Shown here: in pieces, positions 1-64,000 of the stretch
Position numbering within the stretch: position 1 is the first letter of the stretch
Layout: every line of letters starts with the position of its first letter
Assembly (NCBI GenBank): GCA_034401135.1
Contig: JAWZSP010000006.1
Coordinates: 2,790,001-2,854,000 of the forward strand
DNA from: Volutella citrinella
Lineage: Eukaryota; Ascomycota; Sordariomycetes; Hypocreales; Nectriaceae
Direction of reading: 5' to 3'
Length of the DNA stretch: 64,000 nucleotides
Position numbers and translations under genes: made by a program
The notes under the pieces: model-generated
The model's input: only the letters and a program-made list of their open reading frames with translations
Database searches by the model: none
What the model was told of the DNA's origin: nothing

Positions 1-3000
1 AGGACTTGAATCGCCTTCCTGTGTTGATTCTCCCTCCACAGCAGTTTGGCATTCTCGATGACGGTGGCATCGTCCCCTAGTCGGGAGGCATGGAGGACAG
101 CGTTGAATGATTCTGAAAGGGAGTTCGTTTTTCGGGCCAGGCGCGCACTCGACAGCCAGAGTCCGGAAATATCCATGTCGGAAAAGGTTGGACTGTCATT
201 GTCAGCGGTCTCCTTTTACCATGAAAGATGGGGACTAACCGCGTCAACTCCATTGCCGCCCTATGTATACCCAAGATATACTGCTTGTCAATGACGTAGG
301 CACCGATGAGTTCAATCCGACGATCCAAAAGCTCCATCGTCTCTCTGTGCCTGGCTTCACTCCCAGGTTTTGTTGCGGCTATGATTTCAATGTCGGTAAG
401 GATATGACACTTGAGGAGTAGGTCGTGGCATGCTTGCAGCGACACGGTTGCTGATGTATTCATGGAAGTCGAGATCTTTTCCCTCATATCTCGTATCATG
501 CCAATAACCTCACCGGAAGAGCGGTTGTCGCGGAGGTGGCCTAGAACCGTTGCCAATGAAACATTGAAGTCTTCGACCACATTGCCATTGAACCTCTTGG
601 TAAAACTGGCCATACTATCCCACCTACCGGTAACCCAAGAGGCCTCCACGGCGAAAGGCATGAGTTTGTTGTCGTTTGCATAGTCCGACTGCATTCCGTC
701 GATGTGGTTGAGAAGCACGTCTGCTAGAGATTAGCAATAGCCCAGGGTAGTGTGCTCTCAGTTCCTTACCATGCTGGCCCGCTTGCTTGAGACAGTGGAG
801 AAGATCTACTTGAACATCTACATTGTCTGGCTTCTCAGCAAGCTGCATCTCGTACCAGCTTTGCACCGCAGTCCACCGGCCCGCCTTCTTGTGGCTTAGG
901 ATTTGCTGGTCAATATCAAGCGAGTGGAGGTGAGCCGATATTCCATCCAATCCATCTGGTTCATCGATATTGGCATATATGTCTTGAAGGCTTTGAAGAA
1001 GTCGGGTTCGGTCACCCGGTTCTCTTTTGCGCTGCTCCATCTGCTGAGCATGCTGCTCAAGGTGGAACAGGGCACGGGCGTATTCGTTACAATCGATGGC
1101 TCTCTGAGAGATCAGTTCTGCAGGGATTGTGTCCAGTGCTTCTTGGACATAGGACAATTTTGCTTTCTGAGCTTCATTGAGACGGCCAGCCGATCGCTTT
1201 GCCTGTGCCCACCTCAATCCGTAGTCGACAACTCGAAAAACAGCCTGAGAAGGTTAGATTGCAATGAAAAGCGTAGCTAGGTCCGAAAAACTCACATGGC
1301 AGAGACGTTTCATGTCTTCCTTTTCGAAAGAGGAAGCATCCTCGCGTGGGTGATGTTGCAAAATCCCAAGCAGCTCGCTCAAGACCTCGTCTCTCTGCTT
1401 TTGGCTGCTTGCATCGCCAAGAACGATGTGGATCACCAAGTAAGGCAACAAGAATTCGGCAGTGGAGAGATCCTTGACGCGAATGACCCGAGTGAGAGGG
1501 TCGAAAATGAGCTCGGCGAATTTGGTTTGGGCCTTTCGCAGAAGGTCTACAACAAAAGATCTCAACCAGTTTCCGTAGGATTTGCCAGGTCGGAAGATAG
1601 GATACTCTATCTTGACAGGCATCATTGGAGCCACAAAGTAACGAGACGCTAGAAATGGTGCCACGACCTCTCGAACGGCCTCTGGCAAGGCAATCCATTT
1701 CCTGTACACATCGTTACCGCCGTACATTCCAGTGTTTTGCATTGCGCAAGCCGCCTTGATGTCAGCTTTGTCAAGAAGCTCTTGCATCGCGAAGGAGAGA
1801 AATCCCTGAAGCTTCACGTCAGTCGCGGACAGGAACGATGGCACAAGGACCTCCTCTATCAAGAACAAGACGAAGTCGGTGGTTTCTCCCTTGTCCTCGA
1901 AGTTGTTCAGAACGACAATCGATCGCTGCTCTCTGACGGTTTCGGTTCTGTTGGAGTCGAGACAACCAATGAGACCCATAGACTCTGTACAGAGCCGGGT
2001 AATATCGGCTTGGACTCCGCTGTATCGACAGGCGCAATCCAGGAGAGATCTCATCAGAGTTGCCATGACCGTACTAGGTTGTTGGCTGATGACTGTCGTG
2101 TGCAGGACGGACTGATGCTTCTGGAGATGAGCAACCAGTTCTGTCAAAGCCTGCAGAACAACACCGGAGTTGTCGTGGATAATTCTTTGTGCAAAGACCT
2201 CGAGGGTCTCCTCCAGCGATAAAACGGGCCGCATCGAAGCCAGTTTGGATTCAATGTCATCGAGGCCAGGAATGTGGCGCAGAGAAGGCAGCTTGCTTAT
2301 ATACTTTGTGACGGCATGTTCGTAACGTTCGAAGACAAAGAAGAGCATTGTATTCGCAATTGACGCGGTGTGCTCATCGAGAGTATCCCAGTATCGGCTC
2401 ACGATGAAAAAAGTAGGCTCCAGGAGCACCTCTACATCTTCTTCCTCGAGGTGAGTGAGCATTGCAGCCCAACAAGAAAAGCAGGCGTCCCGTAGAGTCG
2501 TTTGTCCCAAGGCAGATAACAGACATGCAGACATCTGCAACAGCTGTTAGTTGATAAACCCAAAAGGAATACATGGGGGAAAAGCCTACCTGAGGCCGTG
2601 CAATTCTGGCATATTCCTTGGAGATAACAATCATCTCTTCCATGGCGCGGATGCATCGCCGCTGCTCCTGGGCAGGCGGATTGGGGTCATTAATAACATC
2701 AGTCAGCCTAGCCATTAGCCCAAGGAGCTGGGACTCGAGGAAGCGCCCGGTCAGATTCCCTTTCCTAGTTCGGGGCTCCTTGTTGGCGACCATGATCATG
2801 CTAGCGACCGTGTTGAGAGCTTTTCGAATCTATCAACCTGTTAGCTGGGATACACGGAACAAGGCACAAGCTAGCTTACTACCGATTTTCGCTTATCGTC
2901 AGCGTCGCCCGCTGCCTTGAGCAACTCCATCGCGATGAAAACAGGCTCAGATTCTAGAAGACCAACCAAGGACAAATCGTGAAAATGCGGTGTGATTTCG

Positions 3001-5696
3001 TCGAGGCGTGACTTTGCGAAGGCCGCGATATCGTCCGTATCCTGGACCAGTAGCAGCGCAAGGGTGGCGGCCAGATTCGCGCCATCCATCAAAGGGCGCC
3101 AGATGTCGGTCTCTTGTCGGGCTTCAGTGATTTTCTGGATGACGTCTTTCTGTTTATCAAGAACAAGCCACGGCAGTGCGTGGGTTTGGATGAGGAGGAG
3201 AAGTTCGTTGATAGAGATTTGGAGAAGTTCTGCAATAGCTCGACTCATTTGTGGGCGCTGAACCATGTCCTTGGTAGCCAGATAGGCCAAGTTGGGCCAG
3301 AACGGTTCAAACAACCGTCGAGGGGAAGTTTCTCGAGCCTCTGCAATGCTGAGCAGCTCGTTGAACGCGAAAGCCGAGATGATGCTGTTATTGCTTCCAA
3401 GGTATTCGAGTGATTTGATCATGACGAGATTGAGTTCGTCTTCTGACACTACTCTGCCTAGCTGGCCCCATGCCATGATGCATGTCTCCGCCAGGTCGGC
3501 TTGATTCTTATCCGATATTGATCGCAAGACTGTGATCGAGTTCTTCCTGTTCAGGCGAACCACGCTCGCATGTTTTGGTCTGTCAAGTGAGAAGGTGGCA
3601 AGTGTTCTCCCAGCAGCAATGCGGAGCTCTCTGACAGAACTGTTGAGAGACTGAAGGCACCACTGCCCTAAAGCAGATTTCTCAAGGTTCAAGGCATCTA
3701 TGTCGTTGCAATGAATGACCACTCTTTTCAAAGCTAGCATGAGTGTCACCCTGGGTCGCCTCGACTCAGCAATGAATGGTGAGCGAGCGAGCTCAGTAAA
3801 GACACCTCGGATCAGAGCCATGTATTTATTACTGGGGGCAGTGGCGGGATGGGACGTTGGCTGGTTACCATCGCACTGGGAGCATTGGAATTCCCGTGAG
3901 GTTGGAGACGGTGAACTGGAGCTTCGGCTATTTGGTTTCGAATCCACCAAACAACAAACCCTCGATAAAAGATCGATGGCGAGACATTTCCGAGAGTCAG
4001 AAACGTTTGCAAAGTTGGACCTGCGGTTCGTGAGCCGTGAGTCAATCGGCGAAACACATATACATACATTATCTCAGCCTGGAGGTTTTCCGGGTCCGGG
4101 ACCTTTGGCACTCCTAGGGTGTCATCGAATATGAATCCAATCAGGCTCACAATGCCATCTGGGTCATTCTGGGACACTTTTCGGCGCTTTGCACTAGACG
4201 GAGTAGTGCCATCCGAGCCTTCATATCGAAGAGATAATTCCCCAACTCTTTGGCGAATACGCTGATCTTGAAATGCAGAAGGATCAAGGCCCGCCGCAAG
4301 TAAGTCTGGGCGAGGGAGCATAGTAACTTGTCGAAGGGTTTCGATGGTTCGCTAGGCTGTTAGTGGTTATCTTTTCTCACAAGGAGGTGGCTTACCCAAA
4401 GATCAGAATCCTCAGGCACAATCTGGCTATGCAGGATGAGCTTGTTGACAAGTTTAGAAATCGCCAGCCGCGCAATCGACTGATCTTTCATAGCAGCTTC
4501 GGATATCGTTGCCAAAGCCACACAATAGGACTGCTGGCTCTCCTGCAAAGCCTCTGTGAGAGTCTGCGGCTCATCTAGGCCGGGTATCATCTCCTCACAT
4601 AACAGAACAAGGAGTGGAATTGCCTTTTGCTGAATGATAGCGGTCGAATAGCTATCATTTCTCGGGTGTTGTGCCATTTGCAAGGCTACCTCGATGATTC
4701 GGCCGGGGGTGCTCTTCATCACAGTATTCCATCGCTTCTGCTGGACAAGAATATCCACCAGCGAGTCCATGAGCCAAATTGCACCTTCGGAAAAGGCAGC
4801 GTTTGCACCCGAAACCCCATTCACGGATATTAAAGGATACGCTAGAATGTTTGACAAGCTCGTGATCTGGCGAATTGCTTGGCGTGTCCGTTCGATCGAG
4901 TACGTGAGTTGATTGATCTGGCAATGGTTGGGACCGAGAATATGTTCTAAAACGAGGCTCGAGGGCAATCGGATGGGGCTCAACAGGTCGGCGTGAGAGG
5001 AGAGGGGTGTAGATGTGGCTAGGGATCGGAGAACATCTACAACTGTTAGTTTCACAAGCTTCGAATGCGAAAGGATCCAATACCTGACAGGGCGCTGCGA
5101 ATGTAGAGGGCAATGGCGGGAGCCAAGTCCCACAAACTTGAAGTTGCACCAACGACAACTAAAAAGTACTGCAACAAGGATTCAATGCCCTCCATGAGAT
5201 CAATGGCCTGCGGATGGCCCAAGAGCCTAAGCAACTTTGGCAATAACCATATCCAGAGCGGCTCATGGCCTCGGAATAGGAAACAGTCGCCCTCGGGCTC
5301 ATAATTGAGAACAGCTGGCGTCTCTTTTACGGTGAACTCAAGAAAGTTTATTGCTTTCAAGCCTTCCGTCTTCACATAGGATCGGTCTAGAAATGGGTCG
5401 TCGAGATTGATGCCCTCCAGGACGACTCGAGTGTAGACATATATGAGCATGTGGTTGTGTTCAACGCGCTCCTCTGGCGATTTTAGGAGCTGGGGATCGT
5501 CCTTGACGCGCTGTATGATGGCAAAGAAGCCCTTCAGCTCGCTATTCTCATCCGATTTCGATGATTTCGTCGACGCAGAAATGTTCTCCACTAGCTGGGC
5601 AGCCAACGTTGATGGCGGCGGCCCAACATTAGGGGGAACAGCACCCGTATTCGCAGGGCCATGGGCGCTGCCCTTGCTAAGGTGATCACCGGCCAT
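1..5696 (-). CDS. uvsB: ATR/Mec1-type checkpoint PI3K-like kinase (UvsB), N-terminal part, cut by window edge
   Basis: This is the DNA-damage and replication checkpoint kinase that phosphorylates Chk1-type effectors from stalled forks. Nine exons splice in frame: 5696-5084, 5036-4396, 4351-4068, 4020-2883, 2829-2590, 2534-1296, 1244-770, 720-240 and 192-1 (running off the window), giving about 1,767 residues. The fourth exon could end at 2880 instead. The start at 5696 (MAGDHLSK) is preferred to an in-frame ATG at 5807. What is visible is helical-repeat sequence: a small CSQC motif, then the segment beginning ALIRGVFTELARSPF in exon 4, which I take as the region of the UME domain. The FAT-like part lies in exons 7-9, including WLSSARLARK and NAKLLWRENQ at the edge. 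The kinase and FATC domains should lie left of the window. Only 277 bp separate its start from the upstream Hsp70-like gene. Family assignment is by recognition of ATR-like segments and is fairly sure; the exact domain borders are not. Confidence 0.88.
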
Positions 5697-5973
5697 GGCG
5701 CATCCGCATCGTGTGTTGTGTTTGGCCTGGAGCAGGGGGAGAGCTGCCTGGCGGTGATGGTTGGAGCCAGGGCGCGACGACCATGGTGGGGTCAAACGCG
5801 AAGTCACGTGATAGAAACGACCACTTACAGCTTCATGCCTGCCCGACTACGAACTGCAACTACGACCTCCAAGCATACGCCATAATCACGGACAAACCAA
5901 TGTGTCACAAGGCCAACTAACTGAGACTGTAAAATCTCATAAAAATACTTGGAATCCGGTTTATACATCAGAA

Positions 5974-7951
5974 TTACTTATCGTACCTTACAGTCATCAT
6001 ATCATGTGTCACCCCTATCAGTTGTCAGAGCGGTTACAACTGTTCGCACACTACATCACTTACCTCCGAGTTTGATGGTGTACGTGATGTTCGCCGAACC
6101 ATATCTGGCCTCAATCACACCTGTCACGCAGAAATACCGATGCCAGCCCATCCTTCTGATTTTTGCGTTCTTGGTGATGGATTTGGGCATCTTGCTCGTG
6201 TCCAGGGAGAGAGTCCCAACGTGACGAGTCGACGAGGTCAAGTGGACCGGCGCCTTCGGGTCGTCGTTGCTGTATATTTCGATCTCGGTTTGTGGTGCTC
6301 GACCGAGCATTGTCAACGGGATGTCACATTGGTACTCGATTGTGGATGGTTTTCCTTCTGGATATGACTCGCCCTGATTCGATCAGCTTCCGTCCTGCGA
6401 TTGCTCACGGCAATACATACCTTCCGGATGAACCAACACATCTCAGTGACGACCGATTCCTGCTCCTTTTCTGACCAGAACCTTTTTACGTCAATAAGGC
6501 CACTCGCATCTTTCTCGAACTGTAACTTACACTTCCCTGGGGTTGTGTTTCATCATATCGTATTTAGCCAAGAGGCACGTTCCGTACGATTTTCTTGCCA
6601 CTCGAGAAGCAATCTCAATCTGAGTCAGCGAAGGACGGTAGCGACCAAGGCCGTGCAAGACGGCCCCCTTGACCACAGCGGTCCATCCGCTCTCCGGTTG
6701 AAGGACTTCGACGCCTTCCGGAATTGCATCGCGAAGTCGCGACTTGAGGTAACGGCTTTGACCAAACCCTCCCACAAGAACCACGGCAACTACGCCTTTG
6801 CCCGCCATGGAAATCTGCTCCTCTACCAAACAGACAATGTCCTTCATGATGGGCTCAAAGATCTTTGCCTTCATGTCTGCCTGTGGCATGGTGTAGCGGT
6901 TTCGCTTGAGGCCTAGCTTGGGCTCGACTTTGATCGTGAGGGGCTCGCCCTTTAGCGAGAAGGATTTTTTGAACTTGCGAGGTCAGCACCAGGATGCGTG
7001 GGGATGGAAAGCTACTTTACCAGTTCGAAGTCGTTCATGGCACCGACAAGCCTCACGTCTGTCCAGTACTTCTCACCGTGTGTCTGTTTCAGATGTCTTC
7101 GAAACCGCATGTTCAGCATGGAAGAGCCGCACCTCCCTCCGGTACCTTCGGTGACCTCTTTTATTTCCAGGCTGCCAGTCTGCACCACCTCATAGGATAT
7201 GAGATCGACGGTGCCTCCACCGGCATCGCACACGACGAATTTTCGACCCAGTTGCAAGGTTGAGGGGCTAAGATTCTTCAATGTGTACAAGGCGGCAGCT
7301 TCCTGCAAGCTGCTTAGTCTTGTGTCGCGAGTAATATGGATGAGTTCCACTCACAGGTTCGGAAATGAGCTGGATGCGTCGATTGCCGCAGAATCCTGCC
7401 CTCGCCGCTGCTCTTTCTGTTGCCTGCTTTGCCGCATGCGACCAAATGGCCGGAACTGTGACATTGAAGTCCATCGGTGTGGAGCGGATTACGCTCGGAG
7501 AGATGTGCCTCTCTAGGACACTAATGAAGTGGGAGTAAAGACAAGATAGGTAAATCTTGGTCAACTCTTCAGCTGACTCGCCATCAGGGTTTGTCGCTGT
7601 TGGATCGTCTAGTTTCCTGTGCCCATGTTAGTGTCAACCTTCTCAAGCGCCCTGAGAGCCACGATTGAGCTGACAGTTTAAAGAGCTTGCTTCTCCTTGC
7701 CGTTTCAGGAATCTGGAAACCCCACTGCCATCCTGAAGCCACCTTCCGAAGCTCGGTTGGGACCTTCTGGCTGCTTTTAGGAGAGCCAGTGCTTGGCCAA
7801 CTCGAGATTACATTCTGGACATCTGGCTAATGGATTTCAGCACCATGTCCGCCAGAGAAGCACACCTACTTACACGCGATGTTTCGGCCCAAGCCACGGC
7901 TGAGTAGGTGGTGCCGAAATCGATAGACACGATGATCCTACGGTCGCCCAT
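5974..7951 (-). CDS. Hsp70-like actin-fold ATPase
   Basis: Eight exons join in frame to 542 residues: 7951-7874, 7826-7675, 7616-7355, 7302-7021, 6973-6531, 6481-6421, 6373-6064 and 6014-5974. The three nucleotide-binding signatures of the Hsp70/actin fold are present: phosphate-1 DFGTTYSAVAW at residues 11-21, phosphate-2 VVCDAGGGTVDL in exon 4 and the adenosine motif VVLVGGFGQSRYL in exon 5. The protein should therefore bind ATP. It stops about 140 residues after the ATPase region and lacks a recognisable canonical Hsp70 substrate-binding domain and EEVD tail. This places it with the divergent Hsp12A-like proteins that are expanded in filamentous fungi, whose clients are mostly unknown. It lies divergently next to a coiled-coil gene (start 8725). 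One donor is GTCAGC (7674), which is unusual, but the frame only continues with it. Confidence 0.85.
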
Positions 7952-8724
7952 GGCCGCAGTTCAATCCGCAATAAGTCGTGTGCCGTGGCGCTGGCCTAAG
8001 GGTGGGCTCTATCGGCTGCAGGCTGCTCTCGAGGCCTGGTCCTTAGAAAAATGGACGGATGATTTGGGCTGAGAGGCACAGACAACCAAGGTCAAGACAC
8101 ACAGAGAATCTTAGCGCACGTGTTGTTGAATAACCGGTCAACAGAGATATAGTGTCAGAAGCAACAAGTCCAAGTAAAAAATCCGGGTGACAACTTCGGG
8201 TCGAAAGGCTTCATGGCCCGACGTCAGCGATGACACCAACCAGCTCACCACCCAAAGACCCGCCTCGATTCTGGCAGAGTGGCAGCCCCAGGTGCATTCG
8301 CGCCTCCCTGCTGCCCTGCAGACGCCCTCGCCACTGGAATCCGCTAAATCTCTTGTTGTGGACCCGGCTGGTGACGAGGTCTGATTAAAACCATGGCCGG
8401 AGCGCATTGGGCCAGGGAAGGGCGCCCAAAATGCACGCTGAGGCCAACCAAATGATGGGGCTGCAGGTTGGGCCTCAGTCAGGCGGACACGACAGCACTG
8501 CACCGGACCACCTCGACCGCCTGGTCCGCTGTGCCGCTACCCATCCGAATGGCTAGTAATAATAACACAGCTGTGTCAGGAAGCACATGCATTGGGTGGA
8601 TCAACATTGCATCTGGAACGACTGTGAAAAGGACATGAGGTGCACACCGACCCAAACATGACTCGGCCCATTCCCGAAGGACCAACGAGAACACAACAAC
8701 ACAACGAAACCTGGAATTAAGAAA
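7952..8724. promoter_or_regulatory. Shared divergent upstream region of Hsp70-like and coiled-coil genes
   Basis: These 773 bp separate the start codons of two genes transcribed away from each other. No gene or RNA is seen inside. The stretch just before 8725 is A-rich with repeated ACA/CAAC triplets, as is common in fungal leaders. A minus-strand reading frame at 8138-8503 has no recognisable content. Co-regulation of the two genes is only an inference from geometry. Confidence 0.5.
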
Positions 8725-10133
8725 ATGGCAGACGACAATGACAAGAGTGAACCCAAGCCGTCGGAGGAGTCCCAACTGGACGAAATGACGTCCGAAAAGG
8801 CGGCGTTGGAGAACAGACTAGCGGACGAGAGGGGTCTTCGGCGATTCACAGAAAACGTATTGGACTCACGACAGCAAGAGCTACAGTCGCGTGAAAGCGA
8901 AAAGGCCAAGCTGTCATTTCGGATGGAGAGTCTCAAGAAAGAGCTCGCCAACACTCAACGGAAGCTGGCTGAAGCCCGAGCGCAGGAGAAGGTCAGGGCC
9001 AAGCAACTACAGGATGCCCATGATCAGATTTTCCGCCTACAGCCTCGACGGAGTGACGTTACAGACTCGGAAGCCCGGGATGGCTATAGGAACTTGTGCA
9101 GCGGCGTGCAGAGATGGGTAGAAAATCGACTGAAGCAAGTGCTCGATGAATTGGATGGAGGACGGTTGAGCGCTCGCCCGGCTCCGCCCTGCGCTGTGCG
9201 AATCGCTGGGCTGATGCGAGAACCGGCAAGACGATGCCTCACAGTCAGCCAGTCTGACGAGCACCATGTCATGGCTGTGGTGATGAACTATCTCTGGCTT
9301 GTCCTGTTTGGAAAGTCCTTTTACTGTCCGCTGGACAATAGCGGGAGCGACAGCACCTCGATATGGGTCGACCAACTCGAAAACATCATGTCCCGCCTCC
9401 CAAGAGGTACCCCGTCTGTACCGAGTATCCTTTCTGATCGTCAACTAACAGGCTTCTCAGACGTCGTCCAGTGTCGTGAGTGGAGAAGCGAAACCCTCCT
9501 CGCGTTGACCAACCAGCCCGGTTTCAAGGCGTGGAGAGCCAAGCACCTGAACCTGATTACGGATGACCTCACATCGCTCCTGTCCGTTTTTGCTCTCAAG
9601 GGCTCGCCTGCAGAGTTCCAGGCGTCTATTCGCCGAAACATTATCGAGCCCGCTGCAGATTTGGCCCACCAGCTCCAGCTGTCCCCAAGCACCTTTTCAC
9701 TCAAGTGGCCAGCCAAGGCCGCACCGTCGAGGCTTGAGGTGTATGAGTGCATCAACTTGGCGAACGGGATGATGCTTGATCTCAGCGGCACAACGCCTTC
9801 CTCACCAAAGCGACGCAACGTCTCATATCTCTTTGACGTTGCACCGGGCCTCTTTGTGGAGAGAATCGAGGGGGGCAGTCGGACGGGCCTGAAGACGGTT
9901 GTCAGGCCGACGGTGCTTGTGTACGGCGACGACGCCGCGACACCCCAGGGACCGACCGTGGCGAAATGGCTCTGGGACTCGGCGGGCAGCCGACAGGTGC
10001 CCGGGAGGAACCAGAACGCGAGGGTTTCTGGGCCAAGACGTAAGCCTGAACCTCCAAACCACCGACCCAAGCTCTAAACCTGTATCTAGGCACAAACGCA
10101 TCCGTAGCATCAACAGTCGGGAGGCAGCGGTGA
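8725..10133 (+). CDS. Coiled-coil protein of unknown function
   Basis: I do not recognise a family. The sequence reads openly from 8725 to 10077 (450 aa), but splice signals suggest three exons: 8725-9406, 9461-10039 and 10090-10133, encoding 434 residues. The first intron (54 nt) is a multiple of three without a stop and has CTAAC 11 nt before its acceptor. The second (50 nt, GTAAGC donor) replaces the last few codons. Residues about 15-110 are charged, rich in Glu, Lys, Arg and Gln, and look like a long coiled coil. The rest is a globular-looking region ending in a conserved-looking RPTVLVYGDD and VAKWLWDS stretch. No signal peptide or membrane segment is seen. It is divergent from the Hsp70-like ATPase gene, so a client or co-factor relation is possible but unproven. 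Confidence 0.65.
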
Positions 10134-10304
10134 CGGGTGCGGAGGTACGGCGTCACCGATCCGCGGCCTTGGAGTTCACGTCAGCGATTCGGTAGGCAGC
10201 AGGGAGAGGATGTATATATCCGGGTTGGTATGACCACGCACGGCACGACAGCTGGACGAGAATCGAGAGCCCCATACAAATCAAAGCGTTGAAAGCATTC
10301 TATT

Positions 10305-11324
10305 TTACATACAACCTAGTCGAGCAATAATTTGGCCGCTATTATCGACAATGATCAACGGATTGCTCGCTTGTCGACGCGGAGGCCGAGGCGGAAGTGG
10401 CGGCGGCGGCGGGCCAACATCTGAAGACGCCCTTTGTCGGTTGTGAATGACTGGCTGCAGATGGGTTCGCTGAGGCCTTTGGGCTGCCTGGGATTCAAAT
10501 CTGGGAGCAGCTTGTGTCCTCCTAGCAGGCGAGGGCTCTCCGGGCCTTTCCAGGGCACCGCGCTTGACGCCCCGGGCTGGGGCTTGCGGTCCGGCTGGCG
10601 GCGCCGGGCTGCGATTCCTCGCTGCAGGTTCCGTGGCCTTTGCTGGTGATGTTTTGCGCTGGTTACCTTGCTGCTTCTTCGGGGCCGGCACGAAGGGCCG
10701 GACGCAGTTGCTGATGTAGTCCTGGCCCATGCCAAGGGCCTTTGCGTCGACGAGCCCCATGTTGATGCGGTGCACGTACTCGTCCTTGGGCTTGCTGTCG
10801 ACAATGAAGTTGCGGCTCACGTAGACGAGGACGTTTTGCTGCCATTGCTTCGGTTGCTGGACAGCCAGCTGCCCATCTTCCTTAGCCTGGCGGCATACCT
10901 TGGCCGGGCCGCCCTTGTCGACGATCCAGCTCGTCGGTCTGCGATACAACGGTGCCAGGGCGGGCGAGACGAGGACGGGCATGTAGTGCTTTGCGTAGGC
11001 GTTCTTGGAGACGCCCTCATTGATGTCGAGCCGGGCCTCGTCCTGCTCGTCAATCTCATACACCAGACCGTCGACCCAGTGGCCCTCGGCCTCGATGACA
11101 TTTGCGTACCCACGCTCGTTGATCTGCCAGCGGTGGTGGTATAGCCGCGCGCAACCGATGTACTTGCTCCCGGGACACCGGCGCTTCATCTGTCGGAGGT
11201 GGAGGTTGCTCCCGTATGCGAAGTAGTACTTGCACTTGGACGGCGGCCGGGAGTCTCCGGCCGATGGCCCGGCGACCTGCTGGGCCATGTCGCGGAGCAC
11301 GCGGAGGTAGGATGCCCCGGACAT
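10305..11324 (-). CDS. Gamma-glutamylcyclotransferase-like protein with Pro/Arg-rich tail
   Basis: This single-exon gene encodes 339 residues. The GGCT fold shows YFAYGSNL (YGSN at residues 37-40), the loop that binds the gamma-glutamyl carboxylate, and LDINEGV with Glu103 in the place of the catalytic Glu of human GGCT (LDEQEGV). Enzymes of this fold release 5-oxoproline from gamma-glutamyl amines or peptides. The domain ends near residue 210. The remaining roughly 130 residues are low-complexity, rich in Pro, Arg, Gln and Ala, with a proline run near the C-terminus, and are probably disordered. The start at 11324 (MSGASYL) is chosen because the open frame upstream to 11507 is composition-poor and starts far from the domain; Met13 is another candidate. 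The gene ends 171 bp from the converging coiled-coil gene and is divergent from an amidoligase. The substrate is unknown. Confidence 0.82.
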   Translation of the reverse strand: MSGASYLRVLRDMAQQVAGPSAGDSRPPSKCKYYFAYGSNLHLRQMKRRCPGSKYIGCARLYHHRWQINERGYANVIEAEGHWVDGLVYEIDEQDEARLDINEGVSKNAYAKHYMPVLVSPALAPLYRRPTSWIVDKGGPAKVCRQAKEDGQLAVQQPKQWQQNVLVYVSRNFIVDSKPKDEYVHRINMGLVDAKALGMGQDYISNCVRPFVPAPKKQQGNQRKTSPAKATEPAARNRSPAPPAGPQAPARGVKRGALERPGEPSPARRTQAAPRFESQAAQRPQRTHLQPVIHNRQRASSDVGPPPPPLPPRPPRRQASNPLIIVDNSGQIIARLGCM

Positions 11325-12264
11325 CCGATAGGTAGGATAGGGGAAAGGGGGTGAAGCGGCAGACCAGCACCAGAAGACTGGCAAATAGTGGGCGAGTGTG
11401 TAAGTCAGGAAGCGGGGACGGTTGTTGTTTGTTGCTGATGGATTTAGCGTCGAGGTCTGAATAACGGGAACGAGGTTTGAGTGGAAGAAAGCACCGTCGG
11501 CTGGCACGAGGCGGGCTAAGACGACGTCTTCTCTGTCGTCGAGGCCTCACAGCGTCATAGTCACCGCGTAACGTCTCGCCCCGTTGTCTGCAGCATCCTT
11601 CATCAAGGTGAGGCGTCGACAGAATGGAGCCGGCCTTGCATACATTGGGCAGCAAAGAAAGGCGTGTCCCCGTCAAAGCGGCGCCCCCGGAGCCAATTGC
11701 CGCCCACCACGTCCGGGCCAGGCACCCATCGAGGCCGCTAGCGGGCCTTCTCCAGGTCCCGGGGCAGGCAGCGAGGCCACCCGGTGGCGCTTGGCCCCTT
11801 GGGAGCCAGTGGAGCGTACCTGGAGACGCTGGAGGTCCAGTCCATCGGGCATCGGGCTCCACCGACCGGGGCACCCTCCCGGAGCGGGACCCACTGGCTG
11901 CAGGAGGGCAGACCGCACATTCAGCACCACGAGGCTGGATACGTGAAAAATGGCTCGACGGGCCTTGGTGGCAGAGCTGGGCGGCGGTGTCTGATTTGCT
12001 TCTCTGTGTTGTGAGTGAGACACCGTCAGATGCAGGCCAGGTCACGCGCTCCTCGTGCTCCGACAACGCCGTCGAATCCTGTGTGGACGAGGCGACCACG
12101 GCAATGTGATGAGTCTGTTTGCTTATATCCTGTGCGACGAAAGGCCGTTTTGTAAAGAAGTGCATATGATCCAACAGCCGGTGCACTCCCTCTTCAAAGA
12201 ACTGTGAACTTGGATTCAGTCTCTCGCCGGTTGTTGTTGTCGAGCCAGTCCCCCTCCCCCAGCC
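11325..12264. promoter_or_regulatory. Divergent upstream region between cyclotransferase-like and amidoligase genes
   Basis: The 940 bp between the two start codons are GC-rich in the middle and contain long chance reading frames on both strands but no recognisable protein. Both promoters must lie here or nearby. I see no clear tandem repeat or palindrome that would mark a shared regulator site. Confidence 0.5.
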
Positions 12265-13391
12265 ATGCCCAGAGACTTCAACTTCGGCGTGGAGATCGAG
12301 GCCATCGCCAGGCCGTACGGAGGAACAGAGACGTTTACAAATGTCGACTGGTACCGTCTGCTGGCCCAGAAGCTACGCAACCGGGATATTGATGCCGTCC
12401 ACGATGACAACTCCAAGTACAGCAAACACCCAGAGTACTACGGCGGCAAGTGGTTCGTCACTCGTGATGGCTCCCTAAAGCGTCCTCGGCCCTTTGGTAT
12501 GCATTTGACAGTTTTCTTTGTTCGCTTGATAATCCATAGGGCGGTGCCGTGGACGTGTCCCACGCCATGTCGTCGCCGTGTTGCGAGCTGATGCTGACAT
12601 CCCCGTCCCTTTAAGTGTGCATGGAGGTCGTCTCCCCGCGACTCGACACTACACAGCCCATCAGCACCATCCTGGGAGATTTCTGGGAGGCCATGCGAGT
12701 GCACTTCAACCCACAGCGCGACATCTCGTGCGGCGGCCACGTCCACGTCACCCCCGTGAGCCTCAACAACAAGTTCTCCCTCCGCTCCCTCAAGAAGATT
12801 GCCTTTGCCACAGCCGCCTACGAAGACTACGTGGCGGCCGTCCTACCGCCCGCGCGCCGCGAGAACCAGTACTGCAAGGCCAACTCCAAGAGCGAGGAGT
12901 CGGGCCTGAGGGAGACGCTGCTGTGGGGGAAGAGCTCGCATGCTCTCGCGCTCGTCGCGTCCGAGATATTGGCCAAGGACAACGAGACGGAGCTGTACTT
13001 TTACATGCAAGGCAGCCGCTACGTGCTGTGGAACTTTCAGAACATCTTTCCCAACCCAAAGACCGGGCGTTGCACGGGGACCGTCGAGTTCCGCGGCGGC
13101 AACCAGTTCCTCAACACCCGCGGGACGCTCGCGTGGGTGGCCTTCGTGCTGGGCTTCATCAGCCTTGCGATGGACGAGGTTCGTTCACCCCCCTGATTTA
13201 TTCCCAGTAGCTTCCCTTGTCTAATACTTGTCCAGAATCTGGTGAAAAAGTTCACGACATATGTGCACCCGTCGGAGCCCAGCTTCGAGAACAAGCTCGA
13301 GGACTGGTGGAAGAAGATCCGGAAAGCAGCAAGGAAGCATCGGCTGAGCCGATACCTCCCCGAAGACTACAAAAAGATGCATACAAGGTAG
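12265..13391 (+). CDS. Amidoligase-family enzyme (glutamine-synthetase fold, Amidoligase_2-like)
   Basis: Three exons (12265-12496, 12616-13178 and 13236-13391) join in frame to 316 residues. The hallmarks of the COOH-NH2 ligases of the glutamine-synthetase fold are visible. These are FGVEIE at residues 7-12 (metal-binding acidic strand), SCGGHVHV at 115-122 and TVEFRGG at 233-239, with RYVLWNFQNI between the last two. Such enzymes use ATP to join a carboxylate to an amine; the fungal members have no established substrate. The C-terminal roughly 50 residues are basic (KKIRKAARKHR) and lie in the last exon. No signal peptide or membrane segment is seen, so a cytosolic or nuclear place is likely. 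It is divergent from a gamma-glutamylcyclotransferase-like gene and converges with mccA, 308 bp away. The family call is firm; the reaction is inferred. Confidence 0.85.
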
Positions 13392-13699
13392 TCAGCTTCA
13401 TGACGCCATGCCCCTGATATCGACAGTCAAGGCACACACGCCTGTAGAATCATTGTTCAGCATTTTTCTCTAGTTTTCTCTTTTGTTTTCATGTTGGAAG
13501 GAATTGGGTGGAATACGGCGTTACGCAATATAATGAGGTTAGTAAATCGAAAGGAAGCATCATGGTCAGGTACCACAGTCATATCCCGGAGAGGCGGCGA
13601 GCACGTCGTATTCTTTAGAGCCTACGATTCCTTAAATAACAACCATTCCAAAATCCCATTGACGCCATGACCATGTAGATCTTACTCCGTGCAACTGAT

Positions 13700-15984
13700 T
13701 TATTCTTCCTTGGTCTCGCCCTCTTCGAAAAGAACCAGAACAGTTCCTGCCTTGCAGATATCCTAGAGACCAGTTAGGCTATGAGTGGATGTTGGGTTGG
13801 CTCAAATCACTTACCCCTTCTTTGTGAGCAAGCTTCTTAACCACGCCGTCTTGTGGTGATCGGATTACAGTCTCCATCTTCATCGACTCGATGCTGAAAC
13901 GATATTAGTATAGCATTCTTTCCAGAGAGCAACGACGGGGCCACTTACACAACCAGCGGCTCGCCCTTCTTCACCGTCTGTCCTTCTACGACCTCATTCC
14001 GTAGCACCTTGCACGGCATGGGCGCAGCCACGGACGATGCAATCTCCTTGAGGCCAAGAGCCTTCTCGTACCACTGCGGCGGCAGGAGGGCCAGGTCAGT
14101 CTTGATGCCGTGCTGGAAAATGGTAACCTTGGTGTCGTTGTCTGCAATCTGCGGCACCACCGACGACGAGATGCGCTCCGCCGGGAAGTACGACTCGAGC
14201 TTCATGACCTCGCCCTCGGGCTCCGGCTGGCAGGCAACGTTGGCAAAGGCCCCCGACTCGCCGTCGCCCTTCCGCGCCACAGAGACGTTGAACAGGTTGT
14301 GGCCCGCCTGGGTGACGCTGACCTCGACGATCTCGCCGTCCTTTGCGCTGTAGCCGTCGAGGACCTTGAACGCCACCTTGCGCTCAGCAAACGTCTTCGC
14401 CTCGCTGAAGCCGAGCGTCTGGCCGTGGGGCGGCGAGTTCCCCAGCTCGGCGTTGACCACGCCCAGCGCGGCCTGGGCGAAGACCTCGTTCCTGATGTGA
14501 CGAGGCTTGAAGAGCTCGTCCCTCCACTTGTCGATGAAGCCCGTCTCGACGTCGCCCTCGATGAAGGCGTCCGTCTGGCAGAGGCGCTTCAGGAACTCGA
14601 CGTTGGTGCTGACGCCCACAATCTCGTAGTCGCGCAGGATCGTCTCCAGCCGAGCGATGGCCTGCTGTCGGGTGTCGCCGCGCACAATCAGCTTGGCAAT
14701 CATGCCGTCGTAGGCCTCGGAGATGGTGGCCCCGGAACGGAAGCCCCAGTCAAGACGGACGTCGTCGTTGAGGAGCTGCGGCGGCAGATAGGCGCGGACC
14801 AGCTTGCCAGAGTCCGGGAGGAATCCCTTCTCTGGGCTCTCGGCGTAGATGCGGGCTTCAATGGCGGCGCCCCGCTGGTTCATCTCCCTCTCGACTTCTT
14901 CCTGTGACAGGGGGAGCTTCTCGCCGGCGGCGATGCGGAACTGCCACTCGACCAAGTCCAGGCCAGTAACCATCTCCGTAACAGGGTGCTCGACCTGCAA
15001 CCGCGTGTTCATCTCCATAAAGTAGAACTTGTTGGTGTCCTTGTCTAGGATAAACTCGACCGTGCCGGCTCCGACGTACCCGACGGCAGATGCAGCCTGC
15101 CTGGCCTTGTTCCAAAGATCGTGTCGGGTTGCCTCATCCAGGTCGGGAGCAGGAGACTCCTCCAAGATCTTCTGGTGTCTTCGCTGCACACTGCAGTCTC
15201 TCTCGCCGAGCGCGACAGTGTTGCCCCATTTGTCGGCAAACACCTGCACTTCGACGTGTCTGGGGCGAATGATGTACTTCTCAACGAGCATGACCTCGCC
15301 GCCTTCTCCAAACGACGCCTTGGCCTCGAGCCGCGCGCTCTTGAGCTGGGACAGGAACTCGTCCTCTGTCAGGACAATTCGCATGCCCTTTCCGCCGCCG
15401 CCACGCACGCTCTTGAGCAGGACGGGAAAGGTGATGTTCTTGGCGTGCTGGAGGAGCTCCTGCTCGCCCTGCTCGGCGCCATGGTAGCCCGGGACACAAG
15501 GGACGCCGGCTTCGGTCATGATCTCCTTGCTCCGTGCCTTGTGGCCCATGTCGGCCATGGCAGTCGCAGGAGGCCCGACGAAAACGATGCCCTCCTCCTC
15601 GCAACGCTCGGCGAACTTGGAGTTCTCCGACAGGAATCCGTAGCCTGGATGCAGAGCCTGGATGCCATTCTGCTTGGCCAGAGCAATGATCTTCTCGCCG
15701 TCGAGGTACGCGTTCGCGGGGCCCAGGGCTAGCGACTGGAAGCCCGTCGAGGCGTGCCACGAGCCGGCGTCCACATCAGTGTAGACTGTGGTGGCGCGGA
15801 TGCCGAGACGCTCAGCAGTGCGGTTGATCCGGATGGCAATCTCGCCGCGATTGGCGATGAGGACGGAGCTGATGGGGGTGTGCTTGGGGGTAGCGGAAGA
15901 AGAAGCCGCGGCGGCGGTGGTGGTGGAGAGTAGACGAGGGAGCGGCTTCAAGGGCAGCCGACGGTTTGTGCGGAGGGAACGCAT
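13700..15984 (-). CDS. mccA: 3-methylcrotonyl-CoA carboxylase, biotin-carrying alpha subunit
   Basis: The mitochondrial enzyme of leucine breakdown carboxylates 3-methylcrotonyl-CoA; this subunit carboxylates and carries biotin. Exons 15984-13949, 13893-13815 and 13762-13700 give 725 residues. The N-terminus is Arg/Ser/Thr-rich without acids (RRLPLKPLPRLLST), a good mitochondrial presequence. Biotin-carboxylase features are LIANRGEIAIRI, HPGYGFLSEN, the ATP-grasp glycine loop GGGGKGM (195-201) and FMEMNTRLQVEHPVTE. A linker domain follows, then a biotinyl domain whose ESMKM carries the acceptor Lys684 in the short second exon. An in-frame ATG at 16056 would add 24 residues. I prefer 15984 because the presequence is then immediate, and because the extra codons run through a simple repeat. 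The beta subunit and isovaleryl-CoA dehydrogenase, which cluster with it in some fungi, are not neighbours here. Confidence 0.95.
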
Positions 15985-16597
15985 CTTTGGGGTGGGATGT
16001 CGGGTCTGAGTCGAGTCGAGTCGAGACGAGACGAGGCGATGCGGGTAAAGGGCCACGGTTCAGCGACTGGCGACAATGGGCAGCTTAAGAGTCGTCGTGG
16101 GCATTGGGCGAGGAGATCCAATGGGTTATGTCCTCGGCCAGATATGCCCTGCGATTGCCTTCGCTATGCCGCGAGCAATGCCGTCGGCCTTGAGCATGCC
16201 GGCAGAGGGCGAGCGTGACCGCGAGGAGCCGCAAGTAGCCGGGGCTGTTTTCGGGCCTGGCTGCCCCATTTCCCCAGACGGCCCGGCGCTGGGGTAGCTT
16301 GGGCTGCCGACGTCAGGTCACGTCACAGGGCGCTCCCAGCGCTGTCGTGCCCCGCAGTACAGTGGTCCTGTAGCGCAGTTCCCTCAGGTCTCCAACTCGC
16401 TTTGTGACTAAGCAAACCCGCCCCGCCTTGAGCCTCCCAGGCCTGTGCTGTGGGGCCTGGCTTGTGGTGCGGGGCAGACCTTTTGTCATCCAGGTGAGGG
16501 TGGTGACGGCGGGATGGGCGCCTCTTGTCTCCATCCACCTTGCGCGTAGCATCAACCACAGCTGCCATCCCTCGAGTATTGGCAGAGCCGCATCGAC
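15985..16597. promoter_or_regulatory. Divergent upstream region of mccA and PNPOx-like gene
   Basis: The 613 bp lie between two start codons pointing apart. Next to mccA is a short tandem repeat of TCGAG/ACGAG units (16011-16035). No other gene or RNA is visible. Confidence 0.45.
16011..16035. repeat. TCGAG/ACGAG pentamer repeat
   Basis: Three perfect TCGAG units are followed by two ACGAG units just upstream of the preferred mccA start. Their presence within the alternative N-terminal extension argues that this is leader rather than coding sequence. Confidence 0.85.
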
Positions 16598-17499
16598 ATG
16601 GAGCAAATACCACTCAACTACGAAGCCTCCGAAGGCGACACCCACAAGCAGACCACCTCCTCCCTCCCCCCAGACGTGGTCCAATGCCTTGAGAACGCCC
16701 GCTTCGTACGTGACGTGCCCCGCCCCCCACCTCCCGAGGTTCCGAAGAGCCCATCCTGCCTCGTCGGATGTGTTGCGCAACGTTGATATGGACATCAAAC
16801 TCGCCAGTGCCTCCGCTAACTCACGATTGATAGCTTCACCTGGCGACCTGCACCGACAATGTGCCCCACGTCTCCCTCATGAACTACACCTACCTCCCCT
16901 CCTCGCCCTTCTCCTCGCGTCCCGTCATCATCATGACCACCAACCCTGCCTCCAAGAAGATGGCCAACCTCGTCGCAAACCCCAACGTCTCTCTCCTGGT
17001 GCACGACTGTAAGAAGGCCACCAAATTCAACGTCTATATGCGTGTCTGAGCCCAACTGAATGACTGACTGACACCTCCTCGCACACCAGGGGTCTCCCAC
17101 CGCCCACCTACCCAAGGCCGTCGACCCTCCGGCGGCTCCCCCGGCCCCGAGCACCGCTCCAGCCTCGCCTCTCTGCTGCTCAACCTCAACACCTCGGCTC
17201 TTTCTAGCATCAGCGCCACCATTGGCGGTGCCGCCCGCCTCGTCGCCAGCGGCTCCGATGAGGAGAAGTACTACCGCGAGCAACACCTCGAGAACAACAC
17301 TTTCGACGACGCTGCCCCCGCCTTCTCTCGCGAGACCGGGGCTGCTGTGGAAGACGGTGGACGTGGCTGCTTCGTTGCCGGCGAAGAGGTTCGCGTTGTG
17401 CTGGTGGACATCAACGACGTGCGCATAAGTGACTGGAAGGGAGCAGTAAGGGACTGGGCATTGGTGCCTGAGGAGGGCCTGGTGAACGGGACTCGATAG
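16598..17499 (+). CDS. PNPOx-like flavin-fold protein (YLR456W/YPR172W type)
   Basis: Exons 16598-16705, 16834-17008 and 17090-17499 join in frame to 230 residues. The second exon carries the start of a split-barrel fold: LHLATCTDNVPHVSLMNY, then VIIMTTNPASKKMANL and NPNVSLLVHDW. This matches the fungal pyridoxamine-phosphate-oxidase-like proteins related to yeast YLR456W. Members bind FMN or a similar cofactor, but their reaction is not established, and a true vitamin B6 oxidase role should not be assumed. Between the barrel strands sits a roughly 70-residue Ser/Gly/Pro-rich insertion (about residues 98-165), followed by a C-terminal strand region with VRVVLVDINDVRISDW. The first exon encodes a short acidic N-terminus and ends exactly on a codon. 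No targeting signal is seen. Its upstream region is shared with mccA. Confidence 0.82.
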
Positions 17500-18048
17500 C
17501 AGATTTACACAATTCTATTAGTCTGTGAATATTAAACATAATGCCATTCATTCCTAATCCATCAATCAACGGAGCCAAGGCGCAATGCTTGGATGATGCA
17601 AGGCACGACGGGGTTTTGCACGTACTAGTTAGACATCAATGTTGAACGAGGTAGTTAATTGCTATTGGCATTAATATTGACCGATAGGCTACACAGTAAT
17701 CAGACTGCGACTCGATTTTCCAATTTTGATCTGCAAAACCGATCCCAACGCCAGGCCCCCATCCTCTCACATTCGAGGATGGTATCTATGATTGTTTTCC
17801 ATGACCATCTCCACTAGTAATTCAAAAGACGTGAAAAGCCACGCCGCCCCACTGGAGCAGCCACCCAGGAACTGCCGGGACTGCAAATTCAACGCCAACA
17901 AACGCCATACATTACCCGAGACGGGCTATCAAATAATGACACGCAATTATCGAAGGCCATCGCTCAGGTCACATTGCGGGGTGCGAGACCGCGGCTCAAA
18001 ATAACATCAACAACGCACGCAATGTGAGGTAGCGAGGAGCCAGTCAGC
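17500..18048. other. Convergent intergenic region
   Basis: These 549 bp between two 3' ends contain AT-richer sequence, as expected for terminators and polyadenylation sites, and no gene that I can recognise. Confidence 0.5.
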
Positions 18049-19883
18049 TCATCGAGCCCATTCGACAACCTCGAGGGCAAGCATCACCAGAATCAGTGTA
18101 GAGGGGAGGATCCTGCAGGGCTCACGTGTTAGCGCCAATCGGATCAAATGACACCACGGAAAACGGGAGGGGTAGCGGCTTACCAAATGACATAACTCTG
18201 GAACAGAATCCTGCCCATCGTCTTCTCAAAGACATTGTTGATCTGGCAAATTTGCGCCAGCTGAAGAGCGCTAGGCGCACCGGTGAGCAAGAAGCAGACG
18301 ATGACAAAGATGGGATCGTCAAGGATGCTAATGGGCAAGAACTTGGCGAACAGGGCGAGGATCGGAGCCATGATGACGGTCGGCAGCACCATGCGGCAGA
18401 CAAGCGAGGCGATAAGCAACTTGTTGCCCAGACGCTCCTCCTCGGGATCGAACGGCTCGTCGTGAGCCATGGTGTTGCGCGCGAGGTTGGCCCCAAGCAC
18501 CACCAGGATCAAGGGCACCGCGACGTTGCCGCTCGAGCGGATGGCGCTAGTGACGCTGTTCTGGACGAAGGATCCCTCCTCGAAAAAGAGGCGCTGCAGC
18601 GCGGGGATAGATGCGACCAGGATGGCGGCCAGCATAGCCCACAAGGGAGGGTTCATGAACTCCCAGATGAAGTTGCTAAACTTCTGGCCGAGCTTCTTCA
18701 GAAAGCCGAAGAAGGCCTGGATCGGACGGGGAAGAGCCTGGTGCCAGCGCACAAGGGTTGACGCGATAATGCCTCCCCAGAGAGCGAGCTTAGCGTTGAC
18801 TGAGGCGCTCAGCTGGGCGAAGAATCCACCCTCAACCTCAACATCCTCCAAGGCACGGACCCGAGGGAATGCGTCGACATCAGTCACGTCGTGCCCATCA
18901 TCCTTGCCCTTGCCCTTGTGGTGGTTTAGGCCCTTCAGAGTGGGCAGATCATCGTCGCTCGAAACAGCCAAGGAAACCCGCGAGGCGCTGGCGATGGGGG
19001 TGCGGCCGGCCGGGCTAAAGCCTTGCGAGTCGATGCTCCGGGTGTCGTCGCCGTCCTCGGTGTCGCTTCCAAGCACATCAATCAACGGTCCGTTCTCGTC
19101 ATCGTCGCGGGCGTCATCGCGATAGCGTTGCTCGCCCTCCTCGGCGATCTGCTCCTGGTATTCGGGGTATCTGGACTTGGGCGCCAATAGAACGTGGTAG
19201 CCCCAACTCCATCGAACCAGCTGGCCGAGCTGCTGGAAAATGAGGAGGTAGAGGATGCCGCGGGCGCCAACCTCGTCGTCGTTATCGCCGGGAATGCGGT
19301 CCCAATGTAGGCCCTGGAGCGTTTGCGAGAGCGAAAGAACTAGTGAGATGGGAAGCGAGTTGGAGTTGCCAAAGACTCCCATGGCCGTGACGAAGTTGGC
19401 GGCACGGCGGTTGAATCCAAACAACTTTCCGACGAGGACGGAGACGGCCCATGATACAATCGTCTGGATGATGAAGATGACGGGGATAATGGCGAGCTCG
19501 GCGAGCTTCTCGGCGTTGAGCTGCGAGGCAAGTTTGGTGAAGACTGGCGATGATGGTAATCAGGACATGCATCTCCGAGACAGGGGTAGGTGATGCGATA
19601 ACTTACTCAGGCATGGTGTGAAGAGCATCACATTCAGGTTGGCCAAGAACTTTTGCTTGTCGGCATCGAAATGACCCAGCCTCGCGACGATGTATCCGGG
19701 GAGGCTGACACAGACAACCTCGAGCACGGCTTCGAAGACGAGGAGGGTCAAACCAGGCAGTGAAGGATGCGCCGGCGACGGCACAACTGCCTGGAAGCTG
19801 CGAATAGGGAGGTCGTAGGCATCCTGGGCGACCTTGACGAGCCGGAACGAAGTTGGCGCCGTGAAGGCGCCTGTCGAATCCAT
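18049..19883 (-). CDS. Auxin-efflux-carrier (AEC) family membrane transporter
   Basis: Exons 19883-19607, 19543-18184 and 18112-18049 give 566 residues. The first hydrophobic half has LTLLVFEAVLEVVCVSLPGY and a predicted second segment spanning NLNVMLFTPCL across the intron. It continues with IIPVIFIIQTIVSWAVSVLVG and the AEC-like stretch MGVFGNSNSLPISLVLSLSQ. A long acidic cytosolic loop of about 170 residues follows, rich in Asp, Ser and Gly, and then a second hydrophobic half with ILVVLGANLARN. This layout (membrane half, long loop, membrane half) matches yeast YBR287W-like carriers, probably in the ER or another internal membrane; the substrate is unknown and need not be auxin. The start at 19883 is the first Met before the hydrophobic region; an open frame continues upstream to 20003 without a better candidate. 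Confidence 0.88.
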
Positions 19884-22800
19884 CAGACGGGTTGACGATG
19901 TGATGCGATGAGGGGATGGCGAATCCAAGAGGAAAACAAGTCGAGAGGATGGGGCGAGCTGTCCACGTATATCGGCGCGGGACGGCAGGCTCGGTCGTGT
20001 CAATCGGAGGCCCGAGTTTGAGAGTGTGGCTGATGCGACGGCGAGCCAGGCAAGAGTGGACCAGGGGCGCAGCTAGGAATCGCCCAGGGTGATATGATGA
20101 TGAGTGATGATGATGGACGTCTTGCTGGGATATGGAGGCCGCGAGCGCGCTTGCGTGGCGATTAATTACACTTGAGTTTCTTGCGGTTGGGTGATTGAAT
20201 CAATCGGGGCCCCTGGTGGCGGATCTGTTTGCGCGGTTCACCAGTGAACAACGCAACGAGGCCAATGTGAACAAGCAACCAGACAACCAAGTTGGAGCCG
20301 GGTCAATCAGAAGGATGGATGGGCAGAGAAACAAGGAAGGGGGGGTGAACAAGCGAGGAGGAGCTGGGAATGGATCAAGACGAGGCATTCACTTTGTACT
20401 GTGCTGTCTTCATAGATTCAGTGCACACTCTGTTGGGCTCAAACCACTGGGGCGCGACAGGGACGGGACGCCACTGGGCAGCGGGACTTCTGGTCCGCAA
20501 TGGATAAGGTATGGATGGAGCTTGACTAAGGCACGGAGTATTGATCTACACTGCGGCAACGAGCCTTGGCAAAGGCACACATAAACGCTCCGTAATCCTC
20601 GAGACAGGCTCGTCAGATCTGAGGTGAGAGGACAGGACCAGGGAGCGCGTGCTGGCTGGAGCAAAGATAACGAAGAGGCAAACTGGCAAACCGCAGCAAA
20701 GCATAAAATGGGAAAAGTGGAGGATCTAGGCCCGGGGTCCGTTTTGGCGCCGCTGAAACCCCCCACCGAGCTTGCCAAGTTGCACCAACACCAGCAACCC
20801 AGAGGCGCCGTCGTCCCACTGAGGAAGCGAGCTAGGGGAGGCATAAGGGTGCCCGGCGTCGTACCGCGCAAGTCGCATCGAAGAGTCAAAAGGCAGTCTA
20901 GAGGGGCCATGTCGCGGCAATTGTTGCCTGGCAGGTACCAGCCCGGTACCGATAGTGTGACGAGATACTTTTCACCCTTGGCCTAGCCGGGCGGACAGGG
21001 CACTGCTCAGACATGTCGTGACGTCGTCATTGACGTCCAAAAGCAACAAATTTCTTGTGAACGTGGCTGTGGCTGTTGCGCGGCAGAGGCCTCATGGCGA
21101 ATCAGCCAGGCATGTTGTACTCTGTACTCCGTACGGCCTTTGGACACGTCCTTGACGTCCAGGGCAACACACCAGCGTGTCAGCACCCATGTATCTGTCC
21201 AGGACGCGCAACACCTGCGAAACAGTACCACCACAAGTCACCGTCGTCCTGGGTGGCGACCTGCATCTTCTGCAGCCAGGGCCAGAGTTGGGGACGCTGG
21301 AACGCAACACACGCCGCGCAGATGCGCATGCACGCGTAAACAATATTGAAGTTGGGGCAAGACCTGATAGCCTGTGGCAAGGCATGCGCGTGGACGGATT
21401 GAGAGGACGAGATGGACAGGCTTCGGTCAAGCCGTCGGCCTCTCTTGTGCCTTGGAGCAAACGAGGCTTGCAGGCGGGCGCCGTTGACAGAAACCGGGGC
21501 GAGGTGGCGCGCCTGTCGCCACGGCCCGCTGGCACACGTGCCGCCAGCTCGACGGTGAGAGGCCCAACCGAACCAGGTCCACTGACACACTAATAAGCAC
21601 GCAAGGTACTTACTTGACTTGCTCGACTCCACTGGACCACCAGGAGCCTGGCATCCAGTTGCTCAACGGCCACCTGAGGCTGCTGCGGGAGGCTCCTGTA
21701 TCACACAGAGCACAGACAAGGATCTTTTCGACTCTGCCAGCCACATTGATTCCGTAGCACGAGACCTCTTCCTAGATACAGGTTTCTCCTACAACCCAGA
21801 CACGCATGGTTGCAGAGATGATCAAAGCATCATAGAATTCATTCAAAGACCGGCTCACCATTTCCGCCAGTCTATTGCATAATGAACTTCGACATCGGAG
21901 GCTCCATAAGCATGCAAACGGGGCGACTCCAGAAGCAATGGGTCCCCTAGTAAACAATTGCAACGTCTATGGGTCCGGCAGTCTGCGGCTCCAATGTCTT
22001 GCCCTTAATTCTTGATTCTTGCTGCCAAGATCCGTTCTCGGACGCGCCTAGACCACAGTAATCACCACTCGCCGCCTTATCAGATCCCCCACCAGCTCCA
22101 ATGTTCCGAAACACCACGACACCAGGCGTCATCGGAGATCGTTGTTCCGCTTATTCATCGAGCTCTGGTGTCAACCATGTTGAGGGGAAAGGACTGGTTG
22201 ACTGAGCATCGGCATCACAGTCCAAGCATGTCTCGGCCTCGGACACAAGTTCGTCATCGAATCCAGGCAGGCAGGCTGCCATGGCTGCCAAGAGATATAT
22301 AAACTCATCACAGAGCACGTGGTTCCCTTCCATTGGACCAACGCCCTGCGCATAAGTCGGCCGCAACATGGTCAGGGTGTCTTAAAAAGAAACTCCACTC
22401 CAACGAATAGCCGCGAACCATCATGGCCATACTTGACAATTGGTATCGATGTCCCAGGTAGAGCAGGTGCAAACTCAGACCTCTTTCTTGAAGGAGACTC
22501 ATTTTGTATATCCTCATTCATATCTCTCAATGGTTGCCGAGGTTGAACGAACCTTTCAACGATGATCCCTTTCATCACGGTCCTTCGGTTTCTTGGATGC
22601 GAAGAAGGGCCGCTTCAGACGTACAACCAAGCATTCGCCTTTTTCAACCGGTAGTATACGGTTTCGACGAAGCCCTGGAAAGGAAATGTGTTCTATACAG
22701 TATCGGTGAATTCGGCGGCGCACAAGTTGCGACTTGTTGTCTTCAACTGTCTCCTTTTTCTTCCTCCAGTCACCTATGAACCAAGCTGGAGTTATTTTGA

Positions 22801-25800
22801 CATGGCCAAACGGCTGCTAATACTCTAAGGGTGTGGGTCGCAGAGAGCCCGACACCGAATGAAACCAACCAGAGTCGTTAAGATGAATCATTCCATCCTA
22901 GCTACGTAGTCTAACATATCCCCTCAGCCGGATCCCATTGTTGCGTGTACCTTCACTTGACAACGTCTGAGCTTTTCGGGGTAGCCAGGGAGTATAAGTG
23001 ACCTTGATGACCTCAATATGGGCAACACGTTTCTGCCTGGTTCCATGAACGAAGCCTTTGGCTAGCATCCTACACCATCCTCATCATTTTCTGGAATGAG
23101 GATTCTCCGGCTGACGACGTCTGTCTAAGGGCGCATCCGTGTCAAGGGTTAGGATACGACTAGGGTAGGATTCGATATTACCGAATAGAGAACAAGACGA
23201 TTGTATTCAATTACTAAACGAAAAATTAACTGCGAAGTATTTTTTCCCCAGTCCATGGCGATCCATTTACGCATTCGTACTGCAGCGAGCCGATTCATCA
23301 CAGTATGACATATTGAGTCAAAGGCAAAGGAACAGTTCTCAATGAGCATAACATCCCGGTGTATTCTTATCGCTGTCCAACTATTGAGCATAAGCTGCTT
23401 GTGTCGAATACTCGCGGGCAACTTCGGAGCATCCAATATTCCTTCACGCAATTCTTCACCAGTTATTGACTGTCGCAGTCCACTGCTGTAAGGAAGGCCT
23501 ACCTTACACTGCCCACTTTAGGAGCTATGTGGCACTGAGTATTAATACAAGTACTTGGAAACCTAGCCAAAAGTCATCGGCAATCGTCTGGCGTGTTTCC
23601 ATCTAGTCCATGTTCAAATATTTGTACTACCACCAGCCAAGAGCAGCGACCGTATCCTTGGAAATTATGCTGAAGCAAAGCAGCTTACGCAAATAAATTT
23701 TCCCCTCTACCCTCACCCAGCACTTCTTATCCATGTCGGTTGATCGTGTGCCGAGGTGGATTGAGCTGAGCAGGCTGGAATGACGAACGCAGCCCCCATA
23801 ACCGATCACCCACGTGGAAATGGACATCGGCAAGTCCCGTGAAACAGATGACGACGAGGTTTGTTTCATGCCTGACAACCCATGACCCTTCTGGGCGGCA
23901 TACTCTCCGTCGGTTACAGTCACCACCAGGCCTCCTTCACGTACTGTAGCGTCTGCTTCTAAGCGAGGTGTTTCCCTTTTGCTGTGTGATGTCATGCAGC
24001 GGTCCTTCACCCAACGATGTTAGAGAGCTCTATGGAAAATCGTGGTGGCGATGGTTTTGTTTCTGTGTGAACGCTGCACAAAAGACCATGGAGTTTTGAC
24101 ATACTCCCCTTCAGTGAGCCAAACCGGGAAACTACAATTGCATCTCACCACAACAAATCACCAATCAGAGCATGGGTGCCTGAAACTTGGCATGATCGCC
24201 TTTTTGGCACAGTCCCAAGGGAGCGTTGGCAGCGTTTCAGGCACCAAAGGCCTGATGCCATGTCTCAGGGTTTTCTGAAAGCCAACAATCATGATGAGGC
24301 TGTGGCGTGCCACCTCAGGAGGCAAATATATGCACTGCACGGCAGGGTGGCGGTGACAATTGCAGATCTATCTGTGACAGGCGCAGGATGATGCAGCTTC
24401 TTGGCCGCGATTGTCGATCACTTGAAAAGCTTGGCTCGCAAGGCTCGCTGGGAGGTTGCGAGACACTGCACACAACCCAATCTTGCTAATAATGTGGCTG
24501 CATTTGGGCGCCCAATAACCAGCACAGGCAATTCTGAAGACGGACCAGGGGGGGGCTTGCAACGGCTGCTAGCATCTGATGCTGGCAGCTTAACCATGCC
24601 AGCTATAGTTGAGATCGACATTGTTATGCTTAGTGCTACGTATCATGTGTTTTCTTGTTTAACTTGTCTGCCTGTTCTTGTGTAGCCATTGAATTCAGGC
24701 TCTTTTGTTTTGAACTTGGGTATCCACTCTAGGGAGCCCAACTTCCCGCCCTGTGTCACAAAGGTCCAGTGGCGAGTTACCTTAGGTTTCAGTAAGGGGG
24801 CATCACTAGGGATGTTTACTTCACTTCCGTCCCTGGCAGCCCTCTGAGCGGGCCAGTCGATGCCAAGAAACCTGACCTTACATCTCGACGGCTGGTGCAC
24901 AGCGTCATGGGCCCGGTGTGAACGACCGGGCATGTTGGCGGCGGGGTCCAATCAAGCCACCGCTGGGTCATCCAGGTCTCAGTCCCCTGTCGCCATCGCT
25001 GTCGTCAACGTCATCACCAACAGACCCCCCCGTTCGACATCAACCGCCTTCGAGGGGCACTTGCTTGCCAGCGCCTTATTCCGCGATGCATGTATGCCCT
25101 TCAGATCGGGCCCCAGCCGACGTGATTCTTTGTTGCTTGCATGTTCCCTGCTCTCGAGAGGTGGCGGCCACACCTCGTACCACAGTACGTGCATGGCGGC
25201 CCCGAATGCCGACGGCGAAGGCGAGAGCACATGTCTTTGCCCAGGGAGCACGACGCAGTGGAACCTGAGCATGGCGGAGCCCACATCAGCCTGGAGGGGA
25301 TTTGGGGAAGCACTGCAGCAAACTCACTTCATCGTGGCCACAGCCACGACGGCAACGCCGCATTCCACAGCACCACGGCCAGGGCGGTGGGCTGCCTCAA
25401 CCAGGTTCACAATTGCTTAGAGTTAGACAGCCATGTCTAACATCCCGCATGGCAAGGTTCTGGGGTGCGCGCGCTCTGCCCGAGCATCCAGTGACAGTGG
25501 CCTCGAACTGTCATCGATGCCCTAAATCTAAATGCTGCTGCCCAAGGCGGCTCTGGACCGCGCAATGGACAGGTGGTGCACTGTGCAGGGCGCCAAAGTG
25601 AGCAAGCCACTGCAGTGCGCCCGCCGCAGATGCAGTAATTAATTACCGGTACCCCCGGGAGCTGCAACCCACTCAAGCCACTCCATGCTCGGCAAGCAAC
25701 TGGCTGGTCCTTCCTTGACTGACTCCCTGGCCGTCCAGGGCCTGCCCATGTTTCGCAGCAGCAACCTAGTGGCCCCCACCGCCCGTATTACGCAGTAAAT

Positions 25801-26353
25801 CTTGCCCAGGCTTGCCAAGCAGAGACACACGCAGTAGTACCGGGACAGGCTCTCTGCAAAACACCACCACCTGCCCATCGTGCTCTTCCTCTCCCACCGT
25901 CAGCCTCAACAGCGTCCACCCTCACCACCCTCGCGAGCCCCGGCAAACGCTTCTCTGTGCATCTCGCAACGCCTCATCCGCTCCCGTACCGCAAGCCCGC
26001 AGCTTCGCCTGCCTGATTGACCCCGCCGCGTCTGCATCTGCCGCACGCCGAGCCCCTAAACCCCGCACCGTACCGCACCGGCCGCCCGAATACTTGAGCC
26101 AAATTGCGGCTTGCTGCAGCTCGTTCCGTTGCGAGGTACGCACTAAATCCCACGACGGTTACTCTCTCCCATGCGCGCATATGCCGCCCTTGCGCAACCC
26201 TGACCTGACCACACTGCTTCACAGCCGTCTCCCTCTCTGTCGTTGTCTTTGCGCCGCCCATTCCGTCGATTCGACTCGCTGCGACTTCCTCCTTCTTCAT
26301 ACCTACCACACTCCACCGGTGCCGAGCATATATCACACAGACGCTCAACAACC
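19884..26353. other. Gene-poor divergent region upstream of the AEC transporter and pbs2
   Basis: About 6.5 kb without a gene I can support. The outer parts (to about 21.6 kb and from about 24.8 kb) are GC-rich, with chance frames on all strands. The middle (roughly 21.7-24.7 kb) is visibly richer in A and T. Short minus-strand frames at 22151-22369, 22372-22578, 23149-23451 and 23627-24010 look protein-like in composition but match no family I know and are broken by stops. The right end should hold the pbs2 promoter. Relics of a gene or old transposon, or long untranslated transcripts, are possible. Confidence 0.4.
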
Positions 26354-26395
26354 ATGCGCTGTAGCGCGCCGTCGACACTCTTACACCTCCGGTAG
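26354..26395 (+). other. Possible upstream ORF of pbs2 (13 codons plus stop)
   Basis: An ATG with a favourable CAACC context starts a 13-codon reading frame ending in TAG at 26393-26395. It is the last ATG before the pbs2 start. It matters only if the pbs2 transcript begins upstream of it, which the sequence does not show. Confidence 0.3.
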
Positions 26396-26914
26396 AACCC
26401 TCTCATACCTCCCCTCACGTCTATACAGCTTCACAAAAAGGCCATTGCACCGCCTACGAGCTTAACCCACACGACCTCTCTTCCCTCTCACTCTCTTGCC
26501 TCCTCTCTGTGCTTGTCGGCGCCGTCGCCTCATCTTCCAGGCCCTGGTCACTGCCAGTAGTCTAGACTCGGACCGACCGCCGATTGACCCCATACTGGCT
26601 CCAAAAATCGCACCATCGACTCCCTCCATCGTCTTTGTTCGTGCATATCGAATCGATCGCGTCCCGCTTACCGATCGACAAGCCTTGTCATCGACCTTTT
26701 TTGCTCTGCCTCTGCTCATTTCCCTGCGCCGCGCCGCGCTTTCGACGAGGCCATCGCCTGCACGACGCTTTGTCATCGTTTGACAAGATTCACCACCCAC
26801 TCGCTGGTGCCCTTTGCAAACGCTTTCATCCCCGCCATCTTCCTCGGCGGCCTCGCCTTTTCTCTACCTCCCCTCCAGTACCTACCATCACCATCAGCTA
26901 CCCCAATCCTCACA
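26396..26914 (+). promoter_or_regulatory. ATG-free, pyrimidine-rich leader of pbs2
   Basis: On the plus strand these 519 bp contain no ATG in any frame, although several would be expected by chance. The sequence is rich in C and T. This is what a transcribed 5' leader under selection against false starts looks like. The frame is open back to a TTG at 26780, but the context CACAATG at 26915 is the first real start. Confidence 0.6.
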
Positions 26915-28920
26915 ATGTCAGGCGCCGGCATCCCGGGCACCCCGGACGAGTCGTCCAGCGTCAACGAGTTTCCGACACCCACATCCCCAGGATCAGAAGA
27001 GTCCTCGGAGCCAAGCACGCCGCTCGAAGAAGACCCCGAGAGCCCAAATGAGCCCCCCCGAAGATATCCACCTGGGATGAGATCCATCTCCGACACTGCG
27101 AGCATGAACCCCAACTCTACTGCCCTCGGCGTTCTGAACATGGTTCGAAATCCAGCTCAGCCCTCATCCAGCTTCGCTAGCAGCGGGTCCCTCGACAACA
27201 GCGTAATGGCCAAAGCCCGAGCCCTGCATCAGCAGCGACTACAGAAAGGCATGTCTCCTGCCAGCAACCCCACCTCTCCCATGGGTCAATCACCAACCGC
27301 ATCTTCACCAAATGGCTTTCCAGCCAATCTGCGTATGCCCCCAAACATGCCGAGACCAAACTTGTCAAGGCCTGTTCCAGTTGCTCATCCAAACTCGGCC
27401 CCCACCATCACAAAACAATCGTTGAGTGAGAGACGAGGCGGGCCTGGTGCAATGAAGCTACCCTCCATGAGCGGATCCAGCCCGACGCCTGGAAGAATGA
27501 AGCGCCCTGGCCCAGCACTGAAGCTTAGCGACATGGGTGGTGCTAAGCCAGACGAGAAGCCGAACGGAGGCGGCCACGGGTCCAAGATGGATGACTTTAA
27601 GAAATACATTGATACCGACAAAGGCTGGGTGACGTTCGAGGGCGCCGCCACAATCACGCGGACAGGTGTTAATTTCGCCAACGGCCAAACATTCAAGATC
27701 TCCCTCGACGAGGTTGAAGTACAGACCGAACTCGGCAAGGGCAACTACGGTACTGTTTACAGGGTAAAGCATGCCAAGCGCAAGGTTCCTCGCTTCGGTC
27801 AGGGCCTTTCCAGCAAGCCTCTCCCAGTGCAGCATTCGAGATCGGATCCTTCACCCGTTCGACCGACAGAGGACGGTACGGATGCCAAGGATGATAGCAC
27901 CACAGGCACCGTCATGGCCATGAAGGAGATGAGGCTGGAACTTGATGATGCCAAGTTCACAACCATTCTCAAAGAGCTGGTCATTCTTCACGAGTGCGTG
28001 TCACCATACATCATCGACTTCTACGGCGCATTCTTCCAGGAGGGCGCCGTGTACATCTGCATCGAGTACATGGATGGCGGATCGATCGACAAGCTCTACA
28101 CCGGCGGTATCCCCGAAAGTGTGCTGCGCAAAATCACATACTCGACCGTTATGGGTCTAAAGTCGCTCAAGGATGAGCACAGTATCATCCACCGTGACGT
28201 AAAGCCCACCAATATCCTCATCAACACCCGTGGACAGATCAAAATTTGTGATTTTGGTGTCAGCGGCAATCTAGTTGCCAGCAAGGCCAGGACAAATATC
28301 GGATGTCAGAGCTACATGGCACCTGAGCGAATCTCAGGGGGCGGAATGGCGCCAACTGGCAGTGCCGATGGCACGTACAGCGTCCAGAGCGATGTGTGGA
28401 GTTTGGGCTTGACGATTATCGAATGTGCCAAGGGCGCCTATCCTTACCCACCCGAGGTGTCTTCCACCATCTTTAGCCAATTGAGTGTAAGTCTGGGAGT
28501 GCGACATTTCCCCTTCAAAACCCAAACTGACTTCATTTCCAGGCCATCGTCGAAGGAGAGCCCCCTTCTATGCCGGACGAAGGGTATTCGGATGCTGCGA
28601 AGGAATTCGTCAAGGCCTGTCTTCACAAAGTCCCCATGAAGCGACCGACCTACGCCCAGCTGCTCAAGTCTCCTTGGCTCCTTGAATTCACGAAGCCGCA
28701 GACCATCACAGAGGAGGAGGAAGAGGGCGAGGAGGTTGAGCAGGTGGCAGAAGCTGTGGGCAAGATCAAGATCGACTCGAGCACCGAGGACCCGGAGGTG
28801 GCGGATTGGGTCAACGGTGTGATAAGGCGCAAGCAGGCGGGACTCGCCGATGGCGGCCCTTCGCAACCTGCGCTGCACACGGCTCCGCTCAACGCACTCA
28901 GCCCCGTGGCAACTGCGTGA
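26915..28920 (+). CDS. pbs2: MAP kinase kinase of the HOG osmostress pathway (Pbs2/Os-5/Wis1 type)
   Basis: Two exons (26915-28486 and 28543-28920) encode 649 residues. The protein phosphorylates the Hog1-type MAP kinase in response to osmotic and other stress. The N-terminal roughly 260 residues are Ser/Pro-rich and disordered, as expected for a scaffold part. The kinase domain has the glycine loop GKGNYG (274-279), ATP-anchoring Lys in MAMKEM (337), catalytic HRDVKPTN (426-433) and DFG (446-448). The activation segment LVASKARTNIGCQ holds the two usual phosphosites, Ser456 and Thr460. A roughly 45-residue Ser/Asp-rich insertion separates the glycine loop from the lysine strand. The tail is acidic (a run of Glu near residue 575). 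The single intron lies just after SQLS in the C-lobe. The start at 26915 is the first ATG after a long ATG-free leader. Confidence 0.95.
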
Positions 28921-30127
28921 AGGCAGATCCACCAGTCGGCGATGCTCTTTTGAGACGCCGCATATCTACATGGGTTGACTGGGCGACTTCTCACTTCCGC
29001 GAGCCAACTGAGCAGGCATCTTGTTGGCGAGAGAGAAATTTCGCTCACGACATTGCACACATCATTGGACCTTGGCAATCGTCGGCGCCCGATAAACTGT
29101 GCGGCCCGTACTACTTGCTGGCTGTTATCATTGGGTGCCTTGATTTGACCAACGGCACTTGGCTCTGGGTTTCTTGGCGCTTTTTTGTTATAATCTATCA
29201 GCACCGCATGTTGGCCCTTCCCTCGATATCTTCACACACACACATCACCCTGTACACGCATTGGGACGGACATTAGACGGGTAAAACTCAGGTGACATGA
29301 TGAGACGGGAAACTTGTTGTCTTTTTCTTTGCATTTTTGTTCTGCTCCAGAGACTCAATAATCCCCCTGTTCTCTGATTTGTTGGGCACGCATCCACGGG
29401 GGGGCTGTTTTCTTTTCTTTCGGGCGGGCGATGGGCTGGGAAATGGGAACGGAACTGCATGGAAAGACATGGGACATGACTCTATTTTCGATTTATCTCC
29501 ATGTACGTATATGATGATGTGGTGAGGAGCCTTTGTTATACATTCTCGTTTTCACGTACCTGAACAATCACTGGCCGAGTTCGTCAGGTTGTGAGCATCA
29601 CATAAAACAAAGCTGCAGTGCTTTATGACTGTGAACAGTATCATTGTAAACAGTATCGTATATTCATTTCATGATTAAACGGACATTACGTGACAACAGG
29701 CCTTCCGGGTCCCATTAGTGTCCTCCCCTCCACTCCATGTTTGAGAATCATCGCAGCATTTCAGGCAGCCCGCCAAACAGAATAAATCATAGCCGCCGCC
29801 ACAACGTACAAACACTCTTTGGTCATGTTCGCAACGGTGACACTTTCAAAGCTATGGCACTCTCAAGGGGGGTTCGGGGGTCAGAGACGCTGGCTTCTCT
29901 TCCTGATTGCTCTTTGGAAAACGTGTGTCCGCAGGAACAGGGTGAATGGAGATTTCAGAATGTGACCCCTGGTTGTTCGGCGCCGTCTCGCCATTATTAC
30001 CACCTCGCAAAACAGTCGCAGTGGACAGCCGCTCGTCGTCCTTCTTTTCAGTCTCAGTAGCTTGCTGTGATTTGTCAATATCGCAGTTCGCGGTCGGGGC
30101 CGGCTGCCTCAAGTGAAAACCATCGCG
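28921..30127. other. Convergent intergenic region between pbs2 and Sur7-like gene
   Basis: The 1.2 kb hold the 3' ends of both genes. T-rich and AT-richer stretches occur at about 29,160-29,340 and 29,560-29,700. The short frames seen on either strand have no recognisable content. Confidence 0.45.
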
Positions 30128-31075
30128 CTACGAGTAGTCATCCTTGACGCGGCGGCCATCGTACGTGGAGCTGCGGACAGAGCGGCGACGACGCCATGGT
30201 CGGCCACTGTAGCTGTTGGAGACACCACCGTCGGCCTTGTCACGGCGCATTCCGAGGCAGAATAAGATGGTGGCAATGAACAGCGCCGCCCAAGCGCCCC
30301 AAGCGAAGCCGAAGGCGTAGCTGCCAACGCTAGCGGAGCGATTATCGCCATGGAAGGCATTGCGGGCGATGACGAAAGTAGCACTGTATCGTGTTAGTGT
30401 AGCTCTCGCCCAAGACGGGTCAGGGATTACATACGTCATCAGCGCGTCGGCCACAGAGAGGAAGAGTAGGGCGACTGCAGCGGCAAGGCCGGCGACGGCG
30501 GAACCAAGACGGCCACAGCAGGCGACGAAGCCCGAAAAGAATGCCAGGACCTGGAAGAAGAGGGCAATCAAGAAGAAAACCCAGCCGAAGCGCCACAGGT
30601 AGAAGAGCTTGCTCGATGTAGTGCCATTTCCATGGCTGCCGATGAGCTCCGCAGGCACTCCATTAGCATCACGGGCCCAAGCCCAACCAAAGGGCGGCGC
30701 AGGGTGGGCGCTTCCACAATCCGTGTTGCCGCGCCCGCAGAAGTAGAAAAAGGTCCATTGCGTTGTGTCGCGGGCGCCCGTGATGCCGTTGGTGTCGGCA
30801 CGGAGGAAGTACGTGCGATTCAGAGGCGCCGAGTCGGTGACGCCTGGCAGTATGAGAAGAAAGGTAAGGACGAGAGAGGCAGCTACAAGCAGCATGCCTG
30901 CAATGCCTAGAATGCCGTCTATAGATCGAGTCAGCAAGATGGCTCAGAAGTAGGGGATGTTGGGATGTTCCGAAAATGTGCCCGAAAAGGAAGTGATGAT
31001 GTAATGGGTCCTGTTGGCCACCAAGAGGCACCTGGAGGGGAGGGGAAAGAGAGAGGGCGACATACTCCTCGCCAT
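30128..31075 (-). CDS. Sur7/PalI-type four-span plasma-membrane protein
   Basis: Exons 31075-31066, 30918-30435 and 30383-30128 join to 249 residues. The tiny first exon encodes MAR plus one base, giving MARNGILGIAGM. This is followed by a first membrane segment (LVAASLVLTFLLILPGV), an outer loop with QWTFFYFCGRGNTDC (the claudin-like W...C pattern of Sur7 proteins) and three more membrane segments. The cytosolic tail is basic (RPWRRRRSVRSS). Proteins of this type sit in eisosomes or cortical patches and act in membrane organisation and cell-wall integrity. The second intron (30384-30434, 51 nt) has no stop and is a multiple of three, so an unspliced frame also reads through. The CTAAC branch site and the family-like join ALMTATFVIARNAF support splicing. 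Confidence 0.87.
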
Positions 31076-33432
31076 GATGGCTTTTGGGTGCTCTGAGTTG
31101 ATTGAGCTGTGCCCGGTGTGTGGTCGAAGCTTCCAACCCGACTGGTTCTGCGCAGCACGATGACTGGCGACAAAATCCCCCAAGCTCCTCACTCCTACCG
31201 CGCTTCGATGAGGTGGGGTGTGAATGTGGTGTGTTGCTTGTCACGCCAGAAGACGGCGGAGCACGTGTGGCTGTTGTTTGGCGACAAAAGTCGATTTGAT
31301 GGGGATTTAAGAAAGACGCCGCGAGTCGACCAAAGGCTGCGATACTTGGGGTGATCGGGTTCGGAAAGGTGGGAGTGGGAGAATAGCTGGTGTTGCGCTT
31401 AAAGGCTCCGTTGCGGTGGATGCCAGGTTTTATGAGCTTTGGGATCGCCTTGGCCTTGGTTGGTCCCTTGCACAGAAGCTCGCTGGCCGATCTGTTTTAG
31501 CGTCGGCGGAGGGGCCTAAAATTCTAAATAGCCGGGAGTGTCTCGGACAGGGAGGGTCGATTGTCTCAGAGCCACCAGTCACAGAGGGCGCTGGTCCTGG
31601 TACTGCCTGTGTGTTGGACGAGACCGGGAAGGGGAGGCAGGGGTAGACTGTGCAAGATGGGAAGATATGGGAGAAAGCCGCGTGGATGACTTGGTTTTAG
31701 CTTGAAGTGTGTGTCCGGAAGGAGGTGGTGCAAGCAGCGGAAGGTGAGATGCTGGCGAGAGAAGGAGAAACCTTATGAACCAAGTGATGATGCAAGTACG
31801 TGCATGGCCCTACTACCGGTACTTACTCCTGCTAGCACCTCACTAAATACCAGCTGCCATCATGCCGGACCTCGATCTCGACTCCAACATGTGCCAGCAG
31901 TGAGCAGACTAGCTACCCACTAACAAGAACAGCAAGATTCAGCTCCCCAGCGTTCCATTGGCAAAGGTTACGTATGTGGTGCATCAGCCGCGACATCCCA
32001 GTGGCTACTAACTACCCGATACAAGACTAGTGCGACCGTGATTACACCCACAAGAAGTTGCACGGGGCTATGGGCGCCGTGAAGCTTTGCGACCCTCGAC
32101 TTTTTGGCGCCTGGATCGCCCATCAGGTGGTGCGTAGGTGATGACGACAGTGACGGCAATGGACATGGCCTAGCGGGAGGCCACCCCTGCGCTACCAAGC
32201 AAGTGCCAAGACTCCAAGGCAAGGCGAGGGAAGCTCCACGGGAGCTTGGAGCCGATCTGAGAGTGAGATTTTTTGGGGAGGGGCCTCGGCATGCATTTAC
32301 TTCCACTCCAGATGGTAATCGCACCACCGTGAAACCATGCGCTCAAGCCAGGGGCGGTGAAGAGGAAGACGGACTCACAGGAGGCTGTTCCATACTCCAC
32401 GCTCCACGCCGAGTCTCGGGTTGTGGGCTGTCGTCGTTGCGGTCGGTCCCGGATTCCGCTAATGAACAGTTCCAAGCTGAAGAGATGCATCTCAGCCGAC
32501 GTCACGACCTGCGCAAACCGTGTGGCTTGGCCTCAACCCGGAGGTGTAGGCTTCTACCGCGCAGGCTGCCAAGCCGGAGCACGGTCCTCTGTGGATGTCG
32601 ATTGCGTACAGCACAGCACAGCACAGCACTTGATCTCGGTAGATTTATCCATCACCCCATGTTTCTCCGCCTATGGCTCTCGGCAGTCTCCGCAATGACA
32701 TGCACGTTTTCATCTCGCGGCTGCTGGAGCAGATTCGCTGTTGCAACGAACAACGCCACGATGCTAGTCAACCAGCCCAGCTTGTGCGACGCGGCAGAGA
32801 TGCAGCAAGCACGCACGCCGTTTGTCCGCCCCTTGGCCCTGCTGGATTGGCCCGCCCATCGGCTGCCGGTTTGACAGCTGCATCACCATCTGCCGGGCTC
32901 GTCGCCTTGCTGCGCCACCCACTCGCTGCGTCAGTGCCTTGTACTGCGCACCGTGTCGCCGTGCGGTTGCGTAGCACAATGGCGGTGCCTTCAGCTGCTG
33001 CGGGCCCTGCTCTGCTTCTCTGGTACGATGAGGGCAACGGCAACACCTCGCCTCAGGGCTTTCTGGGCATGGGAGACTTGTTTCAGTCATCCGCGACCAC
33101 CAGCTTGATCAGGTGCTCCTCGAGTGCCCCCTCGAGCGCGTTCCTTGTTTTGAATTGACCATGCACCTAATAAGCAAGTACCATATTGATGAGTAGTAGT
33201 AGTGGTAGCCATGGACTGCTTGCCAAGCTTGGCTTGCCTTGTCCCTTGTCGCAGGAATACCTGCCAAGCGCTTCTATGTAATCCGTATGCCGCCCACCAA
33301 GCTCGGTCGCTCGGGACTTTTTAGTGCCGGTGCCCGACGTCACAGGCTCCACATCTCGGCCGGTTTCCATCCCACGGATCGTCGTTCGTCTCCTGCCCCG
33401 ACTGTCAACACACATCCCCACCACTGAGGAAT
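31076..33432. other. Divergent intergenic region between Sur7-like gene and lip2
   Basis: About 2.4 kb without a supported gene. It contains four ACAGC units (32608-32627). A plus-strand frame at 32104-32874 is long but has no recognisable content and atypical composition. The two promoters should be at the ends. Confidence 0.4.
32608..32627. repeat. ACAGC tandem repeat, four copies
   Basis: A perfect 5-bp unit occurs four times in noncoding sequence. Confidence 0.85.
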
Positions 33433-34521
33433 ATGCCACCACCACGAATACAGAGCCTCCGCCAACGGCTGTGCTCCGTTTCGCCGCAGGGCGCCGTGCC
33501 TGTGTCGGCACACCGTCTGCCCGCTCTCCACCAGACCTCAGCCGGAGCCTGCTCGGTCCGATCATGCAGCTCGGCTGCCCAGCCCGGCCTATCCTCCGGC
33601 CTCCATCCCGGCCTCACCCCCGACTCGCCCGTGTCCTACAAGGACCTACCGCTTCGACTACTCCGCCACACACATCTCAATAACGACACCGGGGCCTTCG
33701 TCCCATACGACGTCGCAAATAGCACGCAAGAAGAGCTTCGCGCCCAGCTCCTCGGGTGGAAGAACTCTCCAACCCAACACCCTCCTCACCCTCAACTCCT
33801 CACCTTCGAAGCCACCCCAACAATCACACTTGGTCGCCGCCAAGATGCTCTTTCCTCCGAACAAACCACTCGTCTACAGGCTCCGTTGAGCATCCACCCC
33901 TCGCTCCTCCGCCGGCCACAACGAGGAAGTGCCTCCCAATTATCATTTGCCCCTGAAGTCCGCCCGACCAACCGCGGCGGCCTGACGACGTACCACGGTC
34001 CGGGACAACTTGTGGCATGGCCCGTTCTGGACATGCACTCATCCCTATACGCGCGATATTCTGTGCTCACCTACGCCGCCCACCTCGAGGCGACCACACG
34101 CCGGCTTCTCGCCACCGTCTTTGGTATCGCATCATACACCACCCGCGACGAGCCGGGAGTCTGGATACCAGCCGCCCCGGGGCAGCCTATGCGCAAGATT
34201 GCTGCGTTGGGCGTGCATCACCGACGGCACGTCACATCTCTGGGGATTGCCATCAACATCGATGTCCCTGTGAAGGGCGATGAAGACGTCAACCCTTGGT
34301 CGCGTTTTGTGCCTTGCGGACTTGATGGCAAGGAGGTGACCTCTGTAGCAGCCGAACTGCAACAACGAGCGTCCGGCTCTGCGACCAAGGTTCTCGCCGA
34401 GTGGGACATGGCCAGCTTAGGCGCTCGTTGGGCACATTTGTTCGAGGAAGGCCTGCTGGACGAGGCGAAACGCGATTTAGAATGCGAGGTGGGCACACCT
34501 TCTCGCAGGTCTGTTGTATGA
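33433..34521 (+). CDS. lip2: Mitochondrial octanoyltransferase (LipB family)
   Basis: The enzyme moves the octanoyl group from acyl carrier protein to lipoyl domains (first the glycine-cleavage H protein), the first step of lipoic acid attachment in mitochondria. One exon encodes 362 residues. The N-terminal roughly 60 residues are rich in Arg, Ser and Ala and nearly free of acids, as in a mitochondrial presequence. The LipB signature RGGLTTYHGPGQL is at 181-193. The catalytic Lys is Lys255 in KIAALG, and the catalytic Cys is Cys295 in FVPCGL, matching the Lys/Cys pair of bacterial LipB. LGRRQ at 133-137 is the other conserved substrate-loop feature. The protein is longer than typical bacterial LipB because of the presequence and a Ser/Pro-rich segment around 105-175. 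It stands alone; no lipoyl synthase gene is near. Confidence 0.93.
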   Translation: MPPPRIQSLRQRLCSVSPQGAVPVSAHRLPALHQTSAGACSVRSCSSAAQPGLSSGLHPGLTPDSPVSYKDLPLRLLRHTHLNNDTGAFVPYDVANSTQEELRAQLLGWKNSPTQHPPHPQLLTFEATPTITLGRRQDALSSEQTTRLQAPLSIHPSLLRRPQRGSASQLSFAPEVRPTNRGGLTTYHGPGQLVAWPVLDMHSSLYARYSVLTYAAHLEATTRRLLATVFGIASYTTRDEPGVWIPAAPGQPMRKIAALGVHHRRHVTSLGIAINIDVPVKGDEDVNPWSRFVPCGLDGKEVTSVAAELQQRASGSATKVLAEWDMASLGARWAHLFEEGLLDEAKRDLECEVGTPSRRSVV

Positions 34522-36492
34522 GCTGCCTTGGCTCGTAGATAGGAAGTGAAGAGGCTTCTGGTGTCCGCCTGCACCCTTTAGACTAGTAGATACCCAACCG
34601 CTGTTCATTCTTGGCGGAGCTGCCTGATTGGCATCCGCCTTTTGCCAGAGTCCCCTTTTCCAATGCATTTCCTGCAAGCTACTGCTTCTCTGCAGAACAT
34701 GGCTTGAGTCGAGGCCCGTCGGTGGGAGAGCTCAATTGCTGTGCGCGCTGTTCTGCTCTCGAAATGATAAGGGGAAGAAAAGAAACCATCCCCCCACAGA
34801 TGTATGCTCACATGAGCAACCTAGAAGCATGCCTACCTGGCCTTGTACGCCAAGATGCTAGATTGTGCATGATATGAATTACAGCACAGCATGTAGTGGG
34901 AGAGAAATGGTCGAGTTGCTGATGGACAAGATCCAAGGGGGAAAGCGATTGGCCTGGGGCGTAAACCCTACAGCAGACAGCACGCACTGGTACCAACATC
35001 TTATGATTGTGTCCCAAGTATTTTGCAAAATCCGTTTGATTTGACATGCAAATATATGGCCACGCCCCTATAGCACTCGGGGCAAATGACAAATGAGTCA
35101 GGGTCAAGAACCAACCGTCCAGTATATTATTTAATCTTGACACAGAACGACACGAGAGTCCCTTTTAGGCCTACATGGGTGTCAAAGGCATTCAGACGGC
35201 ATTCTTCGAATTCAAGGCAATTCTCAAGTCAACGCTGAACTGCGTTCGGTTCAGCGGTGAAGCAAAGTGAGAGTGCCGCATCTGGTATCGAATCACAATC
35301 CCACACAATCGTGTGAATACGGCCCACGCCGACACGCATCGATCAGACCCTTGAACTGGCCGCTGGGCCGCCGGCGGATTCCCCAGGCGGCTTGCTACCA
35401 GCTTACCTGCCAGGTTAATACCATACGGATTGGATCTGAGGGCGGACCATGCGCTGGCCCGGCGGCGGGACTTGGCGGGACAGAATGCCAAGAGCCTACC
35501 CCGCCGGGCTCTGCCAGGGGACGTCTGGTGGCCGTTATCAGCGCAGGCAGGAGACCAACAAAGGGACAAGAGTGAGTCCTGGTGGTTGATCAACGTAAAA
35601 CCGCCAGGCGCGAGATAAGATAGCGGCAGCGCCAAGAAGAGGCGCGGCGGAGGGGGGAGCTTGTTATCTATCGGGCGGCACTGATTGGTGGCTGCAGACG
35701 ACTAGCCCAGGGTCCCGTTGCGTCGGAGCTCACCAAGGGACTCTGCGGCCAGGGCCGGGACGTGAAATTGCACAGATACACCGTTTTGGTTTGTTACGCA
35801 TTTCGCTTTGCCGTCGTAATAGAAACGAAAACGGACCTGGGGCCAATGGAAATGCCGATTTGGCCCAATTGCAGCGAGAGCCAAGGAGTACTTGGAGAGC
35901 CAACACAACGCAACACAATACAACAGCATTGGGCAAATTCAATCGTGCTTCATGTTCAGCTGCTCGCCAAGACGTTGATTGCCAAGAGAATTTGAAAGCC
36001 TCTTTTCGTGGGGGAGTGTGTCCGGGCGTCTCAGCCCGTCCTCAAAGATGCCGAGCAGGCGGACGAGGATGAAACCCCGTCGAGTGTTCCTGCCTGGGTA
36101 GAATTTGAGTGAGGACCGTGCCCCCCCCCCCCGTCCCCATCATCGGGTCTCCACTTCCCCGAGGGCCAAGACTCGAGTTTCCATGACTGATCAACACTCT
36201 ACGCGTGCCTTATCTCCTCCTCCTTGCAAGGCAACTCGTCGACAGCGAATCATGGCAAGGGGAGCAAACCGGAGGTGCTTGGGTGCACAGACAAGTCGAA
36301 ATCGATGGAGCGATTACAGTCACGACGATTGTCGATCCCATGCAACCTGGGTTGTCTTGGTAAAACACGACAGGGCCGTGGTAGGGTTACCAGTATAAGA
36401 AGGGCCATGTCCCGACAGTCAGGTCCAACGCCTTGTTGTCGATCACTGTCTCGTGCTCTCCGCCTCTTTGGCTTCTATACACATCACACACA
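34522..36492. other. Intergenic region upstream of dur3
   Basis: The roughly 2 kb between lip2 and dur3 carry no supported gene. They hold the 3' end of lip2, a cluster of GATA-factor sites (35535-35673), a run of 12 C residues at 36121-36132 and another GATA site at about 36210. Confidence 0.5.
35535..35673. promoter_or_regulatory. Cluster of five HGATAR sites upstream of dur3 (AreA/NIT2-type)
   Basis: Sites read as TTATCA (35535-35540), AGATAA (35613-35618), AGATAG (35618-35623), TTATCT (35664-35669) and CTATCG (35668-35673), counting both strands. Each fits HGATAR, the core bound by fungal nitrogen-control GATA factors. A sixth, TTATCT, lies at 36210-36215. The next gene downstream is the urea transporter, a classical nitrogen-repressed target. 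The distance (0.8-1 kb to the ATG) is plausible for a fungal promoter, but binding is inference. Confidence 0.5.
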
Positions 36493-38701
36493 ATGGCTGA
36501 ATCACCTGCTCTGGGCCAGGGCGTCGGCTACGGCATCGTTCTCGGTGTCGGCCTCGCCTTTGCCGTATTCATGGTGAGATAGATCAATCCCGCCACCGTC
36601 CGTAACCCTTTGGTCGCATCCTAACCCCCAAGTTTCCCAGATCTCGTTGACGCACATCCTCAAGCGCTTCAACAACGAGGTCCAGACGTCGGAAATGTTC
36701 AACACGGCCGGCCGCTCCCTCAAGTCCGGCCTGGTCGCCGCCGCCGTCGTCTCCTCGTGGACTTGGGCCGCGACACTCCTGCAGAGCTCCGGCGTTTGCT
36801 ACCGCTACGGCGTCTCTGGTCCGTACTGGTACGCCTCGGGGGCTACCGTCCAGATCCTGCTCTTTGCCACGCTGGCCATCATGCTGAAGAAACGTGCCCC
36901 CAACGCCCATACATTCCTCGAGGTCATCAAGGCGCGGTACGGCGCTCCCGCTCACTTCACCTTTATCGTCTTTGGCATCATGACCAATGTTCTCGTCTCC
37001 CTCATGCTTATTGCTGGTGGCTCTGCTACCATCAATGCGCTGACGGGCATGAACGCCATTGCGGCCATCTTCCTGCTCCCGGTCGGTGTCGTGGCTTACA
37101 CCTTCATCGGCGGACTCAAGGCCACCTTCATCACCGACTACATCCACGGCGCCGCCGTCTTGATCATCATCATGGTCTTTGCATTGACCGCGTATGCCAC
37201 GTCTGATATCCTCGGGAGTCCCTCTGCTGTCTACGACCTGCTCATGGAAGCCGCCAAAAACCACCCCGTCAGCGGCAACCAGGATGGCAGCTACCTAACA
37301 ATGAAGTCCCAGGGCGGAGGTATTTACTCGCTTGAATATCAAATCAAAGTGCCAAGCTAACCCCCCCTAGCCATCTTCTTCGTCATCAACATCGTAGGCA
37401 ACTTTGGGACCGTCTTCCTGGACAATGGATACTATAACAAGGCCATTGCTGCCCACCCCGTCCACGCCCTCCCCGGATATGTCATTGGCGGCCTGGCGTG
37501 GTTTGCCATTCCCTGGTTGACGGCCACTACCATGGGCCTATCTGCTCTGGCCCTAGAGTCGGACCCCAGGTTCCCTACCTACCCCGAGCGCATGACTGAG
37601 GCCGAGGTCTCGGCCGGCCTAGCCCTGCCATACGCCGCCGTCGCTCTTCTGGGCAAGGGAGGCGCCGTTGCTACTCTGCTGATGGTCTTCCTCGCTGTGA
37701 CCTCATCCTTCAACAGCGAGCTGGTGGCAACTTCGTCAATCTTCACCTATGACATCTACAGAACCTACATTCGCCCTGATGCCAGCGGCAAGAGCCTAAT
37801 CTGGATGTCACATGCCTGCATGGTCGTCTATGCCCTCGTCATCTGCTGCATCTCTGTTGGTCTGTGGTTCAATGGCATTTCCATGGGCTATCTGTACCTC
37901 CTCATGGGCGTTCTCATCTCGGCTGCTGTGCTTCCGGCGACACTTACGCTCATCTGGAAGGGCCAGAACAAGTGGGCTGCCACCCTCTCCCCCATTCTCG
38001 GAGCCATCTGTGCCATTGTCGCCTGGCTCGTTACCGCGAGCAAGGACTGTGGCGAGCTCAGTGTCACTTGCACTGGGTCCAACAACCCTATGCTGGCGGG
38101 CAACGTCACCGCTCTGCTGTCCCCGGTGTTGTTCGTGCCCGTGTTCTGCCTCATCTTTGGAATTGACAAGTACGACTGGCAGTCTATGATGGATATCCGG
38201 CAGGCAGATGACCACGACATGGTTGAGGAAGCGGCTGTGGACGAAGAGACGCAGCGGCGAGAGGCCGCAACCAAGCAGTCCGAGTTTGAGGAAGAGCAAC
38301 GGAAACTCAACCGTGCTTTCAAGATTGCCAGCACCTTGACAATTGTTCTGTACGTATATCCATGCTTACCCTTTCATCACTCACATAGAGTGCTAATTCG
38401 TCGTCCCAGGACCCTGTCATTCCTTATTCTCTGGCCCATGCCCATGTTCGGGTCAGGCTACATCTTCTCCAAGAAGTTCTTCACCGGTTGGGTCTCGGTG
38501 GGACTCGTGTGGATCTTCCTGTCCTTCATCGCCGTTGGCATCTATCCTCTGTGGGAGAGCAGAGAAACCATCAAGCGGGTCACCGTGTCTCTTTTCACAG
38601 GCAAGGCGCCTAGCAAGGTTACATATGGCGAGACGTCGGCGCCAGGAGAGACGAGTGGAACGGCCACGCCGGTGAAGAAGGAGGCGACTGTCAGCGTTTA
38701 G
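36493..38701 (+). CDS. dur3: Urea/H+ (Na+-solute symporter family) transporter Dur3
   Basis: High-affinity urea uptake at the plasma membrane, a member of the SSS family. Four exons (36493-36573, 36641-37319, 37371-38349 and 38410-38701) give 676 residues. The first exon encodes one hydrophobic segment (VGYGIVLGVGLAFAVFM). Family marks include NTAGRSLKSGLVAAAVVSSW, YGVSGPYWYASGATVQILLF, TFIGGLKATFITDYIH and FLDNGYYNKAIAAHP, then ATTMGLSALALE, each placed as in Dur3 proteins. Some 14-15 membrane segments can be traced. An acidic, Gln/Glu-rich cytosolic loop follows DKYDWQSMMDI, and the C-terminal tail is Ser/Thr-rich. No urease or urea amidolyase gene is near. GATA sites upstream suggest nitrogen repression. 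Confidence 0.95.
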
Positions 38702-38993
38702 TTAGTGATTGGGGGAAGCTGAAGGTGTACCGGTGCCGCTGGAGATGTCTGAGATACCCCTAGTTAGATTGTTCAGATGAATGATATCTACCGTCCACAG
38801 TATTTAAATTATCCCTTACATACTGGTAGTTGGATGGCCACCAATTCCCGACTACCAATCCTCGCTTGGGATTCTCCAATGGATTCCAACTGCTGGATCC
38901 ACAGAGCGGCAAAAAGAAGATGAAACGCACACTCAAGGGCGTCGCTATCCCGACATCTCCCGGAACAGCCAAAAAGAATCAGATTGCAATCTC

Positions 38994-39065
38994 TGCCCCG
39001 TACTGGAATCGAACCAGTGATCTTATCATTACTAGTGATACGCTTTACCACTGAGCCAACGGGGC
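38994..39065 (-). tRNA. tRNA-Thr(AGT)
   Basis: On the minus strand a complete 72-nt cloverleaf folds. The acceptor stem is GCCCCGT/ACGGGGC with discriminator A, and the D-arm opens with GCTCAGTGGTAAAGC. The anticodon stem TATCA/TGATA carries the loop CTAGTAA (anticodon AGT, reading threonine codons after inosine editing). The T-arm is ACTGG-TTCGATT-CCAGT. There is no intron. It lies 292 bp past the end of dur3 on the opposite strand. Confidence 0.95.
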
Positions 39066-40222
39066 TTGCTGAGATGCTTGCTGATGGATGGGGAGAGGCG
39101 AAATGAGGGCTATACGGCCCTTGCTAGTTTAGTGGGGATCACAGCCAATCGACATGTCCCGCCAGTATCAGTTTGGTAAGCTTATAATTAGTTGGGAGAA
39201 GCGTACACAATACGGAGCAGTAGTGGTAGTAAAAAGCTGAAACTCAACAGGGAGCGGTGTGGTCACTGGTGATGGACCGTCGCTTGGCATCGGGAATGAC
39301 TGTTGGCGGCATTACATGTTCTGACCAAGCAAGAGTTGTCTTAGAATGAGAGGCTTCAGAAAGCATCCAGTATGTCGTTTGAGACTTGCTGGCCTTGAAG
39401 GAGATAAGATGAATAAAATAATAATTGCCAACCCAATGCTGCCATGCTTAAGCCGAGGGGAAAGTACGGATTCCGCCTCATGGATCCCAATTCCAGCGGA
39501 TGTAGGGTATCTCATCGCTGTGGATGAAAACCCGAAGCAGTGGGAGCCTGTGCTGAAACCCTGTAGCCAGTGTCCTGTGAGCGTCTAGCGCGGCATGACA
39601 CCATCGGACCCTGGCCAACCCCTCGGCATTTTCACCACGATTCCGGGCCTGAATCGCTGATGGACCTGCGCAAAGCGGCCCTTTCCACGATGGCCGGGTT
39701 GCAATCGTTGACGCAGTGGGCGCACCATCCGCCCAATCACGCAGCCGTCGCACTCGGCAGGCCCCGACGGCGCGGCGGACCCTTTTTTTCCTTCTTTCTT
39801 TTGCGTCTCTCAATGTCAATGCCCTCGTCTCGCTTGATAATCAATCTCCCGCCGCCATGAGCCTCCACCCGATGCCCCCTCACTGTCCGATTGATCCATA
39901 TATCCAGCGCCACTACCATCGCCGTTGCCAATGCCATCCGTTACCATTGCCGTGTGACACGCGCAGGCGGGTGGGATTCACCACTGGCCACGAATAGACT
40001 CGGGTCGACATCCATCTTGGAGGAACCGTCCGTCCCCACTTTGCGCCGCCTTACGTTAGTTCAGTTCAGTGGTGACTACGACTAGACCTGCTCCTGCTTC
40101 TCCGGTATCGAATCCCTCCAGAGCCTCCCTCCCTCTCTATACACCTCATCCTCGTCCGTCGACCTCTCCTGCGGGGTGCCCGTGACTTCCTGGGGCTTCA
40201 CAGCTCGCCATCTCGCATCGCC
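39066..40222. other. Intergenic region upstream of alo1
   Basis: The 1.16 kb contain AT-rich sequence near the tRNA (its termination and flanks) and then a C/T-rich approach to the alo1 start. No gene is visible. Confidence 0.45.
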
Positions 40223-41776
40223 ATGGATCCTCTGGTCGCCGCCGAGCTCGCCAAGCTCGACAAGCTCGACGATGGCGTCCCCTTCCGGGCTCGTTCCGGC
40301 CATGTGCACTACACTTGGGCGCGCACCTTCTCCTCGCTCCCGGAGCTCTACATCCAGCCCGAGTCCCTCGCCGAGGTCGAAAAGGTCGTGAATCTGGCCC
40401 GGAGATGCCGCCGGCGCATTGCGACTACGGGCTGCGGCCATTCGCCCTCCAACATCACCTGCACCTCGAGCTGGCTGGTGAACCTCGACAACTTCAACCG
40501 CATCCTGTCTGTGGACAAGAGCACCGGCGTCGTCGTCATGCAGAGCGGCATCAGACTGTACACGCTCTGCGAGGAGCTTGACAAACACGGGCTCGCCATG
40601 CCCAACCTCGGCAGCATCAACCAGCAGTCCATCACCGGCGCCATCTCCACCGGTACCCACGGCAGCAGCTTGCGACACGGCCTCATGTCCGAGGACGTCT
40701 TGTCCCTGAAGATCACCCTCTCGGACGGAACTACCCACCTCTGCTCGCCCGTCACGAGACCCGATCTCTTCCGTGCCGGCCTGCTGTCCCTCGGCGCGCT
40801 CGGTATCGTCACCGAGGTGACTTTCCGCGCCGTCCCTGCCTTTACGCTCAAGTGGTCGCAGACAATCGACTGCGACTACAAGGTGTTTGAGGCCTGGCCC
40901 CACGAGCTCTGGAAGCAGAACGAATTCGTGCGCGTCTGGTGGTTCCCCTACACAAGGCGCGCGGTTGTGTGGCAGGCCGACAAGACCACGGAACCCGACT
41001 ACGACCCTCCAACCAGTTACTACGACGGTGCGCTGGGATACTACGTCTATCACAACCTGCTCTACTTGTCTCAATGGGTTCCGCGCTTACTGCCCTGGAT
41101 CGAGTGGTTTGTCTTTGGCATGCAATACGGGTTTGCCGATGGAAGCACAACCCAGGCCATCCAGCCCAGCCGCAAAGCCTTGCTGATGAACTGCCTGTAC
41201 TCCCAGTACGTCAACGAGTGGGCGATCCCCCTAGAAAAGGGACCCGAGGCCTTGAGGAGGTTGAGTTCGTGGCTGAACCAGCTGACGCCAGAGGACCCTG
41301 ACTACGTCCCCCACAACATCCCATATTCTTCCCAGGGTCTGTACGTGCACGCTCCCGTCGAGGTGAGAGTCAGCGACACGACCATCACAACAAACCCCCG
41401 GCCGTTCCTCGACCCCACGAGCCAGGAGGGCCCGACCCTGTATCTCAATGCCACCTTGTACCGCCCCTACTGGAAGGACCCGAGCTGCCGGGAACGATAC
41501 TACGAGGCATTCGAGTACCTTATGAAAGACCTCGGCGGACGGCCTCACTGGGCCAAGAACTTTGAGACGTACCGCCCCGAGATCGAAGCCCTGTACGGAA
41601 AGGACCTGGAGTCGTTCCGCAAAGTTCGCGACGAGGCCGATCCGCTCGGCATGTTCGTGGGCCAATGGCACCGGGACCGCATCATGGCCGACGGGCCCAA
41701 GCTTGAGCTAGAAGAGGCGGAAACGAAGAGGACGAACAGTAGGACCTTGGGTGTAACGACGTTTGGCAGCAATTGA
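40223..41776 (+). CDS. alo1: D-arabinono-1,4-lactone oxidase
   Basis: This FAD enzyme performs the last step of D-erythroascorbic acid synthesis in the outer mitochondrial membrane. One exon encodes 517 residues, close to the yeast enzyme. The FAD-binding N-terminal half has IATTGCGHSPSNITC, where His73 corresponds to the covalent FAD-linking histidine of yeast Alo1. It also has the family stretch GAISTGTHGSSLRHG and LGALGIVTEVTFRAVP. The C-terminal half carries the sugar-oxidase part, ending in the HWAK motif (PHWAKNF) and DPLGMFVGQWHRD. A hydrophobic segment near residues 275-300 (YLSQWVPRLLPWIEWFVFG) fits membrane attachment. The start is well placed, with coding-like sequence only after it. 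Neighbours give no pathway hint. Confidence 0.95.
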   Translation: MDPLVAAELAKLDKLDDGVPFRARSGHVHYTWARTFSSLPELYIQPESLAEVEKVVNLARRCRRRIATTGCGHSPSNITCTSSWLVNLDNFNRILSVDKSTGVVVMQSGIRLYTLCEELDKHGLAMPNLGSINQQSITGAISTGTHGSSLRHGLMSEDVLSLKITLSDGTTHLCSPVTRPDLFRAGLLSLGALGIVTEVTFRAVPAFTLKWSQTIDCDYKVFEAWPHELWKQNEFVRVWWFPYTRRAVVWQADKTTEPDYDPPTSYYDGALGYYVYHNLLYLSQWVPRLLPWIEWFVFGMQYGFADGSTTQAIQPSRKALLMNCLYSQYVNEWAIPLEKGPEALRRLSSWLNQLTPEDPDYVPHNIPYSSQGLYVHAPVEVRVSDTTITTNPRPFLDPTSQEGPTLYLNATLYRPYWKDPSCRERYYEAFEYLMKDLGGRPHWAKNFETYRPEIEALYGKDLESFRKVRDEADPLGMFVGQWHRDRIMADGPKLELEEAETKRTNSRTLGVTTFGSN

Positions 41777-42155
41777 AAAAAAGGACTGGACGACGTGGTG
41801 TATACGGTTTGAATTTCCCGCTTCAATGAGCATCTATTAGATCTTCTTTATCTAGTGATTACGACGCCACGACTTTTGGGGGGAGTAGCAAGCAATCAAC
41901 CTCCACGCAAGTGGAACATGATATTTTCACAACCCCATTCGTCGTCTTGTTCCTCTATTTGGTGCCAAAAATTACATCTCCATACAATAAAGCGAATGTT
42001 GATAAGACAGGAATTGTGCCGGCTAAATGCGGTACTGAGTTGAATCGAATGCAGATGTAAATAAAAGCTGATGCAGGCGCTGGCCAGTCAATGGCGAAGA
42101 CGGACGTGGACGTGGACGTGGACGTGGATGTTTGAAAGAGGGTGTGTGTAATCAT
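41777..42155. other. Convergent intergenic region with GGACGT repeat
   Basis: The 379 bp hold the ends of alo1 and the tetraspanin gene. They contain four tandem GGACGT units at 42102-42125 close to the tetraspanin stop codon. Confidence 0.5.
42102..42125. repeat. GGACGT tandem repeat, four copies
   Basis: A perfect 6-bp unit occurs four times, then a partial unit, in the 3' flank of the tetraspanin gene. Confidence 0.85.
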
Positions 42156-42961
42156 TTAGATGGACCGGAAGCCCGTCTTCTCGTCAATGTGTCGGTAGCG
42201 CTCGCGCTCCTTGCGCTCCTTGAGGAGGCAGGCGATGCAGAGGATGAACAGGACATCGATGCCTGGGACTTTGTTAGTTTCGGGCCCCAGCTTGAAACTC
42301 AAAAAGAGCGCAAAGGCTACATACCAACAATGCCAAAGACGATTGTGAAGACGGAATCGATGTGCTGGTTGGAGAAGCTTGTGAGCGCTCCCGCACACCC
42401 GCGAAGAAGCGAAGCCGCGGCAGGGCTGGTGCAGACCGAGTCCCGGACAAAGGCAGGGGCCGAGCTGTTGAAGTAACCGCAGCATTGGAACTGGCATTAC
42501 TGGTTAGATTTGGCCGCTGTATCGGTAACTTGAGTGGAATGCCCGCTTACAGAGTTCTGGATGAGCGAGTGGATCGGGGGCTCCTGGGCAATGTAGGTGT
42601 CGAAGAATTGCTCCCTGATGCGCAGCGTCATGACCCAGAGCGTGACGCCAACACACAGCGTAAAGATTGCGCAGAAGGTGATCATGTAACCGCTAATCTT
42701 GAGGAACTTCCTGGCAGGCATGAAGAGTCCGGGCAGGGTGGCGATGAAGGTGACGAGCATGAAGGCGGAGTTGACGATGGCGGCATCGACGGGGAAGCGT
42801 TGGTGGATTAGGTCAAGGGTGACTTGCTTGCCGTCGTGCTTGCCATCTTTGAAGCTGTCGAGGTTTTGGCTGCGGATGACGAGCGAATAGGCCAGGACAA
42901 GGATACCGGATCCAAGGAAAAGGGCGTCGGCAATGACGGTGGCGAGGAATACTTTGTTCAT
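42156..42961 (-). CDS. Tetraspanin family membrane protein
   Basis: Exons 42961-42551, 42490-42325 and 42262-42156 give 227 residues with four membrane segments. These are VFLATVIADALFLGSGILVL, the segment starting AAIVNSAFMLVTFIA, the one starting GYMITFCAIFTLCVG, and a last one split by an intron (FTIVFGIVGIDVLFILCIAC). The large outer loop has the tetraspanin mark CCG (FQCCGYF) plus further cysteines (DSVC and RGC), enough for two disulfides. The C-terminus is charged (KERKERERYRH). Fungal tetraspanins act in appressorium function or membrane domains. This one resembles the Tsp2/Tsp3 types more than Pls1, but the subtype is uncertain. Confidence 0.85.
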
Positions 42962-43004
42962 GGTGGGCGAAGTCGGACGGCGAGGCCAGCTCAGCGTCGT
43001 AGTT

Positions 43005-43022
43005 GGAGAGAGAGAGAGAGAG
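43005..43022. repeat. GA dinucleotide run
   Basis: About nine GA units lie 45-60 bp upstream of the tetraspanin start, read as a CT-rich leader element on the coding strand. Confidence 0.8.
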
Positions 43023-45245
43023 TAGAGGTGTCGTGTGACCGAGTTTCCCGAAGGATTCAGTTGGCACTCAAGCAGTTCAGTAAAGAAAGCCTGAGGTAAC
43101 TCCGATGGTGAGTATCAATGTGAAGATCCAGCCCCGTCAAGAGGTATAATATCAAGAGACAGCACTGAACTAGCAGGCTGTAGAGAAGAAGAGGTCGAGG
43201 AGTCTCGGGTCGATGAAGCCAAGCAAGCAACAGGAGAATGGCTTTTTCTTTAGCACCAAAGTGGAGAGAGAGAGACACACACGACCAGCGTTGAAATTGC
43301 GAATAGAAGAACGAAAGGGAAGCAAAAGGGCGCTGCTCAATGCCCACACACGAATCCGACGGCAGAAGAAGAAGAAGACGAACGATAATACAGAATGGAG
43401 GAGGGGGAAAGAGTCGCCATCTCCAGGCCCAGGAGACGACGACGGGCGAGACGCCACGATAGACGGAAAAATTGTCTCCCAAGCATCAGATGCCCTGCAA
43501 CAACAACTGATGATTATCTGCCCCGGAGCGGTTTCAGGCTAGGGAGTTGACACAGAAAATGCCTGGGCGCGCACAGGCCAGCGAGCGGCGGTGGCCAATG
43601 GAAGGGCCGGTGCAATGGCGAGGCAGCCTCTTTGGGACATTCAGCGGCCAATAGGGCTGCGCGGGGGCTCTTGGCCTGGGACGACTCAGGGGACGCCTCT
43701 GAGAGATTCTGCGAGGTCTCTAGGCGCTGTGATGGAGACCTCAGACGGTTCTGACGTCTGTCGCGTGTCTGCCTGTAACACGATTGACGGGGCAGGGCGA
43801 CGGCGAGCGTCAGAGAAACGTCGACGCTGCTTCTGCCGTCTCTGCTCGCCTGGGAAAGTGGTTCGATGACGATGTCTGTAGGCGGCTAGCAGAACGAGCC
43901 CCAAGGGCGTTCCTGAAAGATGAGGTGCCCTTGCGGATGGCGTACCAGCGCCCTGGGATGCATCAGCGACGGCAACTCGACAGAATGTGGCCCTGATGGC
44001 CCGGGCTAGCAGCGAAGGGGAATAGAAGGGCTGAGAATGGCACTTGACGGTGGGTGTTGAACCCCTGTTCCTTTTTTTTCAACGTTCCTGACAAGGAGAG
44101 ACAAGCTTAAATCGCACTGGGGATGGGATATGCCTCTTTGGGCGATGGTGTTTGGGCCTTTCCTCTTCGGATGAGATGGAGGGAACGTGTCTCGATGGGG
44201 TTTGAGGGCATCGATGGATATATGCAGAGGGAGCCTCAACCGACGACATTGCATTGTGCATTTGTCGATGGGCGTGGGCGGGAGCTGTGCGAACAGCGCA
44301 GTTGGTGTGTCAATTGTTCGTCGTGGAGTCGCTCCTTCCGCGCACGATTTGGCTGGCTATGGGCACTACTTTGTCTCGTCTGTCTGGAAACAACTACAGC
44401 AGGAGCACCTTTGACAGCGGCAGCTGGGAATTAATTAACTACAGCTATCGATGGCCGGCATGTTGATTCTGATGCGGCGAGACGCACCAAATGGCGGGTC
44501 AACAGTTCACTCCTTACGGACACAATTGCCCACATCTAGTCTGACATAAGATGTCAACCCAGATGAGGTGAGCCGACCCAACAACAAACCACCCGCAGAC
44601 GCAAGGAAAATGTCGGGAGGAGCCGTCCCTTGTAAACGGCATCTGGACGCCGGGAGAGATCTGGGACTGGCAGTGGCAGTGGCAGTGACGACTGGGTTGG
44701 CTCGTCCCTGAGACCGTGCTGCCTGCCTGCTGATGCTGCGTGCGTCCTGGCGTCCAGGCATCCAGGCCCATGATGCATCCCGTCGCCGGCGGCATGCATC
44801 GCGCCGAATCCGTTGCTACACCGAAACCGAGGCAACTTGCTCGCCCGCGCGTAGAGTTTGTGCCCCCCTTCCCAAGTTCCCGCTTCCCTCTCCCCCTCAT
44901 TCCCATCCACTCCTCCCAACGCGAGTACGCCGAGGGGGCTTCCTTCGCGCCTTCGTCCATTCGCTCGTTCGTGTGGCCCCGTCGCCCGTCTGGCCTTTTT
45001 TGCCTGACTTCGCCGGGGACACATGATCGCTTGCCTGATTAACCAGTCAGCAGCCCCCCCGGCAGCGAACAACGTAGCGGGAGGATGCGTTCCACTGGCG
45101 GGACCCGGCTATGCATCAAGCGGGGGGCCGAGGGGGCACTCGTATAATTGCATGCACCACCTCCGCTCTGGTATGCAGGCAAGCTTGCTCACCAAGCTTG
45201 TACAGCCTCCCATTTTTGCGCTGTTTCTGCTAAGATGACCCTCCT

Positions 45246-45270
45246 CCATCCCATCCCATCCCATCCCATC
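45246..45270. repeat. CCATC tandem repeat, five copies
   Basis: Five perfect 5-bp units plus one imperfect unit occur in noncoding sequence. Confidence 0.85.
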
Positions 45271-48200
45271 CCACCTCACCATGGCCAGGCCGGCGAGATG
45301 AATAGACGGTGCCCCCTCCCACCCCAAGCGCGCCCCCCTCCTCACGCCACCAATACCACGCCGTCATCGACTCGTTCCGCCATCGATGCGTTATTGCCTT
45401 CTGCACCGCACCCGTATTCCCAAGCCCGGCTCCCGCTCCATTGGCCTGGCGAGGCGGATTGACCGCTGAGTGGACGGCCTTTTGGCGGGCGCCTCCCCTC
45501 TAACACTGTGTTGCCCCACTGGACAGCTTCCTGTTTCGGCCAAGTTCCATGGCGACAGGGATGCTCTCGAACCTTGCGCCTGGCCGGCGCCCGCGCCCTT
45601 CTTTCCAGGTCCTGCCCCTCCCCTGCTCTGCTCGTTGACGGCCGGCCGAGAACGATGCCATGCTGGGTAAGTAGGCGTGGCCCAGCTTCCCCGCTTCGAC
45701 GCGTGCAAGCATATCCGGGCCGAGCGCCAAGTTGCTACGCTGAGCTCCAGTACGGCCTATCTGAGCCATCTGCCCTCTCGTCATTCGCGAGTCGTTTTCG
45801 ACGCCATCCCCCCCGTGGAATGAAGCCTTCCTCCTTCTGTCGTCTTCTTCAGCCTCGTGCGACGTTCTGTGAGATGGGTCCGATGTCAGTCTCAACCTCC
45901 GTGCTTCTGATCTGGCATCGAATACACAACCACCGAGTCCAGCGCCCAGCCGTCCCTCCGTATGGCGAAAACTGAGGGCCGCCGCTCTTTCGCTCGCTTA
46001 GTCGCTAGCCACTGCGCACCTAGCCAATTCATGGGCGGCCGGCTCCGGAGAGAAGCGCAGTACTTTTGATTTGCGCCATTCCACCGTGCCAATGTGTCCT
46101 CATCTTGCCCGCCCGAATTCCCTTGCACAAGACATCGCCTTTTCTTCAGAGCCCTGGACCTTCCCGCCACGCTCCGACGGAGCCGAGGCCGCGGCGCATC
46201 ACCATCCCCGCTTTCTTGGGAAACTAACGCGCCAGGCCATCAAGGCCTCCACAGAGGCTTTGTCCTTTCCACTGGATAGGATGCTCGACCATGGGTGCAA
46301 CTCGAACCGTGTGCTTTCGGCTCGCGGCTCCATTGGCTCTCCACCTGGTTTCCTGCCGATGGAACAAGCTTGCCAGTATGCCCTGGTAAATTGATGCCAG
46401 CCAGAATGCCAGATAGCGCCCTGACAGCTCGCCACCAATCAGGGATGCCCTGTTGGTTGCGCGGAGGAATTATTAATTCTGCGTACATTTCATCCTGCAG
46501 CAACGCTGTCGACCCGAGAAGCAAATGGCCTCTTGCACAGTGCTAGGGTCTCGATCAGTGTAACCCAAGTGGTCGGTTGGGGTAGCCGAGGAAACTAGGG
46601 CCGCCTTCCCCTCTCGATTCCACAGTAGTTGCGACTAGACCTGACGCGCTCGGATAGAGCACTGTTGCGCGCGTTGAGCACGCGTTTGCCCAGGGTGCAG
46701 GCCCAATTGCGATTGACGACGGGACTCAAAAGGCAAGACGGCTATGAGACATGCGTGGGCAAGCGGACTTGAGAAGATCGAGATCGAGATTATGATCATC
46801 GCGCCGGCGGCACATAAGTGAGACTCCTCAACGGCCGCCGGTTTGTCGTCGCACAAGTAGAAAGAAAGATGGTTTGCCGGCGTGCGAGGCGATGATGGGC
46901 GCCCACTCTCGCGATCCGCTCCGTCTCTATATTGATTGCTGTAACGCAGCCCAGCGAGCACATCCCCCCACTTTGCCAGAGGAAAATGATGCGACAATAC
47001 GGTCGAGGCCATCGAGGCCGAGACGCTGACAGGGGCGGCAGCATGTGCTCATTCATTCAGGCCCTGCTGTACCTGTGGCCTCGGTGATGGCGTACCGTGC
47101 AACAGATCTACGCTAGCTAAGATTTGATTGCTAACGAAGCCCAGGGTGCAGGAACCCACCAAGCGGCCGAGCTCGGGGGACCGTCTGAGTCTGAACTAGA
47201 GGCACGGAGACGGAGAGTTGAGAGGAGACGAAGGCCCTCGCTCACTGGCGGGAGGCAAGAGGGTAGGCAACGGTCCGTCTCTACGAGAGTGGGGCCCTGA
47301 AGGTAATTCATTCAAGCCAGCGATATAGGCTGGCTACGGTATGGTTCGTCACGCGGCGGGCTGCATGCGGCACAGAACCGGCCCACATGCACAACGGCTC
47401 GCGATAGGTTATGGTGACCGACCAAGACGACAGCTTGCTGGGACAAGGGCAGCATTCAACCGCGCCGCTCGACCCTGATGAAAGGTGGGTGGGATATCCC
47501 TCTGGAGTGGTCGCCCAGACGAAGCATGACCTGAGCTAAGAAGGTCGTGCCTCCGCTCAGAAACAAAGGCCAGAGTCGAGGCTGCGACCCTGCACAGCTG
47601 CGCCTTTGCCATCTCCATCCTTGTCCCCCGGTAGTGGTTGGGACCCCGACAGGGGGCCATAACGGTCTCGGGCCATTTGTATACGCCCGGCCAGCCGTTG
47701 ACACCCCAGATGTGCCACCTGCGCAGGATGAGGTACCTTGTTGAGGCAATGGGATCAAGACGGACGCGCTGGCTGGCTGGAATTACGTCGTCGAGAGGCC
47801 CTATTAGGGCCAGGGGGCATAGCCCTTGGCTCTTACGTAGTAGAGAGCTCATCAGAAAGAGAAAGAGAGGGACCGCACAGGGGAGGAGAAAGTTCCAAGC
47901 GCAAGCGCACACACTGGAGCTTTGATCCTGTCCCTTCTTCCTCACAGGCTTGGGATGATGTCGGTCTGCGTTTGCCGGGCGCAGACAAGGGGGCGGATGC
48001 ACAAGGGCCAAGCCAGCCGAAGAGAGCTCCTCTGAGCCTCCCTCAGGCCGCTGCAAGCTCAATGCTTCCCCTGCCCTTCCCTATCTCTTGATGCAAGAGA
48101 GCTTATTGAGCCACATCCACTCAATTGAATGCCGTCCGGAATCCAGCGCTGGCCTTGCGGCTCCAGGCTCTATTTTCGGTGGCCATAGTATGCCAGTCTC

Positions 48201-49910
48201 CACAGTCTGGCTCGCCGCGTTATTGGATCTGGTTATTGTCGATATGGCAGCCATCATGTGCGTCTCTCCAATGCCAAACAGGCAAAGACGAATAGATCTC
48301 CTGTCAGGGCTTGGGGCCGCCGGTAGTAGTGGCACGCCGGGTTGTCACCACACTGAACCTCGCCTCCACACGCTAGTGTGAGAGGGCCCAGTAACAGCAG
48401 CAGTCAAAGTCATTACGATCCGATCCTTTCGTAAGTGGTATTCCAAGGTACAGGCACAGGCATCGTCGTGGGTTGCTAGACGACCCTTGGCCCTGGACCT
48501 GGGACGGCGCAATCTGCTGGGAGATCCATTGAATCCTCGACGGACCCAAATAGCCTGGCCTGCAGCCGTTGCTGCTAATTATTTCGATGGCCCTGAGAGC
48601 AGTCCCGCCTTATCTGAGCAGCAGCACACCGGAGGCCCTGCATGCAGCAGAGGTACCCATCACGGAGGATGCCAGCTACGAAATTAGCCGGTATGCCCCG
48701 TACCAACCACGACGCGTCCGCTTCCTGAAGACCCAAGACCCCCCAAGGCGATGAGTGAGCAGGCACCATGGCCCCGCACTGTGCCGGTGCCCTGGCATCC
48801 AAACGCCACTGGCTTCTGCTCACCCATCCGCGCTGCAGAGGTACCCTCGTCGGTCGCACAAGCTTTGGCCAAACTCAGCAACAGACAGGCGAGACACGCC
48901 TCGTGGTTGGCTGGTGCCCTCGGCCTGGCTGGCACTGAGGCTTGCATCCTGCATTCGCGCGTGCGAGTTCACCCACGCTGTGCTCAGACAGCACCTTGCC
49001 TAAGGTACTTGCCTACCTTACTTGACGCACCTGGGAATCCGCCCCCAGCAATATTGGCGCCCTTGATGGACAACGACGTCGGCTTGTGGCAAGCAATGCC
49101 ATGTGCCGTGCCACGCGTGAAGCTGGCTGTAGCGTGCAATGCGTCGTCTTGCTCTCGCCGCCATGCCTGGTAATAATAGGTATCCCATTGTCCCCTCCGT
49201 CCAATTCGCTGCTCTACACACCCCGGAGAGTGGCCCCCCATTCCTCAGCTGCAGCTTGCAGCACACTCAAGCAGCCCTCGGTGGTCCAGTCTGCGGTGGC
49301 ACGGGGAACAACACAGTCCCGGTGGCGCTCCTCTGCACACGGTCCACTGGTGCTGTAATTAGCTCTGCGTCACTTGGACACTGTGCCGTGCCTGCCTGTC
49401 ATGCTCCCCCCCCATCCGTCCTCTGCTGCCTGCTTCCTGCTTCTCTGCCCGCTGGATTGTGAAGACAAGCAGGAAAAGCCGAGGAGCACCAATGCAAACG
49501 AAAGCTGCCAAACCATTGACCTTGAACCAAAACGGCGGGAAGCTGTGATGCGGGCACTTCTCTGCCGAGCAACCATTGCCAGAGCACTGGTGTTCAATTG
49601 TAGTCGTCCAGCCCAGGCAGGGTGGGCAGGCGAAGGGCTCAATTTGCTGCCAGTGAGGACAACAGGCTGGCTGGTGGCCGGTGCCTTCCCTCCCCCCAGC
49701 CCAGACCCCGGTTGCCTGTCCCCGGCTCACAGGCTACGCTTAGCACCTTTTTGACGCACTCGCTCCTAGGTCCTAGCACGGGCAGGTGCGCCCCACCGGG
49801 CCCCCCCGCCGTGACGCCGCCGCGCCTTCCCACCCCTGCGCGCAAGCGCCCCGCGAATTGCATGCGCATGCCACACCGTCCCATTGTCGCGCAAAATCAA
49901 TAAGAGCATG

Positions 49911-50268
49911 CTGGTTAAGCCGAATCCCTCGCCCTGGCTATTGCCCGTCCTCTCGCCTCGCTTCCTTCCGCCGCCGCGCCACCCAAACCCAGCCAACGCC
50001 CACGCCCGCACCCAGACCAGACTCGATCCAGCAAAAGCGCGCCCCAACCAGGTTTCTGCGACAAGAAAGGCAGCGAACCGTAGCTCTCTCCATTCTCTCC
50101 GCTCCCACGCCAGATCCAGTATAGATCCATCGGCACCACGCTCAAAGCAGTATCTCCACCACCTTTTTTTTGCCCTCTTGTTCATTCGCCTGTACCGTGT
50201 TACAGCCTTCCGTTCAAGTACAAGTCAAGTCAAGCAAGTAAAAAAAAAAAGATACACACAGAGACGCC
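49911..50268 (+). promoter_or_regulatory. ATG-free leader of mcm1
   Basis: For 358 bp before the mcm1 start there is no ATG on the plus strand. The sequence is C/T-rich and ends in a T run, a repeated CAAGT stretch and an A run just before the start codon. This fits a transcribed 5' leader. Confidence 0.5.
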
Positions 50269-51319
50269 ATGGCCGACATCACCGACCAGCACGACCAGAC
50301 CTCGCCCACCGAGCTCGACGACGCCCAGGCCGTCGGCAATGGCAGCGCCGCCCCCGAGGCTCGCGGCATCAAGCGCCAGCGCCAGTCGGCTGGCGACGAC
50401 GACGATGATGATGACGAGAAGGGCAGTCGCGAGCGTCGCAAGATTGAAATCAAGTTCATCAGCGACAAGTCTCGCCGCCACATCACCTTCTCCAAGCGTA
50501 AGGCCGGAATCATGAAGAAGGTGAGTCTCTGCCCGCGCACCAGCGTCCCCATCGCCCACGCCCATCGCCACCATGTCCGCCCCAACCCTCATCCGCCCTC
50601 GCAGAACGAGGCTGCCTGCTTTGCTTCTCTCTTCGGGCTCGTGGAGAGCAGGCTCGCATGCGCATTAATTGCCCTTTTTTTTCTCGTTGTATTTCGCGCG
50701 ATGCCTACCTCGCAGCGATGCCCCAAACACAGAAGCCCCGAAACCTAGTTGCTGACCATTCGCCCACCCAACATAGGCCTACGAACTTTCCGTCCTCACT
50801 GGCACCCAAGTCCTCCTCCTGGTCGTCTCTGAGACCGGTCTCGTTTACACCTTTACCACTCCCAAGCTACAGCCGCTTGTCACCAAGGCCGAGGGCAAGA
50901 ACCTGATCCAGGTACGTGAAATCCTCTGCCCTGCCCGACAGCAGCGCTCCCGCAGCCTCGTCGACGTGGGCGCATTTCGGCGCGTCGCGCATCGCCCCCT
51001 CTTTCCCACACATATTGACGTGTCCTAGGCCTGCCTGAATGCCCCCGAGCCCACTCCTGGCGGCGAGAACGGCGTTGACGGCGGCGATCAGGTCGAATCG
51101 CCCGAAGAGCCTGCTAACCAGCACCTCCCTCCCCAGGCCGGCCGACCGGGCATGCCCCAGAACCCGCACATGCCTGGCAACTACAACATGGCCAGCATGC
51201 CCATGGACCCTCAGCAGGCCCTCGCATATCAGAGCTACGTGCAACAACGAAACCAGGGCTACGGCTCGGGTATGCCCCCTGGGCCTGGCATGCCTCCCAG
51301 CAGCCACCACCAGTCGTGA
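50269..51319 (+). CDS. mcm1: MADS-box transcription factor Mcm1 (SRF type)
   Basis: This nuclear DNA-binding regulator works with partner factors in mating, cell-cycle and developmental transcription. Exons 50269-50520, 50777-50911 and 51029-51319 encode 225 residues. The N-terminus has an acidic run of Asp (residues 43-49). The MADS box begins RRKIEIKFISDKSRRHITFS and continues KRKAGIMKK, broken exactly there by the 256-nt first intron, then AYELSVLTGTQVLLLVVSETGLVYTF. It is thus of the SRF/Mcm1 class rather than Mef2. The C-terminal part after residue 129 is rich in Gln, Pro, Met and Gly (PGMPQNPHMPGNYNM), a likely activation or low-complexity region. The intron inside the MADS box is much longer than others in the window. 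The start follows an ATG-free leader. Confidence 0.96.
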
Positions 51320-53934
51320 TGACGCAGTAATGCCAAAGACATCAGCCTTTGGTCTATGATACCCGGCGCTCAATGGTCTCTGCCGAGACGCCGCCTCTGG
51401 GCCTTGCGCGTCCATCCCCCCACACGGGCATCGAATTCCTGATATGCGAGGTCCTGGTGATTTGGCGTTGATTTGGTGTTGATTTGCTACCACTTGCATT
51501 TTGGTTTCGACGTCGTTCCATCTCTCTCTCTCTCTCTCTCTCTTTTTAACCCTCGCATAAAATGGCTTTGAGGCCATCGGCTGGGATAGCAGGACAGCGG
51601 CGGTCTCTCTAATACTGGCCCCTGGCTTACTTGGGTTCCGCCTGCTGGAAGTCCCACGTGTTCGAGTCATCTACGCGCCCAAATTCCCTCATGGGCCGCA
51701 TATTCCCCGAGTGGTCTGATCAGATGCTTGGGGCTCGAGGACTGGAGTCTTGGCCTTTCTCGAAATGCGAATCGCGTTTGTGCCTTTCATTCTGTCGTTT
51801 TACCTCTCCTTCTATTTTCGCACGTGGTGGTTGGCGATGTGTATTCTCTGCGTGGGAGACTTCGGCAAAGACAGTTGATGTTTTTGCTGGGAATAACCAG
51901 TAGAGAGGTCTTCTGTGTGTAGGCAGGATATAGCGAGGCCGGTCTGGCTCGCGACTCATGCTTGGGTTTTGCGGCGGGATGAAAACGGGCGCGACGAGGG
52001 TACGCATGATATGTTAACGGATGGAAACTCGGAGTGGATTTGATGAATCTATCACGGGCCAAAGAGACAAACGGACTTTTTTTTTCTTTCTTCACAACCA
52101 ACCACCGCTTCCCCCCCACAGCTCATGCGCAGGACCATATACCCGACCTCTTCTTCTTGAATCCCATCCCCCCTGGTGTGTTGCCACTTGATTCTTTGGC
52201 CCATGACCGCACCCGAGAGCCGTGGGCAGTATGTGTGCACTCGGCGCTCCATTTGCTTTGTTGGTGGGAAGGAAGGTGAAGGGGTGACGGAGGCAGATTC
52301 GTGTATGATAACCGTTTCTTCACATCTGATAGAAGGAATATCTCCTTGACCTGAGAGGGCTGATGTCGTGATGTGAATGCGAAATGTGACTTGCGTGAAA
52401 CTGAACTGATTTGTGCAAATAAGGGTGTTTGCACAAAGAGACAGCTCTTCATCCTCACCCTTCTCCCAAAGAAACGTGTAACCACTTCCCAATGAGGCAA
52501 TCATGGGCACCAACCGCATAGAGCAAGCATCCCAGCCCTACGGCGCGACCCATTATACCAGGCGGAAAAAGGAAGGCCTGGGGGAGGGGGCAGAGGGCAG
52601 AGGGTGTGGGTAAGGTGCCCGTTCCGACAGGGCGGGCCGTCGCGGCGTCGCCTCACGCCTCGACGCCTCACTTTGCTCGGGACGGTATGGTACAGGCTGA
52701 CAGGTCAGGGAATAACCCCAAGGTCCCCAGGTACGTGCGTCGGTGGTGACGTGACGTGACGGGGCGGGCGTGCATGCGGCGGAAACGGAACGGGACAAGG
52801 CAAGGCACGATTACTGGAAAGAGAAGCAAGGGTGGGATTGGGGAATGGAGATTAGGGGGGCGATTTAAAAAAGGAAACCAACCCGGATGGAGAAGGATGA
52901 TGTCGCGCGTCCCTTTCTGGATGGGCATTAGTTTGGGCGGTTGGACCAGGCCATGTCAGAGTTGGCTATTCGCAGTTGCTGTACGAGAAAGACGATGTCG
53001 ACGTGTGTTTGACGTGTTGGTGGCAGTTGTTAAGTCCAAGACGGCGCAACGGGGCCATGCGTCTCGAGCATCTGCCGCATCTCTTCTCCCTCCTGCTGGA
53101 TTCCTCCTCTCTGATCCTCTTTGCTGGTTGCCACTTGGCAAATGCAATCCGCCTGGGCCGGGTTGGGACGCTATACTATCTACGGCTTTTTCGCAGGACA
53201 ATGCGTCCGTCCCCACCAGACTTGGACGAGAGCGGGCGAGAAGGAGCAATGGAGGACGCGCGGCGAGAAGTGGCCGAGTCGAGTCGACTTGAGTGCGGGC
53301 AACTTGACTCGAGTATTGGAGTTGCCAGACGATTTTTTCATTGAACCACAAAGCAAGGCAGAGACCTTTTGCAGACTCCACGTCGCTGACCAGAGAGGTC
53401 AGGCGTCGCAACACACCCTCCCCAGGGCTATAGTGTGAAACACACTCTCTTTTCACGCCATAGTCCCAGAAGCATGAAACAACTCTATGGTTTCTTATAT
53501 TGTTGCCAAGAACAGACGCGAGACACGAAAACTATTATTACACGGAACAACGCAATGTCTATAACTGCCTCTGAAACTACCCGCAACGCTGGGGAAACCT
53601 GCCCCGCACCGGGTTTAACGCACACATCAAGCCTCCCAAGCGGCTAGTGCCGATCGTCTAGTAGTCTACGGCTAGGCCGCTGAGCACATTTGAGAAGGTT
53701 TCTCCTCTCTCTCACCTTCCTTCGCGCCCGCCAATGTACCGGTACAAGAGGTACATGGACACACTGGCACTGCACGCCGCTTCCGCTACATGACAGGTCT
53801 GGTCGAGTATTCAGTCTTGGCCGGGCAGAATCCAGTCGCATGTAGGAGTGGTGATGCATCGGAAAGAGGCCACCCGTCCTTCAGCTACCAAGTCGGGGTT
53901 TCAAGCGTCCCTGCTGCGCCCAAGTGGTCGCCCC
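51320..53934. other. Convergent intergenic region between mcm1 and copper transporter gene
   Basis: About 2.6 kb with no supported gene. A CT run (51521-51543) lies about 200 bp past the mcm1 stop. The frames present are short or of chance composition. Confidence 0.45.
51521..51543. repeat. TC dinucleotide run
   Basis: About eleven TC units occur in the 3' flank of mcm1, followed by a short T run. Confidence 0.85.
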
Positions 53935-54619
53935 TCAGTGTTCCGTTGCCTGACCATATCGACCAACCGCCAGACTGCCCACGAAGACTCCAGCCAGGAC
54001 GGACATGAAATAGCCCACATTCATGGTCATGACGGCCAACATGCTATGCGACTCACACATTAGAAACACACTCAAAAACAGCGGGGTTTTGCTTGTCATC
54101 GACAACAACTTACAGGAGGTAGCCAACACCAACAATCATGGTGTCCAGACACGCTCGAAGGGGGTCGACACTGAAGCGCCAGGGTCGAACACGCGGGCGC
54201 TTGCGCTCCACGACCATGACAGTCTCCTCGACGCCGTTCTCGGTCAGTGTCATCTTTTGGGCGTCGGGGTTCGTTGCGACCTGCTCGGCCAGGGGTATCT
54301 TGCCCTCGACGGCCACGTAGCGGCGGCGCGCCTCGGCATCCAACCACCGAGCCTCCTGGACGGATCGTAGAGCCAAGAGGCAGCGGCCGACGATGGCGAG
54401 GACGACGAGGAATATGCAGGTGCCAGCATAGGCGCCCTCGGACGTGGGAGTCCAGGCCGACGAGTAGAGCGGCGTTGCGTTGTCCGTCTGGAATACCATG
54501 GTCATGGGCATGCTGCTGCCAGAAGAGTTGTGATCCCCAGAGCTTCCATGAGAGCTGGTGCTCGCAGTCTCCTCATGGGTGCCAGAACCGCTCATGACAT
54601 GGCGAGGAAAGAACTCCAT
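53935..54619 (-). CDS. Ctr-family copper transporter
   Basis: Exons 54619-54114 and 54043-53935 encode 204 residues. The N-terminus is rich in Ser, His and Met (SSHGSSGDHNSSG then MPMTMVF), a typical copper-gathering part. Then comes LYSSAWTPTSEGAYAGTCIF, as in fungal Ctr2/Ctr3-like proteins, leading into the first membrane segment. After a basic cytosolic loop (KRPRVRPWRFSVD) come the second and third segments. They carry MLAVM (the MxxxM copper motif) and glycines spaced as GVFVG, which pack the trimer. The intron falls just before MLAVM. Vacuolar or plasma-membrane location cannot be told. Two TTGCTC hexamers upstream (54835-54840 and 55101-55106) resemble the core of copper-sensor sites, but this is weak. 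Confidence 0.88.
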
Positions 54620-57600
54620 GTTGAAGAGTCCAATGTTGAAGAATCAGTGAAGACGAGCCGACGGAGTTGTTGGGGTCAAGCCTCAGTGTGCAGTGAAGTC
54701 TGGCGGGAAAGAGCAGTTGAGGCCAACCCAGGGTGACACGGTATTTATCAAAGGTCGCAGATTACGAGGCTCTGGCGGACTGCGTTCCTTGAGGATGCAC
54801 AGGTGTGCCGATGTGAAACTCTGGTGAATGGACCTTGCTCGCTCGTTGTGTGACGTCGACGTGAGATGTGAGATGCTGGAAGAAATAGTCCGTGGCTGCT
54901 TGCTGGTATGCGGTCTGTGTTTGATATGGGCGGAAGAGGGAGTGATGTGCTGCAGATCAGAGACTCGTCTCTTTTATCTGGGCTGTGAAGATTGAAGCGG
55001 CAGTGAGTGAATATGCGCGCTGCTTTGAGCATGAAATCCTTGGTGCCTTTTGACACGCTGCTGATACTGGATGTACGGCTTCCGGTCGAGGTACCGGTAC
55101 TTGCTCAGGTACCTCGCCCACCTTCCAGGGCGGCCGAGACTTGGTGTGTCTCGTTCTTGCCTTGTCTGCATGCCAAGTAATTCAGGATCGTCAACAAGAC
55201 GACGACGGCATTACGGAAGACCTGACTTTCAAGGCAGCATATCCATGCTGACAAGAATGCAAATCGTCTCATTGCCGCACAGGAGCCCGACGAAAGACTC
55301 AAGCAGACGTGAGGTCCACGGCGCCCTGGTCTAGGGTGGGCTTGGGCCCAGATACACACTCACCAGGTGAACGCAATCTCTCTTTTGTTCAATGAACACC
55401 ACTCGCATCTCAAACAATCGAGGGAACACTTCAAACGCGGTACCGATGTTGGCGAACTTCAAACCACAAAACAACATGATGCCAGTATGCACGGGGCGAT
55501 TGTGCACGGGCAAGCTCTCAGCGATGATTGTCAGTGTCGAATCAGCAACAACTACATCAGCAAACCACAGAGAAACGATTCAACGAGGCGCTAAATAAGA
55601 TTTGCCGTTCTCTTGATCTATAAAACCCCAACAATTATAACTGCGGGACTCTGATGCGACGCCCCCGGCCTCGACAGCTCTCAGACTTGAACCAACCATC
55701 CAACGCATCTTGAAACCTCGGAAGTTTGCAGCTCAACCCATCTGCAGGTGATTTCAGACATTAATGTTATACTCTTCAGTATTCTTGAACAGGAGTACCA
55801 TATGGCTCATCGAGCCGGGAGCAAGGGACCAACTGTCACGAGCACCAACAACTGTTCTCGGGATAGAACCAACAGGACCTCACGGCAGTCGGGGTTGGCA
55901 ATGGTACAGTCATACTGGGACAACAGGGCTAACTATTCTCCAGGTACGTGAACTGAACTTTCGTAAGTCTCCTGTGAGCGACGGAGAAGAAAAGGACAAG
56001 CCATCGTCTCTAGCCGGAGGAAAGCAACAATCATAAACAGAATTGAATGAGCCATCACACACGCCGCTGAGGGACCAACCCTCGGAGCTGCCGTCGACTT
56101 GTCAAAGCCTTCAAGAAAAGAGTTGAAGCAGAAGTAGTTAAGAAGAACTGGCTGTTTATTCCACATAGCCTGTCTGCCGAAAGAAGGAATCTCTGACGCT
56201 CTACCAGGTTCAACCAACCACAAGTATCCCTTCTTTCCCCCATTGTCGTCGGCGTTCGAACCACAGCAACATCTATCCGCATCAAGGACCCCATAGGAGC
56301 TCTTTTCATTTCCCCCTTACACTGTTGAATCCATCCTCAACCAAGCTCCAAGGCTCCAAAGCTCTCGAGCTGTCGGAATCGTGCTTCCTCTCTCATTGTT
56401 CGAAGCCAGATTGACTTGAAAAGGCGCCTTGATCGGAAAAAAACATCAGGAGCGGCCGACGAGGCTCCTTTGGAATATGTTCAGGATAGAGATTTCCCGC
56501 ATCAGCGCATTATGCATTGCATTCTACCAAGATCACCCAACTAGTTCGATGGCTGTGTAGGGTAAGCACTCGACGGAACTGAAAGGAAACACTCAACAAT
56601 TCTTCAATACTCAAGACAAAAACATACGTGAAATTGACCAAGTTAGCTACTGTGTTCCTTTGATGTGAATCTACTGATCATCGTAGGGTTGTCGTGACTA
56701 CTGCCTAGGGCAGACAAGGCCTGGGGCACTGTCGCCGTCTTTTGAGACCAACACACGACAAGGGATTCAGAACAATCCAAAGCATGCAGGCACAGCGTCT
56801 GTCAGCTGTTGAATCGTCTCGCCATCTTGCTTCATCTGCCCAGTATGCCATTCTCACAGGCACATTCTATTCCCAGAGGCACCATCCATATCATCCTAAG
56901 AAACCGATAGCTGGCGGCCTCCCACGGCATCGTCTCCGGTTGCTGGCTTCTTAAGGAGAAGACCAAAGCCTACCCAGCCTCTGAGGATCCAAACATTACC
57001 AAGTATCACATGGGACTTTGAGGCTCGATGCTGCGGTGCACATACAACTGGACTCTGCACGCGAAGAAGTTGGCCCTTGAGGCCTCGGCGTTGATTGTTG
57101 ACACCTCAACTCACCACCTTCTGGCCATTCCACACATCTACTCTGCGGTCCCGATTTGCTCGCAATCTACTGTTCTGCGATGGTACCGCAATAATTGCCC
57201 TGGACAGACCACATCCGTACTCGATCGATAAAATGTACCTGCTCGTACACTGATATTTCGCGACGTCGCACGCCGTGGCTTGCCAAGGCATCGATATGAC
57301 GCGATTTCCGCATGAACACGCCAGAAGGAAGCAGGGAAATTGGACGTTCTGTGCTACGCTGTCGACTTCAGACTTGGATATGACAATATCCCGCATCGAC
57401 ACGGGATTAGGAGATGACGATGGACACGGGAACCCTCTGCCGTGGTACCAGTGAACAAATACTGGACGGTATCACGGCTGCTCCCATTATTTGCCAACGC
57501 AACAGGAGCACAGCCTCTCTGCCCATTTCCCGCTGTCAGACGTCAGTCGAGTCACCCGGTAGGCACCAAGAGGCCCATCTAATCTTGGCCGGATCTCGCT

Positions 57601-60600
57601 GCATCAACCCGTCATCGCCAGGGCCAGCTGCATCCATGGTCGAATCCGCACCCGAGGAGCCGGGTCCCGACAGTGCCAGTGCAACCGGGCGGCTGAGCGC
57701 ACGCTCCACAAGCTGAATCAACGACGAGGCTCATCCTCGCACAGCCATTTGCGGACAGGCAGGCCGGTATCCCGAATTATTGGCTCACAGGCACCGAACA
57801 CCACATGAAGCGACCATATCTGCTGACCAGACAGACTGGACTCCCTGACATGGCTTACAGCCCAATGGGCGCCAGGGCTTCTGAGCCAGGCAGAAGCCGT
57901 GACAGACAAAGGGGCCAACGGCTTGTTCTTGGATGACACGGGCCGAACGGAGCTGTTTTAGACTGTGGCGCATAGAGAGCGAGAGAGTTGGGCGCGGGGG
58001 TTCCGTAGCACTCGACGCATTCGCAGCAATTGCGTCTGTCACCTCAGACGCCGCATCTGGGAACCCCGTCCAACTTCCAGTAATCAACAAGTCAGCACAG
58101 CGAGGTGTGTGCAATCGCTCTCGCCGATGCTGTGGCCAGTCCCATCAACACACCACAGGCAGCGTGACCCAATATTCTCGTCCAGGCGTTCCCTGTCCAC
58201 CCCCAAAAGCAACGAGTTCAGCCGCTCCGTTCTTGGACAGGACTGCATAGCGAGAAGCACACAGCGCTGCTGCACTCTCACTCGTCGTAACGCGCCCACG
58301 CGGAGAAACACCCACACATCCTGCTGAGCCAGCCGCACCACAGGCAGCCCGACCGTAGGCAAGGCGGCCCAGGCGCGTAGACGGCGCCGAGTGACTGGTC
58401 CCAGCATCCAGAGGCGGAACGGTTCTAGGCGCTTGTGGCGCCGTGGCAATCATACCTAGAGTATTGTATTGCCCAGGGGGGAGCGTTGCGCTCTGGCGCT
58501 CTGGCGTCCAGGGTCGTCGATCAATCCACCTCTGGGTTCGGTGAGGCCTCTGCGGATTCCCCATGTAAATTGAGGACCCATCTCCCAGGGAATTCATTGC
58601 CGCTGCATACGTAGTAGGCAGCATGGAGCCTGGAGTGTAGCCCGCCGTCATGGTACCGATCGCTGCCGCTCTACCCCCAGCATGCATGGCGTTTTCGCTT
58701 CCTAGGGGCTTCGCCCGAGGAGAGTGAGGCAACAGGAAAAAGTAAATCCAATGCTATAGTTTGTGTCGAGCCCCCAACAAGACGGGGGGGTTGAGCAGCT
58801 AACATACCCATTCAATCAGGGATATCGAGGCTAGTGATATTATTGGACTCTGTGTGCCGTAGGGAATATGCAAAGTACACGGCCTGCCACCAAGCACTGG
58901 GATGCTGAACCTGGCAGAGCCTGTGTGAACTCACACGCTTCTGCAATTTCACTGACATGAGTTGCCTGTCATGGCCACGATAATATCCCGGTGCACACGG
59001 AGCTTGACCAGGGAAGACCGTGGTAAATGGTATTGTGGCTGATGTTGCCAGTCCCGACAATTCAATTAGGTTGAATGCACCTGGTCGATGGGCTTGAAGA
59101 GACAGCGCCACTCTGAACGATCGGCGCAGGGATGTGTTGCGTAGATCGTCCGCGGCTTGGTGGGCGGCCACAGAGGCGCCCCACAGTTGCAACAGGCTCT
59201 ATGCTGGCAGGTTGGCACTCCGACTCCCAAATACGCATCAGATGCAAAGCCCAGGAAGGGGAAAGAGGGCCTGGAATGCTGAATCCGCGTAGCCGCGACC
59301 ATCGCCGATGGCGCCCAGGAGACGGACGGGGCTTGCCGTCTTGAGCCGGCCTCGCCTTGGGTACGAAATCAGGGTCTGGCCGCCTGCCTCTCTGTCGTTT
59401 CATAGGGCTCGTAACCAGCACAACAGAGCTGACCACCAAATCAACGCACAAGCCAAGGCCGCGGGATCCACGTGTTGAAACGGTTTTCCAGCAAGCCGCC
59501 GTCAGCCTCCGCTGTGGTGACTGAGGCGTAATGCTCCTATGCAGGTACTGTGGCCAGTCCTCCAAGCCAGCCGCCGCAATGCTGACGGGAACTCTTGTGC
59601 GGTATTCTCCAGCCACTACGCGTGTACAGGGAAGCTGAAAGCCTGCCGCAAGCAAGTTTCCGTCCTCCGTTCCGGGCAGAGCGAACCATCGTTGGCTCCA
59701 ATTGATGCACCGTGCTGTGCACAATCCCGTAGGGCGCGGATCAAACCTTCAACTCGGGCACCTACCTCGGGCACCCACTTCGGAGTGCCCTTGCACCTTT
59801 CCAAAGGCTACCTAGCAGGGTGGGACGGCTTTTGTGCCTCAGTCGACTCTGCCAGACCCAGGTCGTGTGACAGGGCTGCGGCTGGCGTTAGCATGTCCAG
59901 TAGCCAAGATGTATTGTTATGAAAACAGGTGACAATGATGTCCACTGCCGCGCCATGAGGCGTTTCCCGCTCAATCAAGGCAGCAGTTCGTAGGGTCTTG
60001 ATTCTTCAATGGCATGAAGGCTCTCGTTAATGTTTGAAGCCCGGCTGGATGGCACAGGAGGGTGGGTCGCCGGCTTTCGACTGGCTGGTGACAATATTAT
60101 CGGCGGGCTATTTGCTATGGTCCGGCCACTTGTCTTGGAGGGGTGGACGGGGGAAAATGATAACCTCGGGTAGCGTAGGATTTGCATCTGTGCGACGTGG
60201 GGCCTGGGATCTGGTGAGGCCCATGGTGCCGGGATGCATGCGGAATCCGTCAGAGATGGTCAACTAGGATCAGCTTTGGGCAGTGGTCTCGATCTTCGTC
60301 CAAAGGTCCATTCGTCTCCGCCTTACAATGTGATGGCACGATCCCCGCTCGATCCATGTCTAGACCCATCAGCTAATCAAATGGGGTTTGCATTGGCTTG
60401 ACGTCTCTCTGCCGTTAGTCTTATCACGGTCGCGCTTGCTTACGTACCTATTTTGTCAGTTGTTGCATTGTCGGTTGCTTCAGACCGTGAGCGCGTGTGT
60501 CCGAACACCTGGGTGGATTAGTGTGAAGGGGTAGGGGGGAAGAAGGAGAATTACGTTGGCTGCTTGCCTTCCCCTCCCCCCCCCTCCAAGAACCGACACC

Positions 60601-63600
60601 CATGCTCGACGGGCGGATCACACTACAGCGGAGCAACAGCTTGGTGATGCGGCTGGCTTGGTGCTAGTCCCCTGGGCGTCCTCGACACCACTGGCACATG
60701 GCAATGCCTGCTGCGGCAACATCCAGGACCGTCGGGCGGCACTCAATGGCAGCGGCGAGCTGCGTGCTCCCACTCCTCCCTTGCTCACACCAAGATACCC
60801 TGTCCATGCCCTTGACCACTGCCGCACCCTGTCCCTGCCGAGATGTGCTGCGAGATGAGCAGGCCCCCAGCACGGTTCGAATTGACAGGACGGTGACGGG
60901 CTGAGCCTAACTGAAACTTGGCATTTTCCCTCTCTGGCGTCAGCGGTATCGCGGATGCTCGGTCCCTCCCTCATACCTGCGGCAGCCCTGAGATGACGAA
61001 AACAGGGCGGCTCCGCGCTGGCGGCCGCGACAGGGCCTGCTGAAAATGCCAAAGGAGAAACGTACGAGCCTTGTTGGGAACAATCGGCACCAACAGCTAG
61101 CGAGGTTGATAGTGCCCGGGTACGCCTCCTTAGCCCAAACGGCTGGGCGACAGGGCACGCACCAGCAGATCAAGACTTGACAGCGCTAGAGACCGTCGTG
61201 AAAGGTGAGAGGTCGTAGTGAGGCGCTAGGTTTTCACCCAGCCGTCGACGGCGTCCCGGGTGCCACGGCGTCGAAACCCCAGAAAGGGGCTCCCGGGGCG
61301 CATCTTGGCTTTGATTGTGGCGGCAGGATTCCGCAGCCTCTTGACAGGGGCATCCTGCGATCCATGCCTCTGCGCTTGGAGGGTGGAAGGTAAGGTACTT
61401 ACTGGGCGGGCAACAGTCACTGCGGTATGAGGTAGGTGCGGTCCTGCGCGCATCCGCAGGTGAGGGAGGTGCGGGGGTAATGTCCCTTAGTCAGCTCAGT
61501 GCACCTTGCCTGAAGGCAAGCGCGATGAGGGAACTACGACACGCATTAGGCGGTACTCTATCCCAAGTACGTAACGATACTGGTCGGAATTTTACTCAAC
61601 AAGAGCAAGCGCGCAGAGTCATTAAAACGGAGCAAAGGGAATTGCACCAGTCGGCATGTCGGCCATTGCTCGATTCTTGTGTATGGTAGAGCTGTCAACC
61701 CCCAGCATTTGTCCCAAAGGCGGCCACCGAATTACACGCGGCGACACTTTCCGTTGGTGTCCAATGGACCAAAAGTCAGTTCTCGGAGCATGCGGCTCAA
61801 TTCGAGTCCGACTTTGGGTCAAAGCAACCTCGATGTCATGAATTGCTGGCTGCTTCATGCTTTGCCTCTTTCGCCCTCGGTTGGGGGAGGGGAGGGCAAG
61901 CGGCTGGTCCCGCAAAGGCGCCCCTGTACCATGTAGTACTCCGAATTCGTTTGGCAAGGGTCCTGTGCTGCGCCCGAGGTCTATTTTTCCCAATTTCCTG
62001 GGACGAAGCCAATTTGACATCCAGCCATGCCTTGCGGCTCCAGCACTACCGTGGGGTGGCGCACAACTGGCTTGAGGGAAAAGCCCGCGTTCGTCAGCTT
62101 GAGGCGGGGGGAATGGCCAATACCGATCTTGGCGCAGTTACCGTAAAGCCAAGATTCTGTGATGGGGCACCTAAACACTACTAGCCAAAGGTAAATCGCG
62201 AGGTGGGAACCAACTGGGACGCAGGGGAAGAGTCGGGTGAGCGCAAGACTCGACGAATGGATCCCCAGGCAGCTTACCTATTCCAGTCCCATGACAAGCT
62301 GAAGCTCTACGCGAGGGCAGTGGACCATGAGAAGCACTGGTAACAGCGCATACGAGTCGTGAGTATATTGCACGACACGGCTTGACCCATTGTTGTTGGT
62401 GGAAGCAACCATCCATCAATGCGATTGATCAATAGCATAGCAGCAAGTAGCGTTCGAGCCAGTGGTTCAAAGCCTTGGCCGTAATGCCACACCACTGGCT
62501 CGTATGGCTTACCCGCTCTTCGACTAGTCACAAAGGAGGTCTAGATCAAGACAAGACCCTCAGCCTTACCTTTTTTCGGGAATGTTAGACGAGTAAGGCC
62601 ATGTGATAGGGTCTCACCTCGTGTGGTAGCATTGTGTAGGTGCTACTCGTGTGCGGGAGAACAGGATGAAGCTGATGCTGGGGAGTCTATTCCGTATGAC
62701 TGTGCTGCGCAAGTGGCGAAAAGGTGCTGTGCAAGAATATTGTCCGATTGCGAGGCAGGCAGGCGGGTCTCGAGGGACGGGCTACGTAAGCAGGTGCTAC
62801 ACGGAGGTACATTGTTCGACTCAAAACAGGAGATTGCGCGTTGCCATAATTAGGAGCAGGCCGGTATGGAGCACATCCGAAAGACTCTGTGGTCTGTAAC
62901 TCTGTATGTACGGACTAGTATTCTGCAGTCCTGTAATAATGCAATGGAAGGTGCCGCATTCTCGGTTCGCGGGATGGATGGGTGAGCTAGCTGTCTCGCG
63001 TCCAGCAGGCCCCTCTTGGCCCTGCCCTGGGCGATCGCCGCGCCCTGCTTCTCCATCTGGGTACGGAGGATAAGACGGGACTGACGGGTTAGGTATAGAC
63101 GTCGATTATGGTAATTACGGGGACCAGGTATGGATGCCACCAGGCTCGGTATGGGGGAAGAGGTTGCACACTAGGCCAGTTGACGTCGAGGACTCAAAAG
63201 CATGATGAACGCACTAACACGTCTGCCAGCGACGCCTTGACGTTGGCAATCCTTGGCAATGGCAAGTCACTCACTGATTGACGGCTACGGACAAATGCAT
63301 CGACCGTGTTGCGATCTGTGGGGCCAGTCTGGTCCCAACTCTCTTCTCGTCCCTTTGGGAATGTGTTGGACGCAGGAGCATGCTGCAGTGCGACGCCAAC
63401 CCTAGGGATCCAAGGCCAAGGATCAAGCTCGTCGAGAACGGTGGCTCATGAATTCGCAGTTGAATAGCTCGGCGCCTCCGCGGACGGTCTGAATTCGGCG
63501 CATTATTATAGTGATTAGTAGTAGTTGAGGCGATTGAGCTGCGTAATGTTTCCGTGTCGACTGCCAACTCGCTCCGCCCGCCTATTCTGGCTCGCTAGAT

Positions 63601-64000
63601 CACAGCTGCCACAGGCTGCCAGTGAGCTATCACCCACTACTCGCGGCTACTAGTCGGCCCCTGGCCCATGCACCTCAGCTGAGTCTGGACCAGGCCGATG
63701 ACAATGCGAGTGCGTCTCCACTGGACGCTTTGGCGCTAGTGCCAATGCGAACCGACCTGACCCAGTACCAGCCAGTACAGTACAATCCCGTCCTCGCCTG
63801 GGTCTTTGCACCCAACACGGGCCTGCCAGCTAATAGTCACAAGGGGTGTGCAGCTCGAAACTTTGCCCCCGGCCAGGCCTATGGCGCGAGGGCCCCGTCA
63901 CGTCGCCGTCGTGATTGGTGTGCCCGCTGAGTCTGGGCAGAATCCAACCATTCCAGGTGTAGATGGCAAACGATAACTAAGAAGACACTTGAGCCCAAAC
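54620..64000. other. Gene-poor right end of the window
   Basis: About 9.4 kb follow the copper transporter without a gene I can support. Open frames are short (most under 130 codons) and frequently broken. The longest, minus 58145-58732 and minus 59062-59724, have no recognisable domains. A minus-strand piece at 55331-55513 looks like part of a membrane protein and ends at a plausible donor, but I found no continuation. No telomeric repeat, rRNA or tRNA is seen. Decayed genes or transposon remains are possible. Confidence 0.4.

What the first reader, a model, noticed from the sequence alone, without database searches (positions are those of the whole stretch)
10305..13391. Divergent pair of a GS-fold amidoligase and a gamma-glutamylcyclotransferase-like enzyme
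Seen: both proteins keep their key residues (YGSN and Glu103 in one; FGVEIE, CGGHVHV and VEFRGG in the other), and their genes share a 940-bp upstream region. Known: in bacteria, amidoligases and GGCT-fold enzymes act together. In butirosin synthesis a ligase adds and BtrG removes a gamma-glutamyl group, and comparative-genomic work on amidoligases reported recurring links with such enzymes. Inference: this fungal pair may form a small pathway that makes and trims a gamma-glutamyl-type amide on a metabolite or peptide. I know of no described fungal system of this kind.
Basis: partly seen in the sequence, partly recalled or inferred. Interest (0 to 1): 0.75.

Follow-up and report, generated by a model that had tools for sequence, protein, structure and literature searches.

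The report
Fungal amide-making and amide-trimming gene pair
A fungus carries, side by side, a gene for an enzyme that probably makes a glutamate-type amide bond and one for an enzyme that probably cuts such bonds, a partnership known in bacteria but hardly described in fungi, so its unknown product can now be looked for directly.

Summary
In detail: a 339-aa GGCT-fold protein (minus strand, 10305-11324) and a 316-aa Amidoligase_2 protein (plus strand, three exons, 12265-13391) diverge from 940 bp, with conserved catalytic motifs. The linkage is not chance. Where tags of both genes were printed for one genome, they were consecutive in 13 of 16. The same 45-Mb genome holds a second divergent pair, 750 bp apart, with a GGCT of another subfamily. 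In 291 Clostridia genomes, 40 of the 42 highest-scoring amidoligase matches have a GGCT within 2 kb, downstream on the same strand; the 40 I scored resemble the window's type. A bacterial link was published in 2008; my term searches of the held papers gave no fungal one, but the main 2009 survey could not be read. Best reading: a make-and-trim pair, in which the GS/GCL-fold ligase forms a gamma-glutamyl-type amide and the GGCT releases it as 5-oxoproline. Linkage, predicted folds and residues are shown; substrate, order and co-expression are inferred. Against it: 4 of 6 amidoligases and 3 of 5 GGCTs in this genome are unpaired, and adjacency of the window type is shown only in Hypocreales.

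The parts
10305..11324 (-). GGCT-fold gene (gamma-glutamylcyclotransferase / AIG2-like), 339 aa; YGSN loop at residues 37-40, expected catalytic Glu103; confident part of the model about residues 30-215, low-confidence C-terminal tail
11288..11290 (-). region of a possible downstream start (Met13; its codon begins at 11288 and runs down to 11286) used in several relatives' gene models
11325..12264 (.). shared divergent intergenic region, 940 bp; only short repeats found
12265..12496 (+). amidoligase exon 1 (FGVEIE motif, E10 and E12)
12497..12615 (+). amidoligase intron 1 (GT...AG)
   Evidence: bridged by the relatives aligned
12616..13178 (+). amidoligase exon 2 (CGGHVHV, H119 and H121; GTVEFRGG, E235 and R237)
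13179..13235 (+). amidoligase intron 2 (GT...AG)
13236..13391 (+). amidoligase exon 3 with stop

Best explanation
The two genes form a small coupled enzyme pair that makes and trims a gamma-glutamyl-type amide. The amidoligase, a GS/GCL-fold enzyme, would use ATP to activate a carboxylate (most likely the gamma-carboxylate of glutamate) as acyl phosphate and join it to an amine on a metabolite, amino acid or peptide. The GGCT would let the glutamyl amino group attack the amide, with Glu103 as general base, releasing the amine and 5-oxoproline. The pair thus adds and later removes a glutamyl cap, or keeps the conjugate in balance. Shown: gene models, family membership, conserved residues, predicted folds, repeated linkage in fungi and Clostridia. 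Inferred: that glutamate is the acyl donor, that both act on the same compound, their order, and co-regulation from the shared 940 bp.
Against: In this genome 4 of 6 amidoligases and 3 of 5 GGCTs have no such partner, so neither needs the other. In 3 of the 16 genomes the genes are not tag neighbours (13 and 26 tags apart, and one with different contigs; three Ophiocordyceps, ant-infecting as I recall). Of the 14 second-type ligase hits only 3 share a contig length with a listed GGCT (one contig shown per protein cluster). No Foldseek hit of the ligase reaches E 0.001 (best 4.8e-3) and no PDB sequence matches it even at E 10, so the glutamate-donor guess rests on fold alone. Clostridia are not independent samples: the 43 paired matches come from 28 genomes and may sit on spreading elements; 16 genomes have the ligase without and 25 the GGCT without the other family. 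No expression data. No control for ordinary gene-order conservation in Hypocreales.
Confidence: 0.55

Rival explanations
1. Clean-up or salvage pair: the ligase conjugates glutamate to toxic or surplus amines (as gamma-glutamylamide synthetases do), and the GGCT only recycles the conjugates or by-products; the product is not a dedicated natural product.
Against: Those matches are lower than or tied with GCL and YbdK; a GGCT next to the ligase would simply undo its work unless separated in time or place.
Confidence: 0.2
2. Neighbours by descent only: the two genes are adjacent in Hypocreales because gene order is conserved, and they act separately (for example the GGCT on gamma-glutamyl amino acids from glutathione).
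For: The adjacency shown for the window type is within Hypocreales; 3 of 16 genomes lack it; unpaired paralogues exist.
Against: A second pair with a different GGCT subfamily in the same genome and 40 of the 42 highest-scoring Clostridia matches with the same partner are hard to explain this way.
Confidence: 0.15
3. Protein tagging: the ligase puts a glutamyl or peptide mark on a protein, like PafA with Pup, and the GGCT removes it.
For: PafA is among the Foldseek matches (4bjr E 2.0e-2); the GGCT has a long low-confidence tail with a recurrent proline-rich motif that could dock to proteins.
Against: Iyer et al. 2008 argued against tagging for the family that I take to be PF12224, because no small Pup-like ORF accompanies it (passage); GGCT active sites are small pockets for free gamma-glutamyl ends (recalled).
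Confidence: 0.07

Closest known systems
Bacterial ligase / Aig2-family gamma-glutamyl cyclotransferase neighbourhood (Iyer, Burroughs, Aravind 2008, PMC2588565; passage read)
   Same: The same two families side by side (that its ligase family is PF12224 is my reading). The window's GGCT profile matches Clostridia partners strongly (hhalign with 6 of them: probability 98.9, E 1.6e-17, 31% identity; 40 of 40 scored partners reach 38.7 bits) and falls in one group with them in the tree (92/94, a group that also holds 7 of the 18 sampled GGCTs without a near ligase).
   Different: In Clostridia the GGCT is downstream on the same strand in all 43 paired matches; in the fungus the genes diverge from a 940-bp region, the ligase has introns, and the GGCT has a long tail. 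The second fungal pair uses another GGCT subfamily.
Phage and element clusters with Amidoligase_2, COOH-NH2 ligase, GATase, ATP-grasp and GGCT (LUZ24, phiEco32, RIO-1; Tn6164; Arthrobacter AL phages)
   Same: Amidoligase and GGCT genes in the same stretch: annotated in 3 of the 5 phage regions that I opened (LUZ24 by a UPF0131 note, GGCT-like as I recall); passages.
   Different: The phage clusters carry further ligases and an amidotransferase; none was seen beside the fungal pair in the 10 long ORFs scanned.
Butirosin BtrJ/BtrG (recalled)
   Same: Logic of adding and removing a gamma-glutamyl group; three of the 120 listed relatives of the window's GGCT are named BtrG-like.
   Different: BtrJ is an ATP-grasp ligase acting on a carrier-protein substrate (recalled), not a GS/GCL-fold enzyme.
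Glutamate-cysteine ligase, YbdK, glutamine synthetase superfamily
   Different: No sequence match in the PDB even at E 10; substrate unknown.

Membership tests
PF12224 Amidoligase_2 | score above the curated cut-off over most of the profile | tested here: met
   54.8 bits against 22, profile 4-244 of 245; 32 of 32 aligned relatives match
PF12224 Amidoligase_2 | ATP-dependent amide ligation | not testable with these tools
   no assay; Pfam calls the family putative
GS/GCL carboxylate-amine ligase superfamily | shared fold | tested here: met
GS/GCL carboxylate-amine ligase superfamily | metal/ATP/substrate residues conserved | tested here: met
   E10, E12, H119, H121, R212, E235, R237 invariant in 32 sequences; E8, E10, H132, H134, E237, R239 in 6 of the second type. 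The roles are recalled, not tested
GGCT superfamily (PF06094) | score above cut-off and barrel fold | tested here: met
   39.2 bits against 22.8; human GGCT best by fold and by profile
GGCT superfamily (PF06094) | YGxx loop and catalytic Glu | tested here: met
   YGSN at 37-40 nearly invariant, E103 invariant in 36 sequences; the profile alignment puts this Glu on that of the EGV motif of human GGCT
GGCT superfamily (PF06094) | releases 5-oxoproline from gamma-glutamyl compounds | not testable with these tools
   needs an assay
Bacterial amidoligase/Aig2 operon | the two families adjacent | tested here: met
   940 bp in the window; 750 bp in the second pair
Bacterial amidoligase/Aig2 operon | same strand, GGCT downstream | tested here: not met
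   divergent in the fungus; 43 of 43 paired Clostridia matches are downstream on the same strand
Bacterial amidoligase/Aig2 operon | same GGCT subfamily | tested here: met
   window type and bacterial partners in one group, 92/94, just under the tool's mark of 95/80, with long branches elsewhere; profile probability 98.9; the second fungal pair's GGCT lies on the other side of the 99/96 split
Butirosin-type BtrJ/BtrG system | ATP-grasp ligase | tested here: not met
   the ligase is PF12224 with GS/GCL fold
Butirosin-type BtrJ/BtrG system | carrier protein substrate | not tested
   only 10 ORFs of 264 aa or more in the window were scanned; a small carrier gene would be missed
Pupylation (PafA/Pup) | small Pup-like ORF nearby | not tested
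   not searched

The most novel reading that the evidence does not exclude
Filamentous fungi assembled an amidoligase plus cyclotransferase make-and-trim pathway at least twice, once from the same GGCT subfamily that accompanies the ligase in Clostridia (perhaps an ancient transfer of the bacterial pair, later turned into a divergent gene pair) and once with a GGCT of a quite different subfamily, and the pairs produce a still unknown class of gamma-glutamyl-capped metabolites or peptides; the second pair even appears to move between fungal species as a unit.
Probability: 0.22. Interest if true: 0.75.

Novelty: new variant of a known kind. Interest (0 to 1): 0.5.

Why it matters
It turns two 'putative' fungal enzyme families into one testable hypothesis. 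If one enzyme makes what the other trims, a pair of single knockouts and a metabolite screen for gamma-glutamyl conjugates would reveal a substrate of Amidoligase_2, for which I saw no substrate in the passages I read. The recurrence of the pairing in Clostridia, phages and twice in one fungal genome suggests a chemistry used across domains and not yet named.

Tried and rejected
Recollection corrected: I first recalled (note) that the Pfam text placed the Aig2 link in fungi; the source passage says firmicutes, and its main text has neither 'fungi' nor 'fungal'.

No PDB sequence relative of the ligase was found. NCBIfam gave nothing for the four proteins tried. The second-type GGCT has no tblastn match in phages. 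The LUZ24 ligase found no relative in genome contigs, and the profile comparison of the window-type ligase with it is weak (probability 27.6). A paper search for F. graminearum tags at and beside the GGCT relative found nothing; one broad search listed no paper that holds 'amidoligase' (15 of 4,225 listed). The Epichloe 'putative amidoligase' absent in 4 of 12 asexual strains (PMC8982410, passages) and the Sclerotinia/Botrytis enrichment (PMC3158057, passage) could not be tied to this subfamily.

A sigma-70 and terminator scan of the intergenic region has no meaning for a fungus and is not used. In one search a motif tally by regular expression was faulty and is not used. In one search I scored 40 of the 44 GGCT matches lying within 3.5 kb of one of 40 high-scoring ligases (four second copies left out) and all 38 others; a ligase at 2.6 kb (G281) was not in the list used there, so its GGCT stands among the 'others'. 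Of the 38 others 19 reach 20 bits and 8 reach 50 bits, so the window type is not confined to ligase neighbours. For the Clostridia alignments my script picked up only 10 ligases and 6 GGCTs from 20 loci. The tree used 14 of 40 partners and 18 of 32 usable others, drawn at random; the tool warned of long branches that meet. The amidoligase side does not discriminate the origins: window type against Clostridia probability 98.0, against the second fungal type 97.8.

Considered and rejected: fragment or pseudogene (frames open, residues conserved); bacterial contamination (introns, fungal relatives).

Full report
Observation. The stretch 10305-13391 holds two divergent fungal genes. The plus-strand gene has three exons (12265-12496, 12616-13178, 13236-13391) and codes for 316 aa; the minus-strand gene (11324 to 10305) codes for 339 aa. 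Pfam assigns PF12224 Amidoligase_2 (E 1.6e-14) and PF06094 GGACT (E 1.2e-9). The window is C6:2790001-2854000 of a 45.1-Mb assembly in 26 contigs. By its nearest relatives the fungus belongs to the Hypocreales, near Neonectria and Fusarium (inference).

Conservation. Among the 120 of 141 ligase hits that were listed, the full-length ones from Hypocreales have 59-80% identity, and Lasiosphaeris, Delitschia, Elaphomyces and Clarireedia have 45-53%. In an alignment of 32 of them E10, E12, H119, H121, R212, E235 and R237 are invariant. For the GGCT (120 of 402 hits listed) an alignment of 35 with the window's protein keeps E103 in all and YGSN nearly so. Profile alignment places this Glu on that of the EGV motif of human GGCT.

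Linkage in fungi. Locus tags printed allow a test in 16 genomes with one tag prefix for both genes: 13 are consecutive (Neonectria ditissima, Cosmosporella (numbered in tens), Fusarium zealandicum, Stylonectria, Paramyrothecium, Hirsutella minnesotensis, Conoideocrella, Tolypocladium, Claviceps maximensis and C. citrina, Ophiocordyceps australis, Drechmeria, Cladobotryum); three are not (O. polyrhachis-furcata 13 apart, O. camponoti-saundersi 26 apart, O. unilateralis on different contigs). Contig lengths used as fingerprints agree for 38 contigs between the two lists of 120, 17 of them of at most 40 kb, against 0 to 2 agreements after each of 14 shifts of a few bases. This is adjacency or near-adjacency within one order; no background rate of gene-order conservation was available.

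A second pair in the same genome. A Pfam search of the whole assembly finds six PF12224 places and five PF06094 places. Besides the window, one more of each lies on C7, divergent, 750 bp apart from ATG to ATG by the sequence. By arithmetic, 6 x 5 random genes in 45.1 Mb give about 0.002 pairs within 1.5 kb; two are seen. The second ligase is 23% identical to the first over 281 aa, and the two GGCTs show no BLAST similarity of note (E 0.68). The window-type profile gives the second GGCT 3 bits but gives two unpaired paralogues 188 and 125 bits. A profile comparison of the two GGCT types has probability 3.7. So the second pair is not a recent copy of the first. A joined query (105 hits) found relatives of both halves. 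Of the 14 hits with PF12224, three share a contig length with a listed GGCT: Fusarium bulbicola (consecutive tags FBULB1_5641/5640), Xylariales sp. AK1849, and a 1708-base metagenome contig. Four ligases and three GGCTs of this genome are unpaired.

Bacteria and phages. PMC2588565 (passage read) reports a ligase family, which I take to be PF12224, in conserved neighbourhoods with an Aig2-family cyclotransferase in firmicutes. I measured it: in 291 Clostridia genomes, 45 hold PF12224 and 54 hold PF06094, 29 both and 221 neither. Of 65 ligase matches (some are pieces of one gene) 43, from 28 genomes, have a GGCT within 2 kb, all downstream on the same strand, median gap 287 bases between the matched domains. 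Of the 42 matches with at least 159 bits it is 40; of the 23 weaker ones it is three, all pieces in one genome (G263). These genomes are not independent samples, as such elements may spread. Of five annotated phage regions opened, three show a GGCT near the ligase (LUZ24, phiEco32, RIO-1) and two (K4, CVT22) have none annotated. Printed cases, all seen as passages: Tn6164 Orf22/Orf23 (PMC3485107), Arthrobacter AL phages genes 97/98 (PMC5513430), C. clostridioforme prophages (PMC11318856), UFV-P2 (PMC3890496).

Which bacterial GGCTs? The window-type profile scores at least 38.7 bits on 40 of 40 scored GGCTs from beside a ligase (of 44), and at least 20 bits on 19 of 38 others, 8 of which reach 50. 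By hhalign it matches six Clostridia partners with probability 98.9. A tree of 53 GGCT domains splits (99/96) the second fungal type, with four bacterial GGCTs that lack a near ligase, from a side that holds the window type and the sampled bacterial partners. Those two fall in one group (92/94, not starred by the tool) that also holds 7 of the 18 sampled other bacterial GGCTs. Several branches are long and the alignment is short (148 columns kept). The ligase comparison does not discriminate. Common ancestry of the window pair with the bacterial pair, by transfer or otherwise, is possible and not shown.

Mechanism. The most likely reading is an ATP-dependent ligase that makes a gamma-glutamyl-type amide and a cyclotransferase that removes the glutamyl group as 5-oxoproline. 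If both ran at once they would waste ATP, so either a step intervenes between them or they are separated in time or place. The neighbourhood, as far as scanned (10 of 20 long ORFs: MEC1/ATR-type, biotin carboxylase, membrane transporter, kinase, arabinonolactone oxidase and others), gives no sign of a larger cluster. Substrate, order and co-expression are untested.

Novelty. Both families and a bacterial linkage are known. A fungal linkage did not turn up in my term searches (listings and passages); Iyer et al. 2009 could not be read. I file it as a new variant of a known kind.

Noticed in passing
L012:2859-5113 (C7, about 3857358-3859612 of the assembly): The second pair is unusually close to Fusarium falciforme proteins (ligase 90% over 297 aa of my model, GGCT 93%) although the window's own ligase is only 76% identical to its F. 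solani relative. This fits a recent transfer of the pair as a unit, but the two F. falciforme proteins come from records with different tags, no DNA of that species or genome-wide control was available, and the flanking genes scanned look ordinary.
   Followed up: partly
window 10305-10403 (end of the GGCT tail): The low-confidence tail carries a recurrent proline motif (P-x-LP-x-R in 20 of 36 aligned proteins), in 17 of these 20 as printed followed by a short hydrophobic-acidic stretch such as PIIVVEE; they resemble SH3-ligand and SUMO-interacting motifs (motif names recalled). Absent in the aligned Claviceps and Metarhizium relatives.
   Followed up: partly
window 11286-11324: Two in-frame starts for the GGCT; the stretch between them (MSG-S-LR-L--MA) is partly conserved in a few relatives, so an optional N-terminal leader is possible.
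   Followed up: no
P0001-P0120: Many fungal Amidoligase_2 proteins are named 'Swim zinc finger domain protein' although only PF12224 is precomputed for them in the list; the name looks like copied annotation.
   Followed up: no
L014, L015, L016, L013: Four further Amidoligase_2 genes in the same genome, one in an 837-aa open frame, without a PF06094 match near them.
   Followed up: partly
L114:3013-3705: Beyond a Clostridia amidoligase/GGCT pair lies a membrane protein that looks like a gene of a conjugative element (impression only), in line with the mobile-element cases in print.
   Followed up: no
window 13948-16059: A biotin carboxylase gene (PF00289, PF02786, PF02785) lies next to the ligase, tail to tail with it; useful as a synteny control.
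   Followed up: no
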